NCBI GenBank assembly: GCA_015709495.1
Contig: CP054189.1
Span: 1,612,001-1,676,000, forward strand
Direction: 5' to 3'
DNA length: 64,000 nucleotides
DNA from: Chthonomonadaceae bacterium
GTDB lineage: Bacteria; Armatimonadota; Fimbriimonadia; Fimbriimonadales; Fimbriimonadaceae
Shown: positions 1 through 64,000 of the stretch, piece by piece
How positions within the stretch are numbered: position 1 is the first letter of the stretch
Layout of the letters: each line of letters opens with the position of its first letter
Program-made: the position numbers and the translations under genes
The notes under the pieces: model-generated
What the model was told of the DNA's origin: nothing
Databases searched by the model: none
The model's input: the letters and a program-made list of their open reading frames with translations, nothing else

Positions 1-147
1 TTCTCCACGCTGTCTTACGAGACGCTTCAGTTGATTACCGGCCGAAGCTGGGGGCTTGCGCTTTTGAACGCAGGGGGTAGCGTCGTCGCGGGCCTGATTT
101 CCGCTGGACTCGGCATTGTCGTCGCGAGGGCGATAGGAGGCGCATGA
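1..147 (+). CDS. crcB: Fluoride channel CrcB/FluC, C-terminal part
   Basis: Reading frame 1 is open from the window edge and stops at 145-147, giving the last 48 residues of a CrcB-type fluoride exporter. It begins with FSTLSYETLQL, which matches the conserved FSTF-phenylalanine-box region lining the fluoride path, and continues with a hydrophobic GLISAGLGIVVA final membrane helix. The family forms a dual-topology dimer in the inner membrane and exports fluoride. The 5' part and any fluoride riboswitch lie outside the window. The DUF190 gene follows after one base, so the two are co-transcribed. Confidence 0.88.
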   Translation, partial: FSTLSYETLQLITGRSWGLALLNAGGSVVAGLISAGLGIVVARAIGGA

Positions 148-148
148 G

Positions 149-490
149 ATGATTATCGAAGGACCCGGAAAGGCGGTGCGGGTGTTTGTGGGCGAGGCCG
201 ACCACCATCACGGGGAGCCGCTCTATGCCGCCATTGTCAAGCGCGCCCGTGAGGCTGGGCTCGCGGGAGCGACGGTTGTTCGAGGATCGATGGGTTTCGG
301 GGCGAACAGCCGGATTCATACGGCGAGCATCCTTCGACTCTCTGAAGACCTCCCGGTCATCATCGAGATCGTCGACGTCCCGGAGCGCATCGAGGAGTTC
401 CTGCCTGTCCTTCACGAGATGGTCGATGAGGGGCTCGTGATGACGTGGGACGTTCAGATCGAACGGTATGTGCATTCGAATCAGGAGTAG
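149..490 (+). CDS. DUF190 family protein, CrcB partner
   Basis: A 113-residue soluble protein of the DUF190 family, which has a PII-like ferredoxin fold. The conserved GLAGATVVRGSMGFG block sits at about residues 37-51, followed by the typical LPVIIEIVD strand. DUF190 genes are often found next to crcB, and here the ATG lies one base after the crcB stop. A role in fluoride handling is therefore inferred from context. The biochemical function of the family is not established. Confidence 0.85.
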   Translation: MIIEGPGKAVRVFVGEADHHHGEPLYAAIVKRAREAGLAGATVVRGSMGFGANSRIHTASILRLSEDLPVIIEIVDVPERIEEFLPVLHEMVDEGLVMTWDVQIERYVHSNQE

Positions 491-508
491 GCCCGAAAGG
501 CTTGGGGA

Positions 509-1495
509 TCAACCGCGACCGGATTGATCGGGGATCGAAGGCATATCCGAGAAGTCGTCGAGCGCCCGCCCGGCGGAGTAGTTCCCCATGAGTCCCATCA
601 GCGCCTGGATTCTTCTTTCGACGGGAGGGTGGGTGCTGAACAGGCTATTGAGGCTCTCGCTGAACTTATGGAGCGGGTTGACGATATAGAGATGCTCGGT
701 CGCGGCGTTGGCGTTCTCGAGCGGCGTGGGGTCGCTGGCAATCTTCTTGAGCGCCCGCGCAAGTCCTTCGGGGTAGCGGGTGAGTTGAGCGGCGGTCGCA
801 TCGGCCAAGTATTCGCGCTGGCGGCTGACGGCCATGTGGAGCAGCATCGAAAACAGCGGCGCGAGGATGGAAAGGAGGATCGCGAGGACGAGGAAAATCG
901 CCGATCCTGAGTCGTTGTCGCGGCTCCTCCGCCCTCCTCCGTGCCAGAGGATCCTCCGGAGCGAATACGCGAGCAGCGGGATCAGCCCTGCCACCATCGC
1001 GATTGTGGTCATGAATCGAATGTCGTAATTGCGGACATGGGCGATCTCGTGGGCCATCACCCCCTGCAGTTCGTCTCGATCGAGGCGGGAAAGGATCCCG
1101 GACGTGAACACGACGACCGCATTCTTTGGGTCGGGGCCGGTCGCAAACGCGTTCGGTGAAGGCGAGTCGATCACCATGACCTTGGGCTTGGGGATTCCGG
1201 CGGCGATCGCCATTTCTTCAGCGACGTTATCGAGTACGCGGAACTCATCGCGCGTTGCCTCCCTCGCGCCCGACAGCGCCAAAATCACCTTGCTACCCGC
1301 ATACCGCGCAAACAAAGCTACGGCCACGCCCAAGGCAGCCGCGAGCGCGGCCCCCAGGGGCCATGCGTTCGGATCGAGCACCGCTCCCGTGACCGCTCCC
1401 AACGCAGCCAGAAGCAGTACCATCAAGAAGGAGTAGAACCAACTCGCCCGGACGTTTGCCGCGATCTGCTCGTGGAGGGTTCGTTTTGCTGCCAT
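509..1495 (-). CDS. htpX: M48 family zinc metalloprotease, HtpX-like
   Basis: A 328-residue membrane protease of family M48B. It has two N-terminal membrane helices (about residues 20-68), the zinc motif HEIAH at 149-153, further hydrophobic segments around 163-180 and 198-222, and the third zinc ligand glutamate in REYLADA near 228. HtpX proteins degrade misfolded membrane proteins at the cytoplasmic face of the inner membrane. The length is slightly above the usual 280-300 residues. The gene converges on the crcB-DUF190 pair. An AAGG ribosome-binding site precedes the ATG, with a possible -10 box TAGACT just upstream. Confidence 0.9.
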   Translation of the reverse strand: MAAKRTLHEQIAANVRASWFYSFLMVLLLAALGAVTGAVLDPNAWPLGAALAAALGVAVALFARYAGSKVILALSGAREATRDEFRVLDNVAEEMAIAAGIPKPKVMVIDSPSPNAFATGPDPKNAVVVFTSGILSRLDRDELQGVMAHEIAHVRNYDIRFMTTIAMVAGLIPLLAYSLRRILWHGGGRRSRDNDSGSAIFLVLAILLSILAPLFSMLLHMAVSRQREYLADATAAQLTRYPEGLARALKKIASDPTPLENANAATEHLYIVNPLHKFSESLNSLFSTHPPVERRIQALMGLMGNYSAGRALDDFSDMPSIPDQSGRG

Positions 1496-1639
1496 GTTCG
1501 ACCTTCAAAGTCTACGTTGTTTCGCGCCGCTTCGATGCGCCATTTGACCCGATCGAGTCGGAGATTCGTAAGCTAGGGGTTCGATCCTCTCGAACAGCGA
1601 TCATGCGGGATCGGTTATTCTGAGTGCAGGAACCTCTCG

Positions 1640-3742
1640 ATGAAGTACCTTGCGATCGTTGCCGCAGCCCTCACCATGAGCTCTCCTGGCCTTCAGCAAA
1701 CCGAGCCCGAACCGCTCGAACCGACGCCTTCGCCCCGCCAACTAGCTTGGCAGAGACTCGAATACTACGCGTTCGTTCATTTCGGGCCCAATACCTTCAC
1801 CGACAGGGAATGGGGGGAGGGCACCGAAAGTCCGGAGACGTTCCTGCCGACCGCCCTCGATTGCCAGCAATGGGCAAGGGTCGCCAAGGAAGCGGGGATG
1901 AAGGGCATCATCCTCACAGCGAAGCACCATGACGGCTTCTGCCTGTGGCCTTCGAAGCAGAGCCGGCATACGGTCGCTCAAAGCCGTTGGAAACAGGGCA
2001 AGGGCGACGTCGTACGGGAACTGAGCGATGCTTGCAAGGAGTTCGGACTCGAGTTTGGCGTGTACGTCTCGCCCTGGGATCGAAATCACCCAAAGTACGG
2101 AACCCCTGAGTACAACGATGTGTTCGTGGCGACCCTCACCGAACTGTTGACCGGGTATGGCCCGATCTTCGAAGTGTGGTTCGATGGCGCGAATGGGGAG
2201 GGCCCGAACGGAAAACGTCAAGAGTACGACTGGCCGAGGTTCATCGCCACGGTGCGAAGTTTGCAGCCTGAAGCGGTGATTTTCAGCGATGCGGGTCCCG
2301 ATGTGAGATGGGTCGGCAACGAACAGGGCTTTGCGGGCGAAACGAACTGGAGTCTGCTGAACCGCGACGAGTTCGTTCCGGGGACTCCTCGCTACCGCGA
2401 ACTGACGCAGGGTCACGAAAACGGTTCCCACTGGGTTCCTGCGGAGTGCGACGTTTCGATTCGACCCGGCTGGTTCTATCACCCTTCCGAAGATGGCCAG
2501 GTCAAGTCCGTCCAACACCTACTCGGAATCTACTTGCTTTCGGTCGGACGTAACGCCAACCTTCTCTTGAACTTGCCGGTCGACCGGCGCGGGCTGGTCC
2601 ATGAGAACGATGTCGGCAGGCTTCGCGAACTCCGGAAGGTCCTCGACACGATCTTCGCCCACGACCTTGCTCGCGGCGCGGATGTCTCGGCCTCGAACGC
2701 TCGGTCCGACGGTTTTTCACCCGCGAGGGCGGTGGACGGTGACCCTGAAAGCTATTGGGCGACGACGAACGCGACGCGATCGGCATGGCTCGAGTTGCGG
2801 TTTCCCAGCCCGACTCCTCTCAACACCGTGGTCCTCCGCGAGCCGATCCGATTGGGGCAGCGAGTGAAATCGTTCCGAGTTCAAGCCCAGGTCGAAGGCC
2901 AATGGGTTTTGATTGGTCTCGGTACCACGATCGGCAACAAGCGCATCGTAACGACAGAAACCGTGTACGCCACGGCGCTTCGCCTGGGCATCGAAGACTC
3001 GAAGGCTTGCCCGTTGCTTTCGTCGGTCGAAGTGTACGCGGCGCCTCCTACGGCGTTCATCGACACCCCCGACCGCGACTTCCTCGATTCCCTGCGAGTG
3101 AAGCTCAGCAGCGACGACTCCCGAGCGGAGATTCGGTTCACGCTCGACGGCGCGGAGCCCACCCAGGCGTCCCCGCTATACCGCGGTCCGTTCGAGCTTC
3201 GAGAATCGGCGACCTTGAAGGCTCGGGCGTTTCGCGGGGGGAAAGGGAGCCTTTGGCCCACCGAAGCGCCGTTCAAGAAGCATGACGCTGCGAGCCTGAA
3301 GAAGCCCATTCACTTCGTACGCAAGCCGGACGACGGGCTTCTGTGTGAAGTGTTCGAAGTGTCCTTGCAGAGCTTGGCCGACTTCAAAGGCGGGCAGTCC
3401 ACACGAAAAGAAGTCGTCTCTACCCCAGCACTGGGTGCGCAAACTCGGGACGAGGGGTTCGCGTTGCGGTTTTCGGGCGTGTTCCTCGCGCCGGAGGACG
3501 GGCTGTATGCGTTTTCATTGACCAGCGACGACGGCAGCCGGCTCTGGATTCACGATGAGCTTACGGTGGACAATGACGGGCTGCATGGCCCAGCCACTCG
3601 CAAGGCCGTGGTGGGGCTGAAGGCGGGGTACCACCCCCTCCGGATCGAGTACTTCAACAACACGGGCGGGCGAGAACTCAAGGTCGAAGTCGTGGGGCCT
3701 GGCGGCAAGAGACTTGGCGGCCGGGAGAATTGGGCGCACTAA
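1640..3742 (+). CDS. Secreted alpha-L-fucosidase (GH29) with accessory domains
   Basis: A 700-residue exported glycoside hydrolase. A signal peptide (MKYLAIVAAALTMSS) is followed by a GH29 catalytic barrel over about residues 30-350. It shows YYAFVHFGPNTF, AKHHDGFCLWPS and the nucleophile region EVWFDGANGEG. After it come a discoidin-like F5/8C segment (about 355-480, ending before VEVYAAPP), a chitobiase/hexosaminidase C-terminal-like segment (about 485-550, EIRFTLDGAEPT) and a PA14-like domain (about 565-695, FALRFSGVFLAPEDGLY). It should release L-fucose from glycans outside the cytoplasm. An AGGA site lies 9 bases before the ATG. It converges with the E1 genes with a 3-base gap. Confidence 0.88.
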   Translation: MKYLAIVAAALTMSSPGLQQTEPEPLEPTPSPRQLAWQRLEYYAFVHFGPNTFTDREWGEGTESPETFLPTALDCQQWARVAKEAGMKGIILTAKHHDGFCLWPSKQSRHTVAQSRWKQGKGDVVRELSDACKEFGLEFGVYVSPWDRNHPKYGTPEYNDVFVATLTELLTGYGPIFEVWFDGANGEGPNGKRQEYDWPRFIATVRSLQPEAVIFSDAGPDVRWVGNEQGFAGETNWSLLNRDEFVPGTPRYRELTQGHENGSHWVPAECDVSIRPGWFYHPSEDGQVKSVQHLLGIYLLSVGRNANLLLNLPVDRRGLVHENDVGRLRELRKVLDTIFAHDLARGADVSASNARSDGFSPARAVDGDPESYWATTNATRSAWLELRFPSPTPLNTVVLREPIRLGQRVKSFRVQAQVEGQWVLIGLGTTIGNKRIVTTETVYATALRLGIEDSKACPLLSSVEVYAAPPTAFIDTPDRDFLDSLRVKLSSDDSRAEIRFTLDGAEPTQASPLYRGPFELRESATLKARAFRGGKGSLWPTEAPFKKHDAASLKKPIHFVRKPDDGLLCEVFEVSLQSLADFKGGQSTRKEVVSTPALGAQTRDEGFALRFSGVFLAPEDGLYAFSLTSDDGSRLWIHDELTVDNDGLHGPATRKAVVGLKAGYHPLRIEYFNNTGGRELKVEVVGPGGKRLGGRENWAH

Positions 3743-3745
3743 GGG

Positions 3746-4759
3746 TCAGAACTTCGCGATCCGCCGGGCGGCGTCGCAAATCTTCTCGACGGACGGCAGC
3801 ACTTTGAGTTCGAGCGGCTTGGCCCACGGCACGGGAGTGTCGGCCCGAGTCACTCGAAGCGGCGGCGCGTCGAGGTGCTCGAAGCTCAGTTCGCAAATGC
3901 GGGCCACAACTTCGCCTGCGAAACCGCACGTCTTGGGAGCTTCGTTCACGACCAATGCCCGGTTGGTTTTCTTCACCGACTCGATGATCGTGGCTTCGTC
4001 GAGCGGCACGAGCGTTCTCAGGTCGATGACCTCCATTTCGATGCCTTCCTCGGCGAGTTTGTCGGCGGCGTGAAGGCAATGGTATACGTTCTGGCCGTAG
4101 GTGATCGCAGTGAGGTCTCGCCCCTCGCGCCGAATTGAGGCCTGGCCAAACGGTATCGTGAAGTCCTTTCCGGGGAGTTCTTCCGCGATCTCGCGCAGGC
4201 GGTAGAGCTCCTTGACCTCGTAGAAGAGCACGGGGTTGGGGTCACGCAGCGCGGCCTTGAGGAGCCCCTTCGCGTCGCGGGGCGTGGAGGGGCAAACGAC
4301 CTTGAGCCCAGGCGAGTGGCAGAACCACGCTTCGTTCATCTGGCTGTGGTAGAGCGCGCCTCCGCCGTAGGCCCCTGCAGGTCCGCGAATCACCACGTTG
4401 AGCGCCGCGTCGCCGGCCGTGCGGTAATGATAGGTCGCCAGCATGTTGACGATCTGATCGAACGCGCAGGAGATGAAGTCGATGAACTGCATCTCAGCCA
4501 TGACGGTTTTCCCGTTGAGCGCTGCGCCGACCGCAACGCCCACGATCGCGGCTTCGCTGATCGGCATATCGATCACTCGCTGTTCGCCGTACTTCGCTTG
4601 GAGGCCATCCGTCACTCCGAACGCCCCACCCAGGAGGCCGATGTCCTCGCCGAGGCACAGCATATCCGGATTGGAACCTAACTCCTCGTCCAGGGCTTCC
4701 CGGATCGCCATGAGGTAGTTCGACTTGGTAGTTTCGGTAGCGGGTGCGGCTGCGATCAT
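3746..4759 (-). CDS. 2-oxoacid dehydrogenase E1 component, beta subunit (first pair)
   Basis: The beta subunit of a thiamine-diphosphate E1 component (pyruvate or branched-chain 2-oxoacid dehydrogenase), about 337 residues. It shows GEDIGLLGGAFGVTDGL near the N terminus, MAEMQFIDFI, and the C-terminal transketolase region with NRALVVNEAPKTCGFAGEV. I chose the ATG at 4759, two bases after the alpha stop, instead of an upstream in-frame start that would overlap alpha. Alpha and beta form the alpha2beta2 decarboxylase that passes the acyl group to E2 lipoate. No E2 or E3 gene is nearby, so the substrate cannot be fixed from context. Confidence 0.88.
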   Translation of the reverse strand: MIAAAPATETTKSNYLMAIREALDEELGSNPDMLCLGEDIGLLGGAFGVTDGLQAKYGEQRVIDMPISEAAIVGVAVGAALNGKTVMAEMQFIDFISCAFDQIVNMLATYHYRTAGDAALNVVIRGPAGAYGGGALYHSQMNEAWFCHSPGLKVVCPSTPRDAKGLLKAALRDPNPVLFYEVKELYRLREIAEELPGKDFTIPFGQASIRREGRDLTAITYGQNVYHCLHAADKLAEEGIEMEVIDLRTLVPLDEATIIESVKKTNRALVVNEAPKTCGFAGEVVARICELSFEHLDAPPLRVTRADTPVPWAKPLELKVLPSVEKICDAARRIAKF

Positions 4760-4761
4760 GT

Positions 4762-5892
4762 CTACTCTTTGAAAACCCACATCTCGGCTTCGGCTTCGTC
4801 GGGAACCGGCGACGCCAGGGCAGCCTCAACGCCCTCGCGGAGGTATTCGACGACTTCGGGCGGGAAGTCCTCATCGCGCACTTCGGTGGCGCTGCGGCCC
4901 TCGGGCTGGTATCGGTCGGCTTCCTCTTGAGTGAGAATCCCTTCCTTCACGAGCCTGGCCTTGAACACTGCGATCGGATCTCGGCTCCGGCCCCGTTCGA
5001 CCTCTTCCGCGGGCCGGTACCTCGCCGCGCGGTCGTCGTCATGGTCGCCATGGCCGTAAGCCCGGAAGGTCTTGCACTCGACGATGCTCGGACCCTTTCC
5101 TGCCCGCGCCCACTCGACCGCATCCATCACTTTGTCGTAGACGTCCCAAGCGTCTTGCCCGTCGGCGACGAGACCGGGAATCCCATATCCCTTCGCGCGA
5201 TCCGCGACGTCTTCGGTCGGCACTTCAAGGTGTACGGGAGTTCCATAAGCCCACTGGTTGTTCTCGATGACCGTGATCACCGGCAGCTTATGAACCGCCG
5301 CGAAGTTGATCGCCTCGTGAAAGATCCCTTGCGCCGTGGAACCTTCGCCGTTGTAGGTCACGGCCACAGTGTTCTCGCCGTTCAACCTGTCGGCCAGTAC
5401 GACACCGGCGGCAACGGGAATCGTCCCCGCCAGCATCGAAGTTGAGTGAATGATGCGCTTTTCCTTGCTGCCGATATGCGACCAGTTGTCGCGGGCTCGC
5501 CCTGGAGAGCCGACCTTTCCCCACACCTGGCAGCAAACCTCTTGGATGCTCATGCCCATCCTTCCGGCCCTTCGCAGCCCCCCGCGGGCGTCCTTGAGGA
5601 AGAATGCCGGCATGTCGCGGTGGATCGGGCTGATCCAGTCTCTCGGTTCGAGAGCGTACAGCGAGCCCACGAGAACGGCCTCTTGGTTGTGAGACGAGTA
5701 GAGGGTGCCTCGCAACCGCCCGCGCCGCTTTTCCTTGACTAGACGGACGTCGAAGTACCTCGCCAAGTAGAGGTGCATCAAAATCTCGAGATGCTCGTCC
5801 TTGGTGAGCCGTTGATGGGGCAGGGTAGTCGCTTCTCCCTTTCTCTTACCTTGCTTCTCCGGCGACGTCACTGAAGTGGGTGTGGCGCTCAA
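4762..5892 (-). CDS. 2-oxoacid dehydrogenase E1 component, alpha subunit (first pair)
   Basis: The alpha subunit partner of the beta gene directly downstream. The thiamine-diphosphate motif is present as YNGEGSTAQGIFHEAINFA ending in IENNQWAYGTP, a GDG-to-GEG variant of the usual GDG...NN signature. Other family segments are LYSSHNQEAVLVG and ECKTFRAYGHGDHDDD. The frame is open up to 5958, but the extreme N terminus has no family resemblance. I placed the start at a TTG (5892) preceded by AGGA at about 9 bases. The ATG at 5949 and the TTG at 5958 are alternatives. The GHGDHDDD region and overall length suggest branched-chain or acetoin-type enzymes as well as pyruvate. Confidence 0.83.
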   Translation of the reverse strand: MSATPTSVTSPEKQGKRKGEATTLPHQRLTKDEHLEILMHLYLARYFDVRLVKEKRRGRLRGTLYSSHNQEAVLVGSLYALEPRDWISPIHRDMPAFFLKDARGGLRRAGRMGMSIQEVCCQVWGKVGSPGRARDNWSHIGSKEKRIIHSTSMLAGTIPVAAGVVLADRLNGENTVAVTYNGEGSTAQGIFHEAINFAAVHKLPVITVIENNQWAYGTPVHLEVPTEDVADRAKGYGIPGLVADGQDAWDVYDKVMDAVEWARAGKGPSIVECKTFRAYGHGDHDDDRAARYRPAEEVERGRSRDPIAVFKARLVKEGILTQEEADRYQPEGRSATEVRDEDFPPEVVEYLREGVEAALASPVPDEAEAEMWVFKE

Positions 5893-6098
5893 TTGACTCA
5901 ATCCTGAAATCGGCGGTCGGGTCCTGCAACCTCCGAGAACGAGGTTCATTTTACCCAAGCGAAGGTTGCGCGGGCAGGACGCCTGGCCCTTGGGCTTGAG
6001 GGATTCTGGGGCGGCTCCGAAAGGTCCAAGCGGCCCCCCAAAAAGCCGAAAGCGACGCCTGGGAGCGCCGCTTCCGAACCTGGGACGATCGAAGTGGG

Positions 6099-7070
6099 TT
6101 ACTCGACGCCTTCGATGAAGCTATAGAAGGCTTCGGGCCCGCCATATCCGACGGTCTTCTTGAGGACGCCGCCATCGGCGTTCAAGATCATCTGGGTCGG
6201 CATCGCGGTGACGCCATAAGCCTTCATCACGTCGGGTTGCAGATCGACGTCGATTTTGAGGAACACGAACTTCTTGGACAGCGCCTTGAAGCGGTCGGTG
6301 GTGAACACCTCGGCCTCGAGCGCCTTGCAGGGTCCGCACCACGTCGCAAAGAAGTCGGTGAAGATCAGCCGGTTGGATGCCTTCGCAGCCTTCTTCGCCT
6401 CCTCGAGGTTCGTGAACCACTTGTCGGACATTCGCTCTTCGGCGCTCAGTTCGCGGGCGTCCTGCGGCGCTCGGAAAGCGAATAAGGCCTCGTTCGCGGC
6501 CCCGATCTGGATCGACTTGGAGTCGAACAAGTAGCGCTCGACATTCGCGCCGTTCCTGAACGCGAACTCGGCTTGGCGGGCAAGCCCATCCTCGCTGAAG
6601 TAGAACGTCACGGTCTTCGCGCCGCCGGGCATCTGGGCTTCTACGCCCGTCAGCGTCACTCCACGCGACTTGCGCGCGCCCAGCACCTTGGTCGCGCCGG
6701 TTTCGATGTTCTTCCCAAAGAACGGCGCCCAAATGCCGACTCTGTCGTCCGACAGAAGCTGCGCGATCGACGCGTTCGATTGCTCGTCCGAATAGTAGGT
6801 CTTCGCCTTCTTATCGTAATACGTTACCTTCGTACCGTCGGCGACGATCAACTGAAAGTCCGAGTCGATCCTTAGCTTGTTGGGCTTAGCGAAGGCAACC
6901 GAATAGTTCGTTCGCGCGCCGTTCAGCGGCTGATAGGTGTATTCGGCCACAATCGAGTCCGCCGAAGAAAGCGCCTTGACAAAGCTCTGAATGTATTGCG
7001 TTCCGGAACCCTGCGCCACGGCAAATGCGACAATCGCGGCGGCAGGAACCCCAAGTAACCACTTCTTCAC
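6099..7070 (-). CDS. LolA-like outer-membrane-carrier domain fused to thioredoxin
   Basis: An exported protein of about 323 residues. The start is the GTG at 7070, set by a near-perfect GGAGGTGA five bases upstream. This gives MKKWLLGVPAAAIVAFAVAQ as the signal peptide. Residues about 25-205 resemble LolA/DUF2092 proteins (FAKPNKLRIDSD, DGTKVTYYDKKAKTYY). Residues about 220-320 form a thioredoxin fold with the redox motif WCGPC and the cis-proline region VTAMPTQMIL. It probably acts in the cell envelope, linking a lipid- or lipoprotein-binding domain to thiol-disulfide exchange. The partner is unknown. It stands alone and is divergent from the glycosyltransferase gene. Confidence 0.75.
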   Translation of the reverse strand: MKKWLLGVPAAAIVAFAVAQGSGTQYIQSFVKALSSADSIVAEYTYQPLNGARTNYSVAFAKPNKLRIDSDFQLIVADGTKVTYYDKKAKTYYSDEQSNASIAQLLSDDRVGIWAPFFGKNIETGATKVLGARKSRGVTLTGVEAQMPGGAKTVTFYFSEDGLARQAEFAFRNGANVERYLFDSKSIQIGAANEALFAFRAPQDARELSAEERMSDKWFTNLEEAKKAAKASNRLIFTDFFATWCGPCKALEAEVFTTDRFKALSKKFVFLKIDVDLQPDVMKAYGVTAMPTQMILNADGGVLKKTVGYGGPEAFYSFIEGVE

Positions 7071-7126
7071 AGGATTCACCTCCAATCAAAACTAGCGGGA
7101 GCATGGACCGCTCCGCTCGTCCAATA

Positions 7127-7132
7127 GATAAT
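7127..7132 (+). promoter_or_regulatory. -10 box GATAAT for the membrane glycosyltransferase
   Basis: GATAAT lies 11 bases before the ATG at 7144 and no Shine-Dalgarno sequence follows it. Transcription would start about 5 bases or fewer before the start codon, so translation is probably leaderless. Confidence 0.45.
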
Positions 7133-7143
7133 ACTGTACTTCT

Positions 7144-8574
7144 ATGCCAAAGCGCGGCAAAGTTGCTCCTTCCATTCCGGTTTTTTCCCCACGCGCGGCC
7201 TGGGCGCTGGCGGGCGGACTTGCGCTTGCCCACTTCGCGCTCGCGCTTGCGTTCGCCTGGGTGACGCCGTACCGGACAGCGGGGATATTGATCCATCAGA
7301 ACGGCGCTTTCGCTGCGGACATCGGCGCGCCGGACGAAAGGCAGCACGCGAACTACGTTAGCCAATTGGCGCAAGGGAAGGGCTTCCCTGTGTTTAGGCC
7401 AGGAGGCGAAGACCTGTACGAAACCTATCAGAGTCATCAACCTCCCGCCTATTACGTTGTGGCGGCAGGATGGGTTAAAGCCTCCGGCGCGCAGGACGTC
7501 GAAGATCAGGGGTTTGGGTTCCGGCTCCGAGCCTTGAGCGGGATGCTCGGAGCGGCCGCCGTGCTCGGCGTATTCGCGTTTGTGATCTGGGGGTTTGGGC
7601 GTCCGATCGCGGCCCTCTGCGCCGCAGCTTTCGCGGCGTTGCTGCCCATGAACGTCGCATTGTCGGGCGCGATTTCCAACGATCCGATGTTGTTTGCGGT
7701 CTGTTCTTGGACTTTAGCGCTCCTCGCAAGGTCTCTTCGGCAGGGCTATTCCGTCCGCTCATGGATCGGAATCGGCGCACTGTTGGGGCTGGGGCTTCTG
7801 ACGAAGACATCGGCGATTGCGCTGTTCGTCCCAGCGCTTGTCGCGGCCTGGTGGGTTTCCGGGCGCAAGGTCCAGGTGTTCGCCCTGAGGGCCGCGCTCG
7901 TCGTGGGGCTAGCTCTCGCGATCGTGGCTCCTTGGTGGCTTCGAAACACACAACTTTATGGCGATCCTCTTGCACTCCAGGCGTTCAGCGAGGCGTTTGT
8001 GGGAACGGCGCAGGCTTCCGTTTTCGTCGACGCCTTCGGGGCTTATGGCTATTGGACGCAATGGGTCGGCTGGTGGACGCTTCGCAGTTCGATCGGCGCA
8101 TTTGGATATATGGACATATTTCTGCCGAATATGTTGTATGGAGGATTTGCCATCGCCACACTGCTCCTGTTGGGCAAGGGGATCGCTGGAAACGGCGAGC
8201 CGCTCGACCCGGCCGCTCGGGCCTCGGTCTGGATGGCCGTCGGTTTTTCGGCGGTCGTATTATTGATGTTCGTGCGGTTCAACTTGCAGTATTTTCAGGG
8301 TCAGGCGCGGTATTTGTTTCCGGCGATGGCGCCCTTTGCGGCATGGGTTGGTCTCGGTGCAGAGTCGCTCTTGGGAAGCAAGCGGTGGGCCCCGTTTGTG
8401 TTGGCTGCGGCGCTCGCCTCGCTCTGCGCGTATGTGCTGGTACTCTTGCCCGGAGAGTTTCGGCGTAGAGAAAGCCTGTCGCCGAACGTCCTACAGTACG
8501 TGAAACCGAAATCGGCGCTCGTTCTTCGAATGACCCTTCCTGTTCGAGCGACTGGAGACACTTGGATATGTTGA
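7144..8574 (+). CDS. Membrane glycosyltransferase of the GT-C type (DUF2142-like)
   Basis: A 476-residue integral membrane protein with about ten hydrophobic helices. The first, at about 18-42, is followed by a periplasmic loop carrying GAPDERQHANYVSQLAQG. That acidic D-E-x-x-H pattern is typical of GT-C transferases such as the DUF2142 and ArnT/PMT groups. These enzymes use polyprenyl-phosphate sugars to glycosylate lipids, polymers or proteins outside the membrane. The acceptor is not known here. The downstream gene overlaps its end, so both are probably one transcript. Confidence 0.7.
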   Translation: MPKRGKVAPSIPVFSPRAAWALAGGLALAHFALALAFAWVTPYRTAGILIHQNGAFAADIGAPDERQHANYVSQLAQGKGFPVFRPGGEDLYETYQSHQPPAYYVVAAGWVKASGAQDVEDQGFGFRLRALSGMLGAAAVLGVFAFVIWGFGRPIAALCAAAFAALLPMNVALSGAISNDPMLFAVCSWTLALLARSLRQGYSVRSWIGIGALLGLGLLTKTSAIALFVPALVAAWWVSGRKVQVFALRAALVVGLALAIVAPWWLRNTQLYGDPLALQAFSEAFVGTAQASVFVDAFGAYGYWTQWVGWWTLRSSIGAFGYMDIFLPNMLYGGFAIATLLLLGKGIAGNGEPLDPAARASVWMAVGFSAVVLLMFVRFNLQYFQGQARYLFPAMAPFAAWVGLGAESLLGSKRWAPFVLAAALASLCAYVLVLLPGEFRRRESLSPNVLQYVKPKSALVLRMTLPVRATGDTWIC

Positions 8575-10874
8575 GCAAATCGCACTATCGGGCGCTTGCA
8601 TGCGCCGCAGTTTTGGCAACGTTCGCAATCGGATGGAGCCAAGAAAACGACCGAAAAATTACACTCAATGCGGGTGTGACGACGATTCGCAACCTCATGC
8701 CTCTTCTTCAGCAGGCGAGCGGAGTGACTTTTGGCGTCGGTGCCTCGACGGCCGACGAGGTCGTGTACGTGGACGTGCGGGATGTGTCACTCTCCGAGGT
8801 GATGAACCGCCTTGCTGAGGCGGTAGGAGCCGCATGGGAAAGAGACAGCGCTGGCTATCGTCTCGTGTATCCAAGTGAATTGGTCAAGAAGCAGGACCGG
8901 GAGTACCTTGCGTTCCGGACGGAGCGGATATTGGAGGAGCTTCAGGCCCAATCCATTCGTTTGAGTCTGGAGCCCAAGCTCGACAGCGACCTGGTGCGGG
9001 CAGAGATGTTGCGCAGGCAAGAGTCGGAGCGAGCGATTCGCGAGGCGATCCGCAATCAGCAGCCCCCGCCCTTCAATGCTGCCCAGGCATCGGGAAGGTC
9101 GGTCCTGGAACCGGCCCATCGGGCGCTGATCCGAGCCCTCCGGGCCATGGGCGGAGACATGCTTGCCGCGCTCGCCGAAGGGCGTCGGGAGGTCTACGCG
9201 CTGACTCCCACACGAGTTCAGAAGAAGCTGCCGACTTCGATCCAAAACATCATTGAACAGTTCATCGCCGAGAACAACGAGTTCGCGGAGTTGTATGGAG
9301 AATCGCGTGAATCGGAAGCCGAATCAGACTCGGTGATCGTTATTGGAGGCCAGAGCCCCAGGAGGAAGATCACGGGTCCGCTCTCCGAAGTCCACTTGAT
9401 CCTTGAGCGCGGAATCAGAGAATCCGATATCCGAGCCCGAATCCGCTTCTTCGATGGCGAGGGAAACGCAATCGCCCAAGCGTTTCAACAGCTTGAGATC
9501 GCGGAAGTCTTGAGGGTTCGAACGGAACCTGAGGGACTCAGTACGACGCCCATTGCCGTCTCTGATCTGGCCAAGGAGCACGCCGCTCTGCTTTCGACTT
9601 CGACCGGTGCCAGCCAGAGGATGGCCTTTGTCACGACGTCTCAAGGGCAGATGGCGACCCTTACCGTCTCAGGCGACTCCGACAGCGGTGAGCGGCTGAA
9701 GTTGAGCGACGAACTCAAGGCGCTCTTGCGGCAGCCCGCGACCCGAGACCCGCTTTCCTTTGCGGTTGCAGAACTGCTGGCGGCAATGAATCCCGATCGC
9801 AAGCTCCAGTTCGTTGCCTGCCTGCCCGACCGAGTCCTTTTTGACCTCAATCAACGCGCAATTCAGGGCACGAATCCGTTGTACGTCTACCGGCAGCTCA
9901 TGCGATTCCACACGGTGGAAGTAGCGATTTCCGATGGATGGCTCACCATTCGACCGAAGTACCCTTCGAAGGATCGATTCTGGCGGGTCGATCGCAAAGC
10001 GCTTCAGTCCTTGATCGCTTCGACGGTTTCGAACGGGCATGCCTCCCTCGACGCGCTAGGAATCTATGCGACCGGCGCGCCCCAGCCCGCAAGTTCTCGC
10101 AGCATCGAATCCGCGTACTTGCGTGGGATCAACCGTCAGGCTGGACAGGCGTTTAGCCAGGTCATACCGAACTGGAATATGTTGAAGCTCTATCACTCCT
10201 TGGGCACGGCGCGGATTCGGGCGCTGGCGCAGGGAGCCCCGCTTCAGCTTTCTTCGCTGACGGCCTCTCAAATGGCCCTCGTCACCCAAATGACGTACCA
10301 CGAAGCTCGTGGCCCGGCTTTCGAGCGACCCCAGCAACAGCCACCCGGGGGGCCAGGAGCCACTGAATACGTCGTTAGGTCTGTGACGGCGGTCGCCCTG
10401 GGTCCTGGCATGGCATTCGAGACCGTTGGGGGCGGCCTCTTGGACGAACGAACGGAGTTCCTCCCCAATGGGGTACCTCGTGACGGCATATTGACGCTGA
10501 ATTGGACCGAAGAGCCGGCGGTGCTGGCGGCATCGTCGCAAGATCCTGAGGGCGGGAGGTTTTACTCGGCTGGGGAGTTCGGCATGTTGTCGGGAATGCT
10601 CGGGTCGGGCAACTCTCCGATCTCCAGCATGACCCCCAATTACGACCGGTTCAAGCCTTCTCGGGTCACGCAACTGGCGTTTACGTTCCGCTATTCGCCG
10701 AACGCTTCCCTTACACGCCAGCTTTCTGACGCAACGACGGTTCCTGGCGCGCAGTTTGGAACGCTCGGTCAGATGCCTGCCGAGTTCCGCCGGCGAGTCG
10801 AGCAATTCCAGAGAATGGGCGGGGCCGAGTTCGGCGTGCAAAGACGGGGACCCCCTCCGCCCCCCTCAAGTTAG
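8568..10874 (+). CDS. Secreted protein with STN-like N-terminal domain, function unknown
   Basis: About 768 residues. A signal peptide (ALACAAVLATFAIGWSQ) precedes a segment at about 30-105 that resembles the secretin/TonB short N-terminal (STN) domain: RKITLNAGVTTIRNLMPLL, then YVDVRDVSLSEVMNRLAEAV. The remaining 650 residues match nothing I recognise and end in a proline-rich tail (RRGPPPPPSS). The middle is rich in charged helices (about 110-230). It lacks a recognisable secretin barrel or TonB plug, so an outer-membrane channel role is not supported. The start is the ATG at 8568, with GGAG ten bases upstream; a TTG at 8562 is possible. It overlaps the glycosyltransferase stop. Confidence 0.6.
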   Translation: MLSKSHYRALACAAVLATFAIGWSQENDRKITLNAGVTTIRNLMPLLQQASGVTFGVGASTADEVVYVDVRDVSLSEVMNRLAEAVGAAWERDSAGYRLVYPSELVKKQDREYLAFRTERILEELQAQSIRLSLEPKLDSDLVRAEMLRRQESERAIREAIRNQQPPPFNAAQASGRSVLEPAHRALIRALRAMGGDMLAALAEGRREVYALTPTRVQKKLPTSIQNIIEQFIAENNEFAELYGESRESEAESDSVIVIGGQSPRRKITGPLSEVHLILERGIRESDIRARIRFFDGEGNAIAQAFQQLEIAEVLRVRTEPEGLSTTPIAVSDLAKEHAALLSTSTGASQRMAFVTTSQGQMATLTVSGDSDSGERLKLSDELKALLRQPATRDPLSFAVAELLAAMNPDRKLQFVACLPDRVLFDLNQRAIQGTNPLYVYRQLMRFHTVEVAISDGWLTIRPKYPSKDRFWRVDRKALQSLIASTVSNGHASLDALGIYATGAPQPASSRSIESAYLRGINRQAGQAFSQVIPNWNMLKLYHSLGTARIRALAQGAPLQLSSLTASQMALVTQMTYHEARGPAFERPQQQPPGGPGATEYVVRSVTAVALGPGMAFETVGGGLLDERTEFLPNGVPRDGILTLNWTEEPAVLAASSQDPEGGRFYSAGEFGMLSGMLGSGNSPISSMTPNYDRFKPSRVTQLAFTFRYSPNASLTRQLSDATTVPGAQFGTLGQMPAEFRRRVEQFQRMGGAEFGVQRRGPPPPPSS

Positions 10875-10911
10875 GAAGGACTTCGCCGACTCCCAGCGCG
10901 AACTTAGCGAC

Positions 10912-11991
10912 GTGACGACACTCTTCGCCGCGGTGGGGATGGCTGCCTCGGGCGGCCAGGGCTTTGCCGACACTCTCGACGCTGCGCTTTCGAAGGCGCT
11001 CTCGCCCGATCAGCCTGGGGTCGCGGTGTTGATCGCGCGCCTCGACGGGCTCGTGCTCTTCCGCAAGGGATATGGGCGGGCGGACTTGAACTCGCGCGAG
11101 CCGATCACTCCCAAAACCGTCTTCAACACGGGCTCGATCTCGAAGACGTTCGTCGCCTACGGGATTCTCAAGCTTGCCGAACGAAAGAAGCTCTCGTTGG
11201 AGGATACGCTCGACAAGTACTTCCCCGACTTCGAGCATCCCGAAATCGCGCGCCGGGTGACCCTCGCCCACCTGCTGAGCCACACGTCGGGCCTACCTGA
11301 CCTTCGAGACACGGGCGCACAGCGGGACTATTACTTGACGGCGAAAGACGAGGAGAATTTTGCTCCCCTCAAAGCGGCGAAGGAACTTCGATTTTCTCCC
11401 GGCGAGCGGTTTGAATACTCCAACCCCGCGTTCAATGGGCTCGCGCTCATCATCGAGCGGCTGACCGGCGACAAGTGGCAGAGGTTCATCCAGCGCGAAG
11501 TGTTTGGCCCGGCGGGGATGGCGTCGGCTAAGATTACGGATGGCCCTTACCCGGAGCGCGGGGTGGCTCATGGCTATGCGAGAACCGCGAACGGCTGGCA
11601 AGAAGATGATTATGGGGAGTTTCCTACCTTCGCCGCAGCCGGAAACGGAGGAATTTGGGCCTCGGTCGACGATCTCTTCTTGTATGAGCGCGCGATTCAA
11701 TCAGGACGTTTCCTCCCGACCGAGCAGATCGCCCTTTCTCGAACTCCTTTCCGGCCCGCGAACTGGAGTTCGGAGTCAGCGCCCCAAGTGGGGATGTCGT
11801 GGTTCCATCGGACGACTCCGACGGGCGCGAACTCGCACTACCATAGCGGTTCGCAAGGCGGGTTTCGAGGCTGGCACGAGGCAATCCCCCAGCGCAACTT
11901 GACGTTCATCTTGCTGGGCAACGCCCCTGAGCCGTTCGCACAGGCGCTCAAGATCGTCAACGATCAACTGGACGCCTTCAAGCTTCGTTAG
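10912..11991 (+). CDS. Serine beta-lactamase-like hydrolase (class C / S12 family)
   Basis: An exported penicillin-binding-protein-like hydrolase of about 359 residues. It shows the catalytic SISK (SxxK) in FNTGSISKTFVAYG, YSNPAF as the YxN motif, and HSG in YHSGSQGGF as the third motif. HLLSHTSGLPDL is also typical of the family. Members include esterases, D-aminopeptidases and beta-lactamases, so the substrate is open. The frame extends upstream into the preceding gene. I placed the start at the GTG at 10912, which gives a short hydrophobic leader, although its ribosome-binding site is weak. Confidence 0.8.
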   Translation: MTTLFAAVGMAASGGQGFADTLDAALSKALSPDQPGVAVLIARLDGLVLFRKGYGRADLNSREPITPKTVFNTGSISKTFVAYGILKLAERKKLSLEDTLDKYFPDFEHPEIARRVTLAHLLSHTSGLPDLRDTGAQRDYYLTAKDEENFAPLKAAKELRFSPGERFEYSNPAFNGLALIIERLTGDKWQRFIQREVFGPAGMASAKITDGPYPERGVAHGYARTANGWQEDDYGEFPTFAAAGNGGIWASVDDLFLYERAIQSGRFLPTEQIALSRTPFRPANWSSESAPQVGMSWFHRTTPTGANSHYHSGSQGGFRGWHEAIPQRNLTFILLGNAPEPFAQALKIVNDQLDAFKLR

Positions 11992-12000
11992 AGGGCGCCG

Positions 12001-13038
12001 TCAGAGAAGCTGACGGACCTTCTCGATGACGTCGTCTTCGTTGGGAATGCACTTGAGTTCGAGGTTTCGCGCGTAGGGCATGGGAACGTTCAGACCTCCC
12101 ACCCGGAGTACCGGCGCATCGAGGTCGTCAAAGCAGCTCTCGCCGATGCGACTCGCGATCTCCGATCCGAAGCCTCCGCTCTTCCAGTCTTCATAGACCA
12201 CCACGGCGCGGTGAGTTCGAGAAATCGATCCGAAGATCGTCTCGGTATCGAGCGGCAGGAGGCTCCGAACATCGACGACCTCGGCTTGTATTCCTTCTGA
12301 CTCCAACTTCTCAGCAGCCTTGAGGCAGACGTGGACCATCCGGCTGTATGCGACAAGGCTCACGTCCGTGCCTTCTCGCACGATGTTCGCCTTTCCGAAC
12401 GGGATCGTTTCCTCCGGATCGTCGCTGACCTCGCCCTTGATTCCGTACAGCCCAGGGTTCTCCGTGAAGATGACGGGGTTGTCGTCCCGAATCGCCGACT
12501 TGAGGAGTCCTTTCGCATCCGCAGGAAAAGCGGGCGCGACCACCTTTAGGCCTGGCACATGGGCGTACCATCCTTCCAGCGAGTGGCTGTGCTGGGCACT
12601 CAGTTGGTGGGCGGCTCCACCTGGGCCCCGGATCACCAACGGCACGGTGAACTGCCCGCCGGTCATATAATGGACTTTGGCTGCGTGGTTGATGATCTGG
12701 TCGATGGCGAGAATCGAGAACGACATCGTCATCATCTCGACGACGGGCCGCAAACCGGTCATCGCCGCGCCCGTCGCGAAGCCCACAATCGCCGGCTCGG
12801 TGATGGGCGTATCGATCACCCTTCTTCCTATGCCGTCGTCGGGCACACGTCCGAAAGGCTCGACCAGCCAATCGCCAGGTTCCGCTGCGTACTTTTCGAA
12901 CAGGCCGTCGGTGACCCTAAACGTTCCTTTGTACTTCCCGATGTCCTCTCCGATCAGAAAAACGTCGGGGTTTCGGTCCATCTCCTCGACCAGAGCAGCG
13001 CGGAGCGCGTCGCGATAAGTGAGTTCAGCGACGGCCAT
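12001..13038 (-). CDS. 2-oxoacid dehydrogenase E1 component, beta subunit (second pair)
   Basis: A 345-residue E1 beta subunit with GEDIGKYKGTFRVTDGLFEKY near the N terminus (residues 27-47), RVIDTPITEPAIVG, and the C-terminal domain segment HRAVVVYEDWKSGGFGSEI. It resembles bacterial PdhB. The ATG overlaps the stop of the alpha gene as TGATG, which indicates translational coupling. Together they decarboxylate pyruvate or a related 2-oxoacid using thiamine diphosphate. This pair is distinct from the one at 3746-5892, so the organism encodes at least two E1 enzymes. No E2 or E3 gene lies next to either. Confidence 0.9.
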   Translation of the reverse strand: MAVAELTYRDALRAALVEEMDRNPDVFLIGEDIGKYKGTFRVTDGLFEKYAAEPGDWLVEPFGRVPDDGIGRRVIDTPITEPAIVGFATGAAMTGLRPVVEMMTMSFSILAIDQIINHAAKVHYMTGGQFTVPLVIRGPGGAAHQLSAQHSHSLEGWYAHVPGLKVVAPAFPADAKGLLKSAIRDDNPVIFTENPGLYGIKGEVSDDPEETIPFGKANIVREGTDVSLVAYSRMVHVCLKAAEKLESEGIQAEVVDVRSLLPLDTETIFGSISRTHRAVVVYEDWKSGGFGSEIASRIGESCFDDLDAPVLRVGGLNVPMPYARNLELKCIPNEDDVIEKVRQLL

Positions 13039-14054
13039 CAGTGTCCCACCTCGGGGGTCATGTCGGTATACACGTGGTCGTAGACTTCCTCATCGTCGGG
13101 GTACGGCAGTTCGTCGGCGGCGTGAAACACTCGGTCGGCCTCCGTCAGCATCTCCTCGTCGATCGCCTCCATTTTCTCGCGCGTCATCAGCTTTTGCGCT
13201 TCAAGGTGTGCTTCGAACAACCGAATCGGGTCGGTCGTTTCCTCAGAAATCTCCTCCTCGCGCGAACGATACAGCGAGCGGTCGTGGTCGGCGGCCCCGT
13301 GTCCGGCAAAGCGGTACGTCATGGCCTCGACGAGGTAAGGCTTAGAGTCCGCTCGAACCGTCTCGACGATCCGCTCGGCGTCTTGCATCACCTGGATCAA
13401 GTCCTGGCTGTCAAGCCTTTCGTGCCGTATGCCGAACGGGATCGCCCGCTTCAGAAGCTCGGTGTCCGCCGCGTGCCGCTCGATGGAGGTCCCCATCGCG
13501 TACTGGTTGTTTTCGATAATGAAGACCACCGGCAGGTTCCAAAGCCCCGCCATATTGAGGGTTTCGTAGAAAACGCCCGCGTTGGCGGCCCCATCGCCGA
13601 GGTAGCAGAGGGTCACGCGGTCCTCCTTACGATACTTGGCGGCGAGCGCCAGTCCGCCCCCCAGGGCCGTATGCCCGCCGACGATGCCCCAGCCCCCGTA
13701 AAACTGCTTGTCCTTGCTGTAGAGGTGCATCGAGCCGCCCTTGCCGCGACTGAGTCCCCCCGCCTTGCCCATGATCTCAGCCATGACCTCGACCGGATCG
13801 CATCCGAGCACGAGCGCGTGGGCATGGTCGCGGTACGCGGTGATTACGTAGTCGTATCCCTTGCGAATGCGGTGGAGCCACCCCATCGCGAGCGACTCCG
13901 AACCGATGTAGACGTGAAGATAGCCTCCGGCCTTACCCATGCGAAAGGCCTGGTTGGTCTTCTCTTCGAAGTGCCGCAAGAAGACCATTTCGCGATACAG
14001 GTCTTCGAGGTCGGCAGGCGAAAGAGCGGAATTCAATCCTGCTTGTTTGGCCAC
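13038..14054 (-). CDS. 2-oxoacid dehydrogenase E1 component, alpha subunit (second pair)
   Basis: An E1 alpha subunit of 338 residues with the canonical thiamine-diphosphate motif: GDGAANAGVFYETLNMAG ending in ENNQYAMGTS. GKGGSMHLY and YRFAGHGAADHDRSLYR are pyruvate-dehydrogenase-like. The start is the GTG at 14054, because AAGGAG stands five bases upstream and the residues beyond it (up to 14180) lack family resemblance. A TATAAA -10 box on the minus strand near 14137-14142 could drive the operon. PdhA is the most likely identity, by the alpha motif and length. Confidence 0.88.
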   Translation of the reverse strand: MAKQAGLNSALSPADLEDLYREMVFLRHFEEKTNQAFRMGKAGGYLHVYIGSESLAMGWLHRIRKGYDYVITAYRDHAHALVLGCDPVEVMAEIMGKAGGLSRGKGGSMHLYSKDKQFYGGWGIVGGHTALGGGLALAAKYRKEDRVTLCYLGDGAANAGVFYETLNMAGLWNLPVVFIIENNQYAMGTSIERHAADTELLKRAIPFGIRHERLDSQDLIQVMQDAERIVETVRADSKPYLVEAMTYRFAGHGAADHDRSLYRSREEEISEETTDPIRLFEAHLEAQKLMTREKMEAIDEEMLTEADRVFHAADELPYPDDEEVYDHVYTDMTPEVGH

Positions 14055-14443
14055 GTGACTCCTTAGTACTGGACGCAACTGCGTGCGTGTCGGCCAAACA
14101 TCACTGCGTCGTTGAAGCGCGCGACCGTTACCTACATTTATACCATTTTCGTGCGACTCCCTCGTTCCCGAGAGACCCAAAGAAGTAGACGCCTCAGTAC
14201 TACCCCGAAGTTCAGGTTGGGGACTTCTGCGGCGAAACTCGCAATTCCCCGCGCCCGAATCTCCCGAGCATGTAGGGGCCCGGAGCTTGACATCCCCGGT
14301 GCTGCGGACTTAGAATGACCTTGCGGTTGGGACCTTGGCCCCGGTACTTTCGCGGTGGCCACCGACGGGAGCCTGCGCCCTGCGCGCCTCTTTTCGAGCG
14401 CTCCAATCGTACATAGTAACAACTCGCAATGGAGGATCGGATC
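14055..14443. other. Divergent intergenic region between the E1 alpha gene and sepF
   Basis: About 390 bases without a credible gene. It holds the probable minus-strand promoter of the E1 operon (TATAAA around 14137-14142) and a plus-strand promoter for sepF at 14287-14316. Short open frames here have no ribosome-binding site or recognisable content. Confidence 0.5.
14287..14316 (+). promoter_or_regulatory. Sigma-70-type promoter upstream of sepF
   Basis: TTGACA (14287-14292) and TAGAAT (14311-14316) are separated by 18 bases, close to the housekeeping consensus. The leader to the sepF start would be about 120 bases. A second, closer -10-like TACATA lies near 14411. Confidence 0.5.
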
Positions 14444-14848
14444 ATGGATGAGATGGAACTCCAGGAAAAACCTGGCCTGTTTTCACGCATTTCGACGGTG
14501 TTTTCGCGCAATGGCGAGCGCGACGAGGAAGAGATCGAGCCGGACCGCGCGCCCGCATTCGCCGTTCGCACCGCCTACCGGTATCACGTGACGGTACGCA
14601 AGCAGATCGACGTGTTCGACGAAGCGTATGCGGCCGCGAACGGGTTGAAGAGAGGCGATCAGCAAATCCTCAATCTGACGGGAACGGAGCCTTCGCTGAG
14701 GCAGAAGATCGTGGATTTCATGTACGGCGTGTGCTTTGCGCAGGACGCCCACTGGGAAGAAATCGGCCAGCACATTTATCTGATCGCCCCGGCCTCGGCG
14801 TACGTGGAGACCGAACCGCTCGACGCCCGCAGTCTGCTGAACAACTAA
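14444..14848 (+). CDS. sepF: Cell division protein SepF
   Basis: A SepF/DUF552 protein of 134 residues. An acidic, amphipathic N-terminal part (about 1-40, including GLFSRISTVFS as a likely membrane anchor) is followed by the SepF core: GDQQILNLTGTEPSLRQKIVDFMYGV, then a segment ending IGQHIYLIAPASAYVE. SepF binds FtsZ and tethers the Z ring to the membrane in bacteria that lack FtsA or use it in parallel. The start is the ATG at 14444, because GGAGGA lies seven bases upstream. The gene stands alone, with a hairpin after its stop. Confidence 0.85.
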   Translation: MDEMELQEKPGLFSRISTVFSRNGERDEEEIEPDRAPAFAVRTAYRYHVTVRKQIDVFDEAYAAANGLKRGDQQILNLTGTEPSLRQKIVDFMYGVCFAQDAHWEEIGQHIYLIAPASAYVETEPLDARSLLNN

Positions 14849-14885
14849 GGGCCTACGCCTTTCACGTCCGCCAGAAAAACAAGAC

Positions 14886-14917
14886 CTCCCCTTCACCCCG
14901 TCGGGGGAAAAGGGGAG
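14886..14917. terminator. GC-rich hairpin between sepF and the PEP-CTERM gene
   Basis: CTCCCCTT at 14886-14893 pairs with AAGGGGAG at 14910-14917, and an inner CCCC/GGGG stem closes on a small loop. It lies between two converging genes and could end transcription in both directions. There is no clear U-tract, so intrinsic termination is not certain. Confidence 0.5.
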
Positions 14918-14939
14918 ATCGTAACCTTCAACCTGTTGC

Positions 14940-15554
14940 CTACTTTGCCCGTCGGCGACGAAGAAGAGCCGCAAACCCGATTCCAAGACCCGCGAGGGTC
15001 ATGGGTTCAGGGACCGCGCTGTAATACACCACGCCCGAGAAAGTGCGGGGCGTGAACTGAGATCCGCCGAAAGGTACGCCACCGGTCCGAGCCACATCGC
15101 TAAACAGCGTCAGGTCGGCGTTCGACCAAGTGGTCTGGGGCGGTGCGGACGAAGTCCCCGTGTACCGAATGCCCTGGCCCGATGTCGTGGTTGTGCAATG
15201 CAGCAACACGCCCGTCGTTCCAGGCCCCAACACGATCGGAGTGGTGAGCACCATGGGAACCCACACCAACGAGCCGCCCCGAACCGCGCTCACGGTTTGC
15301 GTCAGCGTCCAGCCCGCGTTCGAGCCGGTAAACCCGACGTAAGAGCCCGACCGGGTCCAAACTTCGACCGGAGCCGTAGTTCCGACCGTGCCACTGAACG
15401 CAACGTCGAACTGAGTCACGAAAAGCGTCGTCGAAGTGGGTGTCAGATCAAGGAAAACGCCACCGCTCCCATTGTTGGGCGCAGCGGTCGCTAGCGTCTG
15501 CCCCATCGCCGAAGCCGCGACGACGCACATACAAAGACCAACTAAATACTTCAT
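14940..15554 (-). CDS. PEP-CTERM sorting domain protein
   Basis: A secreted protein of 204 residues. The N-terminal signal MKYLVGLCMCVVAASAMGQ is followed by a Thr/Ser/Gly-rich beta-type body. The C terminus has the exosortase signal: VPEP at the start, a hydrophobic helix LAGLGIGFAALL, and RRRRAK at the end. PEP-CTERM proteins are cleaved by exosortase and placed at the cell surface or in extracellular polymers. The body has no catalytic motif I recognise. The ATG at 15554 has GGAGG seven bases upstream. No exosortase gene is in this window. Confidence 0.85.
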   Translation of the reverse strand: MKYLVGLCMCVVAASAMGQTLATAAPNNGSGGVFLDLTPTSTTLFVTQFDVAFSGTVGTTAPVEVWTRSGSYVGFTGSNAGWTLTQTVSAVRGGSLVWVPMVLTTPIVLGPGTTGVLLHCTTTTSGQGIRYTGTSSAPPQTTWSNADLTLFSDVARTGGVPFGGSQFTPRTFSGVVYYSAVPEPMTLAGLGIGFAALLRRRRAK

Positions 15555-15603
15555 AGCCTCCTCCAGAACTTGCAGCGACCAAGAAGTCACCGCTAACGGA
15601 ATC

Positions 15604-15633
15604 AGTATATATGCCGTGGGAAGGGCTTGACAG
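15604..15633 (-). promoter_or_regulatory. Promoter of the PEP-CTERM gene
   Basis: On the minus strand, CTGTCA (15628-15633) is followed after 18 bases by TATACT (15604-15609), about 50 bases before the start at 15554. It matches the sigma-70 pattern moderately well. Confidence 0.4.
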
Positions 15634-15842
15634 TCCAAAAGTACTCATCGCCCGCAAACCTGTCATTTCTGCTGGGCGATGCCCCGGCCCTCGCTCTCGG
15701 GCACACGCGCCCGGTTCTGACCCCAAAAAGCGGCTCCGCCCTGCGCCAGTGCGCTTACCTTTGCCGCCGTCGAAACTTGCCGCTCAGCCGCCCGTCAGAC
15801 CCCTGGCGGCGCATCGGAAATGCCCGCGCAACGGAGGGCAAG

Positions 15843-17819
15843 ATGTCAGTTCGACTTGAGAAGAGGTTCGCCACAGCGCCCAGCTTGGTGGCCGTGATCG
15901 GGGCGCTCTGCGCGATCTCCGGGGCCCAGGACGGGGTCTCGACGGCTGGAGCGGCGAGGACGAAGTATCTGAGCGGCTTGGGCGTGATCCCAGCCTCGCG
16001 CGAGGTCCACGTCGAGGATTTCGTCAATTACCATAGGCACGAAATCGGTCGGCCCAAGGCGGGAGAGGCCGTTGCGCTCGACGTTCGATTTGGGAATGCG
16101 TCGGTCGCTCCGGGCGGAGAGGCGATTCTTCAGGTCGGCATGGCCACCGCGCTCGCCCACGACCGGCAGCAGATTCGGCCGGTAAACCTGAGCCTCGTCA
16201 TCGACAAGAGCGGCTCGATGGCCGACGCCGACAAGCTCGTTCGGGTGAAGGCCGCGATGCAAACCCTGGTGTCTCAGCTTCGCCCGACCGACACGCTCTC
16301 GATCGTCCTCTTCGATTCTGAGGCGCGGGTGCTGCTCCCGGCTCAGAAGCTCGCCGACAAGGATAGGGTCAAGCGGATGATCGGCGAGGTGGAGCCGGGC
16401 AGTTCGACGAACCTGAACGCCGGGCTGATGCTGGGATTTGAGCAGGCGATGAGGGTCAGGGACCCCGAGGCCACGAACCGGGTGGTTCTGTTGACGGACG
16501 GAATCGCGAATCAGGGCGTGACCGACCCTGAGTCGATCTCGCGCGCCGCCAAAGAGTTTCTCCGCAAAGGAATCGACCTTTCGACCGTCGGCGTCGGCAG
16601 GGACCTGAATCAGGACCTGCTCCAGGAACTCGCCCGAAGCGGCCGGGGGCCATATCATTTTGTGGCCGATCCGAAGGACATCGAGAAGGTCTTCGTCAAG
16701 GAGCTCCAGAGCCTGCTTTCGCCAGTGGCGAAGGCCCCGACGCTGGAGATTCGGTTCGGCGAGGGGTTCGTGCTCGAGCACGTCTACGGCTACGAACCGC
16801 GAACCGGCAAGGACTCGGTGACGATCCCGCTGGCTACGATGAACTCCGGCATGACGGAAGTCGTGCTGCTTCGGCTGAGGGCTCGGTCGGTCCGGGCATC
16901 GGCCGAGAGCCTGCGAGTCTCCGCCCGGTTGAGCTTCGAGGACGTCGAAAACGGCCGGAAGACGGTGGTGAGCGGGGACGCTTTGGTTTCGGTGGGCGGA
17001 ATCGGGGCCTGGGGATCGCTCGAGGACCGATCGGTCGCCAAGAACCTGGCGATCGCCCAGCTCGCGCAGTCGATCCGGGACATGGCTCAGCGCTGCGAGG
17101 AGCAGGATTATGTGCGGGCTGAGCAAACGCTCCGCTCTGCGATGGGGCGAACCGCCGAGATGTATCCGAACCTGGAGGATGAGGACCTCAAGCGGAACCT
17201 CTCGATCGCGCAGAAGTATCAAGAGGCGCTGCTCAAGGAGATCGAGTCGAGGGGTCTTTCGCGGGCGGTTGGCGTCGACCGAAGGGAGCCAAGACCCTGT
17301 CCGGCCAACTTGATCCCCAACGGCGACTTTGCGTTTGGGAACACGGGCTTCACCTCGGAACGGAGCTACATCGATCCAAGCCCGAACTGCCTATGGGGAG
17401 GCAACTACACGATCGCCCCGGCCTTCAATGCGCCGCAATTGCACACGAATGTTCCGAACCGGGCCTATTCGGCTCCGCGAGGGGGCCAGGCGTTCTTCAT
17501 GAACTCGGGCACCAAGGAAGCGTACACCCTTTGGTCCAGCACGGTGAGCTGTCAACCTCGCACGAAGTACCGGATTAGGTTCTACGAGATTGGGCTGAGC
17601 GGAAGCCCGGAGTACGTCAATACGTATGAGATCCGGGTCAACGGCCAGCGGAGCGAGCCTCAGCTTGGCGGTGACGGCAAGTACGTCGAGATCGCGTTCG
17701 AGTGGAACTCCGGGTCATCGACGTCGGCGACGGTTTCGATCCGACGCCTTCCTCAAGCCCACATCGGAGGGATCATCGGAATCTGCAACATCGAAATGGT
17801 CCCGTCCGGGGAGAAGTAG
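15843..17819 (+). CDS. Secreted von Willebrand factor A domain protein with C-terminal beta module
   Basis: A 658-residue exported protein. A hydrophobic leader (LVAVIGALCAISGA) is followed by a segment ending in HRHEIGRPKAGEAVALDV, then a VWA domain at about 115-290. The MIDAS motif DKSGSM is in LSLVIDKSGSMADADK, and further metal-site residues are at STNLNAG and LLTDGIANQG. A linker to about 480 is followed by a C-terminal segment (about 485-655, NLIPNGDFAFGNTGF, PRTKYRIRFYEIG) that resembles a carbohydrate-binding beta-sandwich. The ATG at 15843 has GGAGG upstream. VWA proteins of this form bind metal and partner proteins; the partner is unknown. It stands alone. Confidence 0.8.
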   Translation: MSVRLEKRFATAPSLVAVIGALCAISGAQDGVSTAGAARTKYLSGLGVIPASREVHVEDFVNYHRHEIGRPKAGEAVALDVRFGNASVAPGGEAILQVGMATALAHDRQQIRPVNLSLVIDKSGSMADADKLVRVKAAMQTLVSQLRPTDTLSIVLFDSEARVLLPAQKLADKDRVKRMIGEVEPGSSTNLNAGLMLGFEQAMRVRDPEATNRVVLLTDGIANQGVTDPESISRAAKEFLRKGIDLSTVGVGRDLNQDLLQELARSGRGPYHFVADPKDIEKVFVKELQSLLSPVAKAPTLEIRFGEGFVLEHVYGYEPRTGKDSVTIPLATMNSGMTEVVLLRLRARSVRASAESLRVSARLSFEDVENGRKTVVSGDALVSVGGIGAWGSLEDRSVAKNLAIAQLAQSIRDMAQRCEEQDYVRAEQTLRSAMGRTAEMYPNLEDEDLKRNLSIAQKYQEALLKEIESRGLSRAVGVDRREPRPCPANLIPNGDFAFGNTGFTSERSYIDPSPNCLWGGNYTIAPAFNAPQLHTNVPNRAYSAPRGGQAFFMNSGTKEAYTLWSSTVSCQPRTKYRIRFYEIGLSGSPEYVNTYEIRVNGQRSEPQLGGDGKYVEIAFEWNSGSSTSATVSIRRLPQAHIGGIIGICNIEMVPSGEK

Positions 17820-17935
17820 GGGAGGCTGAGGGGTAGTAAGGCTCGGGGCGAGCTTGTTAGAACTCGGCGAAAGCTTGTTACAATAAAAGCGTTGAGCGCC
17901 AATTTCACCCTCACTTACGAAAAGGGCGGCTGGCG

Positions 17936-18001
17936 ATGGGGACTCCGAAAGAAGTCGCGGCGATGGAAGGCAGCTAAGCAGGGTACTACCTGAAAGGAAT
18001 G
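17936..18001 (+). pseudogene. uvrA 3'-end remnant 1
   Basis: Translation gives MGTPKEVAAMEGS, a stop, then AGYYLKGM. This is the UvrA C-terminal tail (normally GTPEEVAxxEGSYTGxYL) with the tryptophan/tyrosine codon changed to TAA. Nothing else of uvrA is attached. It lies just before the broken nucleotidyltransferase fragment. Confidence 0.7.
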
Positions 18002-18100
18002 CTCTTTCGGAAGAATGTCGCACGATAGGCCGAAGACATGGAGAGTGCCAAACGCTCGTCAACTCATCGACGACTATGGCCAGTGGATCATAATCCGAAC

Positions 18101-18265
18101 ATGACATTCGAGTTGGTCGAAGCCCAGCGGTTGCCAATCGAACAACTCTGCCGGCGCTACGGGGTCACGCGGCTCTGGCTGTTCGGCTCCGCCGCAACCG
18201 GGCAACCTTCCACCAGCGCTCAGTTCCCATGCCGGACTCGCCGATTCCCCTGCCGCACGGGCTGA
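18101..18265 (+). pseudogene. Truncated MNT-type nucleotidyltransferase (antitoxin-like)
   Basis: The frame from the ATG at 18101 encodes IEQLCRRYGVTRLWLFGSAATG, which matches the start of minimal nucleotidyltransferase proteins paired with HEPN toxins. The catalytic GS is present. Homology is lost about 10 residues later, before the DxD metal site, so the protein cannot be active. A CATAAT -10-like box lies at 18089-18094. No HEPN partner follows. Confidence 0.6.
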
Positions 18266-18269
18266 TTCC

Positions 18270-18310
18270 CAGGAATCCCTCGCCCATTCCGAGGAATCCC
18301 TCGCCCATTC
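18270..18310. repeat. Two tandem copies of a 21-bp unit
   Basis: AGGAATCCCTCGCCCATTCC occurs at 18270-18289 and 18291-18310 with a period of 21 bases. A partial third match (GATTCCC...) precedes it. It is a short direct repeat in non-coding sequence. Confidence 0.8.
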
Positions 18311-18360
18311 CAGCCCTAAATGAACCTGCGAGGGCAGGGGAAGGAATCTCGGGCGGGTGG

Positions 18361-18396
18361 CCCTGACAGGCGGAGGGATTGTGCCGTTTGTCAGGG
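18361..18396 (+). repeat. REP-like hairpin A
   Basis: CCCTGACA (18361-18368) pairs perfectly with TGTCAGGG (18389-18396). The 36-base unit is preceded by CGGGTGG. Its sequence closely matches the reverse complement of hairpin B at 18513-18547, including GTGCCGTTTGTC. Confidence 0.65.
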
Positions 18397-18512
18397 AAGG
18401 GCTGATGGCGAGAATACTATTGGGTCGACCAAGTGGTCAGGGTGAGGGCACCCGGGCTTCTTCTTACCGGTACGTCCTTTACTGTTCTCCGGGCAGGGGG
18501 TTTCCCAATCCT

Positions 18513-18547
18513 CCCGGACAAACGGCACGGTCAGCCGCCTGTCCGGG
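18513..18547 (-). repeat. REP-like hairpin B, inverted relative to A
   Basis: CCCGGACA (18513-18520) pairs with TGTCCGGG (18540-18547). Compared with hairpin A, one stem pair is changed on both arms (T:A to G:C), a compensatory change. The inverted arrangement of A and B resembles a BIME composed of two REP units. Confidence 0.65.
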
Positions 18548-18553
18548 GCACCC

Positions 18554-18706
18554 GGGGCCTCCGGCAACAACCTCAAATCCCTCGACGCGGCGATCCCCGT
18601 CGGCCTGTTCACCTGCGTGACGGGCGTCAGCGGGAGCGGAAAGTCCACGCTGGTGCAAGACACCCTGTATCCCCGGCTGCTCAATGAGCTTTATGGGACG
18701 AGGACG
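18554..18706 (+). pseudogene. uvrA internal remnant with Walker A motif
   Basis: Translation reads [19 protein letters not shown], then [20 protein letters not shown] and [10 protein letters not shown]. This is the start of the second ABC ATPase domain of UvrA, with an intact Walker [10 protein letters not shown]. It is only about 51 residues long and lacks both the rest of the domain and a start. It ends against the DUF4209-like gene. Confidence 0.75.
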
Positions 18707-18714
18707 ACCTGGGC

Positions 18715-20529
18715 TTACCCCTCCGACTCTTTGCCCTCCGTTTTGACGCCATGAAGCAAGAGGAAGATCGAGAGCGCCCACAAGACAATGCAGTCTCCGC
18801 CGTCGAAGGCGCTTGCTGCTTTCAATCCGTGGGCTGTCGCATTTCGGAGGTTGTTTCCGGCCCGTTCGGTTAGCAGGCCCCGAAGTTCAAACGTCAGGTC
18901 GCTACCGAAGACGTCTGCAAACTCCTGTGAAGGAAGAAGTCGCTCCAATGGGTGCTCGTCTTGGCTCCCATCCGGCTTCAGAAACGTGGTTATGATGCCG
19001 TGCTGATTCAGAACGAATCTAAAGGAGTTTTCGAGCTGCGGCAGCAAGAGATGCGTCGAGACAGTAAAGTCGCCATGCAGCCCAGCGCGGAGTGCCCGTT
19101 CAAATAGGGCGATACGATCAGCCGGAACGAAGGAGTTGTCGACCAAGAGCCAGTCAGTGCTCCAGCTCTCCTCGGGGTGCTCCTCTGTGAGGATCTTGCG
19201 GACGTATTCAATCATCCATGCGATCATCGGGCGGGTCATTGCGAGCCTCCGCCACATGTGAGGCTTGAGCACCTCTTCGCTTGGCTCTTCGCCGATAGGC
19301 AATGGAGGAATTACGCAATCCACCTTTCCGTCATCTCGCAGGATCATCCCTTGAAACAAAGTTGCGACCGGAGTCTCGCGCTGTTGATCGAGTACCCCCT
19401 GCCGAACTTCCGCCACCTTAAGTGGCCGAGCTAGCGAGCCGATGAAAGCAACGGCGCCCTCGAATTTCATTCCCTTCGCGGTGTCAAGGTGCTCGATAAG
19501 CTTGGGATCAATGGGCAAAGAGGTCTGAATGGAGCCCATGTTTTCCATCTGTAGTCGGCGTAGTTCGTGCAGCCGCTTAATCAGCTGGTTGCATCGTGCC
19601 TGCATTCCCCCTGCCTGACGCAGAATCTGAACGGCGACTTCTACCCAATGGTCCGCAGCGAGGCCTTTCTGACCGGAAGCAGCCATTGCTTCGCCAAGTG
19701 AAGCGTAAGCTTCCGCCTCATCGATCAGGGCTTGGCGTGCCCCCTGGCTGTCGCCAGCTCGTTGAAGGCACTGCACTTGGCACGCAAAGTAGTCGCCAGC
19801 TCGCATCGGGTCTGGTTGTGCAAGCGCATTGAGTGCGCATTGCTTAGCTATTTCGGCAAGCTCCTTCGGCTCACCAGCTCGGTGATCGATCAGCATCTGG
19901 ATCAGTGAGCGACTGAGGTACAGAGGGTCTGCTGATGCGAGTTCGGATAGCAACTCGTTGGCGTACTCTGAGGCAGCTGCAAACTTGTCCGAGGTTCGGC
20001 CAATGGCCGCACCCAATTGCATCGCCCTATTCAGCCTGTAGAACCCGTTCACCCATTCCTTGGGGTCCATCAAGCGCTTGGCTGAGGCCAGATACGCCGC
20101 TGATGCAATGCGGGCGGCGCTGTGCTCTCGTCGGCGTAGCCACAGGACATCCCCAATTCGGGCACGCATTTCATCGTCTTCGATTTCTGGCAGAATACTT
20201 GCGAGAGGGTCGAGTTGCGGGCCCTCAAAGTCGGTGACCGCTGCCGATCTGCCCGACGGCCCCTGGAACACTGGCTTTAGCGGTTCCGCCAGGTCATCGT
20301 GATCATAGAACACTGAGGAGATGCAGCCGAGCAAGACGTAAACATGCTCCGCTTGCAGCTCATTCGCTTCGTGTGCTGCGGTGGCGGCCTTGAAGAACGC
20401 CCAGGAGTAGTCGTCAATCTTACGATCCTCAACCCCTTCGATCACGCTGCGCCATGGGACGGCTCTGAGGTCAACTTCTGACACTCGCACATCCCGGAGC
20501 TGCAAGCGCTCTGCTTTGTTCTCGGCCAT
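18715..20529 (-). CDS. DUF4209-like protein with C-terminal RX4H motif
   Basis: A 604-residue soluble protein. The C-terminal segment [11 protein letters not shown] (residues 559-569) matches the end of DUF4209 proteins and contains R562-x4-H567, the spacing used by HEPN ribonucleases. It is followed by a hydrophobic helix [15 protein letters not shown]. The N-terminal 300 residues are helical with alanine-rich repeats that look like TPR-type solenoids ([29 protein letters not shown]). Function is not established. A defence or stress RNase role is only an inference from the motif and accessory setting. The start is the ATG at 20529. It is flanked by uvrA debris on its 3' side and by 375 bases of non-coding sequence on its 5' side. 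Confidence 0.6.
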
Positions 20530-20904
20530 TGAATTGTTTTACCAGTTCGAATGGGAAAACGGCTATACTCCTGTCCACATTTCGGGTTCGGAATCGAACG
20601 GCTGGATCGTCCTCCGCGGCGCCTCGGGCAACGCGGTGGCGAGATTCGACTGCCTGTCCTTCGGGCCGGATAAACGAGGGTTCTGAGGTGGCGCTCCTCG
20701 CGGCGGAAGCCTTGCTCCCCAAGCGCGTCATGTCTGCTGCGGCGGTCACTGACCCCGTCTTCCCAAAGCTCCGTGGGCCTCATCGCCGTGGGATGATGGC
20801 GCTTCAATGGAGCATGAGGGTCGACGCATCCGGCTGACTCCGCCCGCTCCGTCCAGAGGGGACTTACGCCTCGCAAATTCGGGTACCCGGACGGTTTGGG
20901 ACTC
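20530..20904. other. Non-coding stretch, nothing recognised
   Basis: About 375 bases between the DUF4209-like gene and a small membrane protein gene. Open frames here are short, lack ribosome-binding sites and resemble no protein I know. It could contain decayed sequence. Confidence 0.4.
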
Positions 20905-21303
20905 TCAGTACATTCCTCCGAAAGGGAACCTAACCACGAAAAGTGTGGCAAGCACGACGCCGGGAAGGGCCGCGATCGAGAGTAGAACACGATCTGCCTT
21001 TCGATCTCTTGAGCGACTGCCCCGCGAATCGAGTCCGAACAGGGCCACGCCTCCGAGCGTCACAAACTGAACCGCGTAAGCGGGCATGGCGATTTCGAGT
21101 ACATCCTCGGGATTGAGAGCGAACGCATCAGGCTGCCATCCTATCAAGAGCATGAGCGAAACCAGGAGGATCGGACCGCACGAGAGCGTTATCATTAGCT
21201 GCGAGAACCAAGCGATTCGCCGAGCATCCAGCCAAAACAAGCCGGTCAGAATCAGAGACGCAGCCGCGAAAAGCAAAATCGAGAGGAGTAAGTGCAGGCC
21301 CAC
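20905..21303 (-). CDS. Small four-helix membrane protein, unknown function
   Basis: A 132-residue protein with four predicted membrane helices at about 4-24, 33-57, 72-92 and 108-126. No known motif is seen. The start is the GTG at 21303, with GGGAGA seven bases upstream. It has the same size and helix layout as the next gene on the strand (21372-21803), so the two may be distant paralogues. Both lie between accessory sequence and the SLC13 transporter. I cannot assign a role. Confidence 0.6.
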   Translation of the reverse strand: MGLHLLLSILLFAAASLILTGLFWLDARRIAWFSQLMITLSCGPILLVSLMLLIGWQPDAFALNPEDVLEIAMPAYAVQFVTLGGVALFGLDSRGSRSRDRKADRVLLSIAALPGVVLATLFVVRFPFGGMY

Positions 21304-21371
21304 TCAGGTTCTCCCTGCAGCCATCGATTCTGACTCACGATGCCCGTGGTTTTCTACTTACATATAGATCC

Positions 21372-21803
21372 TCAATGCACCCCGCTGAGCAGGCCGACGA
21401 CGCTCAGGAACCACAAGGCCCCCGTGTACGCCCACAGGAAACTGAACGCCCTTGCCTGCTTGGGAATCTCCAAGATCGACCGGCGGACGTCCACGGCGAT
21501 CCACCACGAAAGGGGTCCAAGTGCAAGGGAGCCGAAGATCGACCCCCACCAGACTAAGTGAGTGGCGTCCGCGAACGCTTCTGGGTTCGTGGAAAACGTC
21601 ATGAGCACTGCGCCTGGACACGTGTAGAGAAGCGCCGCAACGGAAAGAAACAACCGCATCAGGAACGGATCCGTCAATCGCAATATCGCCAGGCCGATAC
21701 ACACTCCAAATGACGTTACGAACATTGCGAGCACAATCTGTAAGAGCCACAGATCGGGAATCGACGGCGGAGGCACATAGAATTGTGTAGCAATACTGAT
21801 CAT
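21372..21803 (-). CDS. Small four-helix membrane protein, unknown function
   Basis: About 143 residues with hydrophobic helices near residues 16-40, 47-68, 83-104 and 120-140 (WLLQIVLAMFVTSFGVCIGL, LWFLSVVGLLSGV). It resembles the neighbouring 132-residue protein in size and topology but shares little obvious sequence. The frame is open further upstream to 21980. The ATG at 21803 is chosen because upstream residues look non-coding. A TATAAA box on the minus strand near 21886 could serve as promoter. Function unknown. Confidence 0.55.
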   Translation of the reverse strand: MISIATQFYVPPPSIPDLWLLQIVLAMFVTSFGVCIGLAILRLTDPFLMRLFLSVAALLYTCPGAVLMTFSTNPEAFADATHLVWWGSIFGSLALGPLSWWIAVDVRRSILEIPKQARAFSFLWAYTGALWFLSVVGLLSGVH

Positions 21804-22049
21804 CGTCTTGTTGGCCCTTGCAATCGCAGTACTCGTTGAAACCGACCTGCCGCCGTTTCCGGTCCGCCAACCGCTTCTATTTATACAATAATTCGGCTGA
21901 GAGGTTAGGTGGAGGTGTGCGGCCGGTGGCCCAAAGAGATGAAGTACAGGAGTGGCCCCGCAATGCCCGAAGCTCCCCAACGTAGGACACTACCTGGGAA
22001 TGGCCTCCTGATCCGCCGGTAACAGCCCACCGGGGACTTGCCGCCGGGA

Positions 22050-22055
22050 TACAAT
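22050..22055 (+). promoter_or_regulatory. -10 box TACAAT of the SLC13 transporter
   Basis: TACAAT ends 9 bases before the GTG at 22065. No Shine-Dalgarno sequence is present, so the message is probably leaderless. Confidence 0.5.
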
Positions 22056-22064
22056 CCCGCTTGC

Positions 22065-23525
22065 GTGACTCAGCTCACTCGCTCGCGCTCGATCAAACTC
22101 GCTGCCGCTGTCGGCGCGTTCGCACTGGCGTGGTTCGCCGGAACCGGACTCCCCGAAGGGCAGCAACCCGTCGGCGCTGTGTTCGCTCTCACGGTCGTCT
22201 TGTGGGTCACCGAGGCCCTACCTCTCACCATCACAGCGCTTCTGAGCACCGCCCTCCTCGTGCTGATCGCGGGCATCGACGAAAAGCAGGCGTTTGCAGG
22301 CTATGGCGACCCGATCGTTCCGCTGTTCATCGGGAGCTTCCTCCTTGCCAAAGCGATGGAGGTTACGGGCCTCAGCGAACGCATCGCCTGGTGGATACTG
22401 AACCAACGCTGGGCGTCCGGCAGCCCCTCGCGGCTTCTCTTGGCGCTTGGGATCATCGGCTGCCTGATCTCGCTCGTCGTATCCAACACCGCGACCACCG
22501 CAATGATGCTCCCGATTGGTCTGGGGTTGCTCAAGGCGATGGGAGTCGAGCAGCGGTCCACCGGGTTCGCGATCGCGGTGATGCTCATGCTGACCTGGGG
22601 GTCGAGTGTAGCGGTGGGCTTCCCGGTCGGCACTCCCCCCAACCTGATCGGCATCGCCATGATCGAGCGCTCGACCGGCACGCGAATCGGGTTCGTCGAA
22701 TGGATGCAGTTCTCCATGCCCCTGACCGCCGTCATGACCCTTGCCTCATGGGCAGTGTTACGAGGGATGTACCGCCGAGGCGACCCACCCAACCTCTTGA
22801 GCCCAGACCACGCGCGGGTTCGGCTCTCCGAATTGGGGAAGATGTCACCCGCCGAGCGCAACACGCTTCTGGCGTTCGTCGCCGCGATCGTGCTATGGAT
22901 GACGCCGGACCTCGCCGTGTTCGCTTTAGGGAAGGGCGCGGTACTCGCAGCCTGGTTGCAGGGTCACCTTACGGCGGCGGTGACCGCGCTTCTCGTGGGC
23001 GCGATGCTCTTCCTGCTGCCGACCCGAGGCGCAGAGTCGGGAACCACGCTCACCTGGAAGCAGGGCGCGAGCATCGATTGGGGCACGATCATGCTGTTCG
23101 GGGGCGGGATCGTTCTGGGGCAGGCGATGTTCAGCTCGGGGCTCGCCGAGACTCTGGGGAAAGCGGCGGCGCAGGCGACCGGCGTCGACACGATGTGGGG
23201 AATCACAGCGTTGGGCATATTCGCGGCGGTGATCCTCAGCGAGATGGCCAGCAATACGGCGTCGGCGAGCACCTTGCTGCCCGTGGTGATCGGAATCGCG
23301 CAGGGCGCGGGGGTGGACCCGATCCCGCCGGCCCTTGGAGTGGCCCTGGGGGCGAGCTTTGGGTTCATGTTGCCAGTGAGCACGGCGCCGAACGCGATCG
23401 TTTACAGTTCGGGACTCGTGCCGATGCGGGAGATGATGCGAAGCGGGATCGTGCTGGACCTGCTGGGCGCGGCGGCGACGTTTGCTTGCCTGAGGCTGAT
23501 TCTGCCCCTGATTGGGTTGGCGTAA
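22065..23525 (+). CDS. SLC13/DASS family sodium-coupled anion transporter
   Basis: A 486-residue inner-membrane transporter with 11-12 helices. Family signatures include the SNT motifs: VVSNTATTAMMLPIGLGLL in the first repeat and EMASNTASASTLLPVVIGIA in the second. Also present are PVGTPPNLIGIAMIE and LPVSTAPNAIVYSSG. These are the paired Ser-Asn-Thr sites that bind sodium and the carboxylate or sulfate substrate. Likely substrates are C4 dicarboxylates, citrate or sulfate; sequence alone does not decide. The start is the GTG at 22065, just after a -10 box. Confidence 0.88.
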   Translation: MTQLTRSRSIKLAAAVGAFALAWFAGTGLPEGQQPVGAVFALTVVLWVTEALPLTITALLSTALLVLIAGIDEKQAFAGYGDPIVPLFIGSFLLAKAMEVTGLSERIAWWILNQRWASGSPSRLLLALGIIGCLISLVVSNTATTAMMLPIGLGLLKAMGVEQRSTGFAIAVMLMLTWGSSVAVGFPVGTPPNLIGIAMIERSTGTRIGFVEWMQFSMPLTAVMTLASWAVLRGMYRRGDPPNLLSPDHARVRLSELGKMSPAERNTLLAFVAAIVLWMTPDLAVFALGKGAVLAAWLQGHLTAAVTALLVGAMLFLLPTRGAESGTTLTWKQGASIDWGTIMLFGGGIVLGQAMFSSGLAETLGKAAAQATGVDTMWGITALGIFAAVILSEMASNTASASTLLPVVIGIAQGAGVDPIPPALGVALGASFGFMLPVSTAPNAIVYSSGLVPMREMMRSGIVLDLLGAAATFACLRLILPLIGLA

Positions 23526-23575
23526 TGCGTCCGTGGCGCAAGGTTTCTGCGCCATGGATTGGGGCACAGGCACGA

Positions 23576-23612
23576 CGGGTGGAATGGTGAACGGGGGAAC
23601 TCGGGCCACCCG
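23576..23612. repeat. Hairpin with CGGGTGG/CCACCCG arms
   Basis: CGGGTGG (23576-23582) pairs with CCACCCG (23606-23612), giving a 37-base unit just after the transporter gene. The decamer CGGGTGGCCC at its minus-strand end also occurs next to REP-like hairpin A (18353-18362) and at 24402-24411. It may also terminate the SLC13 transcript. Confidence 0.5.
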
Positions 23613-23637
23613 CCCGCTGAATGCGAGAGGGTTGTAC

Positions 23638-23667
23638 TTGACAGCCCCTTTCCCACTACCTTATCCT
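23638..23667 (+). promoter_or_regulatory. Sigma-70-type promoter for the 115-residue protein
   Basis: TTGACA (23638-23643) and TATCCT (23662-23667) with an 18-base spacer. The first ATG is 8 bases after the -10 box, so a leaderless or near-leaderless transcript is expected. Confidence 0.55.
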
Positions 23668-23675
23668 AAAGTGGG

Positions 23676-24023
23676 ATGATGCTCGAGGTATTCGTAAGGT
23701 CCACGCTTGCTGTGGCGTCCCGCAAAGGGATCGAGGACTTTGCTCCCACTTTGTGCGTTCCTGGCAGAGAGCACGTAGCGGTCATTGCTGGCATTCCAGA
23801 GGGGGTCGATCACCGCGAAGCGATCCAAAACGTCATTCGGCGAAACAGCTTGGAGAGTGAGGAGTTGCTGTTCTCGCTACTCACGGGCGCACAGGAGGTG
23901 ACTGTAGGGCACTGGAAGCCCGGTGGCGCGACCCGGTTTGCTCAAATCGACTTATCGTCCGAAAAACCGGTCGTTGAATTCGACGTTCCCTGCGGCTGGT
24001 GGACCTTGGCGCCCCCAGAGTGA
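23676..24023 (+). CDS. Hypothetical protein, 115 residues
   Basis: A soluble protein without recognised motifs. It has mixed alpha/beta composition (REHVAVIAGIPEGVDHREAI, NSLESEELLFSLLTGA). Start codons ATG-ATG at 23676 and 23679 stand right after a good promoter, which is the main support that it is real. It lies alone between the SLC13 transporter and a transposase remnant. No function can be proposed. Confidence 0.5.
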   Translation: MMLEVFVRSTLAVASRKGIEDFAPTLCVPGREHVAVIAGIPEGVDHREAIQNVIRRNSLESEELLFSLLTGAQEVTVGHWKPGGATRFAQIDLSSEKPVVEFDVPCGWWTLAPPE

Positions 24024-24128
24024 CCAGACATGTGCCCCCTTCCTCGGGAAACTGGGAAACCGCATCGACTCGTCGAAAGCGGAGCCCGCGAGCCTAAACC
24101 CTCCGCGAAAGAAGCGGAAGTCCTTCGA

Positions 24129-24278
24129 CATCGAAGGCCATGCCCACATCCACCAAAACCCGTTCGACGAAAGCTCGTCGCGGAGGCGGCCGAATGGCCA
24201 TGGTCTTCGGTCCGGCTATACCGGAATCTGGAACCCGTCGTCTTTCAGGCGGATCGATGGGAGGTAGGGGAGTGCTGA
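24129..24278 (+). pseudogene. REP-associated tyrosine transposase (RAYT) C-terminal remnant
   Basis: Two frames together give HIHQNP then VRRKLVAEAAEWPWSSVRLY and RNLEPVVFQADRWE. This is the characteristic C-terminal part of Y1_Tnp/RAYT proteins (HxNPVRRGLV...WPWSSxRxY). A single-base loss between the proline and valine codons (near 24155) shifts the frame. The catalytic HUH and tyrosine part is absent. RAYTs move REP palindromes, which fits the REP-like hairpins 5.6 kb upstream. Confidence 0.7.
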
Positions 24279-24505
24279 ACCCAAGGGAAGTCGGGGTCTG
24301 TGGCTCACCGGCTTTCGGAAGTGCTCGTAGTTCTGGTACTCATGGAGACTGATGGGCACGGATAGCACAATCCTCAATCCGTTGCGCCCGACTTCCCACC
24401 CGGGCCACCCGTAGAGCCGGTCCGAAAATGTGCAAGAACTTTGGCCTGATCCATGAGTGACTGGCCGCCCCCCGCCATTCCTCCGCTCATAACATATGGC
24501 CGGGG

Positions 24506-25147
24506 GTGTCAAAATCGGCTCTATTGAAGTTCGAAGAGATCAAGCTCATTCGGTACGAGCACAGCTTGCGCGGGCGTCGCGTGCCCATATTCGCGCCAAG
24601 ACAGCCTATTCGAAACGCTTTTGCAACGGCAAGAGCGAATGGGGAATGGTACATCGTCGGCCAGCGTTCCGCGTTTCGGGCCCTGTCCCGCTTGGCCATG
24701 TTCTCCGCCGTTCACCGTCCCGCCATCGTTTATGTGCGGCTTCAGGGCAAGCCGCGCCCGCCCTTAGACCAAGAAGAATCGCACGACCTCGTGCTCCTGC
24801 AAAGCAGCACGCAGTTCCGTCCGGCCGCTTGGAAGCAGATTAGAAACAATCTGGCGCGCGGAAGGCCGTGCAGCTTCTCAGTGCCCGAACCGGACATAGA
24901 AATGGACAGGCCGGACGCAAGGCGCGTACTCGATCGATTCGATCTCGCTCAGCACTCGGCGACCGTGTTCGTGACCGGAAGCGAGCTAGTGCTGCGCTAC
25001 TTTGCCCATCAATTGCGGCGAATGGCGCGATGCAAGACGCCCGGCGACCACGATCACTTCTTTGAACTTGCGCGGAATGAGCACCGGAGCGGCCAGGTGG
25101 ACGATATGACGATGATGTACTGGCGCTTTGTGAAGGAATCTCCGTAA
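24506..25147 (+). CDS. Hypothetical protein, 213 residues
   Basis: A soluble, arginine-rich protein with no recognised domain. It starts at a GTG (24506) preceded by a G-rich stretch, and ends before a short non-coding gap. Visible segments include EWYIVGQRSAFRALSRLAMF and VFVTGSELVLRYFAHQL. It stands alone, next to the RAYT remnant, in the accessory region. I cannot propose a role. The amino-acid composition is normal for a coding gene of this genome. Confidence 0.45.
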   Translation: MSKSALLKFEEIKLIRYEHSLRGRRVPIFAPRQPIRNAFATARANGEWYIVGQRSAFRALSRLAMFSAVHRPAIVYVRLQGKPRPPLDQEESHDLVLLQSSTQFRPAAWKQIRNNLARGRPCSFSVPEPDIEMDRPDARRVLDRFDLAQHSATVFVTGSELVLRYFAHQLRRMARCKTPGDHDHFFELARNEHRSGQVDDMTMMYWRFVKESP

Positions 25148-25301
25148 TTCGGAGCGTAAGTCCGGGTCTTCGGGAGCGGTTGCTGCGGTCGTTGGGTGGC
25201 AGGCAAAATCGCCCCACCCGGGCGCGGCCCGACACCTGCGCTCGTCGCCATCGTACTAATGTGTGATCGCACACGCGATTAACCTCGCAGGGGAAAGGTC
25301 A

Positions 25302-25928
25302 ATGGAAAACCGATTTTTGACAGGATTCGCATCAGGTTGTTTGGCGGTCGGATTCTTGCTCGGAAGCAAAATCACCGACTCAGGGCTGGCTCGATCTCTG
25401 ACAGGAACCGAGATTGAGGCGAGTGAACAGGGTCCACGGCCCACACTTATCTGGCGATTCGAAACCTCAGAGGACGAGTTGCAGAGCCGTATTACAGTGG
25501 ACCGGGCGGGAGACATCTACTTTGGCTCCGATGACCACCACGTGTACAAGCTATCGCCGCGTGGCGTAGTCCGGTGGTCGTTTGATGCTGGAGCCCCCGT
25601 ACGTTCCACGCCGGCTATTGGCCCGGATGGATTCATCTACTTCGGCGCAAGCAACGGCATGGTCTACGCATTGAATCCTGCAGACGCCTCTCCAAAGTCC
25701 GGATGGCCCTTTCAGGCTGGGGTAGTCGAGTCCGACGTGGAAGTGGGTCCGGACGGGGTCGTGTACGTTGGCAGCTCGGACAGCAATCTCTACGCAATCA
25801 ACCCGGACGGAACGCTCAAGTGGGTTACTCTTCACGAGGGCGACCACGAGTCTTCGCCGACGCTGTGGAACAACCGCATTCTGTTCGTACCGGAATACAA
25901 TGCTGTTCGCGCATACCTGCTGCCTTGA
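25302..25928 (+). CDS. Secreted PQQ-like beta-propeller repeat protein
   Basis: About 208 residues. An N-terminal hydrophobic leader (FLTGFASGCLAVGFLLG) is followed by three to four PQQ-type blades: DIYFGSDDHHVYKLSPRGVV, FIYFGASNGMVYALNP and VVYVGSSDSNLYAINPDGTL. Each ends in the typical xxYALxPdG turn. A complete propeller has seven or eight blades, so this is a short member or a half propeller that may dimerise. Such proteins act as scaffolds, for example BamB-like proteins or parts of quinoprotein enzymes; no catalytic domain is attached. The ATG at 25302 is preceded by GGGGAAAGG. Confidence 0.7.
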   Translation: MENRFLTGFASGCLAVGFLLGSKITDSGLARSLTGTEIEASEQGPRPTLIWRFETSEDELQSRITVDRAGDIYFGSDDHHVYKLSPRGVVRWSFDAGAPVRSTPAIGPDGFIYFGASNGMVYALNPADASPKSGWPFQAGVVESDVEVGPDGVVYVGSSDSNLYAINPDGTLKWVTLHEGDHESSPTLWNNRILFVPEYNAVRAYLLP

Positions 25929-26104
25929 TGCTACGTTGATGGCTTGCATAAGAGGTCCTTCCGAGCGGGGCGGCGGCTGGCAGGCGATGCGTGAGCTTCG
26001 ATCTCCCTTGGGCACGGGTGGCTGACCCTCTCGGTGGGCTGAGGATTCGGAAGACGGGCATGTTCCGCACGCGCACGGCGGGGCTAACTTCATCCTCGCA
26101 CAAA

Positions 26105-26167
26105 GGGTTTGGAGTCTACGGAGAGAAGGACGCCGTTGGCGGCTTCGGCTTCACGGCGGGGGATACT
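26105..26167. repeat. Dispersed repeat, copy 1
   Basis: About 63 bases that match 27309-27371 at roughly four of five positions, starting with GGGTTTGGAGTCTA. On the minus strand both encode a similar peptide (RREAxAAxxxxLSxDSKP), probably the end of a decayed gene. The two copies flank the Panacea toxin-antitoxin pair. Confidence 0.55.
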
Positions 26168-26208
26168 GCAAGCTGGCCCGTTTTCTCTCGCTTCGGCCCT
26201 TCTATTGG

Positions 26209-26478
26209 TCAATCGCGAACCCGATAGATGCTGAGGAGCGTCACTGTGTCCCGGTCAACATACCATTCGACCAAGCAGCGCCACCACACGTCGTCATCGC
26301 CCAGAATCCGTGCATAACGAGGAATGTCAGGGGTGTGCTGCGAGGCGAAAAGCGTCGGGTTGATGCGGAGCTCATGGCAAAGACCTTCGAAATACTCATC
26401 AAAGCGGTCGAGCGAGTCGCAACGCTCCTTTACCTGGCGCTTGAAAGCCTCAGGTATTTCGACCGCTCGTTCTTTCAT
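26209..26478 (-). CDS. Small protein paired with Panacea antitoxin, candidate toxin
   Basis: An 89-residue protein beginning MKERAVEIPEAFKRQVKERC. It ends in a beta-strand-like DTVTLLSIYRVRD after WWRCLVEWYVDR. Its start overlaps the stop of the Panacea gene by four bases (ATGA), the usual coupling in toxin-antitoxin operons. The size, helical N terminus and C-terminal strands are compatible with a RelE/ParE-type fold, but I see no catalytic signature and recognise no family. The toxin role is inferred from the Panacea partner, since PanA antitoxins are known to pair with many unrelated toxins. Confidence 0.6.
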   Translation of the reverse strand: MKERAVEIPEAFKRQVKERCDSLDRFDEYFEGLCHELRINPTLFASQHTPDIPRYARILGDDDVWWRCLVEWYVDRDTVTLLSIYRVRD

Positions 26479-27014
26479 CGCGCTTCGAGCGCCAACTGCT
26501 TTCTCAAGAAGTCAAGTTCTTCTTCGGTGGGGCGCTCTTTGCTGATCAGCGCGGCTTCATACGGAATCCTCTCTCCCGGGTTGGCCAACATCCAGCCGGG
26601 CTCCCGGTGGGAGATCTCGCTGAGCTCGGTAGCCGTCAGTCCCGCATACTCGTTGATCACCCATTCGACGGTCGAGATTTCCTCCGGAGCGAAGTCCTTC
26701 AGGTTAGCGGGCCGAACAGCGGTTGGCCTCAGCTCGCTGTAGTCCCCGATCTCCCTCTTGATCTCGACCAAATCGCCGCCCTTGGTGAGCTCCTTGAGGC
26801 GATCGTGGAACCCATCTGGGATTGGTCCTTGAGGTGCGCAGACATAGATCGCGCAAGTGATCGGCCGCCCATGCTTTCGGTAGTGGCGAAAGTCTGAGAA
26901 ATAGAGAAGCTTGGCGAGCTTTGTGCGGCCCCACGACGGCATCAAGTCGCAACGGTTGCAGATGTAGAGGATCAGCTCCCGGAGCTTGGCGGAGTCGGGT
27001 CTGAAGGCTTTCAT
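26475..27014 (-). CDS. Panacea (SocA/DUF4065) domain antitoxin
   Basis: A 179-residue protein with the Panacea domain over about residues 8-130: LRELILYICNRC, SWGRTKLAKLLYFSDFRHYR and GRPITCAIYVCAPQGPIPD are the conserved parts. Its C-terminal half carries LTATELSEISHREPGW, also typical. Panacea is a widespread antitoxin domain that neutralises diverse toxins and is also found in SocA, the ClpXP adaptor. It is the first gene of a two-gene operon, with the 89-residue partner downstream. A TATGAT -10 box lies about 18 bases upstream of the ATG. Confidence 0.82.
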   Translation of the reverse strand: MKAFRPDSAKLRELILYICNRCDLMPSWGRTKLAKLLYFSDFRHYRKHGRPITCAIYVCAPQGPIPDGFHDRLKELTKGGDLVEIKREIGDYSELRPTAVRPANLKDFAPEEISTVEWVINEYAGLTATELSEISHREPGWMLANPGERIPYEAALISKERPTEEELDFLRKQLALEAR

Positions 27015-27032
27015 GTAAATACTCGTCTATCT

Positions 27033-27038
27033 ATCATA
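27033..27038 (-). promoter_or_regulatory. -10 box TATGAT of the Panacea operon
   Basis: TATGAT on the minus strand lies 18 bases before the ATG at 27014, with no strong Shine-Dalgarno sequence between. Confidence 0.4.
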
Positions 27039-27308
27039 GCAGGGTTTCTTCGGGTTTTCAAGTGTCTCTCGGCGAGCTTACACCTACTGAAGGGACGACA
27101 GAATTGCTTCGCCGGCTTCGCTTGGCCGAACGTCTCAGACGCCGGATTGGACTTGCATGGCGCCGATGGAGGTTTGGGCGGTGTTGGAAGATCGGGGGAT
27201 GGGTTTGGGGCCGAGGAGCACATTCGCCCTCGCAGTAGGATGAACCGTCGGCGTAGCGTCCGGCGCTTTGGGGAATGAACCGACGCCGCTGGGTCAATAG
27301 CTAGCGCT
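27039..27308. other. Non-coding part of a 400-base gap
   Basis: Between the Panacea operon and the DUF433 gene there is no credible gene. The right end of the gap holds the second copy of the dispersed repeat (27309-27371). Confidence 0.4.
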
Positions 27309-27371
27309 GGGTTTGGAGTCTAAGGAGAGGAAGAGGGCGTAGGCGGCTTTGGCTTCTCGGCGGCTGCTTCC
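27309..27371. repeat. Dispersed repeat, copy 2
   Basis: Matches 26105-26167 in the same orientation, including GGGTTTGGAGTCTA and GGCGGCTT-GGCTTC-CGGCGG. On the minus strand it encodes RREAKAAYALFLSLDSKP and a stop, probably the tail of a lost gene. Confidence 0.55.
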
Positions 27372-27417
27372 TGAAACCCACTGTTCGTATCCGGCCTCCG
27401 AGTACACTTGGCTTGTC

Positions 27418-27654
27418 ATGGCGAAGTCACTCATAACCAGCGACCCGAAGGTAGTGATGGGCAAGCAGGTCACTGCCGGTACGCGAATTACTGTCGAGTC
27501 CATCTTTGGGAAGCTTGCCTTCGCGGAGACGATCGAGCAGATTCTGAGGGCTCATCCGAGACTGTCCGTCGAGGCGATTCGAGCGGCGATCGGGTTTGCG
27601 GCCTCTGCCCTTCGCGCGGACGTCGTGTATCCGACGGTTGAGTCTGGCCGGTGA
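27418..27654 (+). CDS. DUF433 family antitoxin
   Basis: A 78-residue protein with the DUF433 pattern: ITSDPKVVMGKQVTAGTRIT, then VESIFGKLAFAETIEQIL and the helix-turn-helix-like end ALRADVVYP. DUF433 proteins are small antitoxins, usually followed by a DUF5615 PIN-like toxin, which is the arrangement here. The ATG at 27418 follows TACACT (27403-27408) by nine bases, so the message is nearly leaderless. The stop TGA overlaps the GTG of the next gene as GTGA. Confidence 0.8.
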   Translation: MAKSLITSDPKVVMGKQVTAGTRITVESIFGKLAFAETIEQILRAHPRLSVEAIRAAIGFAASALRADVVYPTVESGR

Positions 27655-27999
27655 AGCTCCTTGCCGATGAAGGTGGATGCTTCGATCGTCGAGCGGTTTC
27701 GCTCCGATGAACATGAGGTGCTCTCTGTCGCAGAGATGGAGCCGGGAATATCCGATGAGATCGTGCTCGAGAAGGCCATGAAGACCCGCTCGATTTGGGT
27801 CACGCAGGACAAGGACTTCGGCGAGATCGTGTTTCGGCAGGGTCTTGCTACGCACGGGGTCATTTTGATCCGGCTCTCCGGCTTGGCCGCTGAGGAAAAA
27901 GCCAAGGTCGTTTCAGTTGTTCTGGCGACGCGCAGGGCTCAGATGGCAGGGGCTTCACCGTTATCTCGCCCGCGAGCGTCCGCATCCGCCCGCCTCTGA
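27651..27999 (+). CDS. DUF5615 PIN-like toxin, apparently frameshifted
   Basis: The GTG at 27651 starts KLLADEG, the metal-binding N terminus of DUF5615 toxins. The rest of the domain (VDASIVERFRSDEHEVLSV, RSIWVTQDKDFGEIVFRQG, THGVILIRLSGL) is read in the next frame from about 27673. Near 27952 a second break occurs: the family ending FTVISPASVRIR appears in the original frame. The present DNA thus encodes a toxin split over frames. It may be truly inactivated, which would leave DUF433 unneeded, or it may carry sequencing indels. A shorter protein from 27661 would lack the first acidic residues. Confidence 0.6.
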
Positions 28000-28017
28000 G
28001 GCAGCATCGCGACGGAA

Positions 28018-28776
28018 TCACCTCGTCGCCAAGTACTGCTGAATCATTTTGATCGCGGCGAGAGCGAGCACGACGCCGAGCGCCCGACGGAGCAGGTGCC
28101 CAGGCGCCTTGATCGCCCCGAGGTAGGAGCCCAGGATCGCGCCGAGAAACCCGGCAGCGAGCAGAGGAAAAAGGCCCGAAACCTCCAGCCGCCCATCCAA
28201 ATACCGCCCCCCAAGGCCGACCGCGGAGTTGAGCAAAATGAACGCCGCCGAGACCGCAGCGGTCGTCTTGGGCCCCGACCATCCGAAGAGCAAAAGCAGC
28301 GGCGAGAGGAAAATCCCGCCGCCGACGCCGACGATCCCTGAGAGAAGGCCGACAGCCGCGCCCCACGAGAGAGAGGTCCGGAGGGGAGGAAGGCGGACCG
28401 ATTCGTCGTCCGGTTTCTCCCTTTGGCGCAAGAACATCCGTGCGGCGGCGAGTAGGAGCACCAGCGCAACGACAAGGAAGTAGGTTCGCTCAGCGAGTTG
28501 GATTTGCGAGCCGATGAAGGCGAACGGAACCGATGTCGCGGCGAAGGGCCAAAGGAGGCTGAAGTTGAAGTGCTTGGCATATCGATAGGCGACGAACGAG
28601 ACCCCAGCCACCAGCAGGTTCATCGTCAGCGCCGTCGAAGCCACGACCGCCGAGGAGTATCCGGCGATCGACAGCACCCCAATGTAGCCTGAGGCGCCGC
28701 CATGTCCCACCAGAGAGTACAGCGTAGCAACGATCAGGACGAGCAGCCACTGGACGACGGGATCGAGTTCAAGCAT
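28018..28776 (-). CDS. TauE/SafE family sulfite exporter-like permease
   Basis: A 252-residue membrane protein with seven to eight helices and two copies of the family's GxxGGxG-type signature: YSLVGHGGASGYIGVLSIAG near the N terminus and LLSGIVGVGGGIFLSPLLLL in the middle. TauE/SafE proteins move sulfite, sulfoacetate or other organic anions out of the cell. Here it is the last gene of the molybdenum-cofactor operon, overlapping the MoaE-rhodanese gene by eight bases. An anion or sulfur role linked to that pathway is possible but inferred. Confidence 0.85.
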   Translation of the reverse strand: MLELDPVVQWLLVLIVATLYSLVGHGGASGYIGVLSIAGYSSAVVASTALTMNLLVAGVSFVAYRYAKHFNFSLLWPFAATSVPFAFIGSQIQLAERTYFLVVALVLLLAAARMFLRQREKPDDESVRLPPLRTSLSWGAAVGLLSGIVGVGGGIFLSPLLLLFGWSGPKTTAAVSAAFILLNSAVGLGGRYLDGRLEVSGLFPLLAAGFLGAILGSYLGAIKAPGHLLRRALGVVLALAAIKMIQQYLATR

Positions 28777-29533
28777 GGGACCCGCTCGTCATTTTGGCTT
28801 GGGAGGAAGCGCAGAGGTCCCGGAATCCGACCGAAAGGGCAAAGACGTTGCCGAAACCCTTGGACTGAAGGTCGCGGGCCAGCACCTTCGCCCGCGTTCC
28901 GCTGTCGCAGACCAACAAGTAGGGATCGCCCTGAGCAAACCGCGCCAGGTGCTGGTTGATTTCGCTATAGGGGATGTGCAAGGTTCGGTCGCCGGGGCTT
29001 TGGAGGACTTGAGGGCGCTCATAGGGCTCCCGCACGTCGACGATCCGGAAGGCTTTGAGGTCGTCGCTCTCCCAGCCGCTCCAATGCCTGAGTATCTCCG
29101 AAAGCAGCACCCGTTTGGAGTCGCTGGGTTCGGATTCGCTGTTGACCCACGCGGCGTCGCCCTCGACGAAGTGCTCCTTTTTCCAGATGGGAACTCGCGC
29201 CTTGACCTCGTCGACGATGTAGCGGCAAGCAGCGAACGCCTCGCCCCGATGGCCCGACGTCACCTCGACTACGATGCTGGCCTCGCCGATTTCGAGCCTG
29301 CCGAGCCGGTGGACGCACCTGGTTTGGGTCAGAGGGAACACCTCTTCAGCCTCCCGGAGGATCGCCGCGCCTTCGGAAAGGGCAAGGTCTCCGTAGGCTT
29401 CGTACTCGAGGAAGCTCACGGCTCGGCCCTGGTGGTTGTTGCGAACGACGCCCACGAACACGGCGAGCGCCCCGTCGGCAGGGGTCGCGGTGAGTTCGGC
29501 TGCGATAGGTTCGTGGGTCAGTTGGAAGATCAC
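28769..29533 (-). CDS. moaE: MoaE fused to a rhodanese domain
   Basis: 254 residues in two domains. Residues 1-130 are molybdopterin synthase large subunit MoaE (AVFVGVVRNNHQGR, TSGHRGEAFAACRYIVDEVK, and K111/K118/K119 in VKARVPIWKKEHF, the active-site lysines). Residues about 155-245 are a rhodanese domain with RIVDVREPYE and the active-site Cys209 in LLVCDSGTRA. MoaE converts cPMP to molybdopterin with sulfur from MoaD thiocarboxylate. A rhodanese could supply sulfur for recharging MoaD, so the fusion is functionally sensible. It sits directly after moaD (three-base gap) and ahead of the TauE gene. Confidence 0.88.
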   Translation of the reverse strand: MIFQLTHEPIAAELTATPADGALAVFVGVVRNNHQGRAVSFLEYEAYGDLALSEGAAILREAEEVFPLTQTRCVHRLGRLEIGEASIVVEVTSGHRGEAFAACRYIVDEVKARVPIWKKEHFVEGDAAWVNSESEPSDSKRVLLSEILRHWSGWESDDLKAFRIVDVREPYERPQVLQSPGDRTLHIPYSEINQHLARFAQGDPYLLVCDSGTRAKVLARDLQSKGFGNVFALSVGFRDLCASSQAKMTSGSHA

Positions 29534-29536
29534 TTT

Positions 29537-29794
29537 CTAACCTCCTGCCACCGGGGGGATGAATGCGAGCTCGTCGCCCTCTTGGAGCGGCGTGTTCATC
29601 GGGGCGTAGGCTCCATTGACCGCAGCCCGAACGACGCCCGCCGGCAGCTTCCAGCCGTAGCGCTCGCGAAGTTTTTCATAGACTTCCCTTGGGGTCGGGG
29701 AAGCCGTTCGGACCGTCTCGGACTCGGTTCCGGTGGATTCACGAAGCATCGCGAAGTAGACGACCCTTACTGCGATTTCGACGTTCGAATTCAT
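29537..29794 (-). CDS. moaD: Molybdopterin synthase small subunit MoaD
   Basis: 85 residues with the ubiquitin-like fold pattern and the essential C-terminal diglycine (FIPPVAGG). The C-terminal glycine is adenylated and then made into a thiocarboxylate that donates sulfur to cPMP in MoaE. VRVVYFAMLRESTG at the start and AAVNGAYAPMNTPLQEGDEL are family features. The ATG at 29794 overlaps the moeA stop by four bases. Longer upstream frames would run far into moeA. Confidence 0.9.
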   Translation of the reverse strand: MNSNVEIAVRVVYFAMLRESTGTESETVRTASPTPREVYEKLRERYGWKLPAGVVRAAVNGAYAPMNTPLQEGDELAFIPPVAGG

Positions 29795-30987
29795 AGTGTT
29801 CCCCAATCGAGAGCGATGACCTCGACTTCGTCCGGTTGCGAATTCGGATCGATTCTCGCGAGCCCCCCCGCTTGCGCCAAGCCCAAAAGCATGTGGGACC
29901 CCTGGCCCTTCAGCGGGACGGCCTGCCATCCGCGCTCCGTCTCTGTGCATTGAACCCGAACGAACTCGGTTCTGTCTGAGGGGCGAGTCGGCTCCCGCCA
30001 AGATGCGCGGAGGGTTATTCGCTCGCAGGGCCGGTTCAAGAGGCGGCGCAAGATCGCCTTTCCGAAGAGCAAGAATCCCACGGCTGCGGAAACAGGGTTG
30101 CCGGGAAGTCCCAGTGCGTACTTGGGGCCTTCTGCCGACTGCGATCTGCCGAAGTACACTGGTTTACCGGGCTTAATCGCTACGCGCCAAAAGACCTCCC
30201 CGAAGCCCAGCGACGCAAACGCCGCCCTGACGACGTCGTGATCCCCGACCGAGACTCCCCCGGTCGAGAGCACAAGGTCTGCGTTCGCGAGCGCTTCGGC
30301 GAGGGCGCTGCGGGTCAGGTCGGGCTGGTCGATTACGGCACGCTGCAAGGTGACGGGGACGCCCAACAAGTGGAGCGCCGCCGCCAGCATCGCCGAGTTC
30401 GATTCGTAGATCTCTCCGGGCAGGAGAGTCTCACCCAGCGGGCGGACCTCATCGCCCGTCGTCACGATAGCGACCCTCGGCCAGGGGCGGACCGGAACGG
30501 ACTCAAACCCGAGCGAGGCGAGGAGTCCGATGGTAGCGGGGGAGATGAGGGTGCCCGATTCGAGGAGAAGATCGCCTTGCCGGAACTCTTCGCTCGCTTT
30601 TCTGATGTTCGCTCCCACCGGTGGGGCATCGCCGACCTCGATCGAGTCGCCGGAACGGGCGACGTCCTCTTGCATTACCACCGCATCTGCGCCCGGCGGG
30701 ACTTCCGCGCCGGTGAAGATGCGGGAGGCTTCCCCAGGGCCGAGAGATCGGGCGTTGTCGGACGGTCCGGCTTTGGATTCCCGAACGACCCTCAGACTCC
30801 CCGGACAATCGCTCGCCCGAACCGCATAGCCGTCGACAGCGGAGTTGTCGAACCTTGGCCAACCCACCGGGGCGCGGATCGGCTCGGCCAAAGGAAGCCG
30901 GAGGGCCTGGAGCGTCGGGACCCCTGTGGGCGGGAGGGGGGAGACGTGGGTTCGAATGAGTTCCAGAGCCTGTTCAAAGCTAACCAT
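29791..30987 (-). CDS. moeA: Molybdopterin molybdotransferase MoeA
   Basis: 398 residues. It shows the MoeA signatures PRFDNSAVDGYAVRASD near residue 55, RIFTGAEVPPGADAVVMQED, the MoCF-binding block VLSTGGVSVGDHDVVR and ALGLPGNPVSAAVGFLLF. It inserts molybdate into adenylated molybdopterin, the last step of cofactor assembly. The ATG at 30987 is chosen, as it gives the normal family start (MVSFEQALELI) and overlaps the upstream moaC-moaB stop by eight bases. The reading frame is open further upstream, but those residues are shadow sequence of moaC-moaB. Confidence 0.92.
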   Translation of the reverse strand: MVSFEQALELIRTHVSPLPPTGVPTLQALRLPLAEPIRAPVGWPRFDNSAVDGYAVRASDCPGSLRVVRESKAGPSDNARSLGPGEASRIFTGAEVPPGADAVVMQEDVARSGDSIEVGDAPPVGANIRKASEEFRQGDLLLESGTLISPATIGLLASLGFESVPVRPWPRVAIVTTGDEVRPLGETLLPGEIYESNSAMLAAALHLLGVPVTLQRAVIDQPDLTRSALAEALANADLVLSTGGVSVGDHDVVRAAFASLGFGEVFWRVAIKPGKPVYFGRSQSAEGPKYALGLPGNPVSAAVGFLLFGKAILRRLLNRPCERITLRASWREPTRPSDRTEFVRVQCTETERGWQAVPLKGQGSHMLLGLAQAGGLARIDPNSQPDEVEVIALDWGTL

Positions 30988-31912
30988 GAAGGGCGGACGC
31001 TCCTTCGGGGCTGGCTTCTTGGAGGAGGTCGAGAACGTGCAGCGCGGCGGGGAACACGGCGAGGAGGCTTTCCCGAACGGCATGGGGAGAGCCGGGCAGG
31101 CAAACGATCAGCGATTTGCCTCGAATCCCCGCGAGGGACCGGCTGAGGATCGCGTAGGGGTTGCGCTCGGCGCCGTACGATCGGATAGCTTCGGCGATTC
31201 CGGGCAGTTCGACTTGCAGCAGCGGGGAGACCGCCTCGGGGGTGACATCTCTGGGCGCGACGCCGGTCCCGCCGATGACAAGGATAACATCAAGTTTCTC
31301 GGCGTCAGACATACTCACAACCGTTTGACGGATGGTCTCGACCTCATCTTGGACGACTGTATAAGATTGGGTTTTGATATTGAACTCCCAAAGTCGCTCC
31401 TCGGCGGCGGGTCCGGACAGGTCTTCGTACTGCCCTGTTGCCGCACGATCCGAAGCGACGACAATGCCAGCTCGGTACGACTCCGTTTTCGGTCGCAAAA
31501 AGCTAGACTTCCCGCCTGTTTTCTCTATCAATTCGACGCTTTCTATGCGCAAGGCTTCGTCGATCGGCTTGAGCATGTCGTAGGCGTTGAGCGCGGCGAC
31601 GGAAGCTGCCGTCAGCGCCTCCATCTCCACGCCGGTTTTGTATACTGACTTGACCTCGACGGTTACTCGAATCGAGTCCTCACCCAATTCGAAGTCCGCC
31701 CGAACGTGCTCGACCGGGATCGGGTGGCAATAGGGCAGAATGCCTGCCGTGTTTTTTGCAGCCCATATAGCAGCTACCTTAGACGATTCGAGAACGTCGC
31801 CTTTGTCGATTCGACCCTCGCGAATGAGCGGGATCGTCGACGGGCTTACGCGAAGCGTAGCTTGGGCCCGGGCAGTCCGGAGGGTGTGTTTCTTGGAACT
31901 AACATCCCTCAT
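30980..31912 (-). CDS. MoaC-MoaB fusion, bifunctional molybdopterin biosynthesis protein
   Basis: 310 residues. Residues 1-150 are MoaC (cyclic pyranopterin monophosphate synthase), with KGDVLESSKVAAIWAAKNTA, LPYCHPIPV and KTGVEMEALTAASVAAL. Residues about 155-305 are MoaB/MogA (molybdopterin adenylyltransferase-like), with VIGGTGVAPRDVTPEAV, ELPGIAEAIRSYG and LPGSPHAVRESL. MoaC acts with MoaA on GTP, while MoaB/MogA adenylates molybdopterin before MoeA. Similar MoaC/MoaB fusions are known in other bacteria. It starts three bases after the moaA stop. Confidence 0.9.
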   Translation of the reverse strand: MRDVSSKKHTLRTARAQATLRVSPSTIPLIREGRIDKGDVLESSKVAAIWAAKNTAGILPYCHPIPVEHVRADFELGEDSIRVTVEVKSVYKTGVEMEALTAASVAALNAYDMLKPIDEALRIESVELIEKTGGKSSFLRPKTESYRAGIVVASDRAATGQYEDLSGPAAEERLWEFNIKTQSYTVVQDEVETIRQTVVSMSDAEKLDVILVIGGTGVAPRDVTPEAVSPLLQVELPGIAEAIRSYGAERNPYAILSRSLAGIRGKSLIVCLPGSPHAVRESLLAVFPAALHVLDLLQEASPEGASALHG

Positions 31913-31915
31913 TTG

Positions 31916-32959
31916 CTATCCCCCGATCTCGATCATGGTCCGATTGTCCATCTCCATAAGCTCCTCCATCGGCGGGTGGCCCTTCGGCTTGAGCCAGAGC
32001 GCAGCCCGAATTCGCGCCTCGACCTCTTCGTCGGTCAACCCCGCCCGCATCGGGTCCCGAAGGTTCAGCTCGGCTGGCGAGAACAGGCACGACTTGATGC
32101 TGCCGTCCGCCGTAAGCCGGATTCGGTTGCAGCCCGCGCAAAAGTCCTCGGTCATCGAGGTGATGAAGCTCACCGTGCCCTGGTGGCCTCGAATGCGGAA
32201 GTCCTTGGCGACCGCCGAAGGATGCGTTACGATCGGATCGAGCGCGTATCGCTCCTCAACCGTGCCCCTCATAGCGGCGTACGGCACCAAGCCTGCCTGG
32301 CTCCATCCGTTGCCCTTGAACGGCATATACTCGATAAATCTCACGTTAAGCCGTCGATCCTTTACAAAGTCGACAAAGTCCAACACCTCGTCCGCGTTCA
32401 CCGACGACATCAGGACAACGTTGAGCTTGATCGGCTCGAACCCGACTCGCTCGGCCTCGTCGATAGCGCGAAGGACGGATTCCAGATGGTCGCGCCTTGC
32501 GATGGCCGCGAACCTCTCCTTTCGGAGGGAATCGATGCTGATGGTAACCGAATCGAGCCCGGCATCTTTATACTCCTGGGCGCGGTCGGCCAGCAATACA
32601 CCGTTGGTGGTCATGCACAGGTGCTTGAGACCGGGGATCGACCGCACCTCCCGAATCAGAGAGGGCAAACCCTTACGGACCGTGGGCTCGCCTCCCGTCA
32701 GCCTAATCTTGTCGATCCCAAGATTGACGAAAAGCCGCGAGAGGCGGATGATCTCCTCAAAGGTGAGAATCTCCTCGCGTTCTCGCCAGGCTATCCCCTC
32801 CGGAGGCATACAATAAACGCAACGAAAGTTGCATCGATCGGTGAGCGAGATTCGAAGATACGAATGAACTCGCCCGAAGCGGTCGACGAGCGGGCCGCCG
32901 GAATCCGGGCTTCCTCGTCGTTCAAACCGGCCATCGAGGAGGTCTAGCGGTTGGATCAT
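31916..32959 (-). CDS. moaA: GTP 3',8-cyclase MoaA (radical SAM)
   Basis: 347 residues. The radical-SAM cluster motif C43-x3-C47-x2-C50 lies in TDRCNFRCVYCMPPEGIAW. The second 4Fe-4S site is in FCAGCNRIRLTADGSIKSCL. The C terminus ends in the conserved GG (MIEIGG), needed for activity. It converts GTP to 3',8-cyclo-GTP, the first step of molybdenum cofactor synthesis, with MoaC. The ATG at 32959 follows a TATTAT -10 box and is the first gene of the operon moaA, moaC-moaB, moeA, moaD, moaE-rhodanese, tauE. An open frame upstream is ignored. Confidence 0.93.
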   Translation of the reverse strand: MIQPLDLLDGRFERRGSPDSGGPLVDRFGRVHSYLRISLTDRCNFRCVYCMPPEGIAWREREEILTFEEIIRLSRLFVNLGIDKIRLTGGEPTVRKGLPSLIREVRSIPGLKHLCMTTNGVLLADRAQEYKDAGLDSVTISIDSLRKERFAAIARRDHLESVLRAIDEAERVGFEPIKLNVVLMSSVNADEVLDFVDFVKDRRLNVRFIEYMPFKGNGWSQAGLVPYAAMRGTVEERYALDPIVTHPSAVAKDFRIRGHQGTVSFITSMTEDFCAGCNRIRLTADGSIKSCLFSPAELNLRDPMRAGLTDEEVEARIRAALWLKPKGHPPMEELMEMDNRTMIEIGG

Positions 32960-32971
32960 CTGCACACTTTC

Positions 32972-32977
32972 ATAATA
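32972..32977 (-). promoter_or_regulatory. -10 box TATTAT of the molybdenum-cofactor operon
   Basis: TATTAT on the minus strand lies 12 bases before the moaA ATG. The leader would be about 5 bases, so no molybdenum-cofactor riboswitch can fit between promoter and start. Confidence 0.5.
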
Positions 32978-33041
32978 CGCGCTCGGGCCCCCGAGTTCGA
33001 TATGATTTGGCGCAGAACCGCTTGGCCGGTTCGGCGATGGG

Positions 33042-34460
33042 TTACCGGTTTTCCCGCGTGACCGCCGGCCAGTCGTCCGTACGAAAGGGGGAAGCTGGAA
33101 GCCCGTTGCGATTGACGAGGTTCGGAACCGCGTCGTCTCGCCAAGCGAACCGAACCGAAAGCGGTTGGCGAACCACATCTGAGCTTACGCGAATCTTGGA
33201 GCCCACCATCGCGGCTTTGGCCTCATGGAATACGCGATCCTGTCCGGCAATCACGAAATGGGTCAGCGGTTTTCCGTCGCTCGACGCAAGGCCGTCTTCG
33301 GCGAAATCGAACTCGATCCAGACCGCCGAACCTTCGATCTTGGAGCTACGGTAGAGGGGACCGCTGCAGACCACTTCGCGGCCGTAGTCGTTGGCGAGCG
33401 CCCATAGGGCCAGCCGCCGGCCCACCTCTCTCTTGTTGCGAGGATGGATGTCGCTGACGTTTCCGATGTCCATCGTCACCGCCATGCCGGTTCGGGGCGT
33501 CGTCCGGTACGTATGAAGTTGCGCTTCCCATAGCTCCGCGCAGTTTTCTGGGTTCTGACTTCCGTAGCGAAACGGCGCGATCTGAGCAAAATAGAAAGGA
33601 AAAGCTCCCTGTTTCCATGCGGCCCGCCATTCTTCGATCATCAGCGGGAACAGCGTACGGTACTGCCAAGCTCGCGAGACGTTGCTCTCACCCTGGTACC
33701 AAATCGCTCCCCGAACTCGAAACGGCGCAAGCCCTCTCACCATGCCGTCGTAAAGGTAGCCTGGGCGATGCTGCGCCCCGACTTGGGGGTTGTTGCGGCG
33801 TTCGAAAACCGACGCGAGGTCGGGCCGAGCTTCAAAGGCCGACGCGGGGGTCCAAGCCTCGACGGGAGTCCCTCCCCATGTGGTGTCGATCATCCCGACC
33901 GGAGAGTCCAGGTTCACGCGGAGGTTCTTTGCGAAGAAGTAGCCGATCGCCGTTAGCGGCCCGGCGGAAGCCGGTGTCACCACCGTCCATTGCCCCGTAA
34001 CGTCTTGAAGCGCGGTCTCTGAAGCGGTGTTCTTCACGGTAAAGATTCGCAGAAGGTTGTCGTTGGCGGAGGCGATGTCCTCCTGTGCGTGGTCGGTCGC
34101 CGAGAGAGGCCATTCCATGTTGGATTGTCCCGAGCAAATCCACACCTCACCCACGACCACATCTCGCACCTCCACCTTTGCGTCGCCCGAACTCGCTTCA
34201 AGCGGGATCGGCTCCGAGCTTGCCCGCAAAGGCGAAAACGTCACCCTCCAGGTACCGTCGGGAGCGCTCAGGGTCGTTCGAGTCTGATCGGCCAAGCGCA
34301 CCGTGACCGGGAGGAACGGCTCGCTGAATCCCCACACAGGGAGCGTTCTCCCCGCTTGAACGACCATGTGATCGCCGAAAATCGCGGCGAAGCCCACCTT
34401 CGCGGCGGGTTCAACTGAAGCCGAGATCAGCGATGAAATCAGGAGCAGCGCAATCGACAT
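33042..34460 (-). CDS. Sialate O-acetylesterase (SGNH family), secreted
   Basis: 472 residues. A signal peptide (MSIALLLISSLISASVEPA) precedes a beta-rich N-terminal domain (about 25-95). The SASA esterase domain then shows the nucleophile motif VWICSGQSNMEWPLS, ending with VGMIDTTWGGTPVEAWT and ARGAIWYQGESNVS-like (RVRGAIWYQGESNVSRAWQ). It probably removes acetyl groups from sialic acid or other sugars outside the cytoplasm. With the fucosidase it indicates use of decorated glycans. The gene is read toward moaA and ends about 80 bases before that operon's start. Confidence 0.85.
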   Translation of the reverse strand: MSIALLLISSLISASVEPAAKVGFAAIFGDHMVVQAGRTLPVWGFSEPFLPVTVRLADQTRTTLSAPDGTWRVTFSPLRASSEPIPLEASSGDAKVEVRDVVVGEVWICSGQSNMEWPLSATDHAQEDIASANDNLLRIFTVKNTASETALQDVTGQWTVVTPASAGPLTAIGYFFAKNLRVNLDSPVGMIDTTWGGTPVEAWTPASAFEARPDLASVFERRNNPQVGAQHRPGYLYDGMVRGLAPFRVRGAIWYQGESNVSRAWQYRTLFPLMIEEWRAAWKQGAFPFYFAQIAPFRYGSQNPENCAELWEAQLHTYRTTPRTGMAVTMDIGNVSDIHPRNKREVGRRLALWALANDYGREVVCSGPLYRSSKIEGSAVWIEFDFAEDGLASSDGKPLTHFVIAGQDRVFHEAKAAMVGSKIRVSSDVVRQPLSVRFAWRDDAVPNLVNRNGLPASPFRTDDWPAVTRENR

Positions 34461-34549
34461 GACGCAAGATTCGGCGCAATTCCAAGCGTTCCTGCTCCTG
34501 GCTCCCTCCTTGCCGAAGCGTCCAAGTGTCAGAATGCGGCAGAGGGCTC

Positions 34550-35485
34550 ATGCGAACCGTCCGCATCATCGACAGCCACACTGAAGGCGAACCTACCCGC
34601 GTGGTCGTCGAGGGCGGCCCGGAGTTGCGCGGCGACACCTTGCAGGAAATGCGCGCCGACTTCTCGGATAGGTTCGATGAATTTCGCACCGGAGTCGTCT
34701 TGGAGCCCAGGGGAGGCGAGGCCATGGTGGGAGCGCTGCTCACGCGGGCAACCTCGCCAGAGGCTCAGTGCGGGGTCGTCTTTTTCAACAACGTCGGCTA
34801 CCTTGGAATGTGCGGGCACGGCTCGATCGGGGTCGTTCGAACGCTTCAATACCTGAACCGGATGGGGACGGGAACGGTCGTTCTCGACACTCCCGAGGGG
34901 CCAGTCGCCGCGGAAGCTCTCCCCGAGGGGCGGGTGGCCCTTGAGAACGTGGAAAGCTACGTTCTCCGTTCGGAAGTCTGCGTTCGCGCTTGCGGCCGGG
35001 AGTGGCGAGGGTCGGTTGCTTACGGAGGGAATTGGTTCTTCCAGTGCGCTGTCGAACGGTTTCCGACCTTCGCGGAGAGGGAACTGTGGCGGGAGGCAGC
35101 CCTGGCGGTTCGGCAGGCGCTCGAAGCTGAGGGCATCACCGGGGACTCGGGCGCGGAAATCGATCATATTGAGTTCGTGGGTCCCCCCGAACGGAGCGAT
35201 GCGAACGCAAAGAGCTTCGTTTTATGTCCTGGCGGAGCATACGACAGGTCGCCGTGTGGGACGGGGCTCAGCGCGAAGCTGGCGATTCTGGCAGCCGAAG
35301 GCAGGCTCTCTCCCGGCGAGACGTTTCGCATGGAAGGCCTTTGCGGGGGCGTCTTCGAGGGGTCGTATCGCGTGTCGTCCGGCGGCCGCGTGATTCCAAG
35401 AATCGTCGGCCGAGCCTACTTGACCGGGGAGGTCAGGCTCCTGTTTGAGGACGACGACCCGTTCGCGGGCGGGATTCGGGGATGA
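34550..35485 (+). CDS. 4-hydroxyproline epimerase (proline racemase family)
   Basis: 311 residues. The two catalytic cysteines are in FFNNVGYLGMCGHGSIG and GGAYDRSPCGTGLSA; SHTEGEPTRVV near the N terminus is also conserved. Two cysteines exclude the 3-hydroxyproline dehydratase variant with threonine. The enzyme converts trans-4-hydroxy-L-proline to cis-4-hydroxy-D-proline. It is the first gene of a five-gene cluster for hydroxyproline breakdown and overlaps the dehydrogenase start (ATGA). The ATG at 34550 has AGAGGG upstream; a GTG at 34526 is less likely. Confidence 0.9.
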   Translation: MRTVRIIDSHTEGEPTRVVVEGGPELRGDTLQEMRADFSDRFDEFRTGVVLEPRGGEAMVGALLTRATSPEAQCGVVFFNNVGYLGMCGHGSIGVVRTLQYLNRMGTGTVVLDTPEGPVAAEALPEGRVALENVESYVLRSEVCVRACGREWRGSVAYGGNWFFQCAVERFPTFAERELWREAALAVRQALEAEGITGDSGAEIDHIEFVGPPERSDANAKSFVLCPGGAYDRSPCGTGLSAKLAILAAEGRLSPGETFRMEGLCGGVFEGSYRVSSGGRVIPRIVGRAYLTGEVRLLFEDDDPFAGGIRG

Positions 35486-36591
35486 GCCCGGCCCAAGACG
35501 TGCTCGTCGTGGGGGCTGGAATCGTCGGCGCAGCGGTCGCGCGCGAGTTGGCTCTGCGCGGGCTTTCGGTGGCCGTCGTCGATAGCCACCCCCCCGGACT
35601 CGGAGCGACCTCGGCAGGAATGGGCCATCTCGTCGTGCTGGACGGGTCGGAGGCCGAGTTTCAGCTTTGCCGGAGGTCGATGGAACTCTGGGACCGCCTA
35701 CTTCCCGACCTGCCTTCCGATTGCCAAGCCCGAAGACCGGGGACGTTTTGGGTGGCGGTGGGTGAAGACGAGCTTGCGTTGGTGGCGCGCAAAGCGAGCT
35801 ACTACTTGCAGCATGGCGTCGAAGCTGAGGCCCTCGACGCGAAATCCGCGCTCGAAGCCGAACCCGCGCTTCGAAGGGACGTATCCGGGGCGCTGTTCGT
35901 CCCGGGCGACGCGGTGATCTACCCGCCGGCAGCCGCAAGGTGGCTTCTGGAGAACGGTCCCGAAGGCAAAGTCAGCGTACTGAAGGGCCGGGTCATCGAA
36001 ATCGGCGAGGGGAGGGCTCGGATGGCGGGCGGGGAGGAATTGAGCTTTCGCTGGGGCGTACTGGCAGGAGGATGCGCAAACGATCTCATGCCTTCACTCC
36101 CCCTCGAACCCAAGAAGGGACACCTGGTAATTACGGACAGCTATCCCGGCCTGATCGGACGCCAACTCGTCGAAATCGGCTACGGCGCGGGGACTCGGGA
36201 AGGCAAGGCGACGACGGTCGCGTTCAACGCCCAACCCCGATCCACGGGGCAGATTCTGATCGGGTCGAGCCGCCAATTCGTAGGTGACGACAGGTCGCTC
36301 GACCGAAAAGCGCTCGGGCTCATGCTCCAAAGGGCCTGCGAGTACCTGCCCATACTCGCCGAGCTTGAGGTGATCCGCACGTGGGTGGGATTCCGGGCGG
36401 CGACACCGGACCACCTGCCGATCGTCTCGGAAGCGCCGAACCTATCGGGCTGGTGGGTTGCAGCCGGACACGAAGGGCTCGGAATCACGACCTCTCTCGC
36501 TTCAGGGGAGTTGATCGCCGACCTGATGCTCGGGACTGGACCCACGCTGGACCCTGCGCCCTATTCTGTCAGGAGGTTCGCCGGTGGCTGA
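35482..36591 (+). CDS. FAD-dependent D-hydroxyproline dehydrogenase, DadA-like subunit
   Basis: 369 residues of the DAO family. The FAD-binding GxGxxG is VLVVGAGIVGAAVARELALR at residues 7-26. GATSAGMGHLVVL and the C-terminal GWWVAAGHEGLGITTSLASG are typical. In heteromeric D-hydroxyproline dehydrogenases this subunit oxidises cis-4-hydroxy-D-proline to pyrroline-4-hydroxy-2-carboxylate, and electrons pass to the partner subunits encoded next. It overlaps the epimerase stop by four bases and the ferredoxin-like gene by eight. Confidence 0.87.
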   Translation: MSPAQDVLVVGAGIVGAAVARELALRGLSVAVVDSHPPGLGATSAGMGHLVVLDGSEAEFQLCRRSMELWDRLLPDLPSDCQARRPGTFWVAVGEDELALVARKASYYLQHGVEAEALDAKSALEAEPALRRDVSGALFVPGDAVIYPPAAARWLLENGPEGKVSVLKGRVIEIGEGRARMAGGEELSFRWGVLAGGCANDLMPSLPLEPKKGHLVITDSYPGLIGRQLVEIGYGAGTREGKATTVAFNAQPRSTGQILIGSSRQFVGDDRSLDRKALGLMLQRACEYLPILAELEVIRTWVGFRAATPDHLPIVSEAPNLSGWWVAAGHEGLGITTSLASGELIADLMLGTGPTLDPAPYSVRRFAGG

Positions 36592-36832
36592 CGACGTTCA
36601 GATTCGGGTCGACGGCAGGGAGTTCGTGTTCCCCTCGGGAACGAACCTCTGCTCTGCGCTCTTGGAATGCGGCTTCTTCGAGTCGGGAGCCACGGATTCC
36701 CATTCGGCCCGGTTCCCGCTTTGCGGCATGGGGGTTTGCTATCAATGCCGAGCGGCTGTGAACGGCCTGCCCCACGTAAGGACCTGCGTGCTGGCCGTGG
36801 AAGAGGGCATGGAGGTGCGCCGCGATGAATGA
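36584..36832 (+). CDS. (2Fe-2S) ferredoxin-like subunit of the dehydrogenase
   Basis: 82 residues of the HcnA/SoxA-like small subunit family. Cysteines are arranged as CGMGVCYQCRA plus a later C in VRTC, a plant-type 2Fe-2S ligand set. VDGREFVFPSGTNLCSALLE is the typical N terminus. It probably carries electrons between the FAD subunits encoded on either side. It overlaps both neighbours by eight bases, which shows tight coupling. Confidence 0.87.
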   Translation: MADDVQIRVDGREFVFPSGTNLCSALLECGFFESGATDSHSARFPLCGMGVCYQCRAAVNGLPHVRTCVLAVEEGMEVRRDE

Positions 36833-38114
36833 GGCGATACGTTACGATGTCGTGGTCGTTGGCGCAGGCCCTGCCGGTCTCGCTGCATCGCTTGCGGCCG
36901 CGAATCGGGGCGCGAAGGTCGCGCTGATCGACGAAGGGCAGGTCCCCGGCGGCCAGATTTGGCGGGCGCACCGAGGTAGGCCCTCTTCGGGAGCCATATC
37001 GAGAGTTCGGGCGCTCAGCGAAGCCGGAGTCAACCTCTGGTCGGGCTGCACGGTGTTCGATGCGCCAGGATCGGGAACGCTTGGGGTCGCGCGTGAGGGT
37101 CAAGGGTTCGCCCTCACTTACAGCCGCCTGGTGCTCGCTTGCGGCGCGCGCGAGGTGTTCCTGCCGTTTCTGGGGTGGAGAACCCCCGGGGTCGTCGGAG
37201 TTGGAGGGCTTCAGGCACTGGTGAAGGGTGGTCTTTCCGTTGAGAACAAGACGGTCATCGTCTGCGGTTCGGGCCCCCTGCTCGTTGCCGTGGCGAGCTA
37301 CCTGCGCCGGGCGGGCGCGAGCGTGCCGATGCTGGTCGAATGCGTTCCGGCGGCGAACCTGCGAAGCCTTGCGATTCCCCTGCTGACCCGGCCCACTCTC
37401 CTGCGTCAGGCCATGAGTCTCCGATGGAGCTTGCGAGGCGTCCGAATCGCTTTGGGGGCCCAGGTCCTGGGGGTCGAAGGGAGTCAGGAGGGCAAGAGTC
37501 TGCGCTGGTCGGACGCGAGGGGCCGCGGGTTCCAAACCCGCTTCGACTGGCTGGCGTGCGGGTTCGGGTTGGTTCCGAACCTCGAGCTGGCCGGACTCCT
37601 CGGCTGCGAAATGGCGGGGCAGGCGGTTGGGGTCGACGAATCGTTGGAAACGAGCGTACGAGGAGTGTTTGCGGCGGGCGAGCAGCTTGGGATTGGGGGC
37701 GTCGAATGCGCGCTGATCGAAGGGGAGATCGCCGGCGCTTCGGCAGCGGGCGATTCCGGTCCAGCTACCCAACTGCGGTCGAGGCGAAGGCGCGCCCGTG
37801 CTTGGGCGGAATCGCTTGGATCGGCCTACGCCTGGCGGCCCTCCTACCTCTCCCCGCCCGGCGACGAAGAGACTCTGTGCGTCTGTGAGGGCGTTCGCTT
37901 GGGGGCAGTGAAGGCGTGTTCTGGATTTCGAGAAGCGAGGGTGTGCCACAGACCGGGGATGGGACCCTGCCAGGGCAAGATTTGCGGACCTGCCGCAACT
38001 CGGTTGTTCGGGTGGGAGGCTGAACCCCCGAAGGCCCCGATCCGGCCGGTCCAGGTAGGCTCTTGGTTGGGCGTGTTGGACCCAGACTCCGCGCCCGAAA
38101 GGAACGAACCATGA
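36825..38114 (+). CDS. FAD/NAD-binding oxidoreductase subunit with bfd-like 2Fe-2S tail
   Basis: 429 residues. N-terminal Rossmann motif DVVVVGAGPAGLAASLAAANRG (first 20 residues of the domain), a second nucleotide-binding segment VIVCGSGPLLVAVASYLRRAG near 140, and a C-terminal bfd-type 2Fe-2S segment with LCVCEGV, CHRPGMGPCQGKICG. It belongs to the HcnB/SoxA-large/NAD(P)/FAD oxidoreductases. It completes the three-part D-hydroxyproline dehydrogenase. The stop overlaps the next ATG (ATGA). Confidence 0.86.
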   Translation: MNEAIRYDVVVVGAGPAGLAASLAAANRGAKVALIDEGQVPGGQIWRAHRGRPSSGAISRVRALSEAGVNLWSGCTVFDAPGSGTLGVAREGQGFALTYSRLVLACGAREVFLPFLGWRTPGVVGVGGLQALVKGGLSVENKTVIVCGSGPLLVAVASYLRRAGASVPMLVECVPAANLRSLAIPLLTRPTLLRQAMSLRWSLRGVRIALGAQVLGVEGSQEGKSLRWSDARGRGFQTRFDWLACGFGLVPNLELAGLLGCEMAGQAVGVDESLETSVRGVFAAGEQLGIGGVECALIEGEIAGASAAGDSGPATQLRSRRRRARAWAESLGSAYAWRPSYLSPPGDEETLCVCEGVRLGAVKACSGFREARVCHRPGMGPCQGKICGPAATRLFGWEAEPPKAPIRPVQVGSWLGVLDPDSAPERNEP

Positions 38115-39016
38115 ACTGGCAAGGCGTGCTTCCGGCAATAACGACCCCCTTCGACGACCGGCTCGAAGTCGATGTCGAGTTCCTTGCGCGGCATGTCGAT
38201 TGGCTGATCGGCAACGGCTGTGTGGGCATCGTGCCGCTGGGTTCGCTGGGCGAGGGGGCGACGCTCGACTTCGAAGAGAAGCGTGAGATATTGCGAACCT
38301 GCGTCGCAGCCAGCGAGGGAAGGGTCCCTGTGGTCGCCGGGATCGCCGCCCTTTCTACCCGCGACGCCGTCCACCTCGCGCGCGAAGCCGAGAAGACCGG
38401 CTGTGAAGGGCTGATGGTGCTTCCCGCTTACGTGTACAAGGGCGACAGCCGGGAGACGCTGCTTCACTTCTCGGCAGTTTTGGGTGCGACCGATCTGCCC
38501 TGCATGATCTACAACAACCCGATTGCCTACTCCGTCGACCTGATGCCCAGCCAAATCGCCTTTCTCGCTGAACGGCACTCGAACGTTCAGGCGGTCAAAG
38601 AATCGAGCGCGGATGTGCGCAGGATCACCGAGTTGCGAGCCGTTTGCGGCGACGCCTTGGAGGTCCTCGTTGGCGTGGACGACCTGATCGTCGAGGGAAT
38701 CGCCACCGGAGCGACGGGCTGGATCGCGGGATTAGTGAACGCCCTCCCCGCGGAGTCGGTCCGGCTTTTCGCCAAGTGCCGCGAATCGGGACCGGAGAGC
38801 GTGGAGACGTTGTACCGGTGGTTTCTGCCGCTGCTCAGGCTCGACACGGTACCCAAGTTCGTTCAACTCATCAAGCTCGTTCAGCAAGAAGTAGGGATGG
38901 GTTCAGAGCGGGTCCGTCCGCCCCGCCTTGAACTGGTGGGCGAGGAGCGGGATCGAGCGCTGGCGATCATCCGCGAGGCGCTTTCGACCCGGCCCGAACT
39001 CGCGGGCCTTGGCTAA
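38111..39016 (+). CDS. DapA-family lyase, likely pyrroline-4-hydroxy-2-carboxylate deaminase
   Basis: 301 residues of the dihydrodipicolinate synthase/N-acetylneuraminate lyase family. It shows LPAITTPFDDR, GCVGIVPLGSLGEG, the tyrosine in LPCMIYNNPIAYSVD and the Schiff-base lysine in VQAVKESSADVRR. Family members next to hydroxyproline dehydrogenases deaminate pyrroline-4-hydroxy-2-carboxylate to 2-oxoglutarate semialdehyde; that is the inferred role. The ATG at 38111 has GAAAGGA upstream and overlaps the preceding stop. It converges with the aldehyde dehydrogenase. Confidence 0.85.
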   Translation: MNWQGVLPAITTPFDDRLEVDVEFLARHVDWLIGNGCVGIVPLGSLGEGATLDFEEKREILRTCVAASEGRVPVVAGIAALSTRDAVHLAREAEKTGCEGLMVLPAYVYKGDSRETLLHFSAVLGATDLPCMIYNNPIAYSVDLMPSQIAFLAERHSNVQAVKESSADVRRITELRAVCGDALEVLVGVDDLIVEGIATGATGWIAGLVNALPAESVRLFAKCRESGPESVETLYRWFLPLLRLDTVPKFVQLIKLVQQEVGMGSERVRPPRLELVGEERDRALAIIREALSTRPELAGLG

Positions 39017-39025
39017 CCCCGCGCC

Positions 39026-40483
39026 TCACCCGCTGATTTGGACGGTCTTGACTTCGGAGTAGAAGTCGACGGCAACTGGACCCTGCTCTCGCGAGTGGGT
39101 GCTGCTGGCTTTCACTCCCCCGAAAGGAGCGTGAGGGTCGACGCCTGTTGTGTCCGCATTGACTCGGACCATGCCCGCCTCGATGCGCGAAACGTATTGC
39201 AGGGCAGCGGGGAGGTCTCGGGTGAAGAGCGAAGCGGAAAGGCCGTACTCGCTTTGATTCGCAAGTTCGATCGCTTCGTCGAAGCCGTTGGCGGTGAGTT
39301 CAACGAGGATGGGCCCGAACAGTTCGGTTTGACAGATTTCTGCCTTCGGGTCGGCGACGGCGTGAACTTGGGGCGCGACGAAGTGCCCGCGCTCATTCAG
39401 AGCCTGGGGGACTTCTCCCTTGTAGAGCACTTCGGACTCGGCGCGAGAGACGGCTTCGTCGATCCTCTGCCTCGATTCGGCGGAGATCACAGGGCCCACG
39501 GCCGTTGATTCTTCGGTCGGATCGCCGACAGGGAGCGCCACCACCGCTGCGGCGAGCTTTTCGCGGAATTCAGTCCGGATGGCGGAATCGACGACCACGC
39601 GGCTGGTAGCCGTACACTTTTGCCCGGCAAACCTCATTGCGCCGGAGGCGACCCACTTTGCGGCGACGTCGAGATCGGCGTCGGGCAAGATGATGGCAAC
39701 GTTCTTCCCGCCCATCTCGCCCTGAAACTTGATCCCGCGGTCGGCGCACCGAGCCGCGAGGTGGCGTCCGACCTTCGCAGAACCCGTAAAGCTGAGAGCC
39801 CGTACCCTGTTGTCGTCGAGCAGGGCGTCTCCCAGAATCGGCCCCGAGCCCAGCAAGAGGTTGACTACGCCCTCGGGAAGCTCGGCTTCAAGTGTCGTTT
39901 CCGCCAACAACTTGCCCATCCACGACGATGCTTCAGCGCACTTGAGCACCGCGGTGTTGCCCATCGCCAACGCGGGGCCGAGTTTCCAAAGCGGAATGGC
40001 GAGCGGGAAGTTCCAAGGGGTGATCATCGCCACGACCCCGAGAGGCCAACGGATCGAATACTGTAGGGCGCCCCGCATTTGGCACGGGATCACTTGTCCT
40101 TGCGGCCGAACCGCTTCGCCCGCATAGTAACGGAGAATCACGGCGCACCGAGCGACCTCCCCCCGAGACTCGACGATCGGCTTGCCGACCTCTCTCGTCA
40201 TCGCGACCGCGAGTTCCTCGGTTCGAGCCTCGATCACCTCGGCCCAACGGTTCAAGAACTCCGCTCGAGCCATTCCCGTGAGGCCGGACCAACTCGGGTA
40301 GGCCGATTGAGCGGCGTCGACCGCCCGACACGCGTCCTCTCGCGATCCTGTAGCGAACTCGGCAACAAAGTCTGATGAGTTCGCGGGATTTGTGGAGGTC
40401 AAAGTCGAGGACGACGTGGAGTCCACATACGTGCCCCCGATGAAGCTTCGGGCGAAGGGTGCGGATGCGATCATCTTCTTCAT
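39026..40483 (-). CDS. NAD(P)-dependent aldehyde dehydrogenase, likely 2-oxoglutarate semialdehyde dehydrogenase
   Basis: 485 residues of the ALDH superfamily. The catalytic cysteine is in FAGQKCTATSRVVVDS, the general-base glutamate in KFQGEMGGKNVAI, and the cofactor segment is VAMITPWNFPLAIPLWKLGP. FGPILVELTAN and SREQGPVAVDFYSEVKTV at the C terminus fit KGSADH-type enzymes. It would oxidise 2,5-dioxopentanoate to 2-oxoglutarate, the last step of hydroxyproline use. It is read toward the deaminase gene with a nine-base gap, so it belongs to the cluster but has its own promoter. Confidence 0.85.
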   Translation of the reverse strand: MKKMIASAPFARSFIGGTYVDSTSSSTLTSTNPANSSDFVAEFATGSREDACRAVDAAQSAYPSWSGLTGMARAEFLNRWAEVIEARTEELAVAMTREVGKPIVESRGEVARCAVILRYYAGEAVRPQGQVIPCQMRGALQYSIRWPLGVVAMITPWNFPLAIPLWKLGPALAMGNTAVLKCAEASSWMGKLLAETTLEAELPEGVVNLLLGSGPILGDALLDDNRVRALSFTGSAKVGRHLAARCADRGIKFQGEMGGKNVAIILPDADLDVAAKWVASGAMRFAGQKCTATSRVVVDSAIRTEFREKLAAAVVALPVGDPTEESTAVGPVISAESRQRIDEAVSRAESEVLYKGEVPQALNERGHFVAPQVHAVADPKAEICQTELFGPILVELTANGFDEAIELANQSEYGLSASLFTRDLPAALQYVSRIEAGMVRVNADTTGVDPHAPFGGVKASSTHSREQGPVAVDFYSEVKTVQISG

Positions 40484-40492
40484 TCTGTCACG

Positions 40493-41302
40493 TCAGGCCG
40501 GTTTTCGGGCCCAGATTCTGGCGGTATGGCGGCCGTCGACCCACGTTTCTTCAAACTCCACAACGTCCATGCCTTCCAGCAACTGGGGCAACTCGCCGAG
40601 TTCAAGAACGTACCGATCGGAAGAGGGCTTGCCGTGACGTTCGCGATGGAGCGTCGTGAAGGTCTCCCCCACGACGCTCGCGCCCGCTCTGAGCGATTGG
40701 GGCAGGCTCCTCAGCAGGTTGCGGTCGAGGAACCGCGCAAAGCAAACGAGATCGACGGGTTCTTCGAAGGCAGGGAGCCCGCCGGACAGATCACACTGCA
40801 CCCACCGCACGGAATCGCTCCTTCGGTGGGCCGGGTCCAGTCCCGAGTCGAGTTGGCGATACCGCGCATCCAGGTCTGCGGCCCGTTCGAGGGCCTCGGG
40901 GAGCACGTCGAGTCCCCAAACCTGCCATCCGCTCGCGGCCAGTAGCACTGCGTCCCTCCCGCTTCCACAACCGAGATCGACCGCCCTACCTGGCGCCATC
41001 CGCGCCGCACAGCTTTCGAGGAATTGCGAAGGCGACCACAGCCTTCCCGCCGTTCTTCGCCAAGGGCGACCTTCGACGAGCGGCGCCTGCCGTCCCATGC
41101 CCGCGAGAACCGTTTGGGCCTCCTCGCTCCACGGCGGACACTCGATCACCTCGATCGAATGATTCGAGGACGGCAGTTCGTGCGTTCGGCTCAGAATCTC
41201 TGAGATGGGGATGCATGCGGAGTCGGCGAAGGGTTGGAGGTTCGCCAGTTCGGACGGTCGGGGGTCGAGAGCCCGAACCCGCGGGCACAAATGCGATCGC
41301 AC
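40493..41302 (-). CDS. SAM-dependent methyltransferase with degenerate rhodanese-like N terminus
   Basis: About 269 residues. The C-terminal half is a class I methyltransferase with motif I in AVDLGCGSGRDAVLLAASGW followed by the acidic VWGLDVLPEAL. The N-terminal ~95 residues (SACIPISEILSRTHELPSS, SEEAQTVLAGMGRQAPLVEG) have the rhodanese layout, but where the active-site loop should be there is IECPPWSEEA, so a canonical Cys-loop is doubtful. The substrate is unknown; TehB/thiopurine-type enzymes are the nearest in form. The start is uncertain: the GTG at 41302 has GGGGAT upstream, and the frame is open to 41356, which would collide with the divergent start. Confidence 0.72.
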   Translation of the reverse strand: MRSHLCPRVRALDPRPSELANLQPFADSACIPISEILSRTHELPSSNHSIEVIECPPWSEEAQTVLAGMGRQAPLVEGRPWRRTAGRLWSPSQFLESCAARMAPGRAVDLGCGSGRDAVLLAASGWQVWGLDVLPEALERAADLDARYRQLDSGLDPAHRRSDSVRWVQCDLSGGLPAFEEPVDLVCFARFLDRNLLRSLPQSLRAGASVVGETFTTLHRERHGKPSSDRYVLELGELPQLLEGMDVVEFEETWVDGRHTARIWARKPA

Positions 41303-41354
41303 ATCCCCAGTTTGGCGGAAACAGCGACGCATCGTTTTGGGGTTAGCTATTCGC

Positions 41355-43259
41355 ATGGTTTCGTTGCTTCTCGCGGTAGCCGCGTCGCTCCAGACTCAAC
41401 CACCGGCGCTCGTAATGATCTCGTGGGACGGCGCGCCCGACTGGGTGATCGACCGGCTTGTAGAAGAAGGCCGGCTTCCGACTTTGGGGCGAATTCGGAT
41501 GGAGGGAGCCTCCGCGGAGTACGTGGTCCCCAGCTTCCCCTCGAAAACCGCTGTCGGGCATTCGGCCGTGTTTACGGCGGCCTGGCCCGAGGTGAGCGGG
41601 ATCGTGGGAAACTCGGTACCGGCGGGCCCCGCGAGTCAGACTGCTCTGACCGAGTCCCTCAGGGGGTTCGATTCGCGGGCGCTTACGGCTGAGCCGGTTT
41701 TTGTCGCGGCAGCCAAGGCCGGGTTCCCGGTTGCCGTGCTTTCGGCGACTCAGTCCTACCCGGCGGAACCTCACCTCGCAGCGATTCGCGCCTCCGGCGC
41801 TGACCCCCGAATGTTTTGGTCGCTGAGCGGGTTCGAAACCACCGTGGCCGGAAGAGCCATGTTGACCGAAAAGGACTTTGGGACCCCTGCGGGCGAATGG
41901 CCCGGAATCCCTGACTCACCTTCCTTCAAAGAAGCCGAGTTCGAGGTTGCCGGAACGAAGTTCTTTGCGCTCGCCTACGACGACCCTTCCGACCCCACAA
42001 AGGGCCTCGATACGGTCGCCATCCGACAAGGCTCGCGCAGCGGCTCGGGGACCAGCGAAGCCAAGCTCAGGCCCTCAAGTGCGCGGGATGACTCAGGGTT
42101 CTGGAGCCGGCCGTTTCGGGTCGGGACCGGCGAGCGCTCCGGGGGCCTGGCGTTTCGCCTTTTTACGCTCAGCCCCGACGGAAGTCAGATCGAGCTGTAC
42201 CGGTCCTCCGCCAACGCCCTCTTAGGAGCGGCCTCCGGAGCATCGAAAGCCTCGTACGAAGGGAGTTACCCCTGTTTTCACGACGACGCGTTTGGGAACT
42301 ACAAGTCGGGGCTGTTCGGTCCGACGCTCATCGAGGGAGGATCGGGCGAGGCCGAGCGCCGCATCGTTGAAATCGTAAGGCGAGATTGCGAGCTCCTGTT
42401 TGCGGGGACGCGTTGGGCATGGGAGAACCTGCGCCCTCGGCTGCTGACCCACTACACGCCGATGTCCGACAGCGCGGGGCACACCTGGATCGGCCTTCTC
42501 GATCCCGACCTACCTGGGCATGACCCCGATCTGGCAGCCAAGATTTGGCCGCATTACATCAAGCTGTTTCAACTCCAGGACGAATGGCTCGGGAAGGTCA
42601 TCGACCTAGTGGGGAACGACGCAGTCGTGGCCCTATTCAGCGACCACGGGATGGAGGGGATTTCGAAGTACCTAAACGTTCAAGGAGTCCTCGAACAGGC
42701 AGGGCTCGCGGCTCAAAGCGGCCGGAACATCGACCTCACGAAGACCAAGATCGCCTGCGCTGCATGGGAGGACTTTTCGCTCACGGTCAACCGGGCGGAT
42801 CGCAAAGGCGGGATCGTTGCGCCCGGCGAGGTCGAGTCTGTCCTTACCCAGGCAACCGCGGCGCTTCTGAGCGTACGCGACCCGGAAACGAACCTTCCCG
42901 TGGTGACTTCCGTTTGGAGGGCCAGGGACGTTCCGGGGCTGGGAGTCTCGGGCGGAGCTTGCGGCGATCTTTACTTCGACCTCGCTCCGGGCTATTACCC
43001 TCGCAGGAGCTTCGGCGCGCCGGTCACGAAGGTGACGTCCGAATGGAGGGAGGGAGTCCACGGCTTTTATCCAGAACGAAGGAAGATGCACTCGATCCTG
43101 TATGTGACGGGACCAGGGATCCGGCCAGGATTGATAGGGCCCTCGCTCCGGCAGATCGACATCGTTCCGACCCTGTGCAGCGGCGTGGGTTTGCCGATCC
43201 CTCCTCAAGCGCAGGGCCATGCCGTTGGGCAGTTCTGGACTTCGAAAAGCCAGAGGTAA
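41355..43259 (+). CDS. Secreted type I phosphodiesterase/nucleotide pyrophosphatase family protein
   Basis: 634 residues of the alkaline phosphatase superfamily. A short signal peptide (MVSLLLAVAASLQTQ) is followed by the first metal site MISWDGAPDW and the nucleophile region PSFPSKTAVGHSAVFTA, with threonine as likely nucleophile. Later metal ligands are in HYTPMSDSAGHTW, ALFSDHGMEG and GVHGFYPER. Such enzymes cleave phosphodiester or phosphomonoester bonds in nucleotides or lipids. The start is the ATG at 41355. No Shine-Dalgarno site is seen. It begins a run of genes with thpR and the LOG-like protein. Confidence 0.83.
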   Translation: MVSLLLAVAASLQTQPPALVMISWDGAPDWVIDRLVEEGRLPTLGRIRMEGASAEYVVPSFPSKTAVGHSAVFTAAWPEVSGIVGNSVPAGPASQTALTESLRGFDSRALTAEPVFVAAAKAGFPVAVLSATQSYPAEPHLAAIRASGADPRMFWSLSGFETTVAGRAMLTEKDFGTPAGEWPGIPDSPSFKEAEFEVAGTKFFALAYDDPSDPTKGLDTVAIRQGSRSGSGTSEAKLRPSSARDDSGFWSRPFRVGTGERSGGLAFRLFTLSPDGSQIELYRSSANALLGAASGASKASYEGSYPCFHDDAFGNYKSGLFGPTLIEGGSGEAERRIVEIVRRDCELLFAGTRWAWENLRPRLLTHYTPMSDSAGHTWIGLLDPDLPGHDPDLAAKIWPHYIKLFQLQDEWLGKVIDLVGNDAVVALFSDHGMEGISKYLNVQGVLEQAGLAAQSGRNIDLTKTKIACAAWEDFSLTVNRADRKGGIVAPGEVESVLTQATAALLSVRDPETNLPVVTSVWRARDVPGLGVSGGACGDLYFDLAPGYYPRRSFGAPVTKVTSEWREGVHGFYPERRKMHSILYVTGPGIRPGLIGPSLRQIDIVPTLCSGVGLPIPPQAQGHAVGQFWTSKSQR

Positions 43260-43266
43260 ATGCCCT

Positions 43267-43860
43267 GTGAGCCCAGTCCCTTCGAAGGATCGAGTTCTCA
43301 GGCTGTTCGTCGGGGCGTGGCCACCCAGCGAGGTCGTTGCCAAGTTGAGTGAAGTCAGATTCTTCGTTCCCGACCCAAGCCGGGCGCTGAGGTGGACCGA
43401 GCCGGAGAAGCTCCACCTGACCCTTTGCTTTATGGGCGCCCAAGAAGAGGGGCGGGCAAGCCTTGTCGAGAGCGCGCTTCGCGAGTCCGCGCGTGAGTTC
43501 CCTCCGATCCGGGCGCGAGTCGCCCAAATCGGGGGCTTCCCCAGTGCCCTTCGGGCGCGCGTGGTGTGGGCCGGAGTCGAAGCGGAGGGCGACGCGATTC
43601 GCCTCTTGGCGCAATCCCTCCGCATCCGGCTTCAGGAGCGGGGAATCACGTTCGACCCGAAGCCGATCTCTCCCCACGTCACGCTGGCCCGCGTCTCGCA
43701 AAACGGAAGAAGCCTTGGGCTCCGGTTGCCAGAAGGAAGCAAGACCGATTTCGGCTCCTGGACCCTCGGCGTAATTCGACTCACTCAGAGCCTTCAAGGA
43801 CGCGAGGGCTCCGAATACAAGTCCCTATCCGAGTTTCCGCTCACGGGGGCTGAGTCTTGA
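43267..43860 (+). CDS. thpR: RNA 2',3'-cyclic phosphodiesterase ThpR
   Basis: About 197 residues of the 2H phosphoesterase family. The two HxTx motifs are HLTL in EKLHLTLCFMG and HVTL in SPHVTLARVS. RLFVGAWPP at the N terminus is typical. It opens RNA 2',3'-cyclic phosphates to 2'-phosphates. The GTG at 43267 starts eight bases after the phosphodiesterase stop. A longer upstream reading would overlap that gene. Its TGA overlaps the TTG of the next gene. Confidence 0.9.
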   Translation: MSPVPSKDRVLRLFVGAWPPSEVVAKLSEVRFFVPDPSRALRWTEPEKLHLTLCFMGAQEEGRASLVESALRESAREFPPIRARVAQIGGFPSALRARVVWAGVEAEGDAIRLLAQSLRIRLQERGITFDPKPISPHVTLARVSQNGRSLGLRLPEGSKTDFGSWTLGVIRLTQSLQGREGSEYKSLSEFPLTGAES

Positions 43861-44333
43861 AGCGTCTCGTCGCCGTCATCGGCCCCGGCTCGTGCTCCGA
43901 GCAGGAGTGGCAGAGGGCGTTCGACGTAGGAGCAGAGATCGCCCGCCGTGGACTCGGCGTTGTCTGCGGAGGCCTTGGAGGGGCGATGGAGGCGGCCTGC
44001 AAGGGGTGCGCCGAATTCGGCGGAGAGTGCGTAGGGGTCCTGCCGGGAACAGATCCGAGCGAAGGCAACGCTTACTTGAGCTTTGCGATCCCGACCGGAA
44101 TGGGAGAGGGCCGAAACGTGCTGGTCGTTCGGGCCGGTGCGGGCGCAATCGCCGTCGGCGGGGAGTTCGGAACGCTCTCGGAGATCGCTCTCGCGCTGAA
44201 GCTCGGCAAGCCAGTCGTGACTCTGGGCGGGTGGTCGCTCCAGCACCCATCCGGGCTCGGCGAGAGGCTGTTGCGAGCGGATTCGGCGGCTGAAGCGGTG
44301 GAGCTTCTGCTAGGCGCTCTCGAAGGCTCCTGA
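43857..44333 (+). CDS. Rossmann-fold LOG-like protein (TIGR00725 family)
   Basis: 158 residues. VAVIGPGSCSEQEWQRAFDV opens a Rossmann fold, followed by GLGVVCGGLGGAMEAACKG, the GGxGGxMEA motif that binds nucleotide, and AIAVGGEFGTLSEIALAL (PGGxGTxxE-type). The SLOG superfamily includes cytokinin-nucleotide phosphoribohydrolases, but the TIGR00725 group has no settled activity. The start is a TTG at 43857 overlapping the thpR stop. That gives coupling to thpR, and the two plus the phosphodiesterase may form an RNA/nucleotide-processing operon. Confidence 0.83.
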   Translation: MKRLVAVIGPGSCSEQEWQRAFDVGAEIARRGLGVVCGGLGGAMEAACKGCAEFGGECVGVLPGTDPSEGNAYLSFAIPTGMGEGRNVLVVRAGAGAIAVGGEFGTLSEIALALKLGKPVVTLGGWSLQHPSGLGERLLRADSAAEAVELLLGALEGS

Positions 44334-44483
44334 TACTCCTACCGTCGGAAGCTTTGCCAGCCGAAGGAATTGCCTGTTTGAACCCAAGCACCGAAGAATA
44401 CGGGTCCTCCGCCTGCCCGAAGGCGGAAATTCCAAGGCAGGAGGTATCGCCCCAGCCAACGGGCGAAGGGGCGGACTAAGGCG

Positions 44484-44873
44484 ATGTACTTACTTTCACT
44501 GCATGAGGATCGGAGTCTGATCGAGGCCAGTCTGGGCGGGCGCGTCACCGCTGACGAGGTTTCCGTTCTGCTGGATGAGATCGATGAGATCGTCGACCAA
44601 TTCGAGAGCCAGGGGTTTTCCTTGCTCATCGACCACTCTCTCGCCAAAACGATGGACCAACATGCTCGCGCCCAATTGGCCGACTTGAAGGACGCGTGCC
44701 TCAGCCGAGGGGCGGTGAAGATTGTGACGGTTGTTGCCTCAGATGAAGAGGTTGCGCGAAACGTAAACGAGCGGTTCCACTGGGCGATGGAAGGGAGGGA
44801 ACAGTACGTTCTCGATTCTTCCCGCATCGAGTGGCCCGCGACGAAAGTCGCCAGGACTTCGCTCGCAGCTTAA
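44484..44873 (+). CDS. STAS-like or SpoIIAA-like small protein, unknown role
   Basis: 129 residues. The pattern of alternating strands and helices (MYLLSLHEDRSLIEASLGGR, GFSLLIDHSLAKTMD, GAVKIVTVVASDEEVARNV) resembles STAS/SpoIIAA-like domains. No phosphorylatable serine context is clear. The ATG at 44484 is preceded by AAGGCG. A 150-base leader before it can form a GC-rich hairpin (GTCCTCCGCCTGCC with GGCAGGAGG). It is a single gene without obvious partners. Confidence 0.55.
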   Translation: MYLLSLHEDRSLIEASLGGRVTADEVSVLLDEIDEIVDQFESQGFSLLIDHSLAKTMDQHARAQLADLKDACLSRGAVKIVTVVASDEEVARNVNERFHWAMEGREQYVLDSSRIEWPATKVARTSLAA

Positions 44874-45018
44874 GAGCGAAGCGCCTTTGCGAGTCCATTG
44901 GGGCTACAGTCGGGCAACAGACTGCTTGGACTGCGCCCGTTCCTCCCTGATCGAGGGCTGGCAGCACGACACCTGTGCGTGACTGCCGGCTTGTTTTTTG
45001 GGTCCCGCCCCCAAACCT

Positions 45019-45597
45019 TCAGTTCGCCTCTTCGATGTCGGTTTCGAGCCAGAAGGAGGGAAGCTCGTCCTCCTCGATTTCAGGCTTCTTGCGGACGTCG
45101 GGGTTCACAAACACCGTGTCGTCCTCAGAACCGCCCCCGTGGAGGAGGGTCAGGATGCACTCCGGGCTTGCGGGGGAGTATTCATGGATGACTCCGGGTT
45201 CGAGCGTCATCCGTTCCCCAGCTTCGAGCGCGATCGGGTCGCCCGCCGTGGCCTCATAGATGTCCCCGTCGATCTTGACCGGGACCTTCGCGCCACTCGT
45301 CTGAACCGGGTCGCCGGGCCAGAGTTGGATCGCGAGCACCCCGTAACGACACAAAAGCTCCTTTTTGAGGTGGGGTTCGAAGTGCGCCGGCACCACCATC
45401 CCCTCGCGGAGGTAAGCGAGGTCTTCGGCGTATTCCGGCTCTTGCACCTGCCGAAGCAGTACCAGTCCCCAGAGCTTGAGCCTCCCCAGGCCGAAGTCCG
45501 TGATGCGCCAGCGAGGCTCGGGCGGAAGCGCCCAGCCATGTTCTTCAAAGCACTGTGCCGCGCTCCGAACCAGCGCATTCACCTCGCTGCGCCTCAT
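45019..45597 (-). CDS. D-lyxose/D-mannose isomerase family protein (cupin fold)
   Basis: 192 residues of the D-lyxose ketol-isomerase family. MRRSEVNALVRSAAQCFEEH and the metal-binding cupin segment HFEPHLKKELLCRYGVLAIQ are typical, followed by a second cupin motif TLEPGVIHEYSP. It likely interconverts D-lyxose and D-xylulose or D-mannose and D-fructose with a manganese cofactor. It stands alone, divergent from tRNA-Arg. Length fits the family (about 170-230). Confidence 0.8.
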   Translation of the reverse strand: MRRSEVNALVRSAAQCFEEHGWALPPEPRWRITDFGLGRLKLWGLVLLRQVQEPEYAEDLAYLREGMVVPAHFEPHLKKELLCRYGVLAIQLWPGDPVQTSGAKVPVKIDGDIYEATAGDPIALEAGERMTLEPGVIHEYSPASPECILTLLHGGGSEDDTVFVNPDVRKKPEIEEDELPSFWLETDIEEAN

Positions 45598-45704
45598 GTG
45601 AAGAGTCTAACGCGAACTCGCCCCTTTGGCGAACCAAGAATGCGCAATCGCGAGGCCCATCCTTCTTCGAGGCGGCGCGCGCCATCGGGTATCTTGACCT
45701 CGAC

Positions 45705-45780
45705 GCGGCTGTAGCTCAGTGGATAGAGCGCTTCCCTCCGGAGGAAGAAGTCGGGGGTTCGAATCCCTTCAGCCGCGCCA
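45705..45780 (+). tRNA. tRNA-Arg (anticodon CCG)
   Basis: A 76-base cloverleaf with acceptor stem GCGGCTG/CAGCCGC, D-arm GCTC...GAGC, anticodon loop CTCCGGA (anticodon CCG), T-loop TTCGAAT and encoded CCA at the 3' end. A TATCTT -10-like box lies at 45690-45695. It marks the left edge of an accessory island and could be an integration target. Confidence 0.95.
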
Positions 45781-45939
45781 TTTTGTTTGTGAGCATTCCG
45801 CCAGATAGGGAACAGATTGTTCCGGAGACATAGGTGTCCCTACCGGCGTCAGGGGCTGCTGCCCGAGGCTGCGTAACCCGACTGGGCCTGAGGGCAGATT
45901 CAGGGCCGGTTTGAAATGCGGCGAAATTGTTGGACACCT

Positions 45940-46820
45940 TCATCGCGCCTCCTTTGTTGGGCGAGATTCGAATTGGTCGGGGCTCATGTACTCGAGGCTT
46001 GAGTGCATGCGCTGTTGGTTGTAGATTGCATCGATGAAATGCTCCAGCGATGCTTGGGCTTCGAGGAAGGACGCATAGCGGTTGCGGTCGACTTCTTCGA
46101 GCTTCACGGTCCGAAAGAAGCTTTCCATGTGGGCATTGTCGCGCGGTTTTCCGGGAGCGGAGAAGCTGGTTTTGCCGCCTGCGTCGCGGATGAGCCTCAT
46201 GTATCCGGAGGCGGTGTAGGTCGAGCCTTGGTCGGAGTGGTGAATCCAGCCGAGGTTCGGTTTGCGGGTTTGCAGAGCCTTCAAGAGGCAATCGCGCACC
46301 AGGGCTTCGTCGTTTCGGCGCGAGAGGTGCCAGGCCACCGCTTTGCGCGAATACAGGTCCATGAGGGCGGCCAGGTAGAGCGGCCCCGAGTCGGTGCGCA
46401 CCCGCGTGGTGTCGGCGACCCAGATCTGGTTGGGGCCGAGGCGCTGAGGCCCTTGAGCAGGTTGCCTGCCCGGCGATCCCGAGCGCCCGGCCGGGTCACC
46501 CGCGGCTGCGCGGCCTTCGCGCCATCAGCCCGTGCTCGCGCATGAGCTTGCGAACTGCATACTCGCTGACCGCAACGCCCTCGAGCTGAAGCGCGCGCCG
46601 AACCCGGCGGTAGCCGTAACCCAGGAACAAGACCACCAGCCTCTCGATCGCCAACAGCAACTCGGGACGCGATTTCTGCCTCTGCGGAGCGTACACCAGA
46701 GAGCGAGATATGCCCACCAATTGGGACATGCGGTGAACCGAAGGGACGGAAACTCCGGGCGAAGAGCGCGAATCATGGCTGCCTTTTCTCCCGGAGTTCC
46801 TCCCTTTTTTAGTGCGGCCT
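45940..46820 (-). pseudogene. IS3 OrfB transposase, copy 1, frameshifted
   Basis: A DDE integrase-type transposase. The N-terminal part (VGISRSLVYAPQRQKSRPEL, GYGYRRVRRALQLEGVAV) is read in one frame, while the catalytic part (GPLYLAALMDLYSRKAVAW, HHSDQGSTYTASGYM, NAHMESFFRTVKLEEVDRN) is in another. The break is at a run of four G (minus strand CCCC) near 46432-46435, just before the first catalytic Asp (expected NQIWVADTT). With one more base the frame would be whole. Confidence 0.75.
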
Positions 46821-47081
46821 TCAAAACTCGATCTCTAAAGCCTGACGACCCACGAGCGCTTCCAGCTCCTTCGTACGGTCCAGCACCATCCCCGAACCCG
46901 AACGCCCGGAATTCGGAAACGCATCCGAACCCAAGACCTTGAACTGGTCCACCCAACGATCCAGCATCCCCGGAGACAAACCATGCTCCCGGCACACCTG
47001 AGCCTTTGACCGCAAGCCAGAAACGATCTCCTGGCATATGCCTAACTTGAACTCACGACTGAAACTACGGCGAGACACCAT
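46821..47081 (-). CDS. IS3 OrfA, copy 1, shortened by an indel
   Basis: 86 residues with the helix-turn-helix of IS3-type OrfA: SREFKLGICQEIVSGLRSKA, then VCREHGLSPGMLDRWVDQF and a leucine-zipper-like ELEALVGRQALEIEF. Relative to copy 2 one A is missing in a run near 46824-46827, and the protein stops at EIEF. AGGAG lies upstream of the ATG. Confidence 0.8.
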   Translation of the reverse strand: MVSRRSFSREFKLGICQEIVSGLRSKAQVCREHGLSPGMLDRWVDQFKVLGSDAFPNSGRSGSGMVLDRTKELEALVGRQALEIEF

Positions 47082-47170
47082 CCTATTTTCTCCTGACAGA
47101 ACAAGTAGGTGTCCACAAATTTCGCCGCAGTGCAGTTCGACCGCAACAAGGATGGCGTAGAATTCACTTG

Positions 47171-47383
47171 ATGGTCAAAGCACTCGAGGATGCAATCAAG
47201 AAGGCTCAGGCGCTGCCGGAGGTCGAGCAGGAAGCGCTTGCCGCCATTATTCAGGCGGAAATCACCGACGAGAAAGCTTGGCAGAAGCGGTTCGCCGAGA
47301 CTAAGCCAACGCTCGACAAGCTGGTCGACCGCGCTAAGGAGCAGTATCGCAAGGGCGAATTCGGCGAGTTCCCGGCGAGATGA
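47171..47383 (+). CDS. Antitoxin of a RelE/ParE-type toxin-antitoxin pair
   Basis: 70 residues: VKALEDAIKKAQALPEVEQE, AALAAIIQAE-like helix, then KLVDRAKEQYRKGEFGEFPA. Acidic, helical and small, as in antitoxins that wrap around ParE/RelE toxins. Its stop overlaps the toxin ATG (ATGA). It begins 41 bases after the end of IS copy 1, so the insertion sequence stands where its promoter would be; the IS end may influence expression. Confidence 0.75.
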   Translation: MVKALEDAIKKAQALPEVEQEALAAIIQAEITDEKAWQKRFAETKPTLDKLVDRAKEQYRKGEFGEFPAR

Positions 47384-47649
47384 GGTCGCACATCTCGCGA
47401 GAGTTCCGTGCCGCGCTGAGGGCGCTTCCAAAAGAAGTACAAAGCCAAGCTCGCAAGACATACGAGCTTTGGAAGCAGAATCCGCACCATCCGGGCCTCC
47501 ACTTCGCCAGGCTCAAAGCGCACGATGCCTATTCGGTCCGGATTGGTCTCCACTACCGCGCGATCTGCGTCGAAGTGGAAAAGGACGTTTTCCTTTGGGA
47601 TTGGATCGGCTCTCACAGCGACTACGATAAGCTCGTCGACTCTTTATAG
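47380..47649 (+). CDS. RelE/ParE family toxin
   Basis: 89 residues. [37 protein letters not shown] and [20 protein letters not shown] then [15 protein letters not shown] follow the RelE/ParE fold with its C-terminal strand and WIGxHxxYD end. These toxins cut mRNA on ribosomes or inhibit gyrase; which one cannot be told. Coupled to the antitoxin by a four-base overlap. A uvrA remnant starts about ten bases after the stop. Confidence 0.82.
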
Positions 47650-47658
47650 CCGGCGCTC

Positions 47659-47777
47659 TGCTCCGGGGCAACACGATGATCGTGATCGAGCACAACCTGG
47701 ACGTGATCAAAACTGCGGACTGGGTGATCGACTTGGGACCGGAGGGTGGGAATGGGGGAGGAAAGGTGGTGGTGAAA
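47659..47777 (+). pseudogene. uvrA 3'-end remnant 2, left part (cut by IS copy 2)
   Basis: Translation gives [20 protein letters not shown] then [16 protein letters not shown], the conserved end of the second ATPase domain of UvrA. It starts directly after the toxin gene and is interrupted by the insertion sequence. The continuation MGTPEEVAKVEGSWTGRYL is on the other side (48992-49085). Confidence 0.85.
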
Positions 47778-47800
47778 TGCGGCGAAATTGTTGGACACCT

Positions 47801-48670
47801 TCATCGCGCCTCCTTTGTTGGGCGAGATTCGAATTGGTCGGGGCTCATGTACTCAAGGCTTGAGTGCATGCGCTGTTGGTTGTAGATTGCATCGATGAAA
47901 TGCTCCAGCGATGCTTGGGCTTCGAGGAAGGACGCATAGCGGTTGCGGTCGACTTCTTCGAGCTTCACGGTCCGAAAGAAGCTTTCCATGTGGGCATTGT
48001 CGCGCGGTTTTCCGGGAGCGGAGAAGCTGGTTTTGCCGCCTGCGTCGCGGATGAGCCTCATGTATCCGGAGGCGGTGTAGGTCGAGCCTTGGTCGGAGTG
48101 GTGAATCCAGCCGAGGTTCGGTTTGCGGGTTTGCAGAGCCTTCAAGAGGCAATCGCGCACCAGGGCTTCGTCGTTTCGGCGCGAGAGGTGCCAGGCCACC
48201 GCTTTGCGCGAATACAGGTCCATGAGGGCGGCCAGGTAGAGCGGCCCCGAGTCGGTGCGCACCCGCGTGGTGTCGGCGACCCAGATCTGGTTGGGCCGAG
48301 GCGCTGAGGCCCTTGAGCAGGTTGCCCGCCCGGCGATCCCGAGCGCCCGGCCGGGTCACCCCGCGGCTGCGCGGCCTTCGCGCCATCAGCCCGTGCTCGC
48401 GCATGAGCTTGCGAACTGCATATTCGCTGACCGCAACGCCCTCGAGCTGAAGCGCGCGCCGAACCCGGCGGTAGCCGTAACCCAGGAACAAGACCACCAG
48501 CCTCTCGATCGCCAACAGCAACTCGGGACGCGATTTCTGCCTCTGCGGAGCGTACACCAGAGAGCGAGATATGCCCACCAATTGGGACATGCGGTGAACC
48601 GAAAGGGACGGAAACTCCGGGCGAAGAGCGCGAATCATGGCTGCCTTTTCTCCCGGAGTTCCTCCCTTTT
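47801..48670 (-). pseudogene. IS3 OrfB transposase, copy 2, frameshifted
   Basis: The same DDE transposase as in copy 1. The first half (VGISRSLVYAPQRQKSRPEL, YRRVRRALQLEG) and the second half with the catalytic region (HHSDQGSTYTASGYM, NAHMESFFRTVKLEEV) lie in different frames. Here the G run near 48293-48295 has three bases versus four in copy 1. A five-A run on the minus strand (near 48671) stands where IS3 elements have their A6G frameshift signal. Confidence 0.75.
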
Positions 48671-48943
48671 TAGTGCGGCCTTCAAAAACTCGATCTCTAA
48701 AGCCTGACGACCCACGAGCGCTTCCAGCTCCTTCGTACGGTCCAGCACCATCCCCGAACCCGAACGCCCGGAATTCGGAAACGCATCCGAACCCAAGACC
48801 TTGAACTGGTCCACCCAACGATCCAGCATCCCCGGAGACAAACCATGCTCCCGGCACACCTGAGCCTTTGACCGCAAGCCAGAAACGATCTCCTGGCATA
48901 TGCCTAACTTGAACTCACGACTGAAACTACGGCGAGACACCAT
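48635..48943 (-). CDS. IS3 OrfA, copy 2
   Basis: 102 residues, complete. It has SREFKLGICQEIVSGLRSKA, the helix-turn-helix VCREHGLSPGMLDRWVDQF and ELEALVGRQALEIEFLKAAL. It binds the IS ends and is normally joined to OrfB by ribosomal frameshifting. AGGAG precedes the ATG. Confidence 0.87.
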   Translation of the reverse strand: MVSRRSFSREFKLGICQEIVSGLRSKAQVCREHGLSPGMLDRWVDQFKVLGSDAFPNSGRSGSGMVLDRTKELEALVGRQALEIEFLKAALKREELREKRQP

Positions 48944-48991
48944 CCTATTTTCTCCTGACAGAACAAGTAGGTGTCCACAAATTTCGCCGCA

Positions 48992-49085
48992 GGGCATGGC
49001 GATGGGCACGCCGGAGGAGGTGGCGAAGGTGGAGGGCAGCTGGACGGGGAGATATTTGAGGGGGGTGTTGAGCGCGAAACCGCTC
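48992..49085 (+). pseudogene. uvrA 3'-end remnant 2, right part
   Basis: Reads MGTPEEVAKVEGSWTGRYLR, the very end of UvrA, then runs on into GVLSAKPL. It joins 47659-47777 when IS copy 2 is removed. It ends just before the hicB promoter (CATAAT at 49085-49090). Confidence 0.85.
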
Positions 49086-49096
49086 ATAATGGAGGC

Positions 49097-49315
49097 ATGA
49101 AGTTCCAGGTCGTGTTCTCCTACGACGCGGAGTATAAGGGCTATGTCGCCGACGTGCCGGAGCTTCCCGGCTGCATGAGCCAGGGCAAGACCTTAGACGA
49201 AGCGGTCGAGAACGTGCGCGACGCGATCAGGGGCTATCTACACGTGCTGCAGAAGCACGGAAAGCCGTACATGCCCAAGGATGGCGGCACGTTCGTCGGC
49301 GAGGTCGCCGTCTGA
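49097..49315 (+). CDS. hicB: HicB family antitoxin
   Basis: 72 residues with the HicB core VVFSYDAEYKGYVADVPELP, GCMSQGKTLDEAVENVRDAI and GYLHVLQKHGKP. This partial RNase-H-like fold neutralises HicA. GGAGG is two bases before the ATG at 49097, and CATAAT lies just before that. No C-terminal DNA-binding domain is present. HicA follows after a two-base gap. Confidence 0.88.
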   Translation: MKFQVVFSYDAEYKGYVADVPELPGCMSQGKTLDEAVENVRDAIRGYLHVLQKHGKPYMPKDGGTFVGEVAV

Positions 49316-49316
49316 G

Positions 49317-49544
49317 GTGGGCAAACTCTCGGGCATTTCCGGGAAGCAAGCCGTGAAGGCGTTCGAGCACTTCGGCTATAAGCTCGACCATCAGACCGGG
49401 AGCCACATGATCCTTTACCATCCCGAGAAGCCGCCGCTGTCCGTGCCAAACCACCGCGAGCTCGCGCCTGGGCTGTTGCGCGGACTGCTGCGGAAATCCG
49501 AAATCGATGTGGATGCGTTCTTGCGCGTTGCCAAAAAGAGCTGA
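49317..49544 (+). CDS. hicA: HicA family mRNA-interferase toxin
   Basis: 75 residues. The dsRBD-like HicA fold is seen in LSGISGKQAVKAFEHFGYKL, then DHQTGSHMILYHPEKPPLSV with the catalytic histidine in GSHMIL, and the conserved ending VPNHRELAPGLLRGLLRKSE and ID. HicA cleaves mRNA and is held inactive by HicB. The GTG at 49317 gives the expected start. A uvrA remnant begins two bases after its stop. Confidence 0.88.
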   Translation: MGKLSGISGKQAVKAFEHFGYKLDHQTGSHMILYHPEKPPLSVPNHRELAPGLLRGLLRKSEIDVDAFLRVAKKS

Positions 49545-49593
49545 ACCCTCGACCGAGCCACACTTCGAGGACGTCAAGAACCTGCTCGGGGTC

Positions 49594-49616
49594 CCCGACG
49601 AATCGGGATCTTCGAC
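49594..49616. repeat. Short palindromic insert 1 in uvrA remnant 3
   Basis: Twenty-three bases starting CCCGACGAATCGGGATCT; CCCGA pairs with TCGGG. It lies exactly between the codons for GV and LHRL of UvrA. Confidence 0.6.
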
Positions 49617-49679
49617 CTGCACCGCCTGGTGGACCAGGGGAACACGATGATCGTGATCGCGCACAACCTGGACGTGATT

Positions 49680-49711
49680 CCCGAAGGTCGGGATCTCCGC
49701 TTCGCTCCGAC
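49680..49711. repeat. Short palindromic insert 2 in uvrA remnant 3
   Basis: Thirty-two bases starting CCCGAAGGTCGGGATCTCCG and ending CGAC, as insert 1 does. CCCGA pairs with TCGGG. It lies exactly between the codons for NLDVI and KTAAW. Confidence 0.6.
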
Positions 49712-49747
49712 AAAACGGCGGCCTGGGTGATTGACCTCGGCCCGGAT

Positions 49748-49808
49748 CTCCCTCCCCAACCCCTCCCTCATTTTCCGCCGGAGAGAAAAAACAAGGGAGG
49801 GGCTCGAC
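49748..49808. repeat. Palindromic insert 3 in uvrA remnant 3
   Basis: Sixty-one bases with CCCCTCCCT pairing perfectly to AGGGAGGGG across a 21-base loop, and ending CGAC. It replaces the glycine-rich loop of UvrA. A similar pyrimidine/purine hairpin stands after sepF (14886-14917). Confidence 0.6.
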
Positions 49809-49972
49809 GGCGTTAACGTCGTGGCGATGGGGACTCCGGAAGAGGTGGCCGAGGTGGAAGGCAGCTGGACGGGGAAGTATTGGAAGGAAGCTGGACAGGG
49901 AGGCACTTAAGGGGGTGTTGACCCGGGCATAAGGCCGCGTCACTTCCACCCTATTCCTCGCTGCAGGTCCAG

Positions 49973-50353
49973 CTACTGTCCATTCTTGCCTTGGACAATC
50001 GCGCAGACCGCCCCGGCGGGGTCTTTGACGATCGCATACCCGCCCTCTTCCGGCGCCCTGGGCCCGTGGATGACTTCGCCGCCAAGCTCGACGCAACGCG
50101 CGAGGCTGGCGGCCAAGTCGGCGACTTGGACGTACATCATCCATTGCGGCGGTATGCCAGCGTTCAGCCCGCGAGCGTGGCAGACTCCGGCCACTGTAGC
50201 GCCCGACTCGGGGTCCTTCATGTCGAAGTCGCAGTAAGACTCCATGTCATGTGGCTCGGCAATCCACCCCATCACTGACGCATAGAAGTCCCGGAGCTGC
50301 TCTGCATCGGAAACCGTGAGGTCGTGCCAAATGATCGCGCCCGCCTTGTCCAT
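49973..50353 (-). CDS. VOC (glyoxalase/bleomycin resistance) superfamily protein
   Basis: 126 residues. It has the betaalphabetabetabeta pattern of one VOC unit pair: IIWHDLTVSDAEQLRDFYAS, VMGWIAEPHDM and MMYVQVADLAASLARCVELG, then GPRAPEEGGYAIVKDPAGAV. Potential metal ligands are H10 and a C-terminal acidic residue. The role could be glyoxalase-like or dioxygenase-like; no partner tells which. It closes the accessory island next to an IS remnant. Confidence 0.8.
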   Translation of the reverse strand: MDKAGAIIWHDLTVSDAEQLRDFYASVMGWIAEPHDMESYCDFDMKDPESGATVAGVCHARGLNAGIPPQWMMYVQVADLAASLARCVELGGEVIHGPRAPEEGGYAIVKDPAGAVCAIVQGKNGQ

Positions 50354-50397
50354 ATTTGAGATTATGCCTCCTGTCTGGTCCCCATTTCTCGACCAGG

Positions 50398-50510
50398 TCA
50401 GAGTTTTAGCTTTTCCGCCTCCTGCATTGTGTCTGAAACCCGGCTCTTGAAGCTTGCGGGGGTGAGCCCGTCGAGGCTTCGGTGAGGCCAGCGGAATTCG
50501 GTGTCCTGCT
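50398..50510 (-). pseudogene. IS3-type transposase C-terminal remnant
   Basis: The minus strand reads EFRWPHRSLDGLTPASFKSR then VSDTMQEAEKLKL and a stop. PHRSLDGLTPASF matches the PHSSLGxLTPxEF end of IS3-type OrfB integrases. The sequence beyond 50510 no longer matches. It is not part of the two intact IS copies. Confidence 0.65.
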
Positions 50511-50825
50511 GGGTTCAGGTGGGCATGGAGAGCACGAGCGTCTATTCATGGCACCCGAGTTCTGCTTCCCACCTCGGCCACCGGCCGTTCCGTCGCTGCA
50601 CCCTTGGAATATCTTCCCAGTCCTCTCCAGCGGGGCTCGGGGGAACCTGTTGTGGCTATCGGCCCTAGACATGGCGCTCCTACGGAGCTAGGGAAACCGT
50701 TGCGAGGAGCGCCTGCGACCAATCCCTCTGACGACTGACAAGGTCTGGACAGGCGCGCGGTCTCGCGTCCCGGTGCCGTCTACGAGTCGGACGCGAGCAC
50801 CCCGGAGAGAATCCCTCTCGCCTGG

Positions 50826-50853
50826 CCCCCTCTCGCTCGGACGGGCGAGGGGG
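50826..50853. repeat. GC-rich hairpin
   Basis: CCCC-CTCGC on the left pairs with GCGAG-GGGG on the right, followed by GGAAATTCCCTCG. It resembles the hairpins at 14886 and in insert 3 of the uvrA remnant in form only. Confidence 0.45.
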
Positions 50854-50955
50854 AAATTCCCTCGTTTTTCCCGGCCTGCTCTGCGAGTCAGACCGGGGCA
50901 CCCGGCCGGCCCCTGGAGCGGCCACGAAATCGACGCCGTTCCCTCCGGACGGCCG

Positions 50956-50978
50956 CACCCCAAAGCAAGTTTGGGGTG
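50956..50978 (-). terminator. Stem-loop after the CocE-type gene
   Basis: A nine-base perfect stem (CACCCCAAA/TTTGGGGTG) with a five-base loop, about 80 bases beyond the stop of the minus-strand hydrolase gene. No U-tract follows, so termination would be factor-dependent or weak. Confidence 0.35.
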
Positions 50979-51056
50979 GCACCCGGATTGGGTTGCGTGA
51001 AGCCCCGCTTCACTCTGCTTTAGAGTTCCCGGCGCCAAACTGTTTGTGTCCATACG

Positions 51057-52961
51057 CTATCGCTGCGAGGAACCTGACGGTAGGACGCCCACGGCGAGGT
51101 GGCTGGGATTCGCGGCATCGAAATGCACCTTATGGGTCGCTTTCTGGAAGTCGCTGTCTTTGGCCTGATAGATGTTGAGGAACCGGTGCGGGTTGCGGTC
51201 GATCAGCGGGAACCATGAGCTATGCACCTGCACCATGATCTTGTGGCCTTTTCGGAACGTGTGAAGGACGTCGGGCAGCACAAAGGAGACCTTTTCGACT
51301 CGGTTCGGAGTGAGCGGGGTCGGGTTCGACCAACTCGTGCGGTACTTCGCGCGCATCGGCTCGCCGCGGATCAGCATCTGGTATCCGCCCATGCGCACGC
51401 TCGTTCGAGGCGAATTGTTGGGCGCGTCGTTGGGGTAAACGTCGATCAGCTTGACGATGAAGTCGGCGTCGGTGCCCGTCGTCGAAATGAACAAAGTCGC
51501 GGTGAGGGGGCCTGCCAGCGTCGTGTCCTCCTCCAAGACCGGCGTCTCGAACGATAGCACGTCGGGCCGGTTCCCCACGAACCGCTGATCCTCGATCATG
51601 TAGCTTCTTGGCATCCCCACGCTGATCTCCGCCGAACAAGGCACGGGCCGATTGGGGTCGCTCATGTATTCGGCAAAGAGGTTTCTCGTGCTTGCGGCAG
51701 GAGGCGTGAGCGAAAGCAGTTCGCCCGCCCGCAGGTAAAGATTCTTCGACAGCGCCGCTTTCGGGGGCCAAGAATCGAACTCGAACCACTTGTCCGCGCC
51801 CACGTCGAACATCATCGCGTCGCTCAGTTCAAAGGTACCGGCGTCCTTGAGGAAGTGCCGGAAGAAAGGCATTTGCATCTTCTCCCGGAAGTCCTCGCCG
51901 GTGTTGGTTGTCCAGACGATATCGTGAAGGTTGTTGCCTGGACCGAAGTTCCACGAGCCGTGGTACCACGGTCCCATCACCAGGTGGTTGGTTGCGCCCG
52001 GGTTGTTGGATTCGATGGACCTGTAAATCGCGAGCGGGCCGAAGAGGTCCTCGGCGTCCCACCACCCGCCGACCGTCAGCACCGCCACCTTGCCGACCTG
52101 CTTGAGGTGTTGGGGGACGTTCTGCGCCTGCCAGTACGCGTCGTAATCGCCGTGCTCCATCCACTCGTTCCAGATTCGAATCTGGTCCTTGAGGTAGAGG
52201 CGGTTGGCGTTGGGCAGCGCGCCCATTTCGAGGAAGAACCTGTAGCCGTCGGGCGTCCCGTGCTGGAACACGCCTCGTCCATAGTCGGTGGTGGGTCCCT
52301 CGCGCTTCTTCCCAAACCCGGCAATGAAGTTCATGGCATGAGGAAGGAAGAACGCCCCGTTGTGGTGCATGTCGTCGCCGAGCCAGTTGTCGGCCATGGG
52401 CGCTTGCGGTGAGACGGCGCGCAGAGCGGGGTGTGGATGGGTCAGAGTCTGCGCGGCGTAGTGGCCCGGGTAGGAAGTCCCGTAGACTCCGACCCTGCCG
52501 TTGTGGTTGGGCACGGTCTTGAGGAGGAATTCGATCGTGTCCCAAGTGTCGGTGGATTCGTCCGTATCGAGGCCGCTCTTGGTGGGTTTGTAAGGCCGCA
52601 TCCACTCGAAGTCCCCTTCCGACATGTACCTGCCCCTGACATCCTGATAAACGAAAATGAACTTCTCTTCCGCATATCCCGAGGCGGGTCCTAACGACCC
52701 CCTCACCTGATCCTTTTCGTAGGGCCTCACGCTGTAAGGGGTGCGCATCATCAGGAACGGATAGCGCGCCGACTGCTCTTTGGGGGCATAGACGACCGTA
52801 TAGAGCCTGACCCCGTCTCTCATGGGGATTTGGTAGTCGAAACGGTCGTAGTTCAAGCGCACATAAACCGCGCCTTGCGGGTGCGCCAACGCAGAGGCCA
52901 AGCTGAGAGCGACGATCGGGAGCGGAAGCGTCCAAGAGCGGATTCGGCCAGCGAGTCTCAT
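51057..52961 (-). CDS. Secreted CocE/NonD (X-Pro dipeptidyl peptidase, S15) family hydrolase
   Basis: 634 residues. A signal peptide (TLPLPIVALSLASALAHPQG region) precedes the alpha/beta-hydrolase fold. The catalytic serine is in GVYGTSYPGHYAAQTL. MMRTPYSVRPYEKD and FVYQDVRGRYMSEG are family features. The C-terminal ~230 residues form the jelly-roll domain (LSFETPVLEEDTTLAGPLTA, VQVHSSWFPLIDRNPHRF) that closes the active site. Known members are cocaine esterase, alpha-amino-acid ester hydrolase and glutaryl acylase. A peptide or amino-acid ester is the likely substrate. Confidence 0.88.
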   Translation of the reverse strand: MRLAGRIRSWTLPLPIVALSLASALAHPQGAVYVRLNYDRFDYQIPMRDGVRLYTVVYAPKEQSARYPFLMMRTPYSVRPYEKDQVRGSLGPASGYAEEKFIFVYQDVRGRYMSEGDFEWMRPYKPTKSGLDTDESTDTWDTIEFLLKTVPNHNGRVGVYGTSYPGHYAAQTLTHPHPALRAVSPQAPMADNWLGDDMHHNGAFFLPHAMNFIAGFGKKREGPTTDYGRGVFQHGTPDGYRFFLEMGALPNANRLYLKDQIRIWNEWMEHGDYDAYWQAQNVPQHLKQVGKVAVLTVGGWWDAEDLFGPLAIYRSIESNNPGATNHLVMGPWYHGSWNFGPGNNLHDIVWTTNTGEDFREKMQMPFFRHFLKDAGTFELSDAMMFDVGADKWFEFDSWPPKAALSKNLYLRAGELLSLTPPAASTRNLFAEYMSDPNRPVPCSAEISVGMPRSYMIEDQRFVGNRPDVLSFETPVLEEDTTLAGPLTATLFISTTGTDADFIVKLIDVYPNDAPNNSPRTSVRMGGYQMLIRGEPMRAKYRTSWSNPTPLTPNRVEKVSFVLPDVLHTFRKGHKIMVQVHSSWFPLIDRNPHRFLNIYQAKDSDFQKATHKVHFDAANPSHLAVGVLPSGSSQR

Positions 52962-52988
52962 GTTCGCTGCATTCGAGAAGTTCGGCCG

Positions 52989-53531
52989 CTACTCCTGCAA
53001 GGGAGGGACCAAAGACTTCGACATCACAACGCTCCGGTAGTTGACGTTGCCACCCCACTGATGAAACGCGACGAATCGGAAGCCCCAGCGCTCGTACAAT
53101 CGAATCAGGTCCGTGGCCTTCTCGCTCGTGTCGAGGGCGAGCGTGGCCGCTCCCAGTCGGATCGCCTCGGACTCGACTTTCGCCAGCAGCGCCTTCCCGA
53201 TCCCTGTTCCCTGCATCCGGGGTTCGACGGCGAATTGGCTGAGGACGCAGACGCTGGTATCGCGGTACAAAGGCGGGTCGTCGGGATCGTCGTCACCGGG
53301 ACCTTCGAGCATCGCCGTGCCTACGATGTCTTGCTCCCGTTCGGCGATCCAGCATGTGCCCCTTGCGATTCTTCGGGAGGTGTGTTCGGGGGGCTGCGTC
53401 GCGGCCACGAAGTTGAGATTGGCTTCGAGGTGCTTTCTGTAAGCGCGATGCAGCAGTTCGGTCAGGGCGCCCACGTCGTCCGAGTCGCTCCAGCACCGAA
53501 TGAGCAACCTGGCGCATTTCGTGCCTTCCAT
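52989..53531 (-). CDS. GNAT family N-acetyltransferase
   Basis: 180 residues. The acetyl-CoA-binding motif A is LSQFAVEPRMQGTGIGKALL (QGTGIG), followed by the helix KVESEAIRLGAATLALDTSE and the motif B region IRLYERWGFRFVAFHQW. The acceptor is unknown. It lies between the CocE-type hydrolase and a DinB gene. No ribosome-binding site of note was found. Its start is the ATG at 53531. Confidence 0.85.
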   Translation of the reverse strand: MEGTKCARLLIRCWSDSDDVGALTELLHRAYRKHLEANLNFVAATQPPEHTSRRIARGTCWIAEREQDIVGTAMLEGPGDDDPDDPPLYRDTSVCVLSQFAVEPRMQGTGIGKALLAKVESEAIRLGAATLALDTSEKATDLIRLYERWGFRFVAFHQWGGNVNYRSVVMSKSLVPPLQE

Positions 53532-53583
53532 GAACCCTCTATTCTAGCGGGTCGCTGGGTGTGGAAGCGGGTAACTTGACCCA

Positions 53584-54066
53584 ATGAGCGACTTTGCAGC
53601 TTCGTGGACCCTCTCTCGATCTCGATTCGACGCCGCGATCGAGGGGCTCAACCATGAGCAACTCAATTGGAGGCTCCAGGACGGAGTATTGACGCTCGCG
53701 CAAATGGCGGTTCATGTGGCGGGGGTCGAGGTGTGGTTCGCTTCGCAAATGCTGGGTGAGTCGCTCGGCTCCGAGGATTCTCGGCTGACTCTCGCCGCGA
53801 CTGACGGCGTTGTGAACGAAAAGCCGTTCCCCTATGTCGACGCCGAACTCACCCCCGAATTCGTCGCCAAGGCGCTTCAGAAGGGGCGCGATTGGGTCGA
53901 GCGGGTTGTCTGGAACCCGCCAGAGGAAGTTCGGCGACGTACTGTTCAAAGTGCGCTTGGGCCCGTGATCGACGGCGAAGGCGCGCTGGCGCGGCTGGGG
54001 TTCCATGCAGGCTATCACCAGGGGCAGGCTCATATCCTCGTGACGGCCCCAGGCTTTCCTCGGTGA
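53584..54066 (+). CDS. DinB family protein
   Basis: 160 residues with a four-helix-bundle pattern. Metal-ligand histidines are expected at MAVHVAGVEVWF and HAGYHQGQAHIL near the C terminus, typical of DinB/YfiT thiol-transferase-like proteins. EGLNHEQLNWRLQDGVLTLA is a further family block. Function may be thiol transfer (bacillithiol or mycothiol-like) or stress response; no partner points to one. Confidence 0.83.
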   Translation: MSDFAASWTLSRSRFDAAIEGLNHEQLNWRLQDGVLTLAQMAVHVAGVEVWFASQMLGESLGSEDSRLTLAATDGVVNEKPFPYVDAELTPEFVAKALQKGRDWVERVVWNPPEEVRRRTVQSALGPVIDGEGALARLGFHAGYHQGQAHILVTAPGFPR

Positions 54067-54080
54067 TGCATGACTGAGAC

Positions 54081-55631
54081 TCAGCTGCGAACGACCGACC
54101 GCGCGAGCCTAGGGAGTTCTCTCAAGAACCTGTCCCACCAGTAGGCCGCGAAGTCATCGTCGTGGTCGCATTCCGGCCCGTGCTCTTCGAGCGGATCGAA
54201 AATGCGCCAGCCTCCGAACTCAGGAACGCTGGGAAGGGGGCGATCGGCCACCGGCGTCGCCGGACGTGGCAAGAGTGAGGCCGCGTTCGCAAAGTAAAGC
54301 GACATCGCCGCGTGATCGACCGAGGATTGAACAAGGTACTCCGGGATCGAGTACTCCGGTCGGTCGTTTTGGGTGTGCCACACGTGGCCGTAATCCGCTC
54401 GCCCGGCTTCGATCGTATAAAACCCAGGTACCCCGACCATGTTGAACGATGCGTGGTCGCTGCTTCCTCCTCGGGGCATTTGCGCGACGATCTCGATGCG
54501 TTGCGGCAGGTCGGGAAAGGCCTCGGAAACCGGCGCAATCGCTTGCCGGAACATTTCGGCCATCGACTCGATCACGTGATAACCGCCGTGGTAGTTCGTG
54601 CCTCCGTCGTCGTTGAGCACCAGAGAAATCTTTTCCCAGTCGTCCTTGTGCTTCTGGACGTACCCACGGGAACCCAGTAGGCCTTGCTCTTCGCCGGTCC
54701 AGAGAGCGAATCGGATCGTTCGTTTGGGCTTGACGCCGGACTTCATGAGAATCCGCGCGGCCTCCATCGCCGAGACGACGCCCGTGCCGTTGTCGTTGGC
54801 GCCGACCGAACCTGGGCCATCCCAACTGTCGAGATGAGCGCAGACGATCACCATTTCGTCGGGCCGCTCGGTTCCCACGATGTCGGCGATGACGTTGTAG
54901 AGCTTGATGGGTCCGGGCACGAACGTGTTCTCCATGTCGAACTCGAGCTCGACCTTCTCAGCCCGTTCGAGCCGCTCGCGAATCGCGTCCATGTCCGACT
55001 TTCGGACCGTGATGCGGCGCTCCGTCGGGAGGTTGTCGAAACTCAGTCCTGTGAATCTGCCCCCGGTGGTGACCCGCTCGCTCCCCGAAGATGTGATGCG
55101 GCCGAGGATGCCGAGTTCGTAAAGCTTGCGCTGCAATTGCGCCGGCGCTGCTCGACGCCCTTCCGACGCCGGTGGGGCTACGACCCAAGCGCCACTCAAC
55201 TTCGCGGAAACGGCCGCTAACTCTTCTTCGGTCGTCGGCTCCAAAACAGCGGGCCCGCGCAAGGGGCCCTCGGTTCCGGGTGACCAGGACGGGGTCGTAA
55301 ACTCCAGTTCGCGCACCACAGGAGCGACCATTCTTGCGGACTGCCGCGGGCCGCGCTGGAACCCGACCGGCATCTCGCCCCACTCCTCGATTCGGGCGTT
55401 TTCGATTCCGAAGGACTTGAACTTCTCGACCGCCCAAAGGCAGGCGCGCTGAGCGTTCGGCGAACCTGTCAGGCGCGGGCCGATCTTGGCAAGCTCTTGG
55501 AGCAGAGCAAACGCCTGGTTCTCTCGTTTGCCGACTTCGATGACCTTACCGACCGCTACGTCGCTGGCCGGCAATGCAAACGTCGTGGCCGAAAAGGCGA
55601 AGAGAATCGCTGTCGAAAGAAACGGTCGCAT
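54081..55631 (-). CDS. Secreted M28 family metallopeptidase
   Basis: 516 residues. A signal peptide (MRPFLSTAILFAFSATTFAL) is followed by an N-terminal region with a PA-like insert (about 120-250). The M28 domain shows the zinc ligands: AHLDSWDGPGSVGANDNGTG (His and bridging Asp), WTGEEQGLLGS (Glu base and ligand), LNDDGG, and SDHASFNMVGVPGF (last His). It should act as an aminopeptidase or carboxypeptidase outside the cytoplasm. The start is the ATG at 55631, six bases after TACACT, so leaderless. A longer upstream frame runs into antisense of pyrG. Confidence 0.88.
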   Translation of the reverse strand: MRPFLSTAILFAFSATTFALPASDVAVGKVIEVGKRENQAFALLQELAKIGPRLTGSPNAQRACLWAVEKFKSFGIENARIEEWGEMPVGFQRGPRQSARMVAPVVRELEFTTPSWSPGTEGPLRGPAVLEPTTEEELAAVSAKLSGAWVVAPPASEGRRAAPAQLQRKLYELGILGRITSSGSERVTTGGRFTGLSFDNLPTERRITVRKSDMDAIRERLERAEKVELEFDMENTFVPGPIKLYNVIADIVGTERPDEMVIVCAHLDSWDGPGSVGANDNGTGVVSAMEAARILMKSGVKPKRTIRFALWTGEEQGLLGSRGYVQKHKDDWEKISLVLNDDGGTNYHGGYHVIESMAEMFRQAIAPVSEAFPDLPQRIEIVAQMPRGGSSDHASFNMVGVPGFYTIEAGRADYGHVWHTQNDRPEYSIPEYLVQSSVDHAAMSLYFANAASLLPRPATPVADRPLPSVPEFGGWRIFDPLEEHGPECDHDDDFAAYWWDRFLRELPRLARSVVRS

Positions 55632-55637
55632 TACGAT

Positions 55638-55643
55638 AGTGTA
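55638..55643 (-). promoter_or_regulatory. -10 box TACACT of the M28 peptidase gene
   Basis: TACACT on the minus strand ends six bases before the ATG at 55631, so transcription should start at or next to the start codon. Confidence 0.45.
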
Positions 55644-55689
55644 CGAGCGAAGGCCCCATTTTCGCGCCCCGAAACGCCCTTCTGTCCCG

Positions 55690-55695
55690 TATAAT
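55690..55695 (+). promoter_or_regulatory. -10 box TATAAT upstream of pyrG
   Basis: A perfect TATAAT, 27 bases before the ATG at 55722 and 75 bases before the ATG at 55770. No good -35 box is seen at the usual distance. Confidence 0.5.
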
Positions 55696-55769
55696 GGTTC
55701 GGGCGTTCCCACTTGGAGCCGATGGCAGTGCAGCTGGCGGCATCCCTTAGCACGTCCAGGGCAGGTTCG

Positions 55770-57392
55770 ATGGGGCAGACAAAGTACATTTTCGTGACAG
55801 GTGGGGTCGTTAGCTCGATCGGAAAAGGGATCGCGACCGCGAGCCTCGGTCGCTTGCTCCGAAACCGCGGTTTCACCGTCGCCCCGATGAAACTCGATCC
55901 CTACATCAACGTCGATGCGGGCACCATGAACCCCTACCAGCACGGGGAGGTCTTCGTCACCGACGACGGCGCGGAGACCGACCTCGACCTCGGCCATTAC
56001 GAGCGCTTCATCGATGTCAACTGCACGGAAGGCTCTTCGGTCACGACGGGAAAGGTGTACCTGAACGTCATCCAAGCCGAGCGAAAAGGGGACTACTTGG
56101 GGGCTACGGTCCAGGTGATCCCGCACGTCACAAACGCGATCAAGAACAGCATTTATCAGTTGGGCGCCGAGCACGAAGCGGACATCGTGATCGCTGAGAT
56201 CGGCGGAACGGTCGGCGACATCGAAAGCCTGCCTTTCCTCGAAGCGATTCGACAGGTCCGCAAGGATGTGGGCGCTGAAAACACCATGTACGTTCACGTC
56301 ACGCTCATCCCGACTGTGGGACCCTGGGACGAGATCAAGACCAAACCGACCCAGCACAGCGTGATCAAGTTACGAGAAATCGGCATCACGCCCGACGTGC
56401 TCATCTGCCGAACGGAGATCCCGCTTAGCCAAGACGTCAAGGACAAGATCAGCCTCTTTACGGACGTTCCTGCTGAGGCCGTGATCGAATCCTTGGACGT
56501 GCGGACGATTTATGAGGTCCCGCTGAAGTACGAGGAGTCCGGCTTGGGCGACTTCGTCAGCCGTCGACTCGGCCTGGAGGTTAGGGAACCGAAAATCGGG
56601 GACTGGCAGCGGATTGTCAAGACGCTGAAAGATCCCCAGAAAAGCTGCCATGTCGCGGTCGTGGGGAAGTACACCGGGAACGGCGACGCTTACCTGTCGA
56701 TCGGCGAGGCGCTCATCCACGCCGGCATCCCGAACGATGCGTCCGTCGAAGTTTCTTGGATCGAAAGCGACCTCTTTGAGAACGGCAAGCCGGCGGCCGA
56801 GTTGCTCTCCGGCATGGACGCTTTGGTCGTCGCTCCCGGCTTTGGCGATCGGGGGATCGAAGGCAAAATCGAGGCCGTTCGCTATGCGAGGGAAAATCAG
56901 GTTCCCTTCCTTGGCATTTGCTTGGGGCTCCAAGTGGCGGTGATCGAGTTCTGCCGGAATGTCTGTAAGCTCGAAGGCGCCAACAGCGAAGAGATCGAGA
57001 ATGACCCGGCCTATCCGGTCATTCACCTCTTGCCCGAACAAAGGGACGTGAAGGACAAAGGCGCGACGATGCGCCTGGGGACGTATCCGTGCAACGTCGT
57101 TCACGGGACTCTCGCACACCGGCTTTACAAGAGCAGCCGCATCTCCGAACGGCACCGCCATCGCTACGAAGTGAACAACGACTTTCGGGAGTTGCTCGCA
57201 GAAAAGGGAGTGACGATCTCCGGAGTGTCGCCCGATTACAGGCTCGTCGAGATGATCGAGATCAAGGACCACCCGTTCTTCATCGCAACTCAGGCTCATC
57301 CGGAGTTTCGGTCGCGTCCCAACCGTCCCCATCCGCTGTTTCAGGGCCTAGTGAAGGCCGCGATCGACCGAAAGAGCCGGGTAGCGCTGTAG
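55770..57392 (+). CDS. pyrG: CTP synthase
   Basis: About 540 residues. The N-terminal synthetase domain begins [20 protein letters not shown] with the ATP-binding loop, [20 protein letters not shown] and [20 protein letters not shown]. The glutaminase domain follows from about 290, with the nucleophile in [10 protein letters not shown] and the His-Glu pair in [13 protein letters not shown]. It makes CTP from UTP, ATP and glutamine. The ATG at 55770 matches the usual family start. An ATG at 55722 with GGAG three bases upstream would add 16 residues and cannot be excluded. Confidence 0.95.
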
Positions 57393-57403
57393 TAAGTGCA
57401 GGT

Positions 57404-58504
57404 TTACTTCGTCGCAGTCGGCCCCGCCAAAGTGGGTCTGTGGGACTCGATGACTTCACGGACCACGTCATGCAGCATGAGGAGCAGGGCAAGGAGCATG
57501 GGCCCAGCCATCAGCCCGATCGGACCCATCGACAGGACGCCGCCCAGCAGAGCGAAGAACACCGCCATCGGGTGCATGAGAAGCCGAGCTCCGATCACCC
57601 ACGGCTTGAGCAAGTTGTCGATCTGACTGACCACCAAGAAGCCAGCGGCAAGCAGCGCCACGCCCTCCCAGGTCTTGCCGTTGGCGAGAAGGATGAGGGC
57701 CATGGGGACGTAGACGATCGGCGCTCCAAGGAGCGGGATCATGCAGAGCATGATGGTCAACGCCCCCCAAAGTAGCGCGTTCGGAACACCGGTGAATACG
57801 TAGGCAAGGGTCGCAAGGAGTCCCTGCGCAATGGCAACGAGAATGACTCCGACAAACACGCCGTGGATCGTGTTCGACATCCTCGTAAGGACTTGGGTCG
57901 TTCGGTCAGGCGGAAGCGGGCTGAGCGCAACCACATAGGGGCTAAGCCTCGCCCCGTCGCGGAGAAGGAAGAACAGGGTCAGAAAAGCGAAGACCAGCGT
58001 GAGCAGTGACTGAACGCCCTGTACGGCCAGCGAGGACAAGGGCTTCGTGAGCGATTGGGCGATTTGATCCTTGTTGGACTCGACCCAAGGGCCGATTTGG
58101 AAGTTCGGCGCGAGGCGATCGGTGACAGGCTCGATCATGCGGTCGATTTCGTGTCCGATGCTTTCGAGGGTGACGACGCCCGTGCCGTCGGTCGCGCCCT
58201 CGGCGAACTCCCTTAGGAGGCCCCCAGCCTGGACCGTCACCGCCAAGCCTAAGAACACGAGAGGCAGGCCCACTATCGCTAGGGCGAGAAGGGTCGAGGC
58301 CAAAGCTCCGACGTTGCCTCCCAGCCTCTTACTAAACTTCTTATGAATGGGCCACATCAGGACGGCCATCACGCTCGCCCAAAGGATCGCGGGGACGAAC
58401 GGCCACAATACGACGATCCCTCCGACAACCGCGGCGATCACCAACAACCAGAAGCCGTAGTGCTTGTACTTCGATTCAAAAGTGGGCTGGGGAGACGAGT
58501 CCAT
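57404..58504 (-). CDS. AI-2E family transporter (PerM-like permease)
   Basis: 366 residues with about eight membrane helices: paired helices at about 18-45 and 62-85, a soluble segment with EIDRMIEPVTDRLAPNF, and a C-terminal half with GVFVGVILVAIAQGLLATLA, IPLLGAPIVYVPMALILLAN and GPIGLMAGPMLLALLLML. The family includes TqsA and sodium/proton antiporters, so the transported substrate is open. It converges with pyrG and is upstream of the tRNA-Lys on the other side. Confidence 0.85.
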   Translation of the reverse strand: MDSSPQPTFESKYKHYGFWLLVIAAVVGGIVVLWPFVPAILWASVMAVLMWPIHKKFSKRLGGNVGALASTLLALAIVGLPLVFLGLAVTVQAGGLLREFAEGATDGTGVVTLESIGHEIDRMIEPVTDRLAPNFQIGPWVESNKDQIAQSLTKPLSSLAVQGVQSLLTLVFAFLTLFFLLRDGARLSPYVVALSPLPPDRTTQVLTRMSNTIHGVFVGVILVAIAQGLLATLAYVFTGVPNALLWGALTIMLCMIPLLGAPIVYVPMALILLANGKTWEGVALLAAGFLVVSQIDNLLKPWVIGARLLMHPMAVFFALLGGVLSMGPIGLMAGPMLLALLLMLHDVVREVIESHRPTLAGPTATK

Positions 58505-58582
58505 TCGATCGATCCTGCGAATGCGTATTTCTCGAACAGCTACGGACGAAGGACGGTTGGCGTTGCGGCGCGTCGCTCGAAG

Positions 58583-58655
58583 TGAGCCGGCTGGGACTCG
58601 AACCCAGGACCCACGCCTTAAAAGGGCGTTGCTCTACCGACTGAGCTACCGGCTC
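58583..58655 (-). tRNA. tRNA-Lys (anticodon UUU)
   Basis: A 73-base cloverleaf on the minus strand: acceptor stem GAGCCGG/CCGGCTC, D-arm GCTC...GAGC, anticodon loop CTTTTAA (anticodon TTT), T-arm CTGGG-TTCGAGT-CCCAG and discriminator A. The 3' CCA is not encoded, in contrast to tRNA-Arg. Confidence 0.95.
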
Positions 58656-58718
58656 GCTGAGGGATGATGGTACCTGAGGTTCGGCTGGCCGGTCGGCTGG
58701 TTTGGGTACGCTTGCCCC

Positions 58719-59759
58719 ATGCCGGACGAATCCCTCACGTACCTGTCAGCGGGCGTCAATATCGACGAAGCTCAAAGAGCGTTGAGGGGCGTTCTGCCAG
58801 ACGTGCAAGCGACCTACACCGAGAACGTGGTCGCGGGAGTCGGGGGCTTTGGCGGGCTATTCCACGCGAGCTTCCCCGGAATCGATCAGCCTGTGCTGGT
58901 TGCGAGCATCGACGGGGTCGGAACCAAGACGCGGGTTGCCTCGATGGTGGGCGATTACACCGGCTTGGGCAAGGACATCGTGAACCACTGCATCAACGAT
59001 ATCCTGTGCCAAGGTGCGCGGCCGCTCTTCTTCTTGGATTACTTCGCGGCCTCAAGGCTCTCTGGCCAGATTCTGGAGGAGGTCTTGCGAGGGGCATCGG
59101 AGGCTTGCAGGGCGGTGGGTTGCGCTCTGCTAGGGGGTGAGACCGCCGAAATGCCGGGCGTCTATGCCGAGGACGAGATCGACGTTGTGGGCTCGATCGT
59201 CGGGGTCGTCGAATACGCGCGTCGGCTTCCCCGTCCGACGATCAGGCCCGGCGACACCCTCATCGGCATCGCAAGCGACGGGCTCCACACGAACGGTTTC
59301 TCGCTCGCGAGAAAGTCGCTCTTCGAGATCGGGGGGCTATCCGTTCGCCAGCCCGTTCCGGGGCTGAACACCACCATCGGCGAGGAGCTTTTGCGCCCCC
59401 ATCGCTGCTATTTCAACGCGCTGTATCCGCTGCTCCAAGAAGAAGTTGGCATCAAGTCGCTCGCCCACATCACCGGGGGCGGACTCCACGACAACGTACC
59501 GAGGGCGTTGCCCCCCGATACTCAGGCGATCGTCGAGCGGAGAACGTGGACGCCGCAACCGCTCTTCATGCTGATCCAGGAACTCGGAGGCGTGCCCGAC
59601 TACGAAATGTACCGCACGTTCAACATGGGGATTGGAATGGTGGTCGTGGTCGACAGCGACGCAGCGCCGGCGGTTGTGCAGCGCCTCTCCGAGTCCGGGG
59701 AGTCAGCGGCGGTCATCGGCTCCGTGCAGCACGGTGCGCACGACGTGCAGTTCGTGTAG
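58719..59759 (+). CDS. purM: Phosphoribosylformylglycinamidine cyclo-ligase
   Basis: 346 residues (AIR synthetase). LTYLSAGVNIDEAQRALRGV at the N terminus, PVLVASIDGVGTKTRVASMV, HCINDILCQGARPLFFLDYF and GGETAEMPGVYAEDEIDVVG are conserved. HITGGGLHDNVPRALPPDTQ lies in the C-terminal domain. It closes the imidazole ring in purine synthesis. The ATG at 58719 follows a TACGCT -10-like box by six bases. purL begins 4 kb downstream, so two purine genes are in the window but not in one operon. Confidence 0.95.
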   Translation: MPDESLTYLSAGVNIDEAQRALRGVLPDVQATYTENVVAGVGGFGGLFHASFPGIDQPVLVASIDGVGTKTRVASMVGDYTGLGKDIVNHCINDILCQGARPLFFLDYFAASRLSGQILEEVLRGASEACRAVGCALLGGETAEMPGVYAEDEIDVVGSIVGVVEYARRLPRPTIRPGDTLIGIASDGLHTNGFSLARKSLFEIGGLSVRQPVPGLNTTIGEELLRPHRCYFNALYPLLQEEVGIKSLAHITGGGLHDNVPRALPPDTQAIVERRTWTPQPLFMLIQELGGVPDYEMYRTFNMGIGMVVVVDSDAAPAVVQRLSESGESAAVIGSVQHGAHDVQFV

Positions 59760-59833
59760 GCTGACGCGCCTGCTGTGCGGATATACTGGGCCGGAATCCG
59801 GCGGCCTGCCGGACTCCATTCCGAGGTAACGAT

Positions 59834-60559
59834 ATGAGAGTTGCGCTGTTCCTTCTTCCATTGCTCCTGCTGTTGGTGGGCTGTGAAGAACCTGCCAAAC
59901 CCCGAGAGACCGCCACGAAACCTGCGGCGAACACGCCCGACCCTGCCCCCGTTCTGAAAGAGATGGATATCGATCAAGTGCCCGATGAGGCCCACAAGCC
60001 CCTCACGAACCCGAAAGACGGCGAGGAAGTGGCTGTTATCGAAACCAACCTCGGCAAGATCGTGGTGCGATTCTTCCCCGACGTCGCGCCCAAGCATGTC
60101 GAGAACTTTCTGAAACTCGCGAAGGAAGGCTATTACGACGGTACGAAGTTCCACAGGGTGATCCCCGGGTTTATGATTCAGGGAGGGGACCCGAACAGCA
60201 AAGACGATGACCGGATGAACGACGGCGCAGGCGGCCCAGGGTATACGGTCAAGGGCGAGTTCAACAGGGTTCCTCACGTTCGCGGGATTCTTTCAACGGC
60301 GCGCACGATGGACCCCGACAGCGCGGGAAGTCAGTTTTTCGTCGTCGTTGCGGATTCCCACTTCCTCAACCCGAAGTTTTATGAGGACGGCAAGGTCGTT
60401 CCGGGCAAGGAGGGTTACACCGTCTTCGGAGCGGTGGTCTCGGGAATCGAGGTGGCCGATAAGATTGTAAACCTGCCCCGCGACGCGAACGACAACCCGC
60501 TTCCCGATAACCCCGCGGTCCTCAAGAAGGTCAAGATCGCGAAGTGGCCTGTGAAATAG
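59834..60559 (+). CDS. Lipoprotein peptidyl-prolyl isomerase, cyclophilin type
   Basis: 241 residues. A lipoprotein signal with lipobox LLVGC (cysteine about 17) precedes a Pro/Thr-rich linker. The cyclophilin domain follows from about 68: VAVIETNLGKIVVRFFPDVA, FHRVIPGFMIQGGDPN with the catalytic Arg, and SAGSQFFVVVADSHFLN. It should speed proline isomerisation in envelope proteins and be anchored in a membrane. AGGTAACG precedes the ATG. A TATACT -10 box lies about 50 bases upstream. Confidence 0.92.
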   Translation: MRVALFLLPLLLLLVGCEEPAKPRETATKPAANTPDPAPVLKEMDIDQVPDEAHKPLTNPKDGEEVAVIETNLGKIVVRFFPDVAPKHVENFLKLAKEGYYDGTKFHRVIPGFMIQGGDPNSKDDDRMNDGAGGPGYTVKGEFNRVPHVRGILSTARTMDPDSAGSQFFVVVADSHFLNPKFYEDGKVVPGKEGYTVFGAVVSGIEVADKIVNLPRDANDNPLPDNPAVLKKVKIAKWPVK

Positions 60560-60931
60560 GCGCTATCCACGTCCGCCGGCCAAGGCCGAACGCGACTTCG
60601 AGATCGAAGCGGAGCCCGAGATCGCGTGGATCGCGACGGTGAGTCCGAAGATCCGCTTCCTCGAGTTTCGAACGCATCCGAGTCGACTCGTTCCCACGGC
60701 GACGGTGGCGGTGTCGCTGCCGTTTGAGGCCTCACGCTGTGCTCTTCTCACCTTTTCCGGAACTCCATTCCGACACCTTTCGGCGATCTCCACGTAATCA
60801 TGGTTGCGACGTTTCGTCGTCGATGGGAGGGCTGGGCATTGGCTGTGGCCGACGAATTGAGCCAGTCGGACCGCTGGCGAGCAATAGCATGGGAAGGTGG
60901 CAGGCAAGGTTAGCTTGATGGACTAGGAACG
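60560..60931. other. Non-coding stretch, nothing recognised
   Basis: About 370 bases between the cyclophilin and the sigma factor genes. Frames are short and without ribosome-binding sites. The promoter of the sigma-factor operon should be in the right part, but no clear box is seen. Confidence 0.4.
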
Positions 60932-61483
60932 GTGATTGAAATGCAGGCTCCAGCGGGTGAGGGGTGGAGTAAAGCCGACGTGCATCGCGCGCGGCTGATG
61001 AGGCTGGCGTTGCGTCTTTGCACCGGGGACAGGGACGCCGCCAGCGACCTCGCCCAACAAGCGATCGCGAATGCCTGCTGTCAGCAAGGCTTGAATGGAG
61101 ACCTCGATCTTTGGCCTTATCTGCGGACCTCGCTGCTTCATCTCTACATCGACCGCGCGAGGTTGCTCAAAAGGGAATTGCCGTTGGATGCTCTCGGTGA
61201 GAACCGAAGCAAAAACGTGTTCCTGTACGGGTCCGGACACGAATCCGACTCCGATAGGGAGTTACGGCTGAGCTTTCTCCGGAGGAGCGTCAAGAGCGTG
61301 CTCGATGAAATGCCCGACTCGCAGGTTGCGCTCCTGCTGCTGATCTATGCCGAGGGCCATTCGTTGGAAGAAGCCGGGACCCGCCTGGGGCTGTCTGCCG
61401 AGGCCGTCAAACAAAGACTGAAGCGGGCCCGAGAACGGTTCCGAAAGACATGCCTGCGGCTTCAGGTGGAGTTCGAAATATGA
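60932..61483 (+). CDS. ECF-type RNA polymerase sigma factor
   Basis: 183 residues of the sigma-70 family, group 4. Region 2 lies at about 18-85 (LRLCTGDRDAASDLAQQAIA, LWPYLRTSLLHLYIDRARLL), and region 4 at about 115-175 with the helix-turn-helix YAEGHSLEEAGTRLGLSAEA and VKQRLKRARERFRK. The GTG at 60932 is preceded by AGGA. It is translationally coupled (ATGA overlap) with the gene for its likely anti-sigma factor. The regulon is not known; ECF genes often drive their own promoter. Confidence 0.88.
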   Translation: MIEMQAPAGEGWSKADVHRARLMRLALRLCTGDRDAASDLAQQAIANACCQQGLNGDLDLWPYLRTSLLHLYIDRARLLKRELPLDALGENRSKNVFLYGSGHESDSDRELRLSFLRRSVKSVLDEMPDSQVALLLLIYAEGHSLEEAGTRLGLSAEAVKQRLKRARERFRKTCLRLQVEFEI

Positions 61484-62676
61484 CGTGCGAACAGTTGCGA
61501 AGGGTCCTGCAAGAGAGCGACCCCGAAGAGTTGACTCAGGATCAGTGGGCGGAGATCGACCTCCATTCGTCGGGATGCGAGCCATGCCGGGCGTTCGTCG
61601 ACGAGTGGCGATCTTGTGAGCAGTCGATGACCTTGCTGCTCGGTCTTGCTTCGCGGGCGGAGCCTACTCCCGCACAACCGGCAGCGAGTCTCCGGCGGAC
61701 CCCCGTCGTGACCGACTTGCGATGGAACTGGCGCAGCGCCCTGGGGACTGGCGGCTTGTTCCTTGGTTTTGGGGCAGTCCTTGGGGGATTGGCAGCGGTA
61801 ACGCTTCTCAGTCCCCGGGTCCGAGCGGGGCCGTTCAATGAGTTGCTCGACGTCCCGTTCTTCAACGAGGCCTTTGTGAGCGGAGCGGGGTTCAGCGAGA
61901 GCTTCGAAGAGGGGATCGAGGGGTGGGACCATCTAGGGAGCGGTCCCAACTACGCGTACCTGGACCCCTCGGTTTCTCACACCGGGCGGTATTCGCTGAG
62001 GCTCCTGCACCGCAGTTATGGAGGGGGAATCCAAAAGGAGTTTCGGACGCCCGTCCCTGCGAACTCGATCGTACGGTTTGGGGCTTGGATCCGTTCGCCA
62101 AGAGGTGGATCGCCCTCGAACAAGTGGTTGAGCCTTGGCCTGAGTGTCGGCGCGACGAGCGCGGGCCACGATGTGATGCTCGTGGACGGGAGGTGGCAGC
62201 CGATCACGTTCACTTTGCAGGTCGATGAACCCACGGACCGCCTGCGTGTGGACCTAACGACCCAGGCGGGCCACGGCCAATACACAGGCATGGACTGGGC
62301 GTCGTGGATCGACGACGTTCGGCTCTACCTCACCTCGAACTCGTCGCATTGGGAGTGGCGCGTCGAGGGTGACCGGATCACGGTGAGGATGGAACTGCCC
62401 GAACCCTACAAGCCGACGTCGGTGAATCTGTCGGAAATCTATCTTCGTGCCGTCCCTCAAAGCGAGCGTTACCTGAGGAGCCGCCGATCGTACGTCGAGG
62501 GCCGGCAAGTCGTTGCAGAGTTCGTCTCGGAGCGTCATGTGGGTTTCCTTCGCTCGGACAGTTCTGGGCCGAGCGACTCTCCCTCGCTGGATGTGGTTAT
62601 GGCGGCACGCGAAGGCGACCTTCCGTGCATCTTCAGCGCGGGCATCCGGGGACCCTCAGGGACGCGGAAAGGCTAA
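61480..62676 (+). CDS. Membrane-anchored zinc-finger anti-sigma factor with extracellular domain
   Basis: 398 residues. The N-terminal cytoplasmic part has CEQLRRVLQES and the ZAS-type zinc motif HSSGCEPC (His-x3-Cys-x2-Cys). One membrane helix follows at about 88-112 (GGLFLGFGAVLGGLAAVTLL). The outside part contains a jelly-roll-like, carbohydrate-binding-type region at about 140-290 (FEEGIEGWDHLGSGPNYAYL, VSHTGRYSLRLLHRSYGG). It probably holds the upstream sigma factor at the membrane and releases it upon an outside signal, which the beta domain may sense. It overlaps the sigma gene by four bases. Confidence 0.82.
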   Translation: MTCEQLRRVLQESDPEELTQDQWAEIDLHSSGCEPCRAFVDEWRSCEQSMTLLLGLASRAEPTPAQPAASLRRTPVVTDLRWNWRSALGTGGLFLGFGAVLGGLAAVTLLSPRVRAGPFNELLDVPFFNEAFVSGAGFSESFEEGIEGWDHLGSGPNYAYLDPSVSHTGRYSLRLLHRSYGGGIQKEFRTPVPANSIVRFGAWIRSPRGGSPSNKWLSLGLSVGATSAGHDVMLVDGRWQPITFTLQVDEPTDRLRVDLTTQAGHGQYTGMDWASWIDDVRLYLTSNSSHWEWRVEGDRITVRMELPEPYKPTSVNLSEIYLRAVPQSERYLRSRRSYVEGRQVVAEFVSERHVGFLRSDSSGPSDSPSLDVVMAAREGDLPCIFSAGIRGPSGTRKG

Positions 62677-62781
62677 CGCAATCGCAACTTGCTGATTCCG
62701 GATGCCTTCGCGCACTCCGCAGAGGACGCTTGCTCTCTGAAACCCCTTTACGCCAAAGGTGGACTGGCGCTTGGCTAGGCT

Positions 62782-63336
62782 CTAGAACTTCACCTTCACG
62801 GGCTCGCGGGCCGCGGGCTCCTCCAATTCAAAGAGTTCCTTCGGCTCGAACTTACCCATGTTGGCAAAGATGTTCGTAGGAAAAGCCTCGATTTTGGTGT
62901 TGTAAGCCGTGACGATGTCGTTGTAGTATTGGCGCGCGAAAGCGATCTTGTTCTCGGTGCCCCTCAGCTCTTCTTGGAGTTGGATCATGTTCTCGTTGGA
63001 CTTGAGGTCGGGGTAGGCCTCCGCCAAGCCGAAAATCCCCGTAAGAGCTGCGCCGACCGCCTTCTCGGCTGTCGCTTTTTCTCCGACGGTCGTTGCGGCC
63101 AGGGCCATGTTGCGGGCCTTGATGACCTTTTCGAGCGTGTCCTGCTCGTGCTTCATGTACCCCTTCACCGTCTCGACAAGGTTCGGGATAAGGTCATATC
63201 GACGCTTGAGCTGAACGTCGATCTGCGCCCAAGCGTTGCCCGTCTGCTGCCGTAGCGACACTAAGCTGTTGTAGGCGCTGATGGCGACGATCAGCAGGAC
63301 GACGAGAATTCCGATCAGAGTCAGGAAGACCCACAT
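62782..63336 (-). CDS. LemA family protein
   Basis: 184 residues. One N-terminal membrane helix (FLTLIGILVVLLIVAISAYN) precedes the LemA helical domain: SLRQQTGNAWAQIDVQLKRR, YDLIPNLVETVKGYMKHEQ, and FARQYYNDIVTAYNTKIEAF then PTNIFANMG. LemA proteins are common, membrane-tied, and of unclear function; they often stand near htpX (here at 0.5-1.5 kb, far from it). It is convergent with the anti-sigma gene across 105 bases. Confidence 0.9.
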   Translation of the reverse strand: MWVFLTLIGILVVLLIVAISAYNSLVSLRQQTGNAWAQIDVQLKRRYDLIPNLVETVKGYMKHEQDTLEKVIKARNMALAATTVGEKATAEKAVGAALTGIFGLAEAYPDLKSNENMIQLQEELRGTENKIAFARQYYNDIVTAYNTKIEAFPTNIFANMGKFEPKELFELEEPAAREPVKVKF

Positions 63337-63389
63337 AGGTTGTTCACATACTCCTCTTTGGTCTGGCTTGAATCCAGAATACGAAGGAT

Positions 63390-63827
63390 TCAGCCTGAGG
63401 GTTGCGTCTTCCGACGCAAAACCACGGGCTCAGGATAGAAACCCGCCGGGTCTCTCAATTCGATGGAATTCAGGTCGACGGGCCGCAGTTCGAGGGCGCG
63501 ATTGTGTCTCACGACGGGTTCGCCCATCTCCTTCACGGCTTCGCCAAGAATTGACTTGATCTCCAAGAACGCCCGATCCGATTCGTAGCGCACCGTCCCC
63601 GTTTTCGGCAGGCCCTCGTGGAGCATTTCGAACCTACCGTTCGCCAAGATGGTCAGTTCGATCTTTCCAAGGGTCCGAGCAACGGCTGGATTGCCTCCTT
63701 CCGGAACCGGCAGGTCCCGATCGCCCGTCCAAGTACCCACGTAGTCGAATCGCGGGCCGCAACTCGCCGAACCGGCGAGCGCAAGCCCTACGGATAGGGT
63801 CACTCCGAACGCTATAATGAGCCTCAT
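63390..63827 (-). CDS. Secreted hypothetical protein, 145 residues
   Basis: The N terminus MRLIIAFGVTLSVGLALAGS with a cysteine at 23 looks like a signal peptide, possibly of a lipoprotein, though the lipobox is imperfect. The rest is beta-type (YVGTWTGDRDLPVPEGGN, GKIELTILANGRFEMLHEGL), similar to small lipocalin-like or META-type domains that I cannot name with confidence. Its ATG overlaps the purL ATG on the opposite strand in CATG, so both genes share a very short control region. Confidence 0.55.
   Translation of the reverse strand: MRLIIAFGVTLSVGLALAGSASCGPRFDYVGTWTGDRDLPVPEGGNPAVARTLGKIELTILANGRFEMLHEGLPKTGTVRYESDRAFLEIKSILGEAVKEMGEPVVRHNRALELRPVDLNSIELRDPAGFYPEPVVLRRKTQPSG
63813..63818 (+). 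promoter_or_regulatory. -10 box TATAAT of purL
   Basis: A perfect TATAAT, seven bases before the purL ATG, without a Shine-Dalgarno sequence. Transcription should start at or next to the start codon. The box lies inside the coding start of the divergent small gene. Confidence 0.55.
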
Positions 63828-64000
63828 GGCGGCGATCTCTTCCGAAGTCTACACGTCGCTGGGCCTCAACGAGTCGGAATATGCCCGAATCGTCCAACTG
63901 ATGGGCCGCGATCCGAATGCCGTGGAACTCGCGATGTTCTCGGTGATGTGGAGCGAGCACTGCGGCTATAAGTACTCGCGGCAAGTCTTGTCCCGGTTCG
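63826..64000 (+). CDS. purL: Phosphoribosylformylglycinamidine synthase subunit PurL, N-terminal part
   Basis: The first 58 residues, cut by the window end. VYTSLGLNESEYARIVQLMG, then AMFSVMWSEHCGYKYSR is diagnostic of PurL (MWSEHCxYK with the catalytic-region histidine). It makes FGAM from FGAR, ATP and ammonia in purine synthesis, one step before PurM. Leaderless expression from TATAAT at 63813-63818 is likely. Confidence 0.92.
   Translation, partial: MAAISSEVYTSLGLNESEYARIVQLMGRDPNAVELAMFSVMWSEHCGYKYSRQVLSRF

Follow-up and report, generated by a model that had tools for sequence, protein, structure and literature searches.

What kind of protein is encoded beside a Panacea-domain antitoxin gene when its small partner belongs to no family that can be named? 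The locus that raises this question lies in the window, by which we mean the whole stretch of 64,000 nucleotides analyzed here, from a genome of 2.9 Mb. Most probably the two genes, panA and panT, constitute a type II toxin-antitoxin module in which PanT, a protein of the RelE/ParE fold, is neutralized directly by PanA. The features of the pair are as follows.

26475 to 27014, minus strand: panA, encoding a Panacea-domain antitoxin of 179 residues (PF13274, Pfam SocA_Panacea, E = 9.2e-19)
26209 to 26478, minus strand: panT, encoding a putative toxin of 89 residues with a predicted RelE/ParE fold (beta-alpha-alpha-beta-beta-beta-beta)
26475 to 26478, minus strand: ATGA, the 4-base stop/start overlap of panA and panT, seen in the sequence
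27033 to 27061, minus strand: putative sigma-70-type promoter of panA-panT, TTGAAA-17-TATGAT, with an extended -10 TG

The antitoxin gene and the operon

Both reading frames are intact. A preliminary description had called the Panacea gene clear and had noted its four-base overlap with the downstream gene, and both statements hold: the PanA product scores 68.9 bits against Pfam SocA_Panacea, where the cut-off is 25.7, and has the Panacea (DUF4065) domain that characterizes PanAT antitoxins. A profile built from 44 PanA relatives, with PanA of the window left out, matches it at E = 6e-55. The AlphaFold2 model (pLDDT 96.6, pTM 0.89; helices from residues 8-22 through 164-178) is a single compact Panacea unit followed by a short C-terminal helix (164-178), with no additional neutralization domain, and the C-terminal region is conserved (IPYxxA...). 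Searching the PDB with the PanA sequence gave nothing useful. By fold, the closest PDB entry to its model is 7yk3_B, from the DarTG complex of Mycobacterium tuberculosis (probability 1.00, TM about 0.5).

Panacea antitoxins are experimentally validated neutralizers (PMC8832971; PMC10440598); stand-alone Panacea proteins neutralize directly, while others do so through added domains (PMC10440598). Since PanA has no extra domain, direct neutralization is the mode expected of it. The antitoxin-first arrangement of two genes, the Panacea antitoxin and the small downstream toxin are those of PanAT (Kurata et al. 2022; the 2023 NetFlax paper). The type VI system SocAB also resembles the pair, in that its antitoxin SocA is Panacea-related as PanA is a Panacea-domain protein, but PanA falls far below the cut-off of the NCBIfam SocA equivalog (19 bits against 190) and is not a SocA by that measure, and nothing seen in the pair points to protease-adaptor action.

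The putative promoter ends 19 nt before the panA start, matches the consensus at 10 of 12 positions and is the sole promoter-like site in 1.5 kb, where shuffled sequences would be expected to yield 0.2. The ATGA overlap likely couples translation of panT to that of panA. We infer the toxicity of PanT, its binding and neutralization by PanA, and the regulation of the pair in the following form. From its own promoter panA would be transcribed first, and the overlapping panT would be translated along with it; PanA would bind PanT directly through the Panacea core, the conserved C-terminal helix or both, leaving PanT inactive; and PanT would be freed when PanA is lost or when the Panacea domain senses a trigger.

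A PanT family found through the antitoxin

Pfam, PHROGs and NCBIfam contain no family that matches PanT at E<=10, which bears out the earlier statement that the 89-residue partner has no nameable family. A sub-threshold match to PADLOC JetA (E = 0.022) is spurious, being to helices only, and designed helical proteins of the PDB were dropped as relatives for the same kind of helix-only matching. As a single query, the 89-residue protein found no relative in the genome_contigs collection, and a search of 291 genomes of the phylum gave chance-level matches only, with no convincing homolog. The best of these phylum-wide matches, L002 in a genome of the same genus (25 residues, E = 2.6e-4), was rejected because its genome is without any Panacea match. 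Codon statistics of panT are weak, and alone they are insufficient to prove that the 89-residue frame is coding.

Loci were fetched with the antitoxin sequence only, the partner never serving as query, so partners were found without bias. Related Panaceas occur in 25 of the 291 phylum genomes. The nearest intact ones (L050, L027, L029, L051, L034) have a gene of 88-104 residues in the downstream slot; many of the remoter ones are followed by an unrelated, longer gene. A query alignment of four Panaceas (A1) brought in 49 loci, 43 of them in genome_contigs and 6 in viral contigs, together spanning about a dozen phyla as well as the viral contigs; sources include Chloroflexi, Acidobacteria, Planctomycetes, Verrucomicrobia, Nitrospirae, Actinobacteria, Trueperaceae and Alphaproteobacteria, among others. 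A PanT profile was seeded with 15 obvious partners and then iterated, with PanT of the window excluded throughout. It detects a same-strand family member directly downstream of the Panacea gene at 37 of the 49 loci; conserved pairing in other genomes, whose absence the preliminary description had named as part of a refutation, is thus present. Three more loci (L067, L077, L089) have a member nearby in some other arrangement. Among the ORFs of the fetched loci, no clear match to the profile lies away from a Panacea-adjacent position, and no family members turned up when plasmids and phages were searched with a typical one. Not every member is whole: those of L063, L064 and L091 are broken or truncated.

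The seed profile, which does not contain PanT of the window, scores it at 18.3 bits, and the iterated profile, likewise without it, at 21-23 bits, whereas its own sequence shuffled 5,000 times never exceeds 15.1. Run on all 1,085 stop-to-stop ORFs of the window, the leave-out profile returns panT as its sole match (E = 1.3e-5, 21.3 bits; the next ORF is at 0.14), and this match to panT alone supports the coding status of the frame. On profile evidence, PanT of the window is a very diverged member of a widespread family that has no entry in the libraries scanned. Distances among PanA proteins correlate with those among PanT proteins (38 pairs, r = 0.55; 0 of 5,000 permutations reach it), which supports co-inheritance of the two. 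The correlation agrees with a type II complex of PanA and PanT and is not proof of contact, since shared descent contributes.

PanT of the window is at a distance of at least 0.86 from every other PanT, out of proportion to its antitoxin, whose nearest relative is at an ordinary 0.65. Panacea exchanges partners often (PMC8832971), and the 89-residue protein might be another branch of the RelE/ParE fold swapped in beside Panacea from outside the PanT family. We think this unlikely: the leave-out PanT profile picks out PanT of the window uniquely, generic ParE and RelE library profiles give it no match at E<=10, and its length, its slot and its overlap are those of the PanT family.

Predicted fold and possible mode of action of PanT

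The preliminary description had proposed a sensitive profile search and structure prediction for the 89-residue protein. Carried out here, they yield sub-threshold toxin profiles and a predicted RelE/ParE fold. The AlphaFold2 model, based on a 37-row alignment (A3), has pLDDT 85 and pTM 0.74 and places strands at 5-7, 46-48, 53-59, 68-74 and 78-86 and helices at 10-19 and 23-39, that is, the strand, two helices and antiparallel sheet expected of the fold. In Foldseek searches of the PDB the best 25 matches to the model are all toxins of the RelE/ParE superfamily, including YoeB, YafQ, ParE2, M. tuberculosis ParE2, HigB2, RelE and PfiT, and further the Pseudomonas aeruginosa ParE and a Helicobacter pylori toxin. 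The best probability is 1.00 and TM-scores reach 0.69 on the query, with a modest E-value of 4e-3 at best. Sub-threshold profile matches of the family to natural toxins in the PDB are to HigB-2 (the best, 0.052), PfiT and YoeB (0.62). Pfam ParE_toxin, the sole library family to match more than one member, matches 3 of 37 at a sub-threshold 0.047. The assignment of PanT as a RelE/ParE-fold protein is supported by the predicted model and, weakly, by these profiles, in keeping with the earlier suggestion of a diverged RelE/ParE relative.

The other earlier suggestion, a toxin type not yet described, did not survive: the predicted fold is a known one, and Panacea antitoxins with ParE-domain partners were reported in 2022 (PMC8832971). 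A truly novel fold or kind of toxin, at which the empty sequence-library searches could be taken to hint, is highly improbable for PanT given that the predicted fold and the best fold matches are all RelE/ParE. No library scanned has a name for the PanT family, and the combination of Panacea with a RelE/ParE-type toxin is of an already known kind. Published PanAT networks include ParE-domain partners and toxins of the RelE/ParE fold, as here; the difference is that none of the profile libraries scanned matches the PanT family, which may yet coincide with one of the 88 published toxin clusters.

With YoeB, ParE2, HigB2, RelE, YafQ and PfiT, PanT shares its size and its predicted fold, but identities are 7-20%, there is no significant sequence match, and the RelE catalytic set is not conserved. 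The antitoxin differs as well, being a Panacea here and of the RelB, YefM, ParD or HigA types in the classical RelE/ParE systems. Conservation in the PanT family is mostly structural (F12, D27, L37, P41, V79, L81, I84). Among 42 relatives, with positions mapped by sequence only, the C-terminal strands that form the predicted cleft have no near-invariant Lys, Arg or His, and the conserved catalytic basic residues of the RelE type are not found in the family by the same mapping.

One fold serves both RNA cleavage and ParE-like activities (PMC10440598). The same module could have as its toxin a ribosome-dependent mRNA interferase of the RelE, YoeB or HigB type, a serious contender whose chances we put at somewhat under even. 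YoeB, YafQ, HigB2 and RelE are among the closest solved folds, HigB-2 is the best natural profile match, and PanT of the window itself carries R54, R57, R67, Y85, R86 and R88 in what sequence placement makes its C-terminal strands; the lack of a near-invariant basic or His residue in those strands across the relatives counts mildly against RNA cleavage of the RelE type. For that reason we lean slightly towards a ParE-like action on an essential protein, e.g. DNA gyrase, over RelE-like mRNA cleavage. It is rather improbable that the PanT family, with PanT of the window as an outlier, comprises RelE/ParE-fold toxins that are neither mRNases nor directed at gyrase, with Panacea neutralizing them through its core or its C-terminal helix.

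Antitoxins normally block the RelE/ParE fold with flexible tails. How a single antitoxin domain deals with such a fold could be tested well on RelE/ParE-fold toxins that Panacea neutralizes. One Panacea partner that had been unknown can now be assigned a predicted fold and a widely distributed family, and with the PanT profile dozens of unnamed genes next to Panacea genes could be annotated.

Genomic setting and a second pair

The pair lies in a region that differs between genomes of the same species, with these features.

23525 to 27577: variable islet of 4.05 kb holding panA-panT, replaced by an unrelated 1.54 kb in the same-species genome G135
26105 to 26159, plus strand: 55-nt direct repeat, copy 1, just past the panT 3' end
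27309 to 27363, plus strand: 55-nt direct repeat, copy 2, upstream of panA

To the left and right of the islet, identity to G135 is 92-96%, with no substantial alignment in between, and G135 has no copy of the panA-panT pair of the window. The right-hand junction cuts a DUF433 gene in G135, from which it follows that G135 lost sequence here; a recent gain in the genome of the window is not shown by this. The absence from G135 is one reason to ask whether panA-panT is no more than a remnant, decayed or inactive, with a PanT that is no longer toxic, as are the remote PanT sequence, its weak codon signal and the visibly broken state of the relatives L063, L064 and L103. Intact panA and panT frames, the start/stop overlap, a good putative promoter and a confident PanT model argue to the contrary, and we hold such decay to be improbable; a functional module is the reading we prefer.

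The two copies of the repeat are 85% identical, flank panA-panT and are exactly the two found in the genome; two close relatives contain no copy. They were considered as integron attC-like hairpins and rejected, their folding being not unusual (z = 1.07 and -0.30) and their copies in the genome being only two. Within the islet, a 213-residue ORF (24506-25147, plus strand) weakly resembles immunity protein 32 (Imm32; E = 0.0014, a match that does not reach the cut-off). At 27418-27999 (plus strand), a DUF433 gene (E = 2e-14) and a DUF5615 gene (E = 2e-15) form a divergent neighboring pair, which is probably a toxin-antitoxin module itself; in G135 the DUF433 gene is truncated on its 5' side and the DUF5615 gene is intact.

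Elsewhere in the phylum, the remoter Panaceas L031, L035, L037, L038, L043, L047 and L053 have in common a downstream gene of about 120-160 residues with a motif of roughly G-x-FP-E...CxFTxPPKxKYV, a partner that may be MazF/PemK-like. L030 has a Panacea of the same type as the L031 group, and what comes next there is another Panacea-like ORF instead.

The genome of the window encodes a second intact Panacea pair of the same type as panA-panT (L050, G000:C1:867201-867692), beside an ATP-synthase beta-like gene. It is kept in the same-species genome, again beside an ATP-synthase beta-like gene. Between the two genomes its toxin gene shows 0 nucleotide differences in 267 bases. The flank downstream has diverged, with differences at 71 of 1,188 ungapped positions, a count that indels may inflate.

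Follow-up and report, generated by a model that had tools for sequence, protein, structure and literature searches.

Arrays in which partial copies of a gene alternate with toxin genes have been described for the orphan rhs-CT and cdiA-CT modules, where a single intact gene is followed downstream by incomplete copies that differ in length, each with a toxin/immunity cassette, and homologous recombination through the shared segment has been proposed (PMC3150448, PMC3967940). A second process of this kind is the insertion of RM systems, for which the passages of PMC3874152 and PMC3031569 citing Nobusato 2000 and Furuta 2010 describe long and variable target repeats, with an intact copy being kept. 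On a wider scale, how defence islands form and are exchanged in the absence of an obvious mobile element has been described as an open question (PMC10250203).

In this work, we describe arrays in which toxin-antitoxin (TA), RM and other defence genes adjoin pieces of uvrA-C, the gene for the C-terminal half of the repair protein UvrA, in a genome of the Fimbriimonadaceae (G000, a single contig of 2.90 Mb). The window, i.e., the whole stretch of 64,000 nucleotides that was analysed, corresponds to C1:1612001-1676000; outside the window, the sequence examined comprised the stretches relevant to uvrA-C.

Anatomy of the uvrA-C arrays

The sites with uvrA-C pieces and the features of the window are collected in Table 1. 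At site S3, the order from left to right is IS3 copy A, a ParE_like TA pair (TA1), a uvrA 3' tail with IS3 copy B inside, HicBA and a second uvrA tail; thus, the succession of RelE/ParE-type pair, tail, HicBA and tail given in the initial annotation was borne out and its coordinates were confirmed. The distance between toxin stop codons and uvrA sequence, first put at 2-10 bases, was roughly right, with 13 bp after the ParE stop and an overlap at the HicA stop. Likewise, the fragments are indeed uvrA 3' tails, although their source is a stand-alone uvrA-C gene and not a full-length uvrA. By gene content, TA1 fits a ParE/RelE-type TA module, with a predicted toxin of this superfamily and an overlapping upstream gene of 71 aa as putative antitoxin, whose ATG has a TAGAAT box 7-12 bp upstream; the second module belongs to HicAB by its domains, HicA and HicB-like, encoded in adjacent genes. 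Tail 2 is interrupted by three short inserts, and a relic stretch that includes an insert (49688-49894) has related copies (76-78%) in the array of G001, from the same genus: one of the stretch as such and two more of parts of it.

The IS3 copies A and B are near-identical and display an orfA/orfB-type transposase, TG...CA ends with inverted repeats and 3-bp duplications, the family name being given by sequence resemblance. In both, the transposase frame is disrupted: copy B, previously described as intact, is full length with a clean TGG duplication, but compared with the intact copy there are indels in its transposase frame. A composite IS3 transposon carrying TA1 was rejected, since each copy has its own clean target duplication and the syntenic flank extends a few bases past IS3-A; the IS3 element looks like a later arrival at S3.

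Table 1. Sites with uvrA-C pieces in G000 and features of the window (window positions unless given in Mb).
Feature	Position	Strand	Remarks
S1 (main island)	2.291-2.307 Mb		surrounds intact uvrA-C
S2	17.9-20.6 kb		
S3	47-50 kb region		the ParE_like/HicBA array
S4	1.761-1.762 Mb		
S5	2.808 Mb		
S2, small uvrA-C tail relic	17931..18003	+	
S2, uvrA-C head z	18553..18714	+	ends at ...GGACGAGGACGACCTGGGC, adjoining end of next cassette
S2, cassette of G000	18715..20529	-	604-aa candidate defence gene (PADLOC PDC-S39; DUF7380/DUF4209)
S2, uvrA-C promoter/start piece	20559..20640	+	matches heads of sister strain G094: head a in the left flank, head c in the right flank
S3, IS3-family copy A	45912..47134	-	3-bp target duplication GTT; left edge of strain-specific block (alignment with G094)
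S3, putative antitoxin of TA1	47171..47383	+	71 aa; no Pfam family above cut-off
S3, ParE_like predicted toxin of TA1	47380..47649	+	RelE/ParE superfamily; PF24732, E 2.5e-10
S3, uvrA-C tail 1, 5' part	47663..47772	+	positions 845-954 of the 1034-base uvrA-C query
S3, IS3-family copy B	47773..48996	-	within tail 1; 3-bp target duplication TGG; full length
S3, uvrA-C tail 1, 3' part	48997..49073	+	reaches uvrA stop-codon region
S3, HicB-like antitoxin	49097..49315	+	PF15919, E 2e-9
S3, HicA predicted toxin	49317..49544	+	PF07927, E 5e-16; stop codon overlaps start of tail 2
S3, uvrA-C tail 2	49543..49915	+	four pieces: 49543-49592, 49617-49678, 49711-49746, 49815-49915
S3, glyoxalase/VOC gene	49973..50353	-	right part of block missing from G094

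About 20 DNA pieces matching uvrA-C were found in G000, distributed over five sites. In the main island, head 1 is followed by HicAB, a TPR gene, an IS, head 2, a CMD/MerT/ArsR operon and the intact uvrA-C; after it come an Xre/M78 pair, a tail, an antiporter, a further tail, Thoeris ThsA/ThsB, a wHTH gene with a nucleotidyltransferase-like gene (labelled AbiEii-like by inspection only, and lacking a Pfam hit), a tail and a DinB-like gene. The cargo of S4 consists of one unknown gene and FRG/PDC-S15, and that of S5 of a type IIG RM system about 1.2 kb from the piece, with a TPR gene between them. Most of the genes next to the pieces belong to TA, RM, Thoeris or other defence systems.

The pieces are now 40-670 bp long and 70-97% identical, and contain short inserts as well as deletions and stops. 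Pieces from both gene ends occur: the 3' pieces (tails) mostly extend to the uvrA stop and the 5' pieces (heads) begin at a common promoter box, while the inner ends differ by hundreds of bp. The ends of three heads (YGTRTTWA...) fall within a stretch of about 20 bp, and another head reaches about 290 bp beyond them; for tails, at least seven different start positions were counted. The head/tail rule does not extend to the internal pieces seen at S4 and S5 and at 1414516 in G094. Head 2 and the S2 heads display ~72% DNA and 81% protein identity to the intact copy, some other pieces being 81-93% identical to intact alleles; judged by this divergence, several pieces are xenologs and not duplicates of the local gene.

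Genome-wide, intact ParE_like genes (PF24732) number one in G000 and two in G094, and intact HicA genes two in G000 and none in G094, whose sole HicA match carries stops. Four of these five genes lie 0-34 bp from a piece as detected by BLAST; the fifth is 172 bp from such a piece, and its stop codon falls in uvrA sequence once the head is read through short inserts. All five intact toxin genes therefore adjoin uvrA-C pieces, and the chance of a random 250-bp gene lying within 50 bp of a piece is ~0.003. This adjacency is more than chance would give, the five toxins falling in three clusters and thus not being fully independent.

The sister strain G094 belongs to the same species and is also a single contig. 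It lacks the S3 block, its flanks corresponding to the window up to 45911 and from 50554 on. At S1, the flanks of both strains are 94-96% identical and the cargo between them is wholly different, with CHAT/ECF sigma and a type II methyltransferase in G094; each strain has one intact uvrA-C there, with 5' pieces on its upstream side and 3' pieces on its downstream side. In G094, S2 further contains two ParE_like TA pairs, S4 type II RM genes and S5 a BsobI-type RM system. The S2 site of this strain is arranged as a PDC-S39 remnant, head a, a TA pair on the minus strand, head b, a TA pair on the plus strand and head c, where G000 has one uvrA-C start piece, flanked on the left as head a is and on the right as head c is. 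From these flanks it follows that the strains differ by a deletion or an insertion with its joint inside a uvrA repeat of roughly 70 bp; the middle of the start piece is not identical to either head, so that a later change or a third copy was involved.

The split UvrA and its mosaic C-half gene

UvrA is encoded in G000 by two separate genes (TIGR00630), one at 1.246 Mb for the N half (1-616) and the other at 2.297 Mb for the C half (605-924). A split at residue 609/610 is the rule across Fimbriimonadaceae relatives, with some full-length exceptions, and in another family of the order UvrA is split at about 241/242. This family-wide split between the two ATPase modules appears to be undescribed, no description having been found in the one open-access library searched. 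In relatives with both halves close together, ordinary genes lie between them; consequently, the split is old and was not caused by TA modules, and TA insertion was rejected as its origin. All uvrA fragments derive from the C-half gene, and no uvrA-N fragments were found in G000, where an 11-kb query with uvrA-N and its neighbours gave only IS3 copies and short dispersed repeats.

The intact uvrA-C genes of G000, G094, G001 and G015, the latter from another genus, are 87-90% identical to one another, with 77% for G099, a congener of G015. Relative to G000, dS of uvrA-N is 0.10 within the species (G094) and 1.46-1.47 to G001 and G015. For uvrA-C codons 130-180, the corresponding values are 0.03 (G094), 0.00 (G001) and 0.13 (G015). 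The two 3' windows of the gene give values between 0.87 and saturation, also for the pair within the species. For control pairs lacking arrays, the middle window is usually only modestly below the rest, with the strongest drop (G012-G092) being about three-fold. Moreover, G044, which belongs to a different family and has its own full-length uvrA, harbours a uvrA-C head 95.8% identical to that of G000 over 448 bp, and also a uvrA-C tail, with an antiporter gene between the two. As far as sequence comparison can tell, these data show that uvrA-C alleles are mosaic and move between species and genera; movement between families is probable too.

The cargo is not uniform across these relatives. Some of the genes lying between tails in G001 are not defence genes but belong to the YCII, SnoaL and lipocalin types; defence is therefore the main cargo in G000 and G094, and not the only cargo overall. 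Carriage by phages was rejected, since no relative of the toxin was found in viral contigs; uvrA relatives in viral contigs and plasmids are only 67-75% alike.

Possible origin of the arrays

In our judgement, the arrays are best explained by an exchange of cassettes that relies on uvrA-C homology and probably proceeds by homologous recombination, and we favour this explanation with better than even confidence. The observations behind it are the anatomy of the sites, the turnover of cargo between strains, a joint at S2 that falls inside a uvrA repeat, and the mosaic alleles across genera. Incoming DNA consisting of a cassette and uvrA-C would integrate by homologous recombination in resident uvrA-C sequence, and the only survivors would be products retaining one intact uvrA-C, with the displaced head staying upstream or the displaced tail downstream. 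The leftover pieces could then serve as short direct repeats through which neighbouring cassettes are deleted, swapped or re-inserted, and TA/RM addiction, defence benefit and the need for uvrA-C would together make the arrays hard to lose. The S3 array would be of the downstream (tail) type and now lies far from the intact gene. Homologous exchange between genomes is how we read the sequence comparisons, and we infer that it depends on RecA, that an intact uvrA-C is selected for and that addiction stabilises the arrays. Against this reading, the current short and diverged pieces are poor RecA substrates, and cassette genes end 0-40 bp from the pieces, tighter than random homologous exchange would give without later trimming or selection. 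Since S2-S5 lie hundreds of kb from the intact uvrA-C, an extra ectopic step, illegitimate or IS-aided, is also needed.

The initial annotation had proposed repeated insertion at, or exchange through, a common uvrA-derived segment as opposed to random accumulation, and this idea gained support from the several sites, the second strain and other genera. The breakpoints themselves lie at different uvrA positions; the pattern named beforehand as contrary to the proposal, different positions with microhomology only, therefore tells against exact shared breakpoints and leaves homology-based exchange standing. The accompanying suggestion of a site-specific mechanism was not upheld, given the variable head ends and tail starts. 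In its fuller form, integrative elements would use either end of uvrA-C as attachment site, each insertion renewing that end of the gene and pushing the former one aside, as might be expected from 3' pieces that mostly reach the uvrA stop, from 5' pieces that begin at one promoter box, and from the streptococcal chromosomal islands that integrate at the uvrA promoter (PMC4129442). Nevertheless, inner piece ends vary by hundreds of bp, pieces come from either end of the gene, single genes make up some of the cassettes, and a fixed attachment core common to all junctions was not found, the inner breakpoints being variable; among the island proteins scanned, a subset of the ORFs, there were IS transposases but no integrase. 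A fixed insertion site was likewise rejected, for besides the three heads ending close together there is one that ends well beyond them, and tails vary. We consider such elements quite improbable.

A closer competitor, though still unlikely, is the insertion of TA/RM cassettes into uvrA-C with duplication of a long variable target, giving head-cassette-intact or intact-cassette-tail. The order of piece, cassette and intact gene fits, as do the variable lengths, and the cargo is of the TA and RM kinds, long variable target duplications being described for RM systems in the relevant passages of PMC3874152 and PMC3031569. What weighs against it are the putative xenologs (head 2 and the S2 heads) and the cross-species allele mosaic, which points to exchange and not only to local duplication. 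Passive decay in a mobile, recombination-prone region, where redundant uvrA-C copies erode together with other DNA and only functional genes, namely TA/defence genes and one uvrA-C, survive with tight borders and without any exchange role for uvrA-C, agrees with the decayed state of the pieces and with the genes lying tight against them, but fails to explain why uvrA-C alone is fragmented, the polarity of heads upstream and tails downstream, and the cross-genus identity of the uvrA-C middle; we regard it as improbable. Finally, repeats can mislead assembly and the IS3 copies show homopolymer-like indels, so that contigs might have been joined at uvrA repeats; the same architecture in two complete single-contig genomes of one species and in independent genera, together with the clean target duplication of IS3-B, makes an artefact of this kind extremely improbable.

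Returning to exchange through uvrA-C homology, the cassettes may travel with a complete uvrA-C, as cargo plus a rescue copy that would supply both homology for invasion and a functional replacement of the broken gene. This extension is tentative, and we hold it to be possible but doubtful. If true, neither the cargo, through addiction, nor the newcomer's uvrA-C, through its repair function, would be easily lost, and half of a housekeeping gene would act as the shared currency of defence-cassette exchange across genera. The scars of exchange are still readable here, with a split repair gene at almost every cassette border and recombination between genera visible; if our reading is right, uvrA-C pieces could guide the search for unknown defence genes in Armatimonadota and serve to test whether cassette exchange is driven by homology.

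Comparison with known systems

The uvrA-C pieces are partial copies homologous to one intact gene, each tied to a cassette, and as in the orphan rhs/cdiA arrays, such copies would let recombination occur with that gene. However, the swapped cassette of those systems joins the anchor protein, whereas the uvrA-C cassettes are independent TA, RM and defence genes and not C-terminal domains of the anchor; furthermore, half of a housekeeping repair gene serves as the anchor here, with heads present as well as tails. With RM insertion, as far as the cited passages describe it, the arrays share addiction-type genes between long variable direct repeats of the target and the retention of an intact copy, but differ in their broader cargo, in the reuse of one target, and in that several repeats appear xenologous and mosaic. 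Cassettes that are separate from the anchor protein and several seemingly xenologous repeats place the uvrA-C arrays outside both classes.

The streptococcal SpnCI/SmiCI islands (PMC4129442) are alike in being inserted at uvrA; they possess an integrase and one attachment site in a full-length uvrA, in contrast to the uvrA-C arrays, with no fixed site and no integrase among the proteins scanned. Integron arrays also hold cassettes between repeats, and G001 has several short one-strand genes between uvrA-C tails, but the uvrA-C repeats are coding-gene fragments of variable length, and neither IntI nor attC was noticed. A search of one open-access library found no report on uvrA or TA modules in Fimbriimonadaceae, which is weak evidence of novelty; relative to known processes, we judge the use of a housekeeping-gene half as the exchange segment to be new. 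The arrays also qualify as a defence hotspot as understood in PMC10250203, one whose history is unusually easy to read: as in core defence hotspots, strain-variable defence systems occupy one conserved position with no obvious single mobilising element, but here copies of the flanking gene itself recur between the cassettes and at further sites, a hint at how the exchange works.

Two-gene UvrA in relatives

Among the relatives compared, UvrA is encoded by two genes in most of Fimbriimonadaceae, the boundary, at ~609/610, separating one ATPase module from the other; full-length uvrA is found in some members of the family, even inside the same genus as split ones, and UvrA of another family in the same order is split at ~241/242.

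Coordinates of the features described (C1, genome contig; L handles, DNA stretches with their own coordinates)
Feature	Genome or window	Other stretches
Split UvrA genes, source genome	C1:1245816-1247690 and 2296717-2297679	
IS3-type copies	window 45912-47134 and 47773-48996	L038:3664-4893
-10-like box near ATG	window 47155-47173	L173:4755-4836 and 5030-5550
Palindromic inserts in uvrA relics	window 49593-49616 and 49679-49711	L173:4119-4290
...IVSATAQP family		L036:15009-15209; L083:2520-2720; L089:4093-5058
~57 bp tandem repeat	C1:2290921-2291182	
Related inverted array	about 2313800-2314109	
Dispersed repeat	window 50767-50906 and elsewhere	

Genes and elements around the uvrA-C pieces

IS3-type copies in the source genome number at least nine and are almost identical; in both window copies the transposase frame is broken by indels, which are possibly sequencing errors in homopolymers. 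In uvrA-C copies (C half of UvrA) and toxin-antitoxin genes, a -10-like box (e.g., CTATACTCCTGTCCACATG, TAGAATTCACTTGATG) lies so near the ATG that their sequences suggest leaderless transcripts. A family of small genes or fragments ending in ...IVSATAQP recurs close to uvrA-C pieces in three genomes.

Repeats and palindromic inserts

The ~57 bp tandem repeat lies at the left edge of the main uvrA-C island, bordering it in both strains, and an inverted array related to it lies at about 2313800-2314109. A noncoding dispersed family (CCCCCTGGCCCCCTCTCCCTCGGACGGGCGAGGGGG...) occupies many sites in the same-species sister strain. Short palindromic inserts, with the core TCGGGATCTCCGCTTCGCTCCGAC and variants containing TCCCGA...TCGGGA, interrupt uvrA relics, one 100-bp relic holding several, and look like a mobile mini-repeat.
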